DNA of 34,683 nt from positions 1 through 34,683 of the forward strand of contig PKDD01000110.1 in the NCBI GenBank assembly GCA_002862465.1, written 5' to 3'. Below, one piece after another: positions 1 through 34,683 of the stretch (within the stretch, counting starts at the first letter, position 1; the number at the start of each line of letters is the position of its first letter). The position numbers and the translations under genes are program-made. This stretch comes from Haliea sp. GTDB taxonomy: Bacteria > Pseudomonadota > Gammaproteobacteria > Pseudomonadales > Halieaceae. Below the pieces are notes generated by a model. That model did no database searches, was not told where the DNA came from, and saw only the letters and a program-made list of their open reading frames with translations.

Positions 1-278
1 TCCAACAGACCGTCCAAACTGATCAGCGGATATGTATCTATAGCATCCGCAATACCGTCATTATCATCGTCTAAATCAGCGACTAAGCCTGCATTGATGC
101 ACGATAGATCACAATTATCCGGAGCCCCGTCACCATCTGTATCGAGGCGACCGTCTAAAACAACTGGGAAAACGTTATCTGTGTCGGAATCGCTTGATGA
201 GCCACAGGCCGCAAGGCCAATAAGCATGGGGGCAACCAGCAGAGCGGTAAGCCCTCGCTTCAAATTACGCTGCATCAT
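1..278 (-). CDS. Lipoprotein with thrombospondin type 3-like repeats (N-terminal part, cut by window edge)
   Basis: The first 92 residues are visible; the rest lies before base 1. The N-terminus has basic residues (RNLKR), a hydrophobic stretch and a lipobox ending LAAC with Cys25, which is a classic lipoprotein signal. A Ser/Asp-rich linker follows, then Asp-rich motifs DTDGDGAPDNCD and DLDDDNDGIADAID, which fit the calcium-binding thrombospondin type 3 repeat pattern. Two adjacent in-frame ATG codons (first bases 278 and 275) are possible starts and neither has a strong Shine-Dalgarno. The likely product is an outer-membrane or surface lipoprotein, perhaps a large one. Its function cannot be told from this fragment. 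Confidence 0.8.
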   Translation of the reverse strand, partial: MMQRNLKRGLTALLVAPMLIGLAACGSSSDSDTDNVFPVVLDGRLDTDGDGAPDNCDLSCINAGLVADLDDDNDGIADAIDTYPLISLDGLL

Positions 279-601
279 ATGGACATCGCAACAGCGCAGC
301 AATCGACGCTGACACTGATTAGTCCAGCTTGGATTCTCAGGATATTGCACTAATGCGTAACCTCGTGATTTGTTGGGTAGACGTGACGCGGCGAAAACCG
401 CATTAGATATCAAGTCCGGCGACTTATTACAGGCCGCCACGTTGCTCTGAATGATAGCAAGGTCGACGGATAAATTTAAGCGAAAAAGTATTAACAGCGT
501 TTAATTCATTGGCGTTAATGGAGGCTCAGGTAAAAAGGCTTAGGCGGGCATCAAGTAGCATCATGCGTGGTAATATAAGTAAAGCCGGGGCGCAGGGGTA
601 T
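279..601. other. Intergenic region without a recognisable gene
   Basis: These 323 bases separate the lipoprotein start from tRNA-Cys. I see no convincing ORF with a ribosome site, no clear promoter and no terminator. A third tRNA, which follows tRNA-Cys in E. coli (leuZ), is not present. Bases 519-530 (TGGAGGCTCAGG) resemble the 3' end of the tRNA-Cys gene (TGGAGGCTCGGG at 602-613) with one mismatch, but the similarity stops there. Confidence 0.6.
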
Positions 602-675
602 TGGAGGCTCGGGCCGGAATCGAACCGGCGTACGCGGAGTTGCAGTCCACTACATGACCACTCTGCCACCGAGCC
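602..675 (-). tRNA. cysT: tRNA-Cys (anticodon GCA)
   Basis: Read on the minus strand, the 74 bases fold as a cloverleaf. The acceptor arm pairs GGCTCGG with CCGAGCC, followed by discriminator T and an encoded CCA. The anticodon loop contains CTGCAAC with anticodon GCA, and the T-arm carries GGTTCGATTCC. It lies 11 bases downstream of tRNA-Gly in the same direction, the glyW-cysT order also found behind pgsA in E. coli. The two are probably processed from one transcript. Confidence 0.97.
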
Positions 676-686
676 TAATTGGGAAG

Positions 687-762
687 TGGAGCGGGAAACC
701 GGGTTCGAACCGGCGACCTCAACCTTGGCAAGGTTGCGCTCTACCAACTGAGCTATTCCCGC
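687..762 (-). tRNA. glyW: tRNA-Gly (anticodon GCC)
   Basis: The 76-base minus-strand sequence has acceptor arm GCGGGAA pairing with TTCCCGC, D-arm AGCTCAGTTGGTAGAGC, anticodon loop CTTGCCAAG with anticodon GCC, T-arm GGTTCGAACC, and an encoded CCA. It matches the general pattern of gammaproteobacterial glyW. It follows pgsA and precedes tRNA-Cys, with its own promoter just upstream. Confidence 0.97.
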
Positions 763-784
763 ACACAGCGGCGTCAACGGTATC

Positions 785-804
785 AGCCTCTGCGAGTGGA
801 GGCT
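785..804 (-). repeat. Short hairpin in the leader of the tRNA transcript
   Basis: AGCCTC (785-790) and GAGGCT (799-804) form a perfect 6-bp inverted repeat with an 8-base loop. It sits directly downstream of the tRNA promoter -10 box, so it would form at the very 5' end of the primary transcript. It has no U-run and is not a terminator. A role in leader stability or processing is conceivable but unproven. Confidence 0.4.
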
Positions 805-832
805 ATTGTATGCACGGCGCCCATATAGTCAA
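805..832 (-). promoter_or_regulatory. Sigma-70 promoter for tRNA-Gly/tRNA-Cys
   Basis: On the minus strand TTGACT (832-827) and TACAAT (810-805) are separated by 16 bases. Each differs from the -35/-10 consensus at one position. The tRNA-Gly gene starts about 43 bases further on. The promoter lies in the gap after pgsA, so the tRNAs need not depend on read-through from pgsA. Confidence 0.65.
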
Positions 833-866
833 GCAAATTCCAACAAAAATCTCGCAAGCAATTGAA

Positions 867-1448
867 TTAAATAGATTTATCCTGCTCTTTAATGACAACC
901 CAGGCGGCTCTAAGGTAAACCACCATAGACCATAGAGTCAGTACCGCAGCAGCGTATAGCACGACATAACACAGCACCAGTTGCCAGTCTTCCTCCGACC
1001 CCGGTCCTGTGGCCAACAACCCAGTTATTGCAATCATTTGAAATGTTGTCTTGACCTTGCCAACGTAAGACACTGCAACAGACGTGCGCTCTCCAAGTTC
1101 CGCCATCCACTCTCGCAACGCAGAAACTACAATCTCGCGACCGATAATCACACATGCAGCGAGCGTAAATAGCAACGTATCATGCTGCTCAACGAGCAAA
1201 ACCAAGGCAATCGATACCATCAGTTTATCAGCAACTGGATCGAGAAAAGCACCAAATGCTGTCATCTGGCCAAGCCGTCGAGCAAGATAGCCGTCAACCC
1301 AATCGGTTATGGCTGCAAAAGCAAAAATCCCAGCGGCAACCAGTAGATGATTGTTGAACGGGATATAGAACACCACGACCAAAACAGGAATTAATAAAAT
1401 CCTAAACAGTGTCAGCGCATTGGGGATGGTGATGGGCAAGTAACTCAA
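867..1448 (-). CDS. pgsA: CDP-diacylglycerol--glycerol-3-phosphate 3-phosphatidyltransferase
   Basis: This inner-membrane enzyme makes phosphatidylglycerol phosphate from CDP-diacylglycerol and glycerol-3-phosphate, the committed step to phosphatidylglycerol and cardiolipin. The CDP-alcohol phosphotransferase signature D-x2-DG-x2-AR-x8-G-x3-D-x3-D is intact at residues 49-74 (DWVDGYLARR, then GAFLDPVAD). Several hydrophobic helices surround it, and the 193-residue length is normal. The start is not ATG: TTG at 1448 lies 2 bases after AAGGA. A second TTG at 1439 aligns better with E. coli PgsA. The 267 bases back to uvrC carry no gene. The order uvrC-pgsA-tRNA-Gly-tRNA-Cys is conserved in gammaproteobacteria. 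Confidence 0.95.
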   Translation of the reverse strand: MSYLPITIPNALTLFRILLIPVLVVVFYIPFNNHLLVAAGIFAFAAITDWVDGYLARRLGQMTAFGAFLDPVADKLMVSIALVLLVEQHDTLLFTLAACVIIGREIVVSALREWMAELGERTSVAVSYVGKVKTTFQMIAITGLLATGPGSEEDWQLVLCYVVLYAAAVLTLWSMVVYLRAAWVVIKEQDKSI

Positions 1449-1715
1449 TATCCTTATAAAACATAATCATTACAAATATTAAACAGACATAACGGCGAGC
1501 GTCCCCATACTAACCCATGGGCGCACTCTGGTTCAAACGCTGCACCGAGCCTACCTCTCGACCAGAGGCGCGAACAGGCGCTCACAAGGCTCGTAAGATG
1601 TCACTAATAGTACAGTCGCACACTGGAGACTGGCTTTGGACGCAGCTAACGATGCGTATGCCGCTCGAACACGCAATGGAACCAGATCATCCTTAGAGCC
1701 GCATCTAAAAACTTG

Positions 1716-3536
1716 TTACGAGTTGTGTAAGTGATCATATATCTGTTGCGCGGTTGCCGCGCTAATACCGGAGATCTTTTTCAATTCGTCAATGTTTGCG
1801 TTCTGCACGCCTTGTGCGCTCCCAAAGTGCCGCAGCAGTTCGCGGCGGCGCTTAGCGCCAACACCTGGAATATCCTGCAACGCTGATCGCTGACGTGCTT
1901 TATCGCGCCGGCCGCGGTGACCGGTGATCGCGAACCGATGCGCTTCATCACGTATATGTTGTATCAAGTGCAGGGCTGGATGGTCTGGCGACACATGAAT
2001 CTGCTCCCCTGTTTCACCATTAATCAACGTTTCAAGCCCCGCTTTGCGAGTGACGCCTTTTGCGACGCCTATGACTTCAACGCCAGAAACCTGAAGCTCA
2101 TTAAGGACCGACATAGCCTGAGCAACCTGGCCCTTACCCCCGTCTATCAGCAGGACATCGGGCATTTTAGCCTCTGTAGTTTTAAGCCTTTTATAACGCC
2201 GCTCGAGAGCCTGATGCATCGCGCCATAATCATCACCGGGAGTAACACCCTCAATATTAAATGTACGGTAGTCGACCTTACATGGACCATGTTGATCAAA
2301 CACAACACACGACGCGACGGTCGCCTCACCAGAACTATGACTGATATCAAAACACTCCATACGCTCAGGCAACTGCGCCAAGCCCAACAGATCTTGCAAG
2401 CCCTGTAGGCGGCCCAGCATAGTCTGGCGCCCAGCCAAATGCGCGGTGAGATTGGTTTCTGCTGTCTGCTGCGCCAGCATTAACCACTGCGCACGCGACT
2501 CACGCACCCGACTGCGCAGTTTAACCCTCCTTTGGGCCTGCACCGAAAGTGCCTCAGCGATTATGGTGGCGTTTTCTGGCTGCGTATTGACAATAATCTC
2601 CGCAGGAATGGCTCTGCCCAAGCCGAGGTAGAATTGCGGAATAAATGCCGCCAAAAGCTGTTCAACACCCTCCTCTAGTTTCAGCGGAGGGTAATACGTT
2701 TTACTGCCTAAAACTCTGGCTTCCCTCACAAATAACACCTGCACACATGCTCGCCCGTGTGAAGCAGCAGCTGCGATGATATCGAGATCTCCGCTCACAC
2801 CTTCGATACCCTGACTCGCTTGCACGTGCTGCAAATGACTAATCTGGTCGCGGTAAATTGCGGCCTTCTCGTACGACAGCTGCGCTGAGGCTTGCTCCAT
2901 ATCGTCTGCTAACCGAACCATTAGTTCTTGAGATTTTCCACTCAAAAACAAGCTAGTACTCTCGACCTGTTGAGCATATTCCTCCTTACTCACAATATCC
3001 ACGCAAGGACCGCTGCAGCGCTCTATCTGATACTGCAGGCAGGGGCGTGATCGATTCTTGAAATAACTATCTTCGCACTGCCGCACTTTGAATACTTTTT
3101 GCAAGAAATGCATAGATTCGCGCACTGCACCAGAGCTGGGATAGGGCCCGAAATACTGACCTTTGCGTCTCTTGGCACCACGGTGCATCGCAATTCTCGG
3201 AAAGTCATCGTCACTCGAAAGGAAAATATAAGGGTACGATTTATCGTCACGGAGTAAAACATTATAAGGCGGTTGATGCGTCTTGATTAGGTTATGTTCC
3301 AGTAACAGCGCATCGACTTCAGTCGTTGTCACAGTCACTTGTATGTCGTGGATTTTGGCCACCAGAGCCATCGTCTTGTCCGTAAGCCCGCTAGCCCGAA
3401 AATAACTCCCAACACGATTTTTTAGATTTTTAGCCTTGCCGACGTACAAGAGTCCACCGACACCATCATACATTTGATATACACCCGGCCGTGTTGTCAG
3501 CGTCTTTACGAATGCTTTATGATCAAAGTCAGTCAC
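1716..3536 (-). CDS. uvrC: Excinuclease ABC subunit C
   Basis: UvrC makes the 3' and 5' incisions around DNA lesions after UvrAB loading, in the cytoplasm. The domains are a GIY-YIG nuclease at about residues 15-95 (GVYQMYD, LLYVGKAKNLKNR), a Cys cluster near 154-178, a UVR motif near 204-235, an RNase H-like nuclease with FDISH (396-400), LIDGGKGQ (463-470) and DEAHRFAITGH (530-540), and C-terminal helix-hairpin-helix motifs (DIPGVGAKRR, KISGISAATA). Length 606 is typical. The start is GTG, supported by alignment of MTDFDHKAFVKTL with E. coli UvrC. It overlaps the murB stop by 4 bases (GTGA), suggesting translational coupling. No SOS box is visible nearby. Confidence 0.97.
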   Translation of the reverse strand: MTDFDHKAFVKTLTTRPGVYQMYDGVGGLLYVGKAKNLKNRVGSYFRASGLTDKTMALVAKIHDIQVTVTTTEVDALLLEHNLIKTHQPPYNVLLRDDKSYPYIFLSSDDDFPRIAMHRGAKRRKGQYFGPYPSSGAVRESMHFLQKVFKVRQCEDSYFKNRSRPCLQYQIERCSGPCVDIVSKEEYAQQVESTSLFLSGKSQELMVRLADDMEQASAQLSYEKAAIYRDQISHLQHVQASQGIEGVSGDLDIIAAAASHGRACVQVLFVREARVLGSKTYYPPLKLEEGVEQLLAAFIPQFYLGLGRAIPAEIIVNTQPENATIIAEALSVQAQRRVKLRSRVRESRAQWLMLAQQTAETNLTAHLAGRQTMLGRLQGLQDLLGLAQLPERMECFDISHSSGEATVASCVVFDQHGPCKVDYRTFNIEGVTPGDDYGAMHQALERRYKRLKTTEAKMPDVLLIDGGKGQVAQAMSVLNELQVSGVEVIGVAKGVTRKAGLETLINGETGEQIHVSPDHPALHLIQHIRDEAHRFAITGHRGRRDKARQRSALQDIPGVGAKRRRELLRHFGSAQGVQNANIDELKKISGISAATAQQIYDHLHNS

Positions 3537-4627
3537 GACCTAAGACCATATATCCGCGGCTCAACTTCCAGGCTCACACCAAATTCGTCATACACTGAGC
3601 CAACGATTTTATTGGACAGCGTCAGTAGCTGTGAACCGCTTGCACTACCATAGTTGACCAGCACAAGCGCGTGCTGCGGATGGACGCCTAAGTCATCTAC
3701 TCGATGACCCTTCCAACCACACTGCTCGATCATCCACGCAGCAGAAACTTTAACGGCACCATTGGCTTGAGAGAAACAGGGCAAACTTGGGTGTTTGGCG
3801 AGCAAACGCGCCGCGACTGCTGAACCCAGTAGCGGATTCTTAAAAAAACTGCCTGCATTAGGTTCAACCGAAGGATCTGGCAGTTTACTGCGACGAATGC
3901 TTACAACCGCATTAAATACCGCCTCAGGAGTCGGCTCAATATGCACATTTTCAGCAAAAAAATTCGCCAGAGCAGGATAGCTAATATTGATATGGGCAAG
4001 TCGTGACAACTTAATATCTATCGCGGTAATGATCAGTTGATCTTTGCGCTCGTGCTTAAAAATACTGTCTCGGTAGCTAAACTGGCACGCAGCATTGTCT
4101 AGCGTAACCGGTTTGTCGTCCACGATCTGTCTAGCGTGTACCTGTAATAAGCGCGACTGTAATTCAACACCGTAAGCACCTATATTTTGTATCGGAGATG
4201 CACCGACCGTACCAGGAATCAGCGCAAGATTCTCTAATCCGTAATAGCCTTTCTGCAACGTCCACTGCACCAACTCGTGCCAGTTTTCTCCGGCGGCCAC
4301 GCGCAGAATGACATCACTGTCAGTAGCGTCTAATACCTCAATACCTTGCACTGCCTGATGCACCACCAGTGCCTCCATATTGCCAACTAAGGCAATATTA
4401 CTGCCTTGTCCAAGCACAACGACACCAACGCCTTCAATTCTTGCCCATGCAAGAGCCTTAAGCAGTTCATCGTCATTGGTGACACAGACAAAGGCGTACG
4501 CTGGCGCCTGCAAAGCCAGGGTATTATGTTCGCGCATGAGCTTATTACGGTAGAATTTCATTGTTTCGTCTATGCTGGTAACCTCGCGCATGCACCAGCG
4601 ATTCGCGGCCAGCATAATACGCGACAT
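3533..4627 (-). CDS. murB: UDP-N-acetylenolpyruvoylglucosamine reductase
   Basis: MurB is the FAD- and NADPH-dependent cytoplasmic enzyme that forms UDP-N-acetylmuramic acid for peptidoglycan. Seen here are the FAD-binding LGQGSN, the block ENLALIPGTVGASPIQNIGA, YRDSIFK and NAGSFFKNP with the catalytic serine region, and a C-terminal EPRIYG. It is the type I form, as in E. coli. The start is uncertain. The ATG at 4627 has the best ribosome site (AGGGAG, 5 bases upstream) and gives 364 residues. Alignment with E. coli MurB instead begins near the ATGs at 4561 or 4537, so about 22-30 N-terminal residues may be extra or untranslated. An upstream TTG at 4690 is also open. Its stop overlaps the uvrC GTG. 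Confidence 0.94.
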   Translation of the reverse strand: MSRIMLAANRWCMREVTSIDETMKFYRNKLMREHNTLALQAPAYAFVCVTNDDELLKALAWARIEGVGVVVLGQGSNIALVGNMEALVVHQAVQGIEVLDATDSDVILRVAAGENWHELVQWTLQKGYYGLENLALIPGTVGASPIQNIGAYGVELQSRLLQVHARQIVDDKPVTLDNAACQFSYRDSIFKHERKDQLIITAIDIKLSRLAHINISYPALANFFAENVHIEPTPEAVFNAVVSIRRSKLPDPSVEPNAGSFFKNPLLGSAVAARLLAKHPSLPCFSQANGAVKVSAAWMIEQCGWKGHRVDDLGVHPQHALVLVNYGSASGSQLLTLSNKIVGSVYDEFGVSLEVEPRIYGLRS

Positions 4628-4699
4628 GCGCACTCCCTGAGCCGCACCTATTGCCCGAACAAACAAAAAGGACGGCAATAACGTGCCCAACGAGGAACT

Positions 4700-5464
4700 T
4701 CAACGTTGACTCTTCAATATATCACGTACCAGCAATAAATCCTCATGTGTATCGACGCCAGCAGGGACAGGACAAGCTGCACTATCGACATGAATATCGG
4801 CACCATAGTGCAATAAACGCAACTGCTCTAGACTTTCTAGCTGCTCCTCCGGTGCAGGAGGCCACTTAACAAACTGGTGTAAAACCGTCACACGATAAGC
4901 ATACAGACCGATATGGCGATACCAGTTCCCAGCACTGGGCAACACATTATGCGCATGCATAAACGCATCCCTTGGCCATGGAATAGGTGCTCGACTAAAG
5001 TACAAAGCCATCCCCCGTGCGTCCCTAACGACTTTAACTACGTTGGGATTGACCAGTTCATCCGCATCGTTAATATCCTCGCATAGCGTAGCAATACTAG
5101 CATCCGGATGCTCATTCAAATTCTCGGCGACCTGATCAATAACCTGAGGCGGAATAAGCGGTTCATCGCCCTGCACATTGACAACAATATGATCATCAGC
5201 CAAATCGAGTTCTGCGATAACCTCTTGCAAACGATCCGTGCCAGATGAGTGCTCTATAGATGTCATGGCCACCTGAGCACCAAAGGTCTGAGCGACTTCA
5301 TAGATGCGCCTATCATCGGTCGCAATAACGACTCTCTCAGCCCTACTAAGACACGCCTGTTCCCACACTCTTTGCACCATTGTCTTGCCCTGTATCTCGA
5401 GCAGAGGCTTGCCTGGCAATCGCGAGGACCCGTAGCGCGCGGGTATAACTACTGTGTATGCCAT
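4700..5464 (-). CDS. kdsB: 3-deoxy-manno-octulosonate cytidylyltransferase (CMP-KDO synthetase)
   Basis: KdsB activates KDO with CTP to CMP-KDO for the lipopolysaccharide inner core. The nucleotidyltransferase N-terminus [17 protein letters not shown] is present, with [36 protein letters not shown] and HIGLYAYR further on, all family hallmarks. The 254-residue length is normal. ATG at 5464 is chosen because GGAGG lies 5 bases upstream and the protein then starts [11 protein letters not shown]; the ATG at 5476 is the only nearby alternative. Only 32 bases separate it from exbD, where lpxK often sits in related genomes. Confidence 0.96.
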
Positions 5465-5496
5465 GCATACCTCCATCAAAATGCAGTAGAATTAGA

Positions 5497-5946
5497 TCAG
5501 GGAGCTTCACGACTGCCAGACAATGCTGGCGGAGCGACTGGCTGCCTAGTGGTGATATTCAAATGTGCATAGCCCATCTGGCCCGCAGCATCCATTGCCT
5601 TTACAACATCTTCATGCGCGGCCTGCGCGTCAGCCACAATGAACATTGGCAGAGTCATATCCCCCCCGGAGTACCTGCGAATTGCGGCCTGCAACGTGCG
5701 CATTTGGTTATCAGCTAAAGTCTGGCCATTCACGCGATAGATGCCAGACTCATCGATCAATATCTCAATAAGTTTTTCCGGAGGTTGTTTTGGCTGACCT
5801 TCGGCCTCAGGCAAATCAATGCTTAATTGTGTTTCCCGTGTAAACGTAGTCGAAACCATAAAAAAAATTAACAGTAAAAAAACAACATCGATCAAGGGCG
5901 TCAAATTAATCCCGACCTCTTCACGTGAGTGTCGTCTAAACTTCAA
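5497..5946 (-). CDS. exbD: ExbD/TolR-family biopolymer transport protein
   Basis: This is the small partner of the ExbB/TolQ proton channel, an inner-membrane protein with one transmembrane helix and a periplasmic domain. The N-terminus has the basic cytoplasmic tail, then NLTPLIDVVFLLLIFFMV with the conserved proton-path Asp20. Residues from about 40 on form the periplasmic domain with IYRVNGQTL and MTLPMFIVADAQA. The length of 149 is normal. The start codon is TTG, overlapping the exbB stop (TTGA), with AGGAAG 7 bases upstream. Whether it energises TonB transport or another process cannot be told, because no tonB, tolA or tolB gene is nearby. Confidence 0.92.
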   Translation of the reverse strand: MKFRRHSREEVGINLTPLIDVVFLLLIFFMVSTTFTRETQLSIDLPEAEGQPKQPPEKLIEILIDESGIYRVNGQTLADNQMRTLQAAIRRYSGGDMTLPMFIVADAQAAHEDVVKAMDAAGQMGYAHLNITTRQPVAPPALSGSREAP

Positions 5947-6578
5947 ATTTTTACTTCCTCATTGTCTTCACTGTGCAGCGCATCAACTAACTTGATTGTC
6001 TCTCGCTCTAGCTCGACTACGATCGCATCAATCTTACCGACAAAGTAACGGTGCATCACAATGGCTGGTATCGCTACCGCCAATCCTGCAGCCGTCGTAA
6101 TCAAAGCCTTTGAAATACCTCCCGCAAGCGCACTGGCATTCCCAGTGCCTTGAACCATTATTTCGGCAAACACGTCAATCATACCCACAACCGTTCCGAG
6201 TAACCCCAGTAGCGGTGACACTGCAGCGATGGTGCCGAGCGTGTTCAAATAGCGCTCCAAGTCGTGCACAACCTGCGCCGCTGCCTCCTGAATACTCTCC
6301 TTCATGACCTCTCGACCGTGATACGCGTTGGTTAATCCTGCCGCAAGAATACGGCCCAATGGAGAAGATTTCCGCAGAGCACGCAGCCTAGACCCGTCGA
6401 GTTCACCCTTTTTTAGTTGCTTCCACACTGTTGCTAGTAAATGCGGTGGTGCGATCTTCTTTGGATTCAGCATATAAAGACGATCAATACAGATTGCCAG
6501 CACTAAAATAGAGCAAAGCACTATTAGCACCATCAGCCAGCCGCCAGCCATTAACAGTTCAAGCACAATTTCGCCCAA
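5943..6578 (-). CDS. exbB: MotA/TolQ/ExbB proton-channel family protein
   Basis: ExbB/TolQ-type inner-membrane channel subunit that couples the proton motive force to a periplasmic partner together with the downstream ExbD. Three hydrophobic helices fit the family: residues about 13-33, 112-138 (including SPLLGLLGTVVGMIDVF) and 152-178 (GGISKALITTAAGLAVAIP), with a cytoplasmic stretch after the first. Length is 211. The start is not ATG. TTG at 6578 is open, but GTG at 6566 would begin directly before LELLMAGGW, which matches the usual family N-terminus. The gene lies 61 bases behind comEC with a promoter candidate in the gap. Confidence 0.92.
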   Translation of the reverse strand: MGEIVLELLMAGGWLMVLIVLCSILVLAICIDRLYMLNPKKIAPPHLLATVWKQLKKGELDGSRLRALRKSSPLGRILAAGLTNAYHGREVMKESIQEAAAQVVHDLERYLNTLGTIAAVSPLLGLLGTVVGMIDVFAEIMVQGTGNASALAGGISKALITTAAGLAVAIPAIVMHRYFVGKIDAIVVELERETIKLVDALHSEDNEEVKI

Positions 6579-6598
6579 TATAGTTTCAATGCTGATGC

Positions 6599-6627
6599 AG
6601 TATACGACACCACAGGTAGAGCGTGAA
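6599..6627 (-). promoter_or_regulatory. Candidate promoter of the exbB-exbD-kdsB-murB-uvrC run
   Basis: On the minus strand TTCACG (6627-6622) and TATACT (6604-6599) are 17 bases apart. The -10 matches consensus at 5 of 6 positions and the -35 at 4 of 6. It sits in the short gap between comEC and exbB, about 20-30 bases before the possible exbB starts. It is inferred from sequence only. Confidence 0.45.
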
Positions 6628-6639
6628 GCGAGACGAACA

Positions 6640-8940
6640 TCACATCCAGTAGCGTCGATAGCTTTCGCGAAAAGCAGTGACCTTCAACGCCTTTCCGGGC
6701 ACTATCAAAAATTCTACCGCGCCATCCGCTGCAGTGTGGTAGAGCGACACATTTGAATGCTGTAGCCGTTTTGTCACACTGGAATGTGGGTGCCCAAAGC
6801 GATTGGCATAGCCACTACTGATCACTACAGCCTGTGGTCGGGTGTGCTTAAGAAAGGCCAGAGAAGATGACGTTTTGCTACCGTGATGAGCGGCCAGAAG
6901 CCACTCACTGTTGAGTCTCTTACCCCAGTAAAGTACCAGTGTTCGTTCCCGCTCGCTTGCAATATCGCCGGGTAGTAAAAAATGATAATTCCCTACCTCA
7001 ATCTGCAATACACAAGAGCCGTCATTACTGCTGCGCGTTGTCTCTAGCGCCGGAGAGAGAAACTGAAAGATCTGTCCACCTGGCCAACGCCAGGCCTCAC
7101 CTGCAATACAGGGTCTACCTTTGCCATACTGCAAAGCATCACCTCCAAAACGCAAGCGGTCAACCGGTAGTGCACTGAGCACATCCTTTGCACCAGCGCT
7201 GTGATCAAGATCAGGATGACTAATCACCAATGTATCCAACGCATTCACCCCCTGCACCCGCAGGAAAGGCAAAACGACCATTGAACCCATATTCATGCCA
7301 TCGGGATTGCCTCCACCGGTATCGTATACCAACACATGGTCGCCTGAACGGACGACCACTGCCGTCCCCTGCCCCACGTCCAGTACTGTCACGCGTGTGT
7401 CGAGGGTGGGTACTTTTGATGGCGTATTCGACGGCATTAACAGTGGCAATGCCAATATCGGTATTAGTAATTTCAGTAGGCCCCGCGCGGGCAGCATCAA
7501 AAAACCGACAGCCACCATGCCGGCAAGAGCCTGCGGCAGGTTGGCAGTCAGGGGGAGGTACAACAAACTGCCGCGCTTACTCGACAGATCCTTGGCCCAA
7601 GGTAGGACCTGCTCCAATGGCCAACCTGCCAACTGCCAGAGCAGGTTTTCTAGCGGCCATCCACTGGAAAAAGTCAGTAAGGCCAGAAGCGCTAATGGCA
7701 CTACCACCAAGCCAATAAGCGGAATCATCAGGAGATTTGCCAGCATCGAAACTAAGCTGCCACCGCCAAAGAATAGAGCCCCCAAAGGCAGCATCACTAG
7801 AGCCATGAATCCATGCGTATGTAGCAGCCGACGGATTGCACCCATGCCCTGCTGCCATTTTCCCAACCACAACAACGCCGCTACAGCACCGAATGAAAGC
7901 CAAAATCCGCTGCCGACTGCCGCTAAAGGGTTGAATATGAGCACCGCCGTTGCGGCCATTAGCAGATTTCTTGATGCACTGCTTTTGCGTGTCATCAACG
8001 TGGCCACCACAAAGCAACTCAGCATGCATAATGCTCGCTGAGTGGGGAGCGAAAAGCCAGCCATAGCGCTATAAAGCCAGGCTAGAATGAGTGCAAAGAC
8101 ACCCGGCAGCCAACCACTCAAAGATCCGGTAGAAATGAAAAGGCGCTGCATAACGCCGCCAAGCAAATAACCGACACCCGCAATCATTCCGATATGAAGT
8201 CCAGAGATAACCAACAAATGGTTAATCCCATACTGCTGAAAGAGAAGCCACAATTGATGATCAATACCTGCCTTATCTGCCACCGTTATAGCCCGCAGGA
8301 TACCGAGAACCTCTGGGCTTAGATCAAGAAGAGTTATGCGCTGACTGATCACCTGACGCAGGCGATGGTGTTTTACAAAAAAGTTGGAAATCTGAGGATC
8401 TTGGCGTATCTCACTTGACTTTCGGACACTGCCCACCCCGGCAACACCTCGCTGAGCGAACCAAGCCTGCATATTAAATGATCCGGGGTTTGCAAGGCCC
8501 CATGGCTTACGCAGCTTTACCTCAAACTGCCATTCCTCGGCGGGGTGCAGCTTAAAATCACCATAATACGACAGAATGAGTTTTGAAGGTCCGGCGCAAC
8601 TCAATGGTAGTAAGTCTCGCACGGAGAACTCGAATTGCTGTCGTAAACCACCGTTTAACATACGACTTTCGGCGGGCAAAGACGATATTGTCCCGGTAAC
8701 AACCAACGGAACTCCGACGCAAGCATCGACCAAGCGATGCTCTAACAAGAGAGTGCCGTGAGCAAAGCCCAAAAAACATCCACAGGCCAACCCACAAACC
8801 ACTCTCGCACGCACTGTCCGCCAACACAGTGCAACTAGGGCAATAGCAATGAATACTGGACACACAAGCGGAGATGGCAAAACCGGCCACCAGCCGACAA
8901 AAATAGTGCCTGACACCACGCCAATCATCCATGACTGCAT
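6640..8940 (-). CDS. comEC: ComEC/Rec2 DNA internalisation channel
   Basis: ComEC carries single-stranded DNA across the inner membrane during natural transformation. The N-terminus is hydrophobic and is followed by an OB-like DUF4131 region (about 75-180). The competence domain begins near NHLLVISGLHIGM (240-252) and includes SAMAGFSLPTQRA (291-303) with many membrane helices to about 505. A C-terminal metallo-beta-lactamase-like domain has DVGQG (521-525), SHPDLDHSAG (574-583) and AAHHGSKTSS. Length 766 is typical of full-length proteins. ATG at 8940 has AGGGAA 7 bases upstream. No other transformation gene is in the window, so competence itself cannot be inferred. Confidence 0.95.
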   Translation of the reverse strand: MQSWMIGVVSGTIFVGWWPVLPSPLVCPVFIAIALVALCWRTVRARVVCGLACGCFLGFAHGTLLLEHRLVDACVGVPLVVTGTISSLPAESRMLNGGLRQQFEFSVRDLLPLSCAGPSKLILSYYGDFKLHPAEEWQFEVKLRKPWGLANPGSFNMQAWFAQRGVAGVGSVRKSSEIRQDPQISNFFVKHHRLRQVISQRITLLDLSPEVLGILRAITVADKAGIDHQLWLLFQQYGINHLLVISGLHIGMIAGVGYLLGGVMQRLFISTGSLSGWLPGVFALILAWLYSAMAGFSLPTQRALCMLSCFVVATLMTRKSSASRNLLMAATAVLIFNPLAAVGSGFWLSFGAVAALLWLGKWQQGMGAIRRLLHTHGFMALVMLPLGALFFGGGSLVSMLANLLMIPLIGLVVVPLALLALLTFSSGWPLENLLWQLAGWPLEQVLPWAKDLSSKRGSLLYLPLTANLPQALAGMVAVGFLMLPARGLLKLLIPILALPLLMPSNTPSKVPTLDTRVTVLDVGQGTAVVVRSGDHVLVYDTGGGNPDGMNMGSMVVLPFLRVQGVNALDTLVISHPDLDHSAGAKDVLSALPVDRLRFGGDALQYGKGRPCIAGEAWRWPGGQIFQFLSPALETTRSSNDGSCVLQIEVGNYHFLLPGDIASERERTLVLYWGKRLNSEWLLAAHHGSKTSSSLAFLKHTRPQAVVISSGYANRFGHPHSSVTKRLQHSNVSLYHTAADGAVEFLIVPGKALKVTAFRESYRRYWM

Positions 8941-8986
8941 ACAGCGGTTCCCTGTCAGCGAAACACTCCCGCTTTGTCGCTGGATT

Positions 8987-9014
8987 TTGAAAGTCAGCGA
9001 TGATGACGCATAAT
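8987..9014 (+). promoter_or_regulatory. Candidate promoter for the DUF2062 gene
   Basis: TTGAAA (8987-8992) and CATAAT (9009-9014) are separated by 16 bases in the divergent region between comEC and the DUF2062 gene. The -10 matches consensus at 5 of 6 positions and the -35 at 4 of 6. The predicted leader to the ATG at 9128 is about 105 bases. Confidence 0.4.
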
Positions 9015-9127
9015 AGCGGGACCGCGACTCACAGCACTGGCCATAGCAATCCGGTTACGGCACAGTAACGAATCCAGTGAAGCATACACGTAAGGTCAAT
9101 GACAGCGCACTTCCGGTCACTTATTCC

Positions 9128-9667
9128 ATGCCTAAAGAAGCTCTCCAAAAAATTGTCCCCAGCCTCGCAACCATCCGCAAGATTAAAGGACTGCGTTTTC
9201 TCGGAGACTGGATCTATGCCAGTAACCTTTGGCATATCAATCGTTATTCGGCTGCTATGGCGTTTTTCGTCGGCCTGTTTGTCGCCTTTATGCCAATACC
9301 TGGCCAGACGATTGCAGCAGCAGTGCTCGCAGTATTATTGCGTTGTAATTTACCGTTGTCGGTCGGACTGGTATTCGTTAGCAACCCAATTACACTTGCA
9401 CCTCTCTTTTTTATGGCCTACAAAATCGGGGCGTTGATTGTCGATGTCCCGCTGCAGCAAGTTGAGTTTGAAGTCAGTGTGTTCTGGCTGAGCAACAGCC
9501 TCGCAGCAATCTGGAAACCGTTTCTCCTGGGGTGCTTGATTTGTGGACTGTTTTGCGGCGGTGTCGGTTATTTTATGATCAGCCTGCTGTGGCGCTGGCG
9601 CGTGACACGTCTCTGGAGAGAGCGCAAACGCAAGCGAGAGGCTAGAATCTTCAACGGTCCTGACTGA
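9128..9667 (+). CDS. DUF2062 family inner-membrane protein
   Basis: This 179-residue protein has the DUF2062 pattern. A basic N-terminal segment contains IRKIKGLRFLGD and ASNLWHINRYSAA, followed by hydrophobic helices including AFFVGLFVAFMPIPGQT and SNPITLAPLFFMAYKIG, then a C-terminal helix pair and a very basic tail (RRKRKREAR-like). The family has no settled function. ATG at 9128 is preferred because family members start shortly before the IRxxKxLRFLG block. A GTG at 9077 is also open in frame, and neither has a good ribosome site. The gene is the only plus-strand gene among minus-strand neighbours and its end overlaps lolE by 17 bases, tail to tail. A DUF2062 gene in this place beside lolCDE and comEC also occurs in Pseudomonas. 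Confidence 0.88.
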   Translation: MPKEALQKIVPSLATIRKIKGLRFLGDWIYASNLWHINRYSAAMAFFVGLFVAFMPIPGQTIAAAVLAVLLRCNLPLSVGLVFVSNPITLAPLFFMAYKIGALIVDVPLQQVEFEVSVFWLSNSLAAIWKPFLLGCLICGLFCGGVGYFMISLLWRWRVTRLWRERKRKREARIFNGPD

Positions 9668-10895
9668 GTATCAGTGCCGGCGATAATTTTGCGGCGCGTC
9701 TAGCCGGATAAATAGCCGCAATGATACACATCGCCAGAGCAACCCCGCCAACAGTCACAACATCTCGCAGCAACAAATCTACCGGTAGAAATGACACTGG
9801 GTACACATCAGTATTGAGGAATCGCATACCTAGAAGTTGTTCAAGCCAGCTAACAAGCTTAGGAACTGCCTGACTACCCAAAGCCCCTACCAAACTGCCC
9901 AACACCACTCCTACTAGACCGATCATGGCACCCTGCAGTACGAAAACTAAAGCAATATCGGCGCCGGTAGCACCTAAGGTGCGCAGAATCGCGATATTGC
10001 CTTGTTTATCCAGCACGACCAACACCAGGGAGGATACGACGTTAAACGCAGCCACCGCGATTATCGAGAATAGCAATATGGATATCAAATCACGCGAAAG
10101 CTGTATCGCCGAATACAGATTACCATGTGTCATCATCCAGTTTGTACTGTAAAAACCAGCAGGCAGCATGCGCTGTAAATCCCAAGCAGTAGTTTGCACA
10201 TCAAACAACCCTTGCGTCGTAATGCGGAAGCCGCTGACCTCACCACGCAGACCCGCCAGGTCAGAAGCGAGGGCTAAATGCACCAAAGCGACAGACTGAT
10301 CAAGTTCAGTGCCCGTTCTGAGTATTGCGCTCAACTGAACTGTTTTAAAACGAGTAGGTCCGATTTCGCCCGCGCGCCCCGCGCCTGGCACAACTACGTT
10401 AACCCGCTCCCCGACTTTGACACCCAAATTCTGCGCCACACCAGCGCCCAATATAAGTCCGTTTTCCTGTTGCCGAAAGTCAATCGCCTGCTGTCTATCT
10501 AAGTACGGCAACAGTGGAGAAAAAGCACCGTTTTGCTCCGAATCTAAGCCAATACCGCGTACCGTCTCAATGTCGGTGCCGCGCATAATAAGTGCGTCAA
10601 ATTGCGCAAAAGGAGTCACCTCTTCCACTTCAGGGTGAGCCTTCAATAACTCAGTCTCTTGCTCCCAGTCGACAATAGGCCTATCAGAGTAAATCGTAAT
10701 GTGCGGCACTAACGCTAATATCCGTTCGCGCATTTCCTTGTCGAAACCGTTCATAACAGAAAGCACAATGATCAGAAGGCTAATTGCCAGTACCAGCCCC
10801 AGTATCGACAGCGTTGACAGAAACGTTGATAAATGGCCCTGGCCAAACGCAAAGGTATACCGCACGGCAATACGCAGTCGTTCTGTACCGGTCAC
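9651..10895 (-). CDS. lolE: Lipoprotein-releasing ABC transporter permease LolE (LolC/E family)
   Basis: Inner-membrane subunit of LolCDE, which extracts outer-membrane lipoproteins from the inner membrane and passes them to LolA. It has a first transmembrane helix near 25-48 ending in VMNGFDKEMRERIL, a large periplasmic domain, and three C-terminal helices with FNVVSSLVLVVLDKQGNIAILRTLGA and AAIYPARRAAKLSPALIL, all FtsX-type permease hallmarks. Length is 414. The GTG start overlaps the lolD stop (GTGA). The name LolE rather than LolC rests on its last position in the C-D-E order, since the two paralogues are hard to separate by eye. Confidence 0.92.
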   Translation of the reverse strand: MTGTERLRIAVRYTFAFGQGHLSTFLSTLSILGLVLAISLLIIVLSVMNGFDKEMRERILALVPHITIYSDRPIVDWEQETELLKAHPEVEEVTPFAQFDALIMRGTDIETVRGIGLDSEQNGAFSPLLPYLDRQQAIDFRQQENGLILGAGVAQNLGVKVGERVNVVVPGAGRAGEIGPTRFKTVQLSAILRTGTELDQSVALVHLALASDLAGLRGEVSGFRITTQGLFDVQTTAWDLQRMLPAGFYSTNWMMTHGNLYSAIQLSRDLISILLFSIIAVAAFNVVSSLVLVVLDKQGNIAILRTLGATGADIALVFVLQGAMIGLVGVVLGSLVGALGSQAVPKLVSWLEQLLGMRFLNTDVYPVSFLPVDLLLRDVVTVGGVALAMCIIAAIYPARRAAKLSPALILSQDR

Positions 10896-11572
10896 GCCAG
10901 TTCCTGTAACGTGCCGTGCCGTAACTCCAACGTACGATTCATCTGCGAGGCAATGGTCGGATCGTGTGTTACTACAACAAAAGAGGCCTCATCCTGACCC
11001 AGTTCGTTTATCAACTCCAGCACCTGCTCTGCAGAAGCCGGGTCTAAGTTTCCCGTGGGCTCATCCAACAAGACACAGTCTGGACGAGCCACCAGCGCCC
11101 GAGCAATTGCCACACGCTGGCGCTCGCCCCCAGACAGATGCGCAGGTCTATGTGTCAAACGGTGCGCCATGCCGACACGCTCCAGCATTGCCTCTGCACT
11201 TAACCAAGCCTCTTTTCGCCCCGTTCCTGCAATCAATAGAGGCATGGCGACATTTTCCCGAGCATCAAATTCTGGCAACAGGTGGTGGAACTGATAAACA
11301 AAACCTAATTGCCAATTACGCAGCCGGCACAATGCCCTTTCATCTAATTTGGACAGATCTTTTCCGTTCATTAGCACCCGGCCACTACTAGGGTTGTCTA
11401 ATCCCCCAAGCAGGTTTAATAGCGTCGATTTTCCTGATCCGGAACCACCAACTATGGCGATTTTTTCGCCAGCAAGTAGGGTTAAATCAACACCGCGCAA
11501 GACAGTAACGGAGCGGTCGCCATCTTCGTAGACACGCGACAATCCCTCGCACTGCAGAACTACTTTACTCAT
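10892..11572 (-). CDS. lolD: Lipoprotein-releasing ABC transporter ATPase LolD
   Basis: Cytoplasmic ATPase of the LolCDE complex. With the start at 11572 it has 226 residues. Walker A GGSGSGKST is at 42-50, the Q-loop lies in FVYQFHHLLPEF, the signature LSGGERQR is near 147-154, Walker B is CVLLDEPTGNLD (166-177) and the switch histidine is in VVVTHD. ATG at 11572 overlaps the lolC stop by 8 bases and has AGAGG 9 bases upstream. A further 12 in-frame residues upstream are possible but unlikely. Its stop overlaps the lolE start by 4 bases. Confidence 0.96.
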   Translation of the reverse strand: MSKVVLQCEGLSRVYEDGDRSVTVLRGVDLTLLAGEKIAIVGGSGSGKSTLLNLLGGLDNPSSGRVLMNGKDLSKLDERALCRLRNWQLGFVYQFHHLLPEFDARENVAMPLLIAGTGRKEAWLSAEAMLERVGMAHRLTHRPAHLSGGERQRVAIARALVARPDCVLLDEPTGNLDPASAEQVLELINELGQDEASFVVVTHDPTIASQMNRTLELRHGTLQELA

Positions 11573-12806
11573 AGCGCAACACCTCTGCCGGCGCGATACA
11601 GGCTGCACGCCAAGCAGGATAGAGAGTGGCCAGCAGGCTCAGTAATACTGAGGCTGCTACGACAACAGCAACATCGGAGCTTTGTAATTCAGCAGGCAAT
11701 TCACTGATAAAATATACAGACGGATCAAATAGCTTCATGCCCAGTCCACGTTCTAGGGTAGCAATAATTGTGGCGATATTGGTCGCTAGGAATATACCCA
11801 CCAAAGCACCGATTGTAATGCCAACGCCAGATAGCGCGAGCCCGTGAGCGACAAAAATCGCCATAATGCCACCTGCCCGAGCACCCATCGTCCGCAGTAC
11901 GGCAATGTCTCTGCGCTTCTCAGCCACCGACATTACTAATGTTGAGACGATGTTAAATGCGGCTACCGCCACGACACTAAGCAGCAGCAAGCTCACCATC
12001 AGTTTTTCCAACTTGACTGCACTAAATAGTGACCCTTGCGTCTGACTCCAATCTTTTACCGAATAAGTCTTGGGGAGTTGCATGGCAACGTCGCGCATAA
12101 TTTTAGGCGCGGCGAACAGGTCTCGGGTTTTTACCTGCAAGCCATCTACTCGACCTTTACTGCCGAGTAACTTCTGCCCCGTCGCAAGCGACACATAGGC
12201 CTGGAAGGCATCGGGTTGCGCACCGATCTCGAACAGGCCGGCCACCTGAAGCCGCTTATTACGAGGAAACATACCAAGAGGCGTAATAGTCAAACGGGGT
12301 ACAGTAATGTCAACATAATCCCCAATGCCGACTCTCAAAATATTCGCAAGTGAAACACCGAGTACGATACTGAAGGCGCCATCCTCAAGACTCTGAAGAT
12401 TGCCAGCAATCATTGCATCGGCGATACCTGACACATTACTTTCAAGTTGCGGATCAATCGCCGTAATCACCACACCACGCTGCATAGACGCGGTACCGAG
12501 GATCGCTTTCTCGGTAATATACGGCGACACAGCAAGCACGCCCTCCATACCCTCAATGTCGCTCAGCACGCCTCGCCACTGCCCCAAACCTGCATCTGAA
12601 CTTTCGACAAAGCCGTGCGGCACAAGAGACAGTATTCGGCCCCGCAATTCACCTGAAAAACCGTTCATCACGGCTAACACCACAATAAGACTCGCGACAC
12701 CGAGGACCATCCCCAGCATCGACACTGTGGCAATGACAGAAGTAAATTTATTACGCTTACGACTAAAACTATAGCGCACACCAATAAAGGGCGCATAATT
12801 CAGCAT
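11565..12806 (-). CDS. lolC: Lipoprotein-releasing ABC transporter permease LolC (LolC/E family)
   Basis: First permease of the LolCDE operon, probably the subunit that docks LolA. The 413-residue protein starts MLNYAPFIGVRYSFSRKR, like LolC and LolE of other gammaproteobacteria. It has a first helix ending in VLAVMNGFSGELRGRIL, a large periplasmic domain, and C-terminal helices with FNIVSTLVMSVAEKRRDIAVLRTMGA and ATLYPAWRAACIAPAEVL. The ATG at 12806 is preferred on alignment. A TTG at 12827 is in frame upstream, and a GAGG lies 15 bases before the ATG, too far for an ideal site. It begins 38 bases after the nqrM stop on the same strand, so it could be read from the nqr transcript. No strong promoter was seen in the gap. 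Confidence 0.92.
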   Translation of the reverse strand: MLNYAPFIGVRYSFSRKRNKFTSVIATVSMLGMVLGVASLIVVLAVMNGFSGELRGRILSLVPHGFVESSDAGLGQWRGVLSDIEGMEGVLAVSPYITEKAILGTASMQRGVVITAIDPQLESNVSGIADAMIAGNLQSLEDGAFSIVLGVSLANILRVGIGDYVDITVPRLTITPLGMFPRNKRLQVAGLFEIGAQPDAFQAYVSLATGQKLLGSKGRVDGLQVKTRDLFAAPKIMRDVAMQLPKTYSVKDWSQTQGSLFSAVKLEKLMVSLLLLSVVAVAAFNIVSTLVMSVAEKRRDIAVLRTMGARAGGIMAIFVAHGLALSGVGITIGALVGIFLATNIATIIATLERGLGMKLFDPSVYFISELPAELQSSDVAVVVAASVLLSLLATLYPAWRAACIAPAEVLRYE

Positions 12807-12841
12807 AGGGTTATGAAAAAACCTCAACCGAAAATCATCCG

Positions 12842-12866
12842 GTACTATTTACCCGCACGATAGTAC
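12842..12866. repeat. Inverted repeat spanning the nqrM stop codon
   Basis: GTACTAT (12842-12848) and ATAGTAC (12860-12866) are a perfect 7-bp inverted repeat with an 11-base loop. It covers the nqrM stop and lies about 36-60 bases before lolC. No U-run follows at once on the minus strand, so it is not a canonical terminator. It could be a 3'-end stabilising hairpin or an operator before lolCDE. Confidence 0.4.
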
Positions 12867-13078
12867 TGCGAGACTTTGCCTTTATTGGCTTCCGTCTTAC
12901 GTGTCTCCTCATCACAGCGCTGCGGATTTCCGCCGCAAAGCTCGCAGGCTGTGTCAACACCCAGCGCCCCCATACCGCCGCAGGAACCTTTAATGGGCGC
13001 TCGTCCCGCCAGAACACCAACAGCCATGCCTGCCATAACCAGGCCCATTACCACTACGCTGATGAAAAACAATACCAT
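12845..13078 (-). CDS. nqrM: Na+-NQR maturation protein NqrM
   Basis: NqrM (formerly DUF539) is a small membrane-anchored protein needed to mature Na+-NQR, thought to deliver iron to the centre held by NqrD and NqrE. This 77-residue protein has an N-terminal membrane helix (about 3-24), then GRAPIKGSCGGMGALGVDTAC and four cysteines at 33, 45, 48 and 55, the family's conserved set. ATG at 13078 has AAGGG 7 bases upstream. It follows apbE after 29 bases, the standard nqrA-F/apbE/nqrM order. Confidence 0.94.
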   Translation of the reverse strand: MVLFFISVVVMGLVMAGMAVGVLAGRAPIKGSCGGMGALGVDTACELCGGNPQRCDEETRKTEANKGKVSQYYRAGK

Positions 13079-13107
13079 ATAGTGACCCTTCTATTTAGAG
13101 ATAAACA

Positions 13108-14169
13108 CTAAAACTCTGGTGGCGGCAGATAAGCCGCGAATAACGATGTTTGACTGTGCACGAATTCATCGCCTAACCTCTGTATGAAATATACCGCCAA
13201 TCCTTGTGCTTGCGCTACCATCATCGCCTCCTCCGCCCCAAGGACGGTCAGAGCGGTAGCCCAAGCGTCAGCCATCATACAGCTTTGGTGCATCACAGTA
13301 ACTGACACTAAATCATGTCTAACCGGATATCCGGTTCTGGGATCAATGCTATGCGAGTAACGACGACCATCCACTTCGAAGTAATTACGGTAGTCTCCCG
13401 AAGTCGCGATTGCCACATCGGTCAAACTTAACGTGACAGCAACAGCACGCTCGGCGATCATTGGCTGCTCGATCGCAATACGCCACGGATCCCCACGCCC
13501 ACTGAGCCCCGACAAACGCATCTCCCCACCGATTTCCACCATGTAGCGTCTAACCCCCTGCGCAGACAACCACTCAGCGACCCGATCTACAGCATAACCC
13601 TTCGCCAGCGAAGACACATCAACAGAAAAATCTCTCTGCTTTAAAATACTTCGATTTTGGTCTTCTAAGCGAAGATTAGCCTGCCCTACTCGAAGCAGCA
13701 GCTGCGCTATCTCGTCGTGTTCGGGTGGCGCCTCTATTATGTCGCCGGGACCAAAACCCCACAAATCTACCAGCGCACCTACCGTCACGTCGTAAGCGCC
13801 ATTACTCTTTTGGCCAACGTCTAGAGCGGCTTTAAGTACCGCAAAAAATTCGGCTGAAGACGAAAACCATGTTTGCGTCTCAATCGCATTGAACTCGCTA
13901 ATCTCGGAGTCAGCCTGATAGGTAGACATACTTGAGTTGACCTCCGCCAGCAACACCTCGATGCCGTCCTGCAGTTGACGGGGGCTGACCTCGGACGACT
14001 CCTCTATATAGGTGACGCCCCATGTAGTGCCCATAATGTCGCCGCCGAGTTGCACCGGCGGCGCCTGACGAACACAACTGCCCAATAAAAATAGCGCTGC
14101 CAAACAAAAAAGCCACCCTCGAGAGTGGCTTTGCAGCGTCACAAAAGCAGGCTTAACCACCGAAATCAT
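13108..14169 (-). CDS. apbE: FAD:protein FMN transferase (lipoprotein)
   Basis: ApbE is a periplasmic, Mg2+-dependent enzyme that transfers FMN from FAD to threonines of NqrB and NqrC. The N-terminus is a lipoprotein signal: a basic residue in HSRGW, hydrophobic [10 protein letters not shown], then lipobox LLGSC with Cys32. Family motifs include [31 protein letters not shown], the near-invariant [10 protein letters not shown] (about 273-282) and [10 protein letters not shown]. Length 353 is usual. ATG at 14169 overlaps the end of nqrF by 17 bases without a clear ribosome site. A later in-frame GTG just before LQSHSRGW is an alternative. A strong intrinsic terminator lies within its signal-peptide codons. 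Confidence 0.95.
14102..14132 (-). terminator. Intrinsic terminator after nqrF, inside apbE coding sequence
   Basis: On the minus strand AAAGCCAC (14132-14125) pairs perfectly with GTGGCTTT (14116-14109) across an 8-base loop, and the right arm runs into six U's, then G and three U's. This is a textbook rho-independent terminator. It starts 20 bases after the nqrF stop codon. The same bases encode residues about 13-22 of ApbE ([10 protein letters not shown]), so apbE transcription from the nqr promoter must read through it. Confidence 0.75.
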
Positions 14170-15376
14170 CAAGCATGATATTCTCGGGCTCCACTCCCAA
14201 AGATGTCAGCATTTGTATGACTGCAGCATTCATCATCGGCGGGCCACACATGTAGTACTCACAATCTTCTGGCGCCGGGTGGTTCTTTAAGTATTCCTCA
14301 AACAGCACATTATGAATAAATCCAGTGGAACCCTCCCATTCATCTTCAGGTTGAGGATCGGACAGCGCCACATTCCATTCGAAATTGTCATTTTCTTGAG
14401 CCAGTTGATCATACTCTTCAACGTAGAACATCTCTCGCAACGACCTGGCGCCATACCAAAACGAAATTTTACGATCTGTATGCAGGCGCCTTAGCTGATC
14501 GAACAAGAGTGACCGCATCGGAGCCATACCCGCACCTCCACCAATAAACACCATCTCTGCTTTAGTGTCCTTGGCGAAAAACTCTCCAAACGGGCCGTAT
14601 ACCTTTACCTTGTCGCCCGGCTTCAGATTAAATGCCCATGACGACATAAGACCGCAGGGAATACCCTCGCTGCCCGGCGGCGGACTAGCGATACGAATAT
14701 TGAATTTTACCACTCCCTCTTCATCCGGATAATTAGCCATCGAATATGCTCGAATAACTGTTTCGTCGACAATTGACTCAAGTTTGAAAAAGCCAAATCG
14801 ATCCCAATCACCGAGGTACTCCTGCTCTATATCAAAGTCGGAATACTTTACGTGATGGGGCGGACACTCCAACTGCACATAGCCTCCGGCGCGAAAATTA
14901 ACATTCTCTCCTTCCGGCAGTCGCAGTGTTAATTCTTTGATAAATGTGGCTACGTTAGGATTAGATTCAACGGTACATTGCCATTGTTTGACACCGAACA
15001 CCTCATCCGGAACCAAAATTTCCATATCTTGCTTGACGGCGGTCTGGCAACTCAACCGCCAACCCTCTGCGGCTTCGCGACGATTAAAATGTCCTTCTTC
15101 GGTTGGCAACATCGACCCACCGCCGTCAGTGATAATGCATTTGCACTGAGCACAAGTACCCCCACCACCGCATGCAGACGGTAAAAACAGATCGGCTTCC
15201 GACAATGTCTGCAGTAATTTTCCTCCCGCAGGAACGGTAATACGCTTCTCACCGTTGATCAGGATATTGACCTCACCGGTGCTCACCAAATACGAGCGCG
15301 CGTAAAGAATGACGGCCACCAGCGAAAGCACAATCGCTGTGAACATGCCGACACCGAAAATAATTGTCATTTCCAT
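14153..15376 (-). CDS. nqrF: Na+-translocating NADH:quinone reductase subunit F
   Basis: NqrF is the NADH-oxidising entry subunit of the sodium pump. It has an N-terminal membrane helix (about 4-28), a 2Fe-2S ferredoxin domain with Cys69, Cys75, Cys78 and Cys110, an FAD-binding RAYSMANYP motif, and an NADH-binding domain with [25 protein letters not shown] and MCGPPMMN. It ends MLDDFGG as usual. Length 407 is typical. ATG at 15376 has a weak GGAA site; an ATG two codons later is possible. It follows nqrE by 16 bases and overlaps the apbE start. Confidence 0.97.
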
Positions 15377-15392
15377 ATCTGTTCCATCTCGC

Positions 15393-16001
15393 CTAGATAT
15401 CGATACCGCCGAAGGACATAAAGCCCATCGCCATCAGACCAGCGGTAATAAAAGTGATTCCCAGCCCCTGCAGACCATCCGGTACATCAGAATATTTTAG
15501 CTTTTCGCGAATACCCGCCAGTGCAATGACGGCGAGTGCCCACCCGAGCCCTGACCCAACGCCAAAGACAACACTTTCCGCAAATCCGTAATCCCGCTCT
15601 ACCATAAATAACGCAGCACCCAAGATCGCACAGTTAACTGTGATCAATGGTAAAAAAACGCCCAATGCGTTATAAAGTGCCGGCATAAATTTATCGAGGA
15701 ACATTTCCATTATTTGCACGATAGCGGCAATCACGCCGATATAAGACAACAGACCCAAGAAGCTCAGGTCCATATCAGGCAGGCCGGCCCAAGCTAACGC
15801 CCCATCGGCCAGCAAGTAATGGTAAATCAAATTATTAACCGGCACGGTTATTGCTAAAACTACCGTCACAGCAATGCCCAAACCTATTGCCGCTTGCACT
15901 TTTTTAGAGATTGCTAAAAAAGTACACATACCAAGAAAAAAGGCGAGCGCCATATTTTCTATGAATATAGAGCGAACGAATAGGCTTAGCAGGGCTTCCA
16001 T
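15393..16001 (-). CDS. nqrE: Na+-translocating NADH:quinone reductase subunit E
   Basis: Polytopic inner-membrane subunit (202 residues, about six helices) that with NqrD forms the Na+ pathway and holds an intramembrane iron-sulfur centre. The expected cysteines are Cys26 (FLGMCTFLA) and Cys124 (TVNCAILG). The ATG overlaps the nqrD stop by one base (TAATG), suggesting coupling that would favour equal amounts of the two subunits. Confidence 0.97.
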
Positions 16002-16663
16002 TATGTGCCCTCCTTCACCGTTGCATGACTCGCTAGTTTAAATTCGGTTGCTTCCACCTGGTCCTTTCGCACACTGCGCAGCACCCAGATAAAACCACCG
16101 ATCAGAAAAAACGCACTGGGTGGCAATAGCAGCAGCCCATTTGGAACATACCATCCGCCATCGGTGACAAGCGGCAAAACCTCGAAGCCCATCAACTTGC
16201 CAGAACCTAATACTTCACGCACGAACGCTACGGAAATCAAGACAACGCTGTACCCGAGACCGTTTCCTAAACCGTCGACAAAACTCGCCATGGGTGGGTT
16301 TTTCATCGCGAACGCCTCGGCGCGCCCCATGACGATGCAGTTAGTGATGATAAGTCCGACAAACACAGAGAGTTGCTTACTAATACCAAAGGCATAGGCC
16401 TTAAGGAATTGATCTACCACAATCACCAGCGAGGCTATAATGACCATCTGAACGATAATGCGTATGCTACTTGGAATGTGTGCTCGGATGATCGAAATAA
16501 ACATGCCTGAGAATGCAGTGACCAGGGTCAACGCAACGCACATCACCAACGTCACTTTCATTGACGATGTGACGGCTAACGCAGAGCAAACACCAAGAAT
16601 TTGTAAAGCGATTGGATTATTTTTAAAGATTGGGCCGGTCAGCGTCTCTTTGATAGCTTGCAT
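16001..16663 (-). CDS. nqrD: Na+-translocating NADH:quinone reductase subunit D
   Basis: Polytopic inner-membrane subunit (220 residues, about six helices), the inverted partner of NqrE. Cys26 (LGVCSALAV) and Cys109 ([15 protein letters not shown]) are the expected ligands of the NqrD/NqrE iron centre. It starts with ATG two bases after the nqrC stop. Length and the [10 protein letters not shown] block are typical of the family. Confidence 0.97.
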
Positions 16664-16665
16664 GA

Positions 16666-17451
16666 TCAGGCATCCCCTGCTTGGAGGTTGAGAAGGAAGG
16701 GCTCGAAGCCGTTTTCGCCCAACCAGAAATGCACAAGATTAGTGACTCCCTTACTAGTCAGAGTGGCGCCGGCGAGTCCGTCGACTTCCCACGGCGCACT
16801 GACAGAAGCAGGGTTAACGGCGCCTTTGACTAGCTCAATCTCTACTTCACCGTCCCGATATACCTGTTTACCCGACCAAAGCGCTTTCCAACGCGGGTTA
16901 TCAACCTCCCCACCAAGACCGGGCGTTTCTCCGTGCTCGTAAAAGCCCAAGCCCGCTATCGTATTGTTATCAGACTCCAAAGCTATGAAACCATAGAGTG
17001 TAGACCAGAGACCATAACCACGAATCGGCAAAATAACTTTTTCAATGGCGCCTCGTGGATTCTGAACAAGGTAAACAACGGCATACTGCTCGCGACGCGA
17101 AATCTTAGCGAGATCTTCTTTTGTGGTAAGGGCCTCAGATAAATCAGGATCTTTAGCCGCTTTACGTTGATCATATCTGGCAACGTCTACCGCACCATCT
17201 GCAAACTTACCCGTATTCAGGTCGACAACTCGCGTATTGATATCCGCAAACTGCGCATTGATATCCTCTTCGCTCGCAGCCGCCGCCAGCATGCCCGCAG
17301 CAGCAAGAATATTACGCTTACGATCTAGCGTTTTGTTAACTTCCTGAATAGGTTTAAGAATCACCACGGCAGCAGACACAATCACTGAACAGACTATGCA
17401 GAGCGCGAGTGCTACTACCAATGTTTTTGAGGTGCTGTCGTTACCCGACAC
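16666..17451 (-). CDS. nqrC: Na+-translocating NADH:quinone reductase subunit C
   Basis: NqrC has one N-terminal membrane anchor (about residues 9-32) and a periplasmic FMN-binding domain carrying covalent FMN on threonine. The attachment motif reads [10 protein letters not shown], with the acceptor Thr near residue 230; the more familiar form is S/T-G-A-T, so Ala replaces Ser/Thr at the first position. [20 protein letters not shown] is a further family block. The start is GTG at 17451, with a perfect GGAGG 8 bases upstream, and [11 protein letters not shown] aligns with other NqrC. The protein has 261 residues and its gene overlaps nqrB by 11 bases. Confidence 0.96.
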
Positions 17452-18637
17452 GAGCAACCCTCCGTTTAATATTGGCCTGCACCACAAAATGATCTATCAG
17501 CGGCGCAAACAGGTTAGAAAACAGAATTGCAAGCATAATCCCCTCTGGGAACGCTGGATTGACGACACGTATTAACACCGTCATAACGCCAATCAATACC
17601 CCGTAGGCCCACTTACCACTGTCTGTCATGGCGCCAGAGACGGGTTCGGTTGCCATAAAAACCATTCCAAAAGCAAAGCCACCTGTCACCAAGTGCCAGT
17701 ACCAGGGCGTCGCAAACGCAGGATTAGTATCAGATCCAATCGCATTCAATAAACCAGAGAACACCACCATTCCCAGAAATACGCCGAGTATAATTCTATA
17801 AGAGGCAATGCGGGTAATCAGCAACAAAACCATTCCAAGCGATATGGCCAAAGTAGAAGTTTCACCTATGGAACCGGGTATGGCGCCGACAAAAGCCTGT
17901 GTCCAAGTCCACTGCTGCTGCAGCATCTCGATACCACCGGACGCGATGAGTGCTAACGGTGTTGCAGCGGTAACACCATCCACTGCAACCCACACCGCAT
18001 CACCTGACAGTTGAACCGGATAAGCGAAGTAAAGGAATGCCCGGCCAGCTAAGGCAGGATTGAGGAAGTTTTTTCCAGTTCCACCAAAAATCTCTTTCGC
18101 GACCACCACACCAAAACTGATGCCAAGCGCCACTTGCCAGAGCGGTACATCCGGAGGACAAATTAGCGCGAACAGAACTGAAGTAACAAAAAAACCTTCA
18201 TTAACTTCGTGTCCGCGCTTTATAGCGAACAGGAATTCCCAGCTAATCCCAACCAAAAACGTAACTACATAGATGGGCACAAAAAATAACGCTCCGTACC
18301 AAATACAATTCCAGATACTACTGCCATCATAACCACCAAACATATCGACCAGAGAGCCGCGCCAACCCTCTAGCACAAATCCGCTGGGCATAAACTCCAT
18401 AGCCTGAAATCCAACGTTGTACATGCCATAAAACATAGCAGGAAACGTGGCCAGCCATACCGTGATCATAATTCGCTTAAGGTCGATACCATCGCGGACA
18501 TGCGCGGTCGACTTGGTAACAGAGTTAGGCGCATATAAAAAAGTATCAAACACCTCGAACACAGCAAACCACTTTTGCAGACGACCCCCTTCTTGAAAAT
18601 GGGTCTCCATGTTGTCCAGCATTCGTCTCAGTCCCAC
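17441..18637 (-). CDS. nqrB: Na+-translocating NADH:quinone reductase subunit B
   Basis: Polytopic inner-membrane subunit (398 residues) that carries covalent FMN and riboflavin and forms part of the quinone and Na+ route. The N-terminus, [14 protein letters not shown], is as in Vibrio NqrB. The FMN site reads [10 protein letters not shown] with acceptor Thr226, where the common form is S/T-G-A-T, so Ala replaces Gly. Other family blocks are [28 protein letters not shown] and [12 protein letters not shown]-like text. The GTG start has a strong AAGGAGG 8 bases upstream and lies two bases after the nqrA stop. Confidence 0.97.
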
Positions 18638-18639
18638 GT

Positions 18640-19977
18640 TTACCCCTCCTTCTCGATACGTGTCAGGTTATCCCGCAGGATGGGGCCGTACTCATACTTG
18701 CCGGCGCAAACATAACTGCACAAGGCCAGATCTTCTTCTTCCAACTCTAAACAACCCAGCGCCTGAGCCATCTCCGTATCGCCGACGATTAACGCGCGAA
18801 GGAGTTGGGTGGGCAAAATATCAAGCGGCATAACTTTTTCATAACTGCCCACCGGAACCATTGCACGGTCGCTACCGTGTGTATTGGTAGTCATAGCAAA
18901 TCGCTTAGAACCAAAAAAGCTCGTCACGTAAATGCCCAGATTCGAATGCTTTTCAAAACCCGGCGAGGCCCAACCCATAAATTCTCTCTCGCGCCCCTCC
19001 AACAAGACGGCAACTTGATTATGATAGCGCCCCAAGTAGGAAGAACCAGCATGCACTGCGCGTCCGCCAAGGACAGAACCTGATATAATCCGGTTGTCAC
19101 CATTTTTTAACTGGCCTGCACACAGCGCGCGCAGGTCTGCGCCTAGACGAGTGCGCAGCAAACGAGGGCTTTCTACCTGTGGCCCGCATAGTGCAATGAC
19201 CCGCTCTGCAAAAACACGTCCATCGAGAAAAAGGCGCCCTATGGCGATGACATCTTGATACCCAATAGTCCAAACCGTTTTAGTCGCACCTACCGCTTGC
19301 AGATAGTGCACATGGGTTCCAGCTAAGCCCGCCGGATGTGGCCCCTCAAACTCAGCAACCTCTATATTAGGTGCAGTGCCCTCTGGGATTTGGGCTCCAG
19401 CAGCCTTGCACACATATAATTTGCCCGCAGTTAGCGCAGCGAGGAGATCTTGACCTAACCGAAAAGCCTCAGCTTGCTGATTGATCACCAATGTGGGCTC
19501 TGCTGCCATTGGATGAGAGTCCATGGCGGTTACAAAAATGGCCGCGGCCTCCGACTCTGGTGATGGTACTTTGCTGTAGGGCCGGGTGCGCAAAGCGGTC
19601 CACTGTCCACTGAGAACCAACTGACTGCGAATAGCATCTGGCTCCGGCAAATCGTGCGCAGAGCAAGTCTGAAATATCTCTGCATCGTCGCCATCAACAT
19701 CAATGACCACAGACTGGAGTACCCTCTTGGCACCGCGATTAATAGCTGACACCGTGCCTGCAGCCGGCGAGGTATAGCAGACGCCCTCAGTCTTCTTATC
19801 AGTAAATAACAACTGTCCGAGCTTGACGCGATCACCTTCCTGCACCGCCATAGTTGGCTTCATTCCGACATAGTCGAAGCCGACCAGAGCTGCGGCTCTC
19901 GCCAAGGGCGCATCTTCGATGACTTGCCGGGGGGCCCCCAGAATAGGAATGTCCAGGCCCCGTTTAATGTTGATCAT
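18640..19977 (-). CDS. nqrA: Na+-translocating NADH:quinone reductase subunit A
   Basis: Peripheral cytoplasmic subunit (445 residues) at the quinone end of the pump. It starts [16 protein letters not shown] and includes [47 protein letters not shown] and a C-terminal [16 protein letters not shown], all typical of NqrA and the related RnfC. ATG at 19977 has AGGCGG 5-6 bases upstream. As first gene of nqrABCDEF it follows a 276-base leader region with a promoter candidate and two inverted repeats. Confidence 0.97.
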
Positions 19978-20022
19978 GCGATCCGCCTACAGCGTCCAAA
20001 AATGTAATTTCCTTCACAACAC

Positions 20023-20040
20023 CTCGGAGAATTTTCCGAG
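20023..20040. repeat. Palindromic element in the nqrA leader
   Basis: CTCGGA (20023-20028) and TCCGAG (20035-20040) form a 6-bp inverted repeat. Inner bases extend it to a near-perfect 18-base palindrome with a single G/T pair. It lies about 45-60 bases before the nqrA ATG and downstream of the promoter candidate, so it could be a leader hairpin or a protein-binding site. No known consensus is recognised. Confidence 0.4.
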
Positions 20041-20125
20041 CAAAGCGGCAGATAACATTAACCACTGCCACTGCACCTTAGGCCACCATCGCGCTGGCCT
20101 TGCACACGCAATCTTGGCCGCGCGC

Positions 20126-20176
20126 ATTATAGCGGAATGGCCACACAAAACACCACAAGACCGAGGTGTTTGTGTG
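20126..20176 (-). promoter_or_regulatory. Candidate nqr promoter with overlapping inverted repeat
   Basis: A perfect -10 hexamer TATAAT is present on the minus strand at 20131-20126. The region where a -35 would lie (about 20148-20154) has no good TTGACA match but is occupied by one arm of an imperfect inverted repeat: CACACAAAACACC at 20142-20154 and GGTGTTTGTGTG at 20165-20176, with one bulged A. A poor -35 covered by a dyad is the usual look of an activator- or repressor-controlled promoter. The predicted leader to nqrA is about 140 bases. The repeat lacks a U-run on the minus strand, so it is not a good terminator for the preceding GAPDH gene. Confidence 0.45.
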
Positions 20177-20253
20177 ATTTTGCGTTAAAATTAAACGTCA
20201 GAGCGCCACAGAGCAAAAACATGGCGGAATAACCGGCAAATATTGCTAGTGTC

Positions 20254-21726
20254 TTAGGCCTTTTGCGGGTACACGGCGTAATTGATCCCAGCCATCTGTT
20301 CCAATATTCGCTGGACCTGACAGCTATAGCCGAACTCGTTGTCGTACCACAAATAGAGCACAGCATGCTTGCCATTAACGATAGTGGCCTTGGCATCAAA
20401 AATACACGCATGCCTAGAACCAACAAAATCGCTGGAGACGACTTCAGGCGAGGCAGAATAATCAATCTGCTGATGCAGCGGAGAATGCAGCGCCTGATTG
20501 CGCATAAACTCATTCACTTGATCAGTCGTTGTCTCACGAGCAAGCGTCAAATTAAGAATTGCCATGGAAACATTGGGCGTGGGAACCCGAATAGCATTTC
20601 CAGTCAGTTTTCCCGCCAGTTGCGGCAGCACTTTACCGACCGCCACTGCCGCGCCCGTCTCCGTGATGACCATGTTGAGTGGCGCACTGCGACCGCGACG
20701 CGACGCATCATGGTAATTATCGATCAAATTTTGATCATTGGTGTAAGCATGTACCGTCTCGACATGCCCGGCAACAATACCGAACTCGTCGTCCATCGCT
20801 TTCAAAGGGGGCACTATTGCGTTGGTCGTGCAGGACGCAGCGGAAATAATGCTGTCAGATGAGTCGATCATCTCGCTGTTGATACCCGCCACAATATTCT
20901 TGAGTTTGCCTTTTCCCGGGGCGGTCAAAATAACTTTGCTTACGCCTTTGCTTTCCAAATGCCTCGAAAGTCCGGCTTCGTCGCGCCATACCCCCGTGTT
21001 ATCAATAATAATCGCGTTATCGATGCCATATTTGTTATAATTGATAGCATCCGGGGCGTCCGAATAAATAACCTTGATCTCATTACCATTGGCAACAAAC
21101 GACTGGCGCTCTTCGTCTACACGTATCGTGCCTTCAAAAGGCCCATGCACTGAATCACGGCGAAGCAGGCTTGCACGCTTTTCAAGATCGTTGGGTGCTT
21201 TACCCTTACGCACCACAATGGCGCGTAATCGCAGACAATCGCCGCCGTCGGTCTTATCGATCAAAATACGGGCAAGCAGACGACCAATGCGGCCAAACCC
21301 ATATAGCACAACGTCTTGCGGCTCGGTCAGCGGCTTACCGGTGGAACCTACTAACGACTCTAACTCCCGATCTATGTACTGCTCCAGACTCAGCCCTTCA
21401 GCCGTATCCTGTAAAGAATAGCCGACCGCTAACCGCCCGACATCGATATGTGCCGGACCTAAATCAAGCTGGCTTAGTCGATTAAACACGGGAAAGGTCT
21501 CTTTCTCAGACAACTCATTTCCCGCGACCTGGCGCACATAACGGTGGTCTTTCATTATTTGATAAACCGATCGATTGACCAGTGGTTTGCCGTAGATATA
21601 ACACTTGACGTTTTTTTCGCGGGATAGCTGCCCCACCAGAGGGATCATACCTTCCGCCAGTGCCTCACGCTGCTTCCAATCTTTGAAGTAGTCGTCAGGA
21701 CGCGCACGCTTGGGTTTGTTCGACAT
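20254..21726 (-). CDS. Glyceraldehyde-3-phosphate dehydrogenase with N-terminal extension (GapB type)
   Basis: NAD(P)-dependent GAPDH interconverts glyceraldehyde-3-phosphate and 1,3-bisphosphoglycerate. The protein is 490 residues against about 335 in classical GAPDH. The extra part is residues 1 to about 135 (MSNKPKRARPDDYFKDWKQ onward). The Rossmann motif YGFGRIGR is at 142-149 and the catalytic cysteine is Cys299 in SAASCTTNAIVPP; VHAYTNDQ and WYDNEFGYS follow. Extended GAPDHs of this kind occur beside nqr and mfd in Pseudomonas. ATG at 21726 has AAAGG 6-7 bases upstream; an ATG at 21762 is less likely. A gluconeogenic role is plausible by analogy only. Confidence 0.92.
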   Translation of the reverse strand: MSNKPKRARPDDYFKDWKQREALAEGMIPLVGQLSREKNVKCYIYGKPLVNRSVYQIMKDHRYVRQVAGNELSEKETFPVFNRLSQLDLGPAHIDVGRLAVGYSLQDTAEGLSLEQYIDRELESLVGSTGKPLTEPQDVVLYGFGRIGRLLARILIDKTDGGDCLRLRAIVVRKGKAPNDLEKRASLLRRDSVHGPFEGTIRVDEERQSFVANGNEIKVIYSDAPDAINYNKYGIDNAIIIDNTGVWRDEAGLSRHLESKGVSKVILTAPGKGKLKNIVAGINSEMIDSSDSIISAASCTTNAIVPPLKAMDDEFGIVAGHVETVHAYTNDQNLIDNYHDASRRGRSAPLNMVITETGAAVAVGKVLPQLAGKLTGNAIRVPTPNVSMAILNLTLARETTTDQVNEFMRNQALHSPLHQQIDYSASPEVVSSDFVGSRHACIFDAKATIVNGKHAVLYLWYDNEFGYSCQVQRILEQMAGINYAVYPQKA

Positions 21727-21764
21727 CTTATACCTTTGATTTTCAAGCTGAATTTGGGGCATGT

Positions 21765-21793
21765 ATTATCGTCCGAGGGGTAATATGGCGCAA
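21765..21793 (-). promoter_or_regulatory. Weak candidate promoter for the GAPDH gene
   Basis: On the minus strand TTGCGC (21793-21788) and GATAAT (21770-21765) are 17 bases apart. The -10 is a 5 of 6 match and the -35 is poor. It lies about 40 bases before the preferred ATG within the divergent region shared with mfd. On the other strand, TTTACG (21810-21815) and TATGAT (21834-21839), 18 bases apart, are an equally weak candidate for mfd. Confidence 0.3.
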
Positions 21794-21914
21794 GTCGATA
21801 TGCGTCATATTTACGGACTCTGCAGACTAGCCCTATGATGTCCGATAACACCTCCGCTATACTTAGATACTTTGACACTCAGCATGACCCCACCGCACAA
21901 GCGACTGACACTTT

Positions 21915-24900
21915 ATGTTCACCAATTTGGTTGAAAAAACACCGTGGCCCCAAAAACGTGGCTCGCGGTCCGCACTAGGGCCATTTAGCGGCTGTGCCGA
22001 CGCACGTTGCATTGCAGAGCTCGCTATTGCCGCACGCCTGCTGGTGGTCGTCACGTCAGATACCAGCTCCGCGCTCGCGTTGGAACGTGAACTGCCCTTT
22101 TTCCTCAATGGTCCCTGCGAAATTCTGGCTTTCCCAGACTGGGAAACACTCCCTTACGACAATTTTTCACCTCACCAGGATATCATCTCGGAGCGCCTTA
22201 ACACGCTTTATCAGTTGCCTAGTCTGACCGAGGGCATCATGATTGTGCCAGTGCCAACGTTGATGCACCGGCTAGCGCCAACTGAATATATCCTAGGCGC
22301 AAGCCTCGTGCTAAAAGCCGGACAAACGTTAGATGCTCCAGCCTTCCGGCACAATCTCCAGCGCAACGGCTACATTAACGTTGATACCGTCTACGAACAT
22401 GGAGAATTCGCCTTCCGCGGCTCGTTGCTGGATGTCTACCCAATGGGAGCTGAACTGCCATTTCGTATCGACCTACTTGACGACGAGATTGATTCACTGC
22501 GCACCTTCGATCCTGAAACCCAGCGCACCGTCCATAAGGTAGATAGCATAAACCTCCTTCCCGCCCGTGAATACCCGCTGGAGCCCTCGGCAGTTCGTCG
22601 CTTCCAGATGAATTGGTACGACAGTTTCGAGGTTGACCACGACCTCTGTCCTACCTATGTAGACGTGAGCTCGGGGCGCAGCCCCGGCGGCTGCGAATAC
22701 TACTTACCGCTTTTTTTTGAACAGTGCGCTAGTCTTTTTGACTACTTTCCGGCCAACACTGCAATCATCACAACTGGGGACCATCATGGCGCAGCGCAGC
22801 ATTTTTGGAATGAAGTAGGCATTCGATTTGAAGAATATGGTGTAGACCCCCGGCGACCGCTGTTACCACCGCAGCGATGCTTCACTCCTGTCGAAGAACT
22901 GTATGAACAGTTTAAGCGGTTTCCTGTGCTGGAATTGCGACACAATCCAGACGCATCAGTGCATCAAACAACGGCAGTCCAACCACCCCCTGATCTGTCC
23001 GGTAATCATCACGGCGAGTCCCCCACCTCCAATCTGGCAAGCTTTCTTGAACAGCATGCAGGCCCAGTCCTGCTGTGCGCTGAATCCGCGGGGCGGCGAG
23101 AGGTATTGCTGGAGTCTCTGCGTGAGCTGCAACTAGAACCGTCGGCAGTTGAAGATTGGCAGTGTTTCATTAACTCAGGTTTAAACTTTGCTATTGCCAC
23201 TGCCCCGCTTGACCGTGGGCTATATTTTGGCCCCGGCCACCCCACCCTTGTGTGTGAGGCGCAGTTATTCGGCAATCGGGTTGCGCAACGTCGACGCCGT
23301 AAAAAAAGTGACGAAAGCCTTCAGGCCAACGCATTTAAAGCGCTGAACGAACTGCGCGAGGGCGTTGCTGTTGTGCACCTGGAACACGGCGTTGGTCGTT
23401 ACGTCGGCTTGCAAAAACTGTCGGTGGATGAGCAAGAGTTTGAGTTTTTAGCGCTGGAGTACGCTGAGGGTGCACGGCTGTATGTGCCCGTTGCATCACT
23501 GCATCTCATTAGCCGTTACTCTGGCTCAGACCCCGAAACCGCGCCTCTCCACAAATTGGGCTCTGACCAATGGGAAAAAGCACGTCGTAAAGCCAGTGAA
23601 AAGGTCAACGATGTCGCAGCACAATTGCTCGAAGTGTATGCCCGTCGCGAAGCCCGCGAGGGCTATATTTTTGAATCCGAGGATCAGGCCTATGCAATGT
23701 TTTGTAACGCCTTCCCGTTTGAGGAAACCCCCGATCAAGAAGCGACTATTCGTGCTGTTTTAGAGGATATGTACAGTTCTCGAGCCATGGATCGACTCGT
23801 CTGTGGCGACGTCGGTTTTGGCAAAACGGAAGTCGCATTGCGCGCAGCCTTCGTAGCAACCAACAATCAAAAGCAGGTTGCCATATTAGTTCCCACGACA
23901 TTATTAGCCCAGCAACACTTCAGTACCTTCAGTGATCGCTTTGCCGAGTGGCCAATAACGGTAGAGGTCGTATCGCGGTTTAAATCTGCCAAGGAAGTGG
24001 CAGATGTCATGCGTAGGGCTACCTCCGGCGACATCGATATTCTAATAGGCACTCACAAGTTGCTGCAGAAAGATTTCCGCTTTAACGATCTTGGACTTCT
24101 CATTATCGACGAGGAGCACCGCTTCGGCGTGAAGCAGAAGGAAGTGATCAAGGCTTTGCGTTCAGAAGTCGACATCCTGACTCTGACCGCAACACCGATA
24201 CCGCGAACACTCAATATGGCGCTGGGCGGAATGCGAGATCTATCTATTATTGCAAGTCCGCCGGCCCGGCGGCTGTCGATCAAAACATTCGTACGGGAGC
24301 ACAATATCGCATTGATCAAGGAGGCAGTGCTGCGGGAGACATTGCGCGGCGGGCAGGTCTACTACCTCCATAATGAGGTAAAAACGATAGAAGAAACCGC
24401 ACGCAAACTGCGCGAGTTGCTTCCAGACATTAGTGTTGCTGTCGCCCATGGCCAAATGCCCGAAACCCAACTGGAACAGACGATGTCGAGTTTTTATCAC
24501 CGACACCACCATGTGCTTCTGTGCACCACGATTATTGAAACGGGTATCGATATACCCAACGCCAACACCATTATTATTGATCGTGCTGACAAGTTAGGCC
24601 TAGCTCAATTACATCAGTTACGCGGACGAGTTGGTCGATCTCACCATCAGGCTTATGCCTACCTCCTCACTCCCCCGCGCTCCGCGATCACCAAAGATGC
24701 TGGCAAGCGATTGGAGGCAATTGAGGCCGCCGGAGACTTAGGGGCGGGCTACTTGCTGGCTACCCAAGACCTTGAGATTCGCGGTGCTGGCGAACTGCTT
24801 GGTGATGAACAGAGTGGTCAAATTCACAGCGTTGGCTTCTCCATGTATATGGACATGCTGCAAAGAGCGGTGGAATCCCTTAAACGTGGTGAGATACCCG

Positions 24901-25385
24901 ATGTTGATGCGCCGCTCGACCAAGGCACAGAGGTAAACCTGCATGCATCTGCGTTAATTCCCGATGACTATTTGCCAGATGTCAACGGGCGGCTCATTTT
25001 GTACAAACGGATTGCAGCGGCCTCTAGCGAGTCCGCACTGCGGAACCTACAAGTCGAAATGATTGACCGATTCGGTTTGTTGCCTGCGCCCGTCAACAAT
25101 CTGTTTCAAGTATCCAAGTTGCGGCTCAAAGCGCAGGATCTTGGCATCAGAGCTATTGAAGCAGGGCCTGACGGTGGTAGTATCGATTTCAAAGTGACAA
25201 CGCCTGTGGACCCTATGAGCTTGGTCAAGCTGGTCCAATCAGACCCCCGCTCTTTTAAGCTAGCAGGAGCCACTAGGCTGCGTTTCGAACACCATTTATC
25301 TAACATAGACGAGCGTCAACGTTACCTTGAGCAGTTGATGGAAACCTTTATGATGGAACCCAACAAGAGCGTCGGCGATGCCTAA
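21915..25385 (+). CDS. mfd: Transcription-repair coupling factor Mfd
   Basis: Mfd is a DNA translocase that removes stalled RNA polymerase at lesions and recruits UvrA. The 1156 residues show the expected order: a UvrB-like N-terminal module (WETLPYDNFSPHQDIISERL, HGEFAFRGSLLDVYPMG), an RNA polymerase-interacting CarD-like domain from about 478 (LREGVAVVHLEHGVGRY), a RecG-like motor with Walker A GDVGFGKTEVA (about 631) and DEEHRFG (about 732), motif TATPIPRTLNMA, helicase C domain with ETGIDIPNANTIIID and QLRGRVGRS, and a C-terminal TRCF domain. ATG at 21915 has no clear ribosome site. The gene overlaps csiV by 8 bases. Confidence 0.97.
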   Translation: MFTNLVEKTPWPQKRGSRSALGPFSGCADARCIAELAIAARLLVVVTSDTSSALALERELPFFLNGPCEILAFPDWETLPYDNFSPHQDIISERLNTLYQLPSLTEGIMIVPVPTLMHRLAPTEYILGASLVLKAGQTLDAPAFRHNLQRNGYINVDTVYEHGEFAFRGSLLDVYPMGAELPFRIDLLDDEIDSLRTFDPETQRTVHKVDSINLLPAREYPLEPSAVRRFQMNWYDSFEVDHDLCPTYVDVSSGRSPGGCEYYLPLFFEQCASLFDYFPANTAIITTGDHHGAAQHFWNEVGIRFEEYGVDPRRPLLPPQRCFTPVEELYEQFKRFPVLELRHNPDASVHQTTAVQPPPDLSGNHHGESPTSNLASFLEQHAGPVLLCAESAGRREVLLESLRELQLEPSAVEDWQCFINSGLNFAIATAPLDRGLYFGPGHPTLVCEAQLFGNRVAQRRRRKKSDESLQANAFKALNELREGVAVVHLEHGVGRYVGLQKLSVDEQEFEFLALEYAEGARLYVPVASLHLISRYSGSDPETAPLHKLGSDQWEKARRKASEKVNDVAAQLLEVYARREAREGYIFESEDQAYAMFCNAFPFEETPDQEATIRAVLEDMYSSRAMDRLVCGDVGFGKTEVALRAAFVATNNQKQVAILVPTTLLAQQHFSTFSDRFAEWPITVEVVSRFKSAKEVADVMRRATSGDIDILIGTHKLLQKDFRFNDLGLLIIDEEHRFGVKQKEVIKALRSEVDILTLTATPIPRTLNMALGGMRDLSIIASPPARRLSIKTFVREHNIALIKEAVLRETLRGGQVYYLHNEVKTIEETARKLRELLPDISVAVAHGQMPETQLEQTMSSFYHRHHHVLLCTTIIETGIDIPNANTIIIDRADKLGLAQLHQLRGRVGRSHHQAYAYLLTPPRSAITKDAGKRLEAIEAAGDLGAGYLLATQDLEIRGAGELLGDEQSGQIHSVGFSMYMDMLQRAVESLKRGEIPDVDAPLDQGTEVNLHASALIPDDYLPDVNGRLILYKRIAAASSESALRNLQVEMIDRFGLLPAPVNNLFQVSKLRLKAQDLGIRAIEAGPDGGSIDFKVTTPVDPMSLVKLVQSDPRSFKLAGATRLRFEHHLSNIDERQRYLEQLMETFMMEPNKSVGDA

Positions 25386-26388
25386 ACGAACAAGCGCGCA
25401 ATTTGTCCTGCCTCTTGTCTGCGCGACACTCCTATTCGCAGTATTTAGCGAGGCCGATACAGACACCTGGTATCAGGTCGAACTGATAGTTTTTAGTCAC
25501 CCTGCAGGGGTCGCGGCTGAGCAATGGGACGCGACACCAGACCTTGCTTACCCTAGTGAGGCACGCATCCTAGCGGATGAATTTAGCCTACCATTAGTGA
25601 CGACTCTGTCCGAAGAATCTGCACCGACAGCCCCGACGCAACCAACAGCCTTCACCATGCTCCCCTCTAACCAGCATGCGCTGCGCGGCAAGGCCGCTGC
25701 AATACAACGCAGTCGTCGATATCAGATACTCTTTCACGAGGCTTGGAACCAACAGGTGACCAACCAGGCCAGCGCATTACCCATTATCCTCGATCGCTCG
25801 GGAGATGGCGGCGCATGGCCAGAATTGCAAGGCACAATCAAGTTGTACGTAGCGCGCTACCTTTATCTAGAAACAAACCTTTGGATCAACACACATGGCG
25901 AGTATCTGCGCGGCTCTTGGCGCATGCCAGCGCCTCCACTGGGCCCCTCTTCCCACATTGTTAAAGAGCCAGACTTGACGCTAGTGTCGGCGCAGCCTCT
26001 ACAGTTAGCGTTGGATCCAGAGTTAGAGTTGGTATCGGAGCAAGACCTGGAACTGGAGTTGGCATCGGGGCAATACCCGGAACTCGTATCGGAGCCAAAA
26101 CTGGAGTTAGTATCCGAGACGTTCCAATATAAGAAGATCACCGCAGAATCTTCAGTCGATGTTGAGTCTCAACTGGCCTCAGCCCGCATTATAAGCAGCG
26201 AAGACATAGAAACACTTGAGCCAATTTACCCCTTCCGCCACGCCATTTTGCTGCAGCAGAAACGCCGCATGCGCAGTGGAGAAGTGCACTACATCGATCA
26301 TCCTATGCTCGGCATTATCGTGACAATAACGCCTATACCTATGCCTGATCAGACACTGCAAACTTCAGGGGAAGCCACATCACGATAG
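25378..26388 (+). CDS. csiV: CsiV-family periplasmic protein with internal repeat
   Basis: CsiV is known from Vibrio as a periplasmic peptidoglycan-binding activator of the LpoA/PBP1A wall-synthesis pathway. Seen here: a signal peptide (about 1-26, hydrophobic LPLVCATLLFAVF), the mature start DTWYQVELIVFSHP, a middle block LRGKAAAIQRSRRYQILFHEAW and YLYLETNLWI, and a C-terminal HAILLQQKRRMRSGEVHYIDHP with GIIVTITPI. These blocks and the place directly after mfd identify the family. Residues about 197-247 are an acidic, degenerate repeat inserted between the two conserved halves, which helps make the protein long (336 residues). The start overlaps the mfd stop (ATGCCTAA), implying coupled translation. 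Function in this organism is inferred. Confidence 0.8.
   Translation: MPKRTSAQFVLPLVCATLLFAVFSEADTDTWYQVELIVFSHPAGVAAEQWDATPDLAYPSEARILADEFSLPLVTTLSEESAPTAPTQPTAFTMLPSNQHALRGKAAAIQRSRRYQILFHEAWNQQVTNQASALPIILDRSGDGGAWPELQGTIKLYVARYLYLETNLWINTHGEYLRGSWRMPAPPLGPSSHIVKEPDLTLVSAQPLQLALDPELELVSEQDLELELASGQYPELVSEPKLELVSETFQYKKITAESSVDVESQLASARIISSEDIETLEPIYPFRHAILLQQKRRMRSGEVHYIDHPMLGIIVTITPIPMPDQTLQTSGEATSR
25966..26118 (+). repeat. Degenerate Glu/Leu-rich repeat within csiV
   Basis: Units such as DLTLVSAQ, PELELVSEQ, DLELELASGQ, PELVSEP and KLELVSE recur with a spacing of 8-10 codons (24-30 bases). The DNA repeats too: variants of GAGTTGGTATCGGAGC appear several times, with silent and missense differences. 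This points to tandem duplication followed by drift, rather than simple compositional bias. Confidence 0.75.
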
Positions 26389-26411
26389 CCAGATACACCG
26401 GATACGGAACC

Positions 26412-27152
26412 TTAGCGGCTTCGCAATAGTTGACGCAGTAATTGCCTCACAACTGCAGCCTCGCGGACCAGGGTATCTTGCATCATTGTCAAGGTAAGGG
26501 GCAAAGTACCAAGACCTGCGGCAGGATTCACAACCATGCACACCGAGGCATATGGCAACTCGAGTTCGCAGGCCAGAGCAGCTTCGGGCATGCCTGTCAT
26601 GCCAACCACATCACATCCATCGCGCGCCATACGCTGCACCTCCGCCGAGGTTTCGAGACGTGGGCCCTGAGTAGCACCATAGACGCCTGAAGCTTGATGC
26701 GGAATATTAGCCGCATCCGCGGCGGCCAGCAGTTCCATGCGCAACCCCTGATTATAGGGCTCAGTGAAGTCGACATGCATCAACCTGCCATCTTGTCCCT
26801 CGTCGAACGTATGCTCTCGTCCCCAGGTGTAATCAACAATCTGATGCGGAATAACTAATCGTCCCGGTTGCATCGATTCTGTGATGCCGCCGACCGCGTT
26901 TATGGCAACGACACCACAAGCCCCCATGGAATTCAACGCCCATAGATTGGCGCGGTAGTTAATTCGGTGGGGAGGAATCGCACTAGGACTCCCATGACGC
27001 TGCAAGAACAGTAGCGAGTGTTCTCCAAGCCGCCCCTCCTGAATCGGCCTAGAGGGCTCGCCGAAAGGTGTTTTGATACCGTGTTCATTAACGATCTCTA
27101 AACCCTCTAGGTCATCGACTCCGGTGCCTCCGATAATAGCAAGTGGACTCAC
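26412..27152 (-). CDS. mtnP: S-methyl-5'-thioinosine/thioadenosine phosphorylase (PNP family)
   Basis: Cytoplasmic nucleoside phosphorylase that cleaves a methylthio-nucleoside from polyamine synthesis into base and methylthioribose-1-phosphate. Seen: AIIGGTGVDDLEG at the N-terminus, FLQRHG, PHRINYRANLWAL, INAVGGI, VDYTWGREHTF, YGATQGPRLET and VVGMTGMPEAALACEL, then VVNPAAG. The last two blocks resemble the Pseudomonas methylthioinosine phosphorylase more than classical MTAP, so inosine specificity is likely but not certain. GTG at 27152 puts the start just before the conserved block (246 residues). An open frame continues 39 residues upstream to a GTG at 27269, without family resemblance. 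It converges on csiV with a 23-base gap. Confidence 0.88.
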   Translation of the reverse strand: MSPLAIIGGTGVDDLEGLEIVNEHGIKTPFGEPSRPIQEGRLGEHSLLFLQRHGSPSAIPPHRINYRANLWALNSMGACGVVAINAVGGITESMQPGRLVIPHQIVDYTWGREHTFDEGQDGRLMHVDFTEPYNQGLRMELLAAADAANIPHQASGVYGATQGPRLETSAEVQRMARDGCDVVGMTGMPEAALACELELPYASVCMVVNPAAGLGTLPLTLTMMQDTLVREAAVVRQLLRQLLRSR

Positions 27153-27367
27153 GCTCGGTGCACATGGCTTAAGTCGCAGACACACGCAGGAGTCGGCGAC
27201 GAGGCGCCATTCCCTAGGCTCTGGTAAAAATTGAGCAGCATAACAGTATCCCTCGCTCGGTAGGCTCACCTTTAACAGAAGCGATCGCGTCTCACTTACG
27301 CTTATCGCGCTGCATACGTAGAAAGTATAAGGCTGCCAAGCCAGTAATATAAGCGTCTAAGCCGCTA

Positions 27368-27397
27368 TTGTCATTCCTCGTTAATACTGTATATAAT
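27368..27397 (+). promoter_or_regulatory. lexA promoter
   Basis: TTGTCA (27368-27373) and a perfect TATAAT (27392-27397) are separated by 18 bases. The -10 lies inside the first SOS box, so LexA binding would block RNA polymerase directly. The predicted leader is about 30 bases. Confidence 0.65.
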
Positions 27398-27402
27398 CAC
27401 AG
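27387..27402 (+). promoter_or_regulatory. SOS box 1 (LexA operator)
   Basis: CTGTATATAATCACAG matches the gammaproteobacterial operator CTGT-N8-ACAG exactly. It overlaps the lexA -10 box and lies about 32-47 bases before the lexA ATG. Autoregulation of lexA is expected. Confidence 0.9.
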
Positions 27403-27405
27403 CAC

Positions 27406-27421
27406 CTGTATAAATACACAT
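27406..27421 (+). promoter_or_regulatory. SOS box 2 (LexA operator)
   Basis: CTGTATAAATACACAT matches CTGT-N8-ACAG except for the last base. It starts 19 bases after the first box, so the two would lie on nearly the same face of the helix. Paired operators before lexA are also known in E. coli. Confidence 0.75.
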
Positions 27422-27433
27422 AGAGTGTTTGAC

Positions 27434-28036
27434 ATGGATAAACTTACGCAACGACAACAGCAGGTGCTGGATATTGTGCGCCACCATATCGACAGCACAG
27501 GCTATCCTCCCACTAGGGCCGATATTGCGCGTACGCTTGGCTTTAAGTCGGCCAACGCAGCTGAGGAACATCTCAAAGCTCTGGCGCGCAAAGGCGCAAT
27601 TGAAATGATCGCAGGTGCTTCACGCGGTATCCGGCTGCCTGAAAACGCTGGCATCCCAATCGTCGGTCGAGTTGCTGCTGGGCACCCCATAATGGCTCAG
27701 GAGCATGTAGAGGACTACTGTTCTCTGCCGTCAGACTTTTTCAAACCTCATGCAGATTTTTTCCTAACTGTCCAAGGGGACAGCATGGTCGATATAGGAA
27801 TTTTAGACGGAGATCTGCTTGCGGTACACAGCACTGCCGATGCAAAAAACGGCGACATTGTTGTAGCACGCATAGATGATGAAGTAACGGTAAAACGCCT
27901 CCAGTTCACTAACAAAAAATATTTGCTGCAATTGCTGCCAGAAAATCCTGATTATCGACCCATAAATGTAGATATGCGAGAGCAAGCCTTCAGTATTGAA
28001 GGCCTTAGCGTAGGCGTATTGCGCCGGGGAAACTAG
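27434..28036 (+). CDS. lexA: LexA SOS repressor
   Basis: LexA represses DNA-damage genes and cleaves itself when RecA filaments form. With the start at 27434 it has 200 residues: [15 protein letters not shown] and a winged helix-turn-helix (about 1-65, [25 protein letters not shown]), then the autoprotease domain with cleavage site Ala82-Gly83 (RVAAGHPI), nucleophile Ser117 (QGDSM) and general base Lys154 (TVKR). The ATG at 27434 matches the family start. The open frame upstream covers the operators and is not coding. The gene is preceded by two SOS boxes and ends 3 bases from a convergent small gene. No sulA-like gene follows. Confidence 0.98.
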
Positions 28037-28039
28037 CGC

Positions 28040-28288
28040 TTAGTGCAGTATTCGCGGTGAGTCTTGGGCGGCCTCCGGTTCGTCGTTGCCGGATTCAGAG
28101 ATAGACGCAGCAGCTTGAATACCCGCCTGAATCATCACTCTCGCAACCTCAAGCGCATTGTCCATCATGTAGGCGCGAGCTTCGTCCGAAAATTGGATTG
28201 TTAACAGCGGCTCCGACTCATCATCAGCTCGCTGTACAACGATTTCCCCATCTCCACGATCCACTATTTCAAGCAATGATGCTGGCAT
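28040..28288 (-). CDS. Small acidic protein of unknown function
   Basis: An 82-residue protein starting MPASLLEIVDRGDGEIVVQR, with LLTIQFSDEARAYM and a helix ALEVARVMIQAGIQAAASI, ending in an acidic tail. There is no signal peptide or membrane helix. ATG at 28288 has GAGG 8 bases upstream, and the gene fills the gap between lexA and topA almost exactly, which supports real coding. From memory a similar small gene lies between lexA and topA in Pseudomonas; this needs a search. I do not assign a function. Confidence 0.75.
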   Translation of the reverse strand: MPASLLEIVDRGDGEIVVQRADDESEPLLTIQFSDEARAYMMDNALEVARVMIQAGIQAAASISESGNDEPEAAQDSPRILH

Positions 28289-28387
28289 TCAACAAACCTC
28301 AATCAGTTAGCGTTTGTAGGCAGTCTAACAGTAGCAGAGCAGAACTGCCTGTAAAATTTCTGTCTTGTTAAGTCCTATTAGACTTAC

Positions 28388-31051
28388 TCAAGTCTTTGTT
28401 GATGCACGTTTTGAACGGGTCGGCGCCGCTTCTTCAAGCCACTTACCATTCTGATATAACGCCTTCCAACCGGTTGGTTTACCCCCAATCTCTGTCATCA
28501 CATACTGCTCTTTGGATTTCCGGCTGAACCGCACCTGAGCCGGGTTGCCCTCTTTATCTGCGGTTGGCGCAGTGAAGAGAAAAGTGTATTTAGGGTCTAT
28601 TTCAGACTGATGTGCGAGCAATTCAGTCACCAAAGGTGCCCGCGTTTCCCGGTTTCGAGGAAACTGACTGGCAGCCAAAAATAGTCCTGCCGCGCCATCA
28701 CGCAAAATGTAGTGGTCTTCCACTTTTTGACACTCCAACTCTGGCATCGGGACTGGATCCATCTTGGGTGGCGCTGCCTCCCCATTTCGCAACAGTTTCC
28801 GAGTATTCTTGCAGCTTTCATTCGTACATCCAAAATACTTTCCAAAGCGGCCGTTCTTAAGCTGCATTTGCGAACCACACTTGTCGCAATCCAGAGTCGG
28901 CCCTTCGTAGCCTTTTATTTTAAACTTACCTTTCTCAACCTCGAACCCTGGACAATCAGGGTTATTGCCGCATACGTGCAATTTACGACCTTCGTCAATA
29001 AGATAGCTATCCATTGCCGAATTACACAACACGCATCGGTGCTTGGCGCGCAGCAGTCTAGACTCTGCCTCGTCATCAGCATCCTCCATGATTGCCTCGT
29101 CACCTGAGGTCAGATTTAGCGTGGTCTTGCAACGCTCCTTTGGTGGCAGCGCATAACCAGAGCAGCCGAGAAACACGCCTGTGCTCGCAGTACGCACCTG
29201 CATTGGACGACCGCAGGTGCTGCAAGCGATATCCGTCATGGTCGGCTCATTCAGTTGCATACCAACAGGCTCGTCCTCCCCAGCCTTTTCCAGTAAATCG
29301 CTAAATTCAGCGTAGAAACTGTCTAACAGCTCGTGCCATTCCAACTTGCCCTGAGCAACGTCGTCAAGCCTCTCTTCCATAGAGGCAGTAAATCCATAAT
29401 CGAGCAAGTCGGTGAAACTGGCCTGCAGACGCTGGGTAACAATATCGCCCATCTTTTCTGCATAGAATCGCTTGTTGTCTAGTCTTACGTAACCTCGGTC
29501 CTGAATAGTGGAAATAATGGATGCGTAAGTTGACGGCCGCCCAATACCGCGCTTTTCCATTTCACGAACAAGACTTGCCTCACCATAACGCGAAGACGGC
29601 TTAGTAAAGTGCTGGGCTGGGTCGAGTTTGAGCAGTTTCAAAGTCTGCCCCTCTGCGAGATCAGGCAGCACTGCATCATCCGTTTTGCGGCTTGCAGGCA
29701 CCAATACGCGAGTATAACCGTCAAATCGGACGATACGACCCTTGACATTCATCTCATAATTACCGGCGCTGCAGGTAACCAACGTTGACGTATACTCGGC
29801 GTCGCACATTTGTCCCGCGACAAATTGACGCCAAATCAATTCATAGAGTCGCTCAGCATCTCTTTCCATACCCTTTAGTGACGCCTGCAGTATATTTACA
29901 TCGGATGGGCGTATCGCCTCATGAGCCTCCTGTGCTCCATCTTTGGACGAGAAAACTTTTGCCACCTCAGGAAGGTAACGCGGTTCAAAGTTCGCACTTA
30001 TATAGGAGCGACACGCCCCCACAGCTTCAGCACTTAAGTTCGTCGAGTCTGTCCGCATATAGGTAATATAACCCGCCTCATAGAGTCTCTGTGCCATCGT
30101 CATCGTCTTCTTCACACTAAAACCGAGACGCGTGCTGGCAGATTGTTGCAGTGTAGAGGTAATAAACGGCGCTGGGGCTTTGGAGCGAGTAGCCTTGTCC
30201 TCTCGTTTGCTTACGATATACGGCAGTGCCTTCAACTCAGCACAGGCCGCTTTTGCTGTAACTTCGTCTCCGGGCCTGAAATCCTCAGCATTGTGCTTAC
30301 GCACCTGAAAGCGCACTTCTTCGCCTTTAGCACCCTCCAGATCGGCATGAATCTCCCAATATTCCTCTGGCACAAAGGCACGTATTTCGCGCTCACGTTC
30401 CACGATCAATCGGGCGGCCACGGACTGTACTCGACCGGCAGATAAGCCTCGGGCAACCTTTGACCACAGCAGTGGCGACACCATAAAGCCCACGACTCTG
30501 TCCAGAAACCGGCGCGCCTGCTGAGCATTGACGCGATCCATATCAAGAATCGCTGGTCGCTCGAAGGCTTCGGTCACTGCCTTCTTAGTGATTTCATTGA
30601 ATACCACACGCTGGTATCTGGCGGGATCTCCACCTATCGCTTCCTTCAAATGCCATGCGATAGCCTCCCCTTCGCGATCGAGGTCAGTCGCGAGATAGAT
30701 AACATCAGAATTAGCGGCGAGCTTTGTCAGCTCATTGACGACTTTTTCCTTGCCAGGAAGTATCTGATAACTTGCAGCCCAGTGATGATCAGGGTCGATC
30801 CCCATGCGCCGAACAAGCTGCTGCTTTGCATTCTTTTTCTTAAAGGCCGCTTTTTGCTTCGGGGCCATTTTACGCGTGCGAGCTGCCTGTGCAGCCCTTG
30901 CTTTGGGATCGGTCTGATTAATATTGTTACCAGAAGTCGGCAAATCCCGAATATGTCCGACGCTTGATTTCACGATGAAGTCAGGCCCCAGGTACTTATT
31001 AATGGTCTTAGCCTTCGCCGGTGACTCTACGATAACAAGTGATTTAGCCAT
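28388..31051 (-). CDS. topA: DNA topoisomerase I
   Basis: Type IA topoisomerase that relaxes negative supercoils. With ATG at 31051 it has 887 residues. The TOPRIM domain has Glu9 ([12 protein letters not shown]) and the metal triad DLDREGE (123-128). The catalytic tyrosine is Tyr331 in ITYMRTDST. The C-terminal part has Cys4-type zinc fingers ([30 protein letters not shown] with FGCTNESC) and a basic tail RSKRASTKT. The start matches E. coli TopA numbering at Glu9 and has AGGAG 3 bases upstream; an in-frame extension to 31114 runs into the promoter and is not coding. Confidence 0.97.
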
Positions 31052-31113
31052 AAACTCCTTTCGTAACAAAAAAAATACGCTGACACCAAGTGAGATGGCG
31101 CGAAAAGCCAGCA

Positions 31114-31142
31114 TATATAATTCTCTATGTCGCTCGGGTCAA
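31114..31142 (-). promoter_or_regulatory. topA promoter
   Basis: On the minus strand TTGACC (31142-31137) and TATATA (31119-31114) are separated by 17 bases, in the gap between the unknown membrane gene and topA. The -35 matches at 5 of 6 positions and the -10 at 4 of 6. The predicted leader to the topA ATG is about 56 bases. Confidence 0.55.
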
Positions 31143-31158
31143 GCGAAAAGATCAACTC

Positions 31159-31617
31159 TCAACATATTAGGTCCTCACACCACCCCTCCAGAACCTGCCT
31201 TATTTGCTCCACAGCCTCTTCACCTGATGATTCTGTCCAGTAAATACCACAGCTGAATTGGTCAACGCTCGCTACGCTTATTTCCTCCGCAAGAGCCGGC
31301 AGCTGCGCGGGCACCGGCAAGCTGCGTCCCAAGCTGCGCCAGCCCTCCGCAGCATGTATCCAGGTGCCTGAGTCTATCGGCCTAGCGCGTTTGTTTGGAA
31401 GTCGCCGCCCATAATAAATAACATGCGCACCGGAGACAGGGTTCGATAATGGCGTTCCACCGACATCCGGCAGAGCGCGAAATTCCACGAACATCCCATG
31501 CACAGCTGCGTACTCACGCATGCGCGCAACTTTACGCTGCCTTTTGGATGGGACAAAATGGCCCAGTGGCGCCAACGCGATGGCAATAACAAAAATAATC
31601 AGGAGATATGTCAGCAT
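31159..31617 (-). CDS. Membrane-anchored protein of unknown function
   Basis: A 152-residue protein with one N-terminal membrane helix (MLTYLLIIFVIAIALAPLGHF), then a basic stretch (PSKRQRKVARMREYA) and a soluble domain with GMFVEFRAL, VIYYGRRLP and GCEDLI-like end. By the positive-inside rule the soluble part would be cytoplasmic. ATG at 31617 starts right at the helix; an 11-residue in-frame extension upstream is less likely. It lies upstream of topA on the same strand and is divergent from the stress-protein gene. No family is recognised. Confidence 0.7.
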   Translation of the reverse strand: MLTYLLIIFVIAIALAPLGHFVPSKRQRKVARMREYAAVHGMFVEFRALPDVGGTPLSNPVSGAHVIYYGRRLPNKRARPIDSGTWIHAAEGWRSLGRSLPVPAQLPALAEEISVASVDQFSCGIYWTESSGEEAVEQIRQVLEGWCEDLIC

Positions 31618-31666
31618 TCGTTCATCCGGTTTACGCCCACCCGCGCTCAATGTTTACTAAAATAGA

Positions 31667-31704
31667 CCGTATACGGGGTCGTTCAGCCCCTATTATGCTA
31701 TAAA
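31667..31704 (+). promoter_or_regulatory. Candidate extended -10 promoter and palindrome before the stress-protein gene
   Basis: TG at 31696-31697 followed by one base and TATAAA (31699-31704) looks like an extended -10 element, which can work without a good -35. A perfect 10-base palindrome CCGTATACGG (31667-31676) lies immediately upstream of where a -35 would be. This arrangement fits an operator, but the binding factor is unknown. Confidence 0.35.
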
Positions 31705-31734
31705 TGTGGTTCGTTTTTCACTCTGGAGCCAATT

Positions 31735-32175
31735 ATGGCCGAATACAAAAATATTTTGGTGGCTACCGATTTAGGCGAAGACACGACGTCCATATTACGA
31801 CAAGGCATCGCCATTGCTGGCTCAGGCGACGTAAAGCTGCATTTGATTCACGTTATCGAGCCCCTCAGCTTTGCATATGGCGGTGATATCCCTATGGATT
31901 TCTCTGGGATACAAGAAGAGATCCATCAACAGGCTTCGCAGCAAATGCTGCGAGTCTCTGAAGCCTACAATATTGATGCGCAGCGGCAGTATATTGTACT
32001 GGGCAAACCGGAAGTCGAAATACACGTCAAGGCGGCAGAACTCGGCGCAGACTTGATCGTCGTGGGCAGCCACGGGCGTCATGGGCTTGCGTTGCTAATG
32101 GGCTCAACCGCGAACGGTGTATTGCACGGCGCAACCTGCGATGTCCTCGCCGTGCGAGTAGGTCAGGATACATAA
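31735..32175 (+). CDS. Universal stress protein (UspA family)
   Basis: A 146-residue cytoplasmic protein with the UspA fold: ILVATDLGE at the N-terminus, LHLIHVIEP, and the ATP-binding region GADLIVVGSHGRHG then LALLMGSTANGVLHGATCDVLAVR, matching the G-x2-G-x9-G-S/T pattern. It may bind ATP; the family's roles are in stress endurance and vary. ATG at 31735 has GGAG 6 bases upstream. It converges on the glutaredoxin-like gene with a 17-base gap. Confidence 0.93.
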   Translation: MAEYKNILVATDLGEDTTSILRQGIAIAGSGDVKLHLIHVIEPLSFAYGGDIPMDFSGIQEEIHQQASQQMLRVSEAYNIDAQRQYIVLGKPEVEIHVKAAELGADLIVVGSHGRHGLALLMGSTANGVLHGATCDVLAVRVGQDT

Positions 32176-32192
32176 AATCGAGATTGCGCAGA

Positions 32193-32432
32193 TCAGGACA
32201 GCAAAAACACTCGCAGTTGAACCGACGAAAAGGGCCAGCTCAACTCTCTGTCATCTGGGTGTTGCAACACCGGTATATGAACACCGTAGCGCTCAAACAG
32301 CGCGTCTGAATCACTGACATCCACCTGCTCGACAGCAAATGCGCCAGCCATCGACTGCTGCGCCAAAACCATATCATGTGCAAGCTCGCAAAGATGACAT
32401 GCGCTTGTTCCATAGAGTCTGAATATCTTCAA
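32193..32432 (-). CDS. Glutaredoxin-like protein (DUF836 type)
   Basis: A 79-residue protein with a thioredoxin-fold start IFRLYGTSACHLCELA, containing the redox motif Cys12-His-Leu-Cys15, then VEQVDVSDSDALFERYGVHIPVL with the cis-proline (HIPVL) expected in glutaredoxins. It ends with the SWPFSSVQLRVFL helix. The small DUF836 family is thought to do thiol-disulfide exchange in the cytoplasm, with substrates unknown. ATG at 32432 is the only sensible start. Confidence 0.85.
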   Translation of the reverse strand: MKIFRLYGTSACHLCELAHDMVLAQQSMAGAFAVEQVDVSDSDALFERYGVHIPVLQHPDDRELSWPFSSVQLRVFLLS

Positions 32433-32636
32433 CAGTGTGTCTCCAGCTTAGCACCCTTCGGTCCCGTTAGCCGCGCGTCAAAACAACCTTAGCAACAGGA
32501 AGTGCCGTTAAAACTTGAACTATCACGGTGGCAGCCTGTAAGATTCATCAACATGAAGGCATTAGAGATTATATAACGTACTCTTGCGTCAGCAAAGAAC
32601 TAGCCAGATTCAAGGTTAAACCCACGGAGCAATACA

Positions 32637-33542
32637 GTGGCACTTTTTTCCCAACCCACCGCTAGAGCACTGGCAATCCTTGATCTGCTAATGGCCAACC
32701 CACACCAGGCATTTGGGCTTACCGAAATGACTCGGCGGCTGAATTTGAATAAAGCCACCTGTCACGCCATTCTTACCACAATGGCAAATTACGGCTTTTT
32801 AGTGCAGCACCCCAAGACTAAGGCCTACCGGCTCGGGCCATCAATTATCGCCGCGGGAAATGCTGCATTTTCCCAGTTTCCCGTCTTGGAATATGCTAGA
32901 CCTGAGCTCGAGGCACTGCAAAACGATGTCGGCATCGGCTTTGCCGTCACCGGGCGCTCTAAGTTACATCAGGTATTACTCGCCCTTTACGGTCACGCCA
33001 CACCGCTGATTGATTCGTTTCAGCTCGGATTGCGCTTACCCAATACTGCGCCCGTGGCCGCGTGTTTTACTGCGTTTTCCGACGCAAAGTATCTGGAGGC
33101 CTGGCTGACCCGGGCGCATGATTCTCGCGGAGATTACAACGAAAAACTAGATCAAAAGCTACGAGTATCACTGATCGCTATCCGCGCCCGCGGCTATGAA
33201 GTTACGTTGAAGACCGATGCAGAGACACAGTTGCGTGATGAGCTAGGACGCATTCACAATTCTTGGAGTCTCACTGAGTTGGAGGAAGCCGCAAATAAAT
33301 ATCAGTACGACCTTTGTGATGAACACTACCACTTAGACAGAGTAGACCCTAAGGCACGCTATGAAGTCAGCACGGTCACGGTGCCCGTTTTTGTCTACAA
33401 AGGCGTACCTGTTATGTGTTTTGTGGCGGGCTCTTTTGACAGACCTATCACTGGCGCCCAAATCGAAGAGATTGCAGCGCGCATGAAAGAATCTGCTGAC
33501 CGGGTCACCTCTCTGGCTAGCGGCCGGGAAACCGTGGGCTAA
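32637..33542 (+). CDS. IclR-family transcriptional regulator
   Basis: A 301-residue regulator. Residues about 5-65 form a winged helix-turn-helix (RALAILDLLMANPHQAFGLTEMTRRLNLNKATCHAILTTM is the recognisable IclR pattern), with YRLGPSIIAAG as linker. Residues about 85-300 are an effector-binding GAF-like domain. The start is GTG, with GGAG 7 bases upstream. No catabolic operon lies beside it, so its target and ligand are unknown. TTGAAC with TAAGAT 18 bases on (about 32516-32545) is a weak promoter candidate. Confidence 0.9.
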   Translation: MALFSQPTARALAILDLLMANPHQAFGLTEMTRRLNLNKATCHAILTTMANYGFLVQHPKTKAYRLGPSIIAAGNAAFSQFPVLEYARPELEALQNDVGIGFAVTGRSKLHQVLLALYGHATPLIDSFQLGLRLPNTAPVAACFTAFSDAKYLEAWLTRAHDSRGDYNEKLDQKLRVSLIAIRARGYEVTLKTDAETQLRDELGRIHNSWSLTELEEAANKYQYDLCDEHYHLDRVDPKARYEVSTVTVPVFVYKGVPVMCFVAGSFDRPITGAQIEEIAARMKESADRVTSLASGRETVG

Positions 33543-33591
33543 GCCCTAGAAACGCCATTATCCCTTCATTTTTTTAACGTTTTGGTCCTCT

Positions 33592-34368
33592 ATGCCTGAC
33601 CAATCACTCTATGCTGACAAAAAAGCTTTCTTTGATGGGGTGCTAACAATCTATGGGCGCAAGCCTGTGCTGGAAACGCTGCAGGATAAATCTTTGACCT
33701 GCCACACGTTACATCTGGCAGAAAGCAACCGCGAATCAGGCATGATTGCGAACATACGACAGTCTGCGCAGAATATTGGCGTCCCGATTAAACTTCACAG
33801 TAGGGAAGCGTTGGCGCGTATTTCGAAAAATGGCAAGCAAGATCAAGGTGTCGCCCTCGACGTCCTATGCCCCTCATTCCAACAGTTAACAGCTTACCTC
33901 AACGAGCCCACTGCGGGACCACGGCGACTGTTGGCGCTGGATAGTATCAATAACCCGCAAAATCTAGGCATGATCATTCGCTCTGCTGCAGCTGGCGAGA
34001 TAGATGGTATTATCCTGCCAGAAAAAGGTACCGCGGCCCTTGGCCCCCTGGTCATCAAGGCCAGTGCCGGGACACTTTATCGTGCACCACTGCTGCACTC
34101 GCCTCCTTTACCCGAGGCACTCAGACTTTGTCAGGACAGAGGTGCGCAGGTATGCGTCCTAGAGGCTGATGCGTCCCTGTCACTGTTCAGTCATCGTGCC
34201 GGACAATTTAGCGTCTATGTACTGGGTAATGAAACGGATGGGATAAGCGCTCAAGTGAAAGCATTGGCAGATGCAACGCTGTCCATTCCAATGCGCAACG
34301 GGGTGGAGTCTCTCAATGTGGCGGTAACTGCTAGCCTGATTGCCTTCGGACCTTACTTGGAAAGGTAA
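33592..34368 (+). CDS. SpoU/TrmH-family RNA 2'-O-methyltransferase
   Basis: A 258-residue SAM-dependent methyltransferase of the knotted SPOUT class. The N-terminus has a SpoU substrate-binding domain (IYGRKPVLETLQD to about 95). The three catalytic motifs are present: DSINNPQNLGMIIRSA (motif 1, with the Asn and Arg), VLGNETDGIS (motif 2) and IPMRNGVESLNVAVTASL (motif 3). The overall plan resembles RlmB, but the target nucleotide (rRNA or tRNA) cannot be read from the sequence. It follows the IclR gene after 49 bases on the same strand and its end overlaps the next gene by 16 bases, tail to tail. Confidence 0.92.
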   Translation: MPDQSLYADKKAFFDGVLTIYGRKPVLETLQDKSLTCHTLHLAESNRESGMIANIRQSAQNIGVPIKLHSREALARISKNGKQDQGVALDVLCPSFQQLTAYLNEPTAGPRRLLALDSINNPQNLGMIIRSAAAGEIDGIILPEKGTAALGPLVIKASAGTLYRAPLLHSPPLPEALRLCQDRGAQVCVLEADASLSLFSHRAGQFSVYVLGNETDGISAQVKALADATLSIPMRNGVESLNVAVTASLIAFGPYLER

Positions 34369-34683
34369 GCCATTCCCTCTTCCAAGCCTTTGAGTGTAAG
34401 CGGGTACATCTTCCCCTCCAGAAGTTGGTGAGTAATTGCCACAGACTGAGTGAATTGCCAATCTTCTTCAGGCGTAGGATTGATCCAGATTACTTTGTCG
34501 TAAACTTCTTGCAGCCGACGCATCCAGACTTCACCTGACTCCTCGTTCCAGTGCTCTACCGACCCCCCAGGCTGAACTATTTCATAAGGCGACATCGAAG
34601 CGTCTCCTACGAAAATAACCTTATAGTCTCGGCTGTACTTATGCAAAATATCCAACATTTGGGTGCGTTCGTTATGGCGCCGG
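34353..34683 (-). CDS. VWA/CoxE-like protein, C-terminal part (cut by window edge)
   Basis: The last 109 residues are visible, beginning RRHNERTQMLDILHKY inside the gene. Blocks YKVIFVGDASMSPYEI, GGSVEHWNEESGEVW and YDKVIWINPTPEEDWQFT fit the C-terminal half of a von Willebrand factor A-type domain protein of the CoxE-like group, in which DAS-like residues form part of the metal site. The family often partners with a MoxR-type AAA+ ATPase, which would have to lie outside the window. The N-terminus and start are not available. The ATG at 34658 is internal. Confidence 0.75.
   Translation of the reverse strand, partial: RRHNERTQMLDILHKYSRDYKVIFVGDASMSPYEIVQPGGSVEHWNEESGEVWMRRLQEVYDKVIWINPTPEEDWQFTQSVAITHQLLEGKMYPLTLKGLEEGMAYLSK

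Follow-up and report, generated by a model that had tools for sequence, protein, structure and literature searches.

The nqr operon of a Haliea sp. is very likely to carry an operon-internal intrinsic terminator, kept by selection at the RNA level within the signal-peptide codons of apbE, which would lower transcription of apbE and nqrM by partial read-through. The presence of the element, its single copy, its conservation, pair-preserving changes at some of its pairs and a synonymous bias towards U are supported directly; from the anatomy of the site and published E. coli work we infer termination in the cell, the fraction of read-through and the effect on dosage. Comparison of relatives makes a clear case for one stretch of DNA serving both as a predicted terminator and as the code for an export signal, with protein residues that appear to covary because of RNA pairing; from it follows a prediction of how these sodium-pump operons may keep their maturation factors low.

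The boundary between nqrF and apbE

The window (the whole stretch of DNA analysed, 34,683 nucleotides) is one contig of a 3.3-Mb assembly, and among the matches listed the closest named relatives of its NqrF are Haliea and Halioglobus MAGs (97%). The features that concern us here are:

15393..19977, minus strand: nqrA-nqrE, the structural genes upstream (NCBIfam)
14153..15376, minus strand: nqrF (TIGR01941), with its stop codon at 14155-14153
13108..14169, minus strand: apbE (Pfam ApbE, 8.9e-89), read from the ATG at 14169 and overlapping nqrF by 17 nt
14160 and 14142, minus strand: alternative in-frame GTG starts of apbE
14074..14142, minus strand: signal-peptide codons of apbE, GTG 14142 to the lipobox Cys at 14076-14074 (lipobox LLGSC, assigned by eye)
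14109..14132, minus strand: predicted terminator hairpin, stem 14132-14123 / 14118-14109, loop 14122-14119 (TCGA), from the sequence and conserved in relatives
14102..14111, minus strand: U tract TTTTTTGTTT, covering the end of CTT, then TTT, TGT and the start of TTG (Leu-Phe-Cys-Leu), from the sequence and codon bias
12845..13078, minus strand: nqrM, the gene after apbE (Pfam NqrM, 3.6e-14; no match in NCBIfam)

With nqrA-F, apbE and nqrM all on the minus strand, the hairpin stands between genes of one same-strand cluster; a lolC/E permease gene comes after nqrM.

On the minus strand the hairpin reads AAAGCCACTC-TCGA-GGGTGGCTTT, with TTTGTTT next, and its stem lies 20 nt from the end of the nqrF stop codon (14153), where the preliminary description had placed it. 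That description also gave the U run correctly, as six U (14111-14106), a G and three U (14104-14102), but its 8-bp stem and 8-base loop have to be replaced by a stem of ten pairs, one of them U·G, around a loop of 4 nt (UCGA in the RNA). Five of the ten pairs are G-C, making this a GC-rich stem-loop, and the U run, UUUUUUGUUU, lies directly 3' of the stem; its first three U can also pair with AAA. Folded alone, the hairpin of the window has -13.4 kcal/mol (median -15.3 over 144 loci), and the 81-nt fold around it has a z of -2.73.

A single score for stem, loop and U run, which demands a T-rich tail and was used everywhere with a cut-off of at least 30, gives the hairpin 36.96 and finds it to be the sole site at or above the cut-off on both strands of the 34.7-kb window. 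In 40 further stretches of the genome plus the window, 835 kb in all, 52 sites reach the cut-off; a crude ORF call places 20 of them in same-strand ORFs, among which the nqrF/apbE hairpin ranks second. A simple terminator-like scan of 14 kb gave no clear excess (18 sites versus a mean of 14.9, sd 4.1). In Rfam, no family exceeded its gathering score at the hairpin, two tRNAs being the only matches in the window.

As had also been claimed, the hairpin DNA is in frame within the lipoprotein signal codons of apbE: the frame over it reads GTG ACG CTG CAA AGC CAC TCT CGA GGG TGG CTT TTT TGT TTG and runs on to the lipobox LLGSC. The position of the ATG at 14169 is ACG in two close relatives (L003 and L006), and a later apbE start is therefore possible. 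Fewer than 12 residues separate the hairpin from the lipobox Cys in 100 of 144 loci, so the start most likely lies upstream of the hairpin, and the apbE mRNA would then span the hairpin in most loci. Promoter-like sites between 9000 and 23000 are near chance in number (18 versus 13.5 in shuffles, sd 4.0) and give no ground for proposing a promoter of apbE's own, although one inside nqrF is possible.

Conservation among relatives

For comparison, 217 loci with nqrF were gathered and 216 parsed (L210, whose nqrF end could not be parsed, was left out), and merging identical boundaries gave 194 distinct ones. One of the nqrF relative sets consists of the best 80 of at least 594 loci. Among 140 genomes of the family, 19 gave no match to nqrF at 1e-120; three more, in which nqrF is cut before its end (G092, G121 and G128), were left out; G037, from the other relatives and with a match reaching the nqrF end, is not included. 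A further 14 boundaries from outside the order were counted separately from the 194.

A U-tailed hairpin scoring at least 30 within 150 nt of the nqrF stop is found at 155 of the 194 distinct boundaries. Five same-strand control sets, scored alike on windows taken from stretches within the collected loci, gave 12 in 4123: 1 of 1156 in the body of apbE, 3 of 728 in that of nqrF, 3 of 104 across the nqrE/F junction, 4 of 722 past the end of apbE and 1 of 1413 upstream. The opposite strand of the boundary scores at least 30 in 36 of 194 cases, which we put down to A runs facing the U runs. Within the family the hairpin is present at 93 of 103 distinct boundaries, so that most close relatives sharing the gene order keep it, as the preliminary description would lead one to expect. 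The other 10 family boundaries have no scoring hairpin; by eye, L019 and L113 among them keep a longer-looped hairpin and L123 keeps the stem with a decayed U run. Outside the order the hairpin occurs at just 2 of 14 boundaries, one (L219) with no apbE frame seen, and it is absent from the Pseudomonas loci L072 and L081, in which apbE adjoins.

At 144 of the 194 boundaries the hairpin lies wholly inside apbE, ahead of the lipobox Cys. At 8 further loci an ApbE-like frame follows and the hairpin could not be placed within it. They include L107, L109, L205 and L214, in which the frame opens downstream and the predicted terminator after nqrF is outside ApbE-like coding sequence, and L141 and L169, with broken or doubtful frames. 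In L141 a signal-like frame starts before the hairpin, and ApbE is matched best by a frame that opens 387 nt past the nqrF stop, an interruption of apbE that could be an assembly error. L083, L105 and L111 have the hairpin and no ApbE-like frame within about 1.3 kb; in L083 the predicted terminator after nqrF is thus outside any such frame.

Spacing of the hairpin and its proposed action

In the mechanism that we propose, polymerase leaving nqrF would make the GC-rich hairpin and then the U run, at which a fraction of polymerases would stop, yielding the nqrA-F transcript. The remaining polymerases would continue into apbE and nqrM, a read-through that is plausible in the light of published work on another species. 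The maturation factors ApbE and NqrM would in this way be made below the level of the six subunits. ApbE attaches FMN to NqrB and NqrC (PMC6209661, PMC12052999), and as a catalyst it would therefore be needed in lesser amount. The GC-rich codons of the signal n-region would build the stem, and the Leu and Phe codons of the h-region the U run. More speculatively, ribosomes ending nqrF or starting apbE could tune the fraction that is read through; this step, too, is suggested by the anatomy of the site together with E. coli work.

The E. coli yardstick is a series built on the lambda tR2 terminator (PMC4824070). In that series, tR2 hardly terminates with 8 bp between stop codon and hairpin and reaches an efficiency of about 0.9 at more than 30 bp. 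The fitted distance over which ribosomes repress the terminator is 27 nt, and termination can also take place within the opening 100 bp of a coding region. Spacing alone does not predict efficiency, since a pair of constructs with 17-18 bp gave about 0.12 and 0.8. In our loci the hairpin starts a median of 22 nt after the nqrF stop (range 4-85, 144 loci), the core stem a median of 24 nt after it. By this yardstick the median spacing of 22 nt would fit the range in which ribosomes can tune termination. The present site resembles the tR2 series in that the candidate terminator comes just past a stop codon and early in a coding region, where the E. coli terminators work with an efficiency set by ribosome distance; it differs in that the series was engineered and no selection for protein acted on the same bases.

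A rival reading would make the element a translation-coupled attenuator. Passage of polymerase would then depend on the closeness of ribosomes finishing nqrF or starting apbE, and the output of ApbE and NqrM would report the state of translation rather than a fixed fraction of transcripts. We regard this as possible, yet on balance unlikely. The spacing lies mostly inside the 27-nt reach (PMC4824070), and 141 of 144 loci have an in-frame ATG, GTG or TTG ahead of the hairpin, the nearest at a median distance of 23 nt; the spacing varies, however, the core stem starting no more than 10 nt past the nqrF stop in 8 of 144 loci, and there is no sign of a fixed sensor. In attenuators of the pyrBI type, the position of the ribosome decides whether an intrinsic terminator folds. 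Such attenuators are mentioned in PMC4824070, and unlike them, the candidate terminator here sits in the regulated gene itself.

Probable selection on the RNA and turnover of the stem

The U run has left its mark in codon choice. When loci were chosen solely for the protein motif SHxxxW[LVIF][FGY], with the hairpin ignored, 47 were obtained; CTT encodes Leu in all 44 of them with Leu at that place, and TTT is the codon for Phe in 46 of 47. In the rest of ApbE in the group, CTT makes up 7.1% of Leu codons and TTT 52% of Phe codons. In the motif loci that have no scoring hairpin (L123 and L216), Val replaces Leu. Among group-1 windows the three outermost U-side columns are T in 44 of 44, with A as the facing base in 30, 21 and 7; T counts on picked loci are partly built in by the demand for a T-rich tail, a bias that the motif-picked codon test avoids. 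Being stable and close to both a start codon and a gene end, the stem could instead serve mainly to protect the 3' end of the nqrA-F mRNA after processing, or to hinder the start of apbE translation. We give these roles a low probability, as neither needs a U run, and the U run is kept both by the strong codon bias in the motif-picked loci and, in loci with the hairpin, even where the facing bases no longer pair.

The signal-peptide motifs are themselves conserved, and the hairpin is present in 46 of 48 proteins with S[HR]xxx[WG][LFV]F and in 44 of 44 with [RG]PAxxL[AV][FV], as would be the case if the protein sequence alone were conserved and the hairpin its by-product. This explanation is very improbable given the bias towards CTT and TTT and the results of synonymous recoding: none of 1000 recodings of the apbE N-terminus of the window reaches its hairpin score, and across 144 loci 69 have no recoding in 1000 that is as good, 122 have at most 5 and all 144 at most 50.

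The paired changes in the stem argue against a by-product as well. In the SHxxxW[LVIF][FGY] motif, residues three and five vary in step, in the combinations S/E, S/G, L/K, L/R, L/G, F/K, P/G and R/R, and their codons still pair; in L005, S with Q breaks pair 3 of group 1. In the RPAxxLAF group, AGGCC/GGCCT has become CGACC/GGTCG, with Arg kept by means of a different codon and A-F replaced by V-V. In 5000 shuffles of partners, the observed covariation was never equalled for group-1 pair 3 or for group-2 pairs 9 and 11. For group-1 pair 4 it is weak, being equalled in 195 of the 5000, and group-2 pair 10 shows none against the shuffles. These shuffles ignore relatedness and were made on loci chosen by having the hairpin, and most inner stem pairs are invariant and hence uninformative. 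For the varying pairs that could be tested, one weak pair excepted, the stem was found to covary with changing ApbE residues, the comparison that had been proposed for this boundary.

In other relatives, unrelated stems encoding different residues fill the same place, which again speaks against conservation of the protein alone:

GGCCAGC..GCTGGCC, encoding RPAxxLAF
CGAGGCC..GGCCTCG, encoding RASFLF
CAGGGCCG..CGGCCCTG in Microbulbifer, encoding GPxxxALFLF
GGCAGC..GCTGCTGGCC in Amphritea, Neptuniibacter and similar genera

The pattern groups take in 50, 51, 27 and 27 of the 155 loci. On an ApbE tree (FastTree, 180 rows, 60 of the 177 inner branches drawn open) the five stem labels must have changed at least 35 times, and presence or absence at least 25 times, counts that are loose because the labels are rough ones from pattern matching. 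We read the turnover only as more than a few changes. Repeated palindromes occur in many bacteria, and the chance that a mobile, REP-like element merely landed at the boundary is negligible, since the pattern AAGCCACTC-N3..6-GGTGGCTTTTT is present once in the 3.3-Mb assembly and, of 9 matches to the looser AAGCC..GGCTTTTT, the 8 others have other stems; we reject it on the ground of this single copy.

Recoding, codon choice, paired changes and the T columns on the U side thus agree, within the limits given, on selection at the RNA level, and the earlier suggestion that one stretch is used both as terminator and as export-signal code is strongly supported by comparison of relatives. An n-region rich in Arg, Pro and Ala could supply a stem, and an h-region of Leu and Phe a U run. 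It is a tentative proposal, about which we are more doubtful than confident, that the codons of signal peptides lend themselves to hosting terminators, and that at the nqrF/apbE junction in this order the stem has been swapped several times with the terminator kept, so that RNA pairing dictates residues of the export signal and the traffic of ribosomes meters the maturation factors. The case suggests searching for terminators where genes adjoin, in codons for signals and membrane anchors, sites that an intergenic-only search would miss.

Two parts of this picture are already known. Operon-internal intrinsic terminators set stoichiometry in ABC importer operons of Ruminiclostridium cellulolyticum (PMC9045158), where, as here, a stem-loop follows a gene needed in excess; the lower level of downstream transcript described there is one that we infer for apbE and nqrM. 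Those stem-loops are intergenic, after the binding-protein gene, unlike the present one, which is embedded in the signal codons of apbE, where the encoded residues covary with the stem. Likewise, E. coli has ORF-internal and 5'-UTR 3' ends in coding sequence, some with intrinsic-terminator scores (PMC7815308). They share with our site a terminator-like signal inside coding sequence, and they are presented as premature ends and sRNAs, in a main text from which "signal peptide" is absent. The open-licence literature yielded no match to a terminator-like element that most of a family retains within the signal codons of a following gene and whose encoded residues covary. Open-licence papers on nqr or apbE with terminator, NqrM or transcription yielded no description of an nqrF/apbE terminator, and the same literature yielded no RNA data for a named family member (Congregibacter, nqrF). 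The word "terminator" is absent from the main texts of PMC8238504, PMC12052999 and PMC12174285, and "nqr" from that of the P. aeruginosa 3'-end paper PMC8297930.

Elsewhere in the Haliea sp. genome, stretch L252 has a strong hairpin with a U run (about 18297-18315, plus strand, score 32.9). It lies 27 nt inside an ORF identified by Pfam as MreC, among codons for a hydrophobic N-terminal segment, and is possibly a second embedded terminator in the genome. In L268, a hairpin with a U run (about 17117, plus strand) lies 115 nt into an ORF and 68 nt past the previous same-strand stop, and the N-terminal part of that ORF is hydrophobic (MRATSFLFSAVLML).
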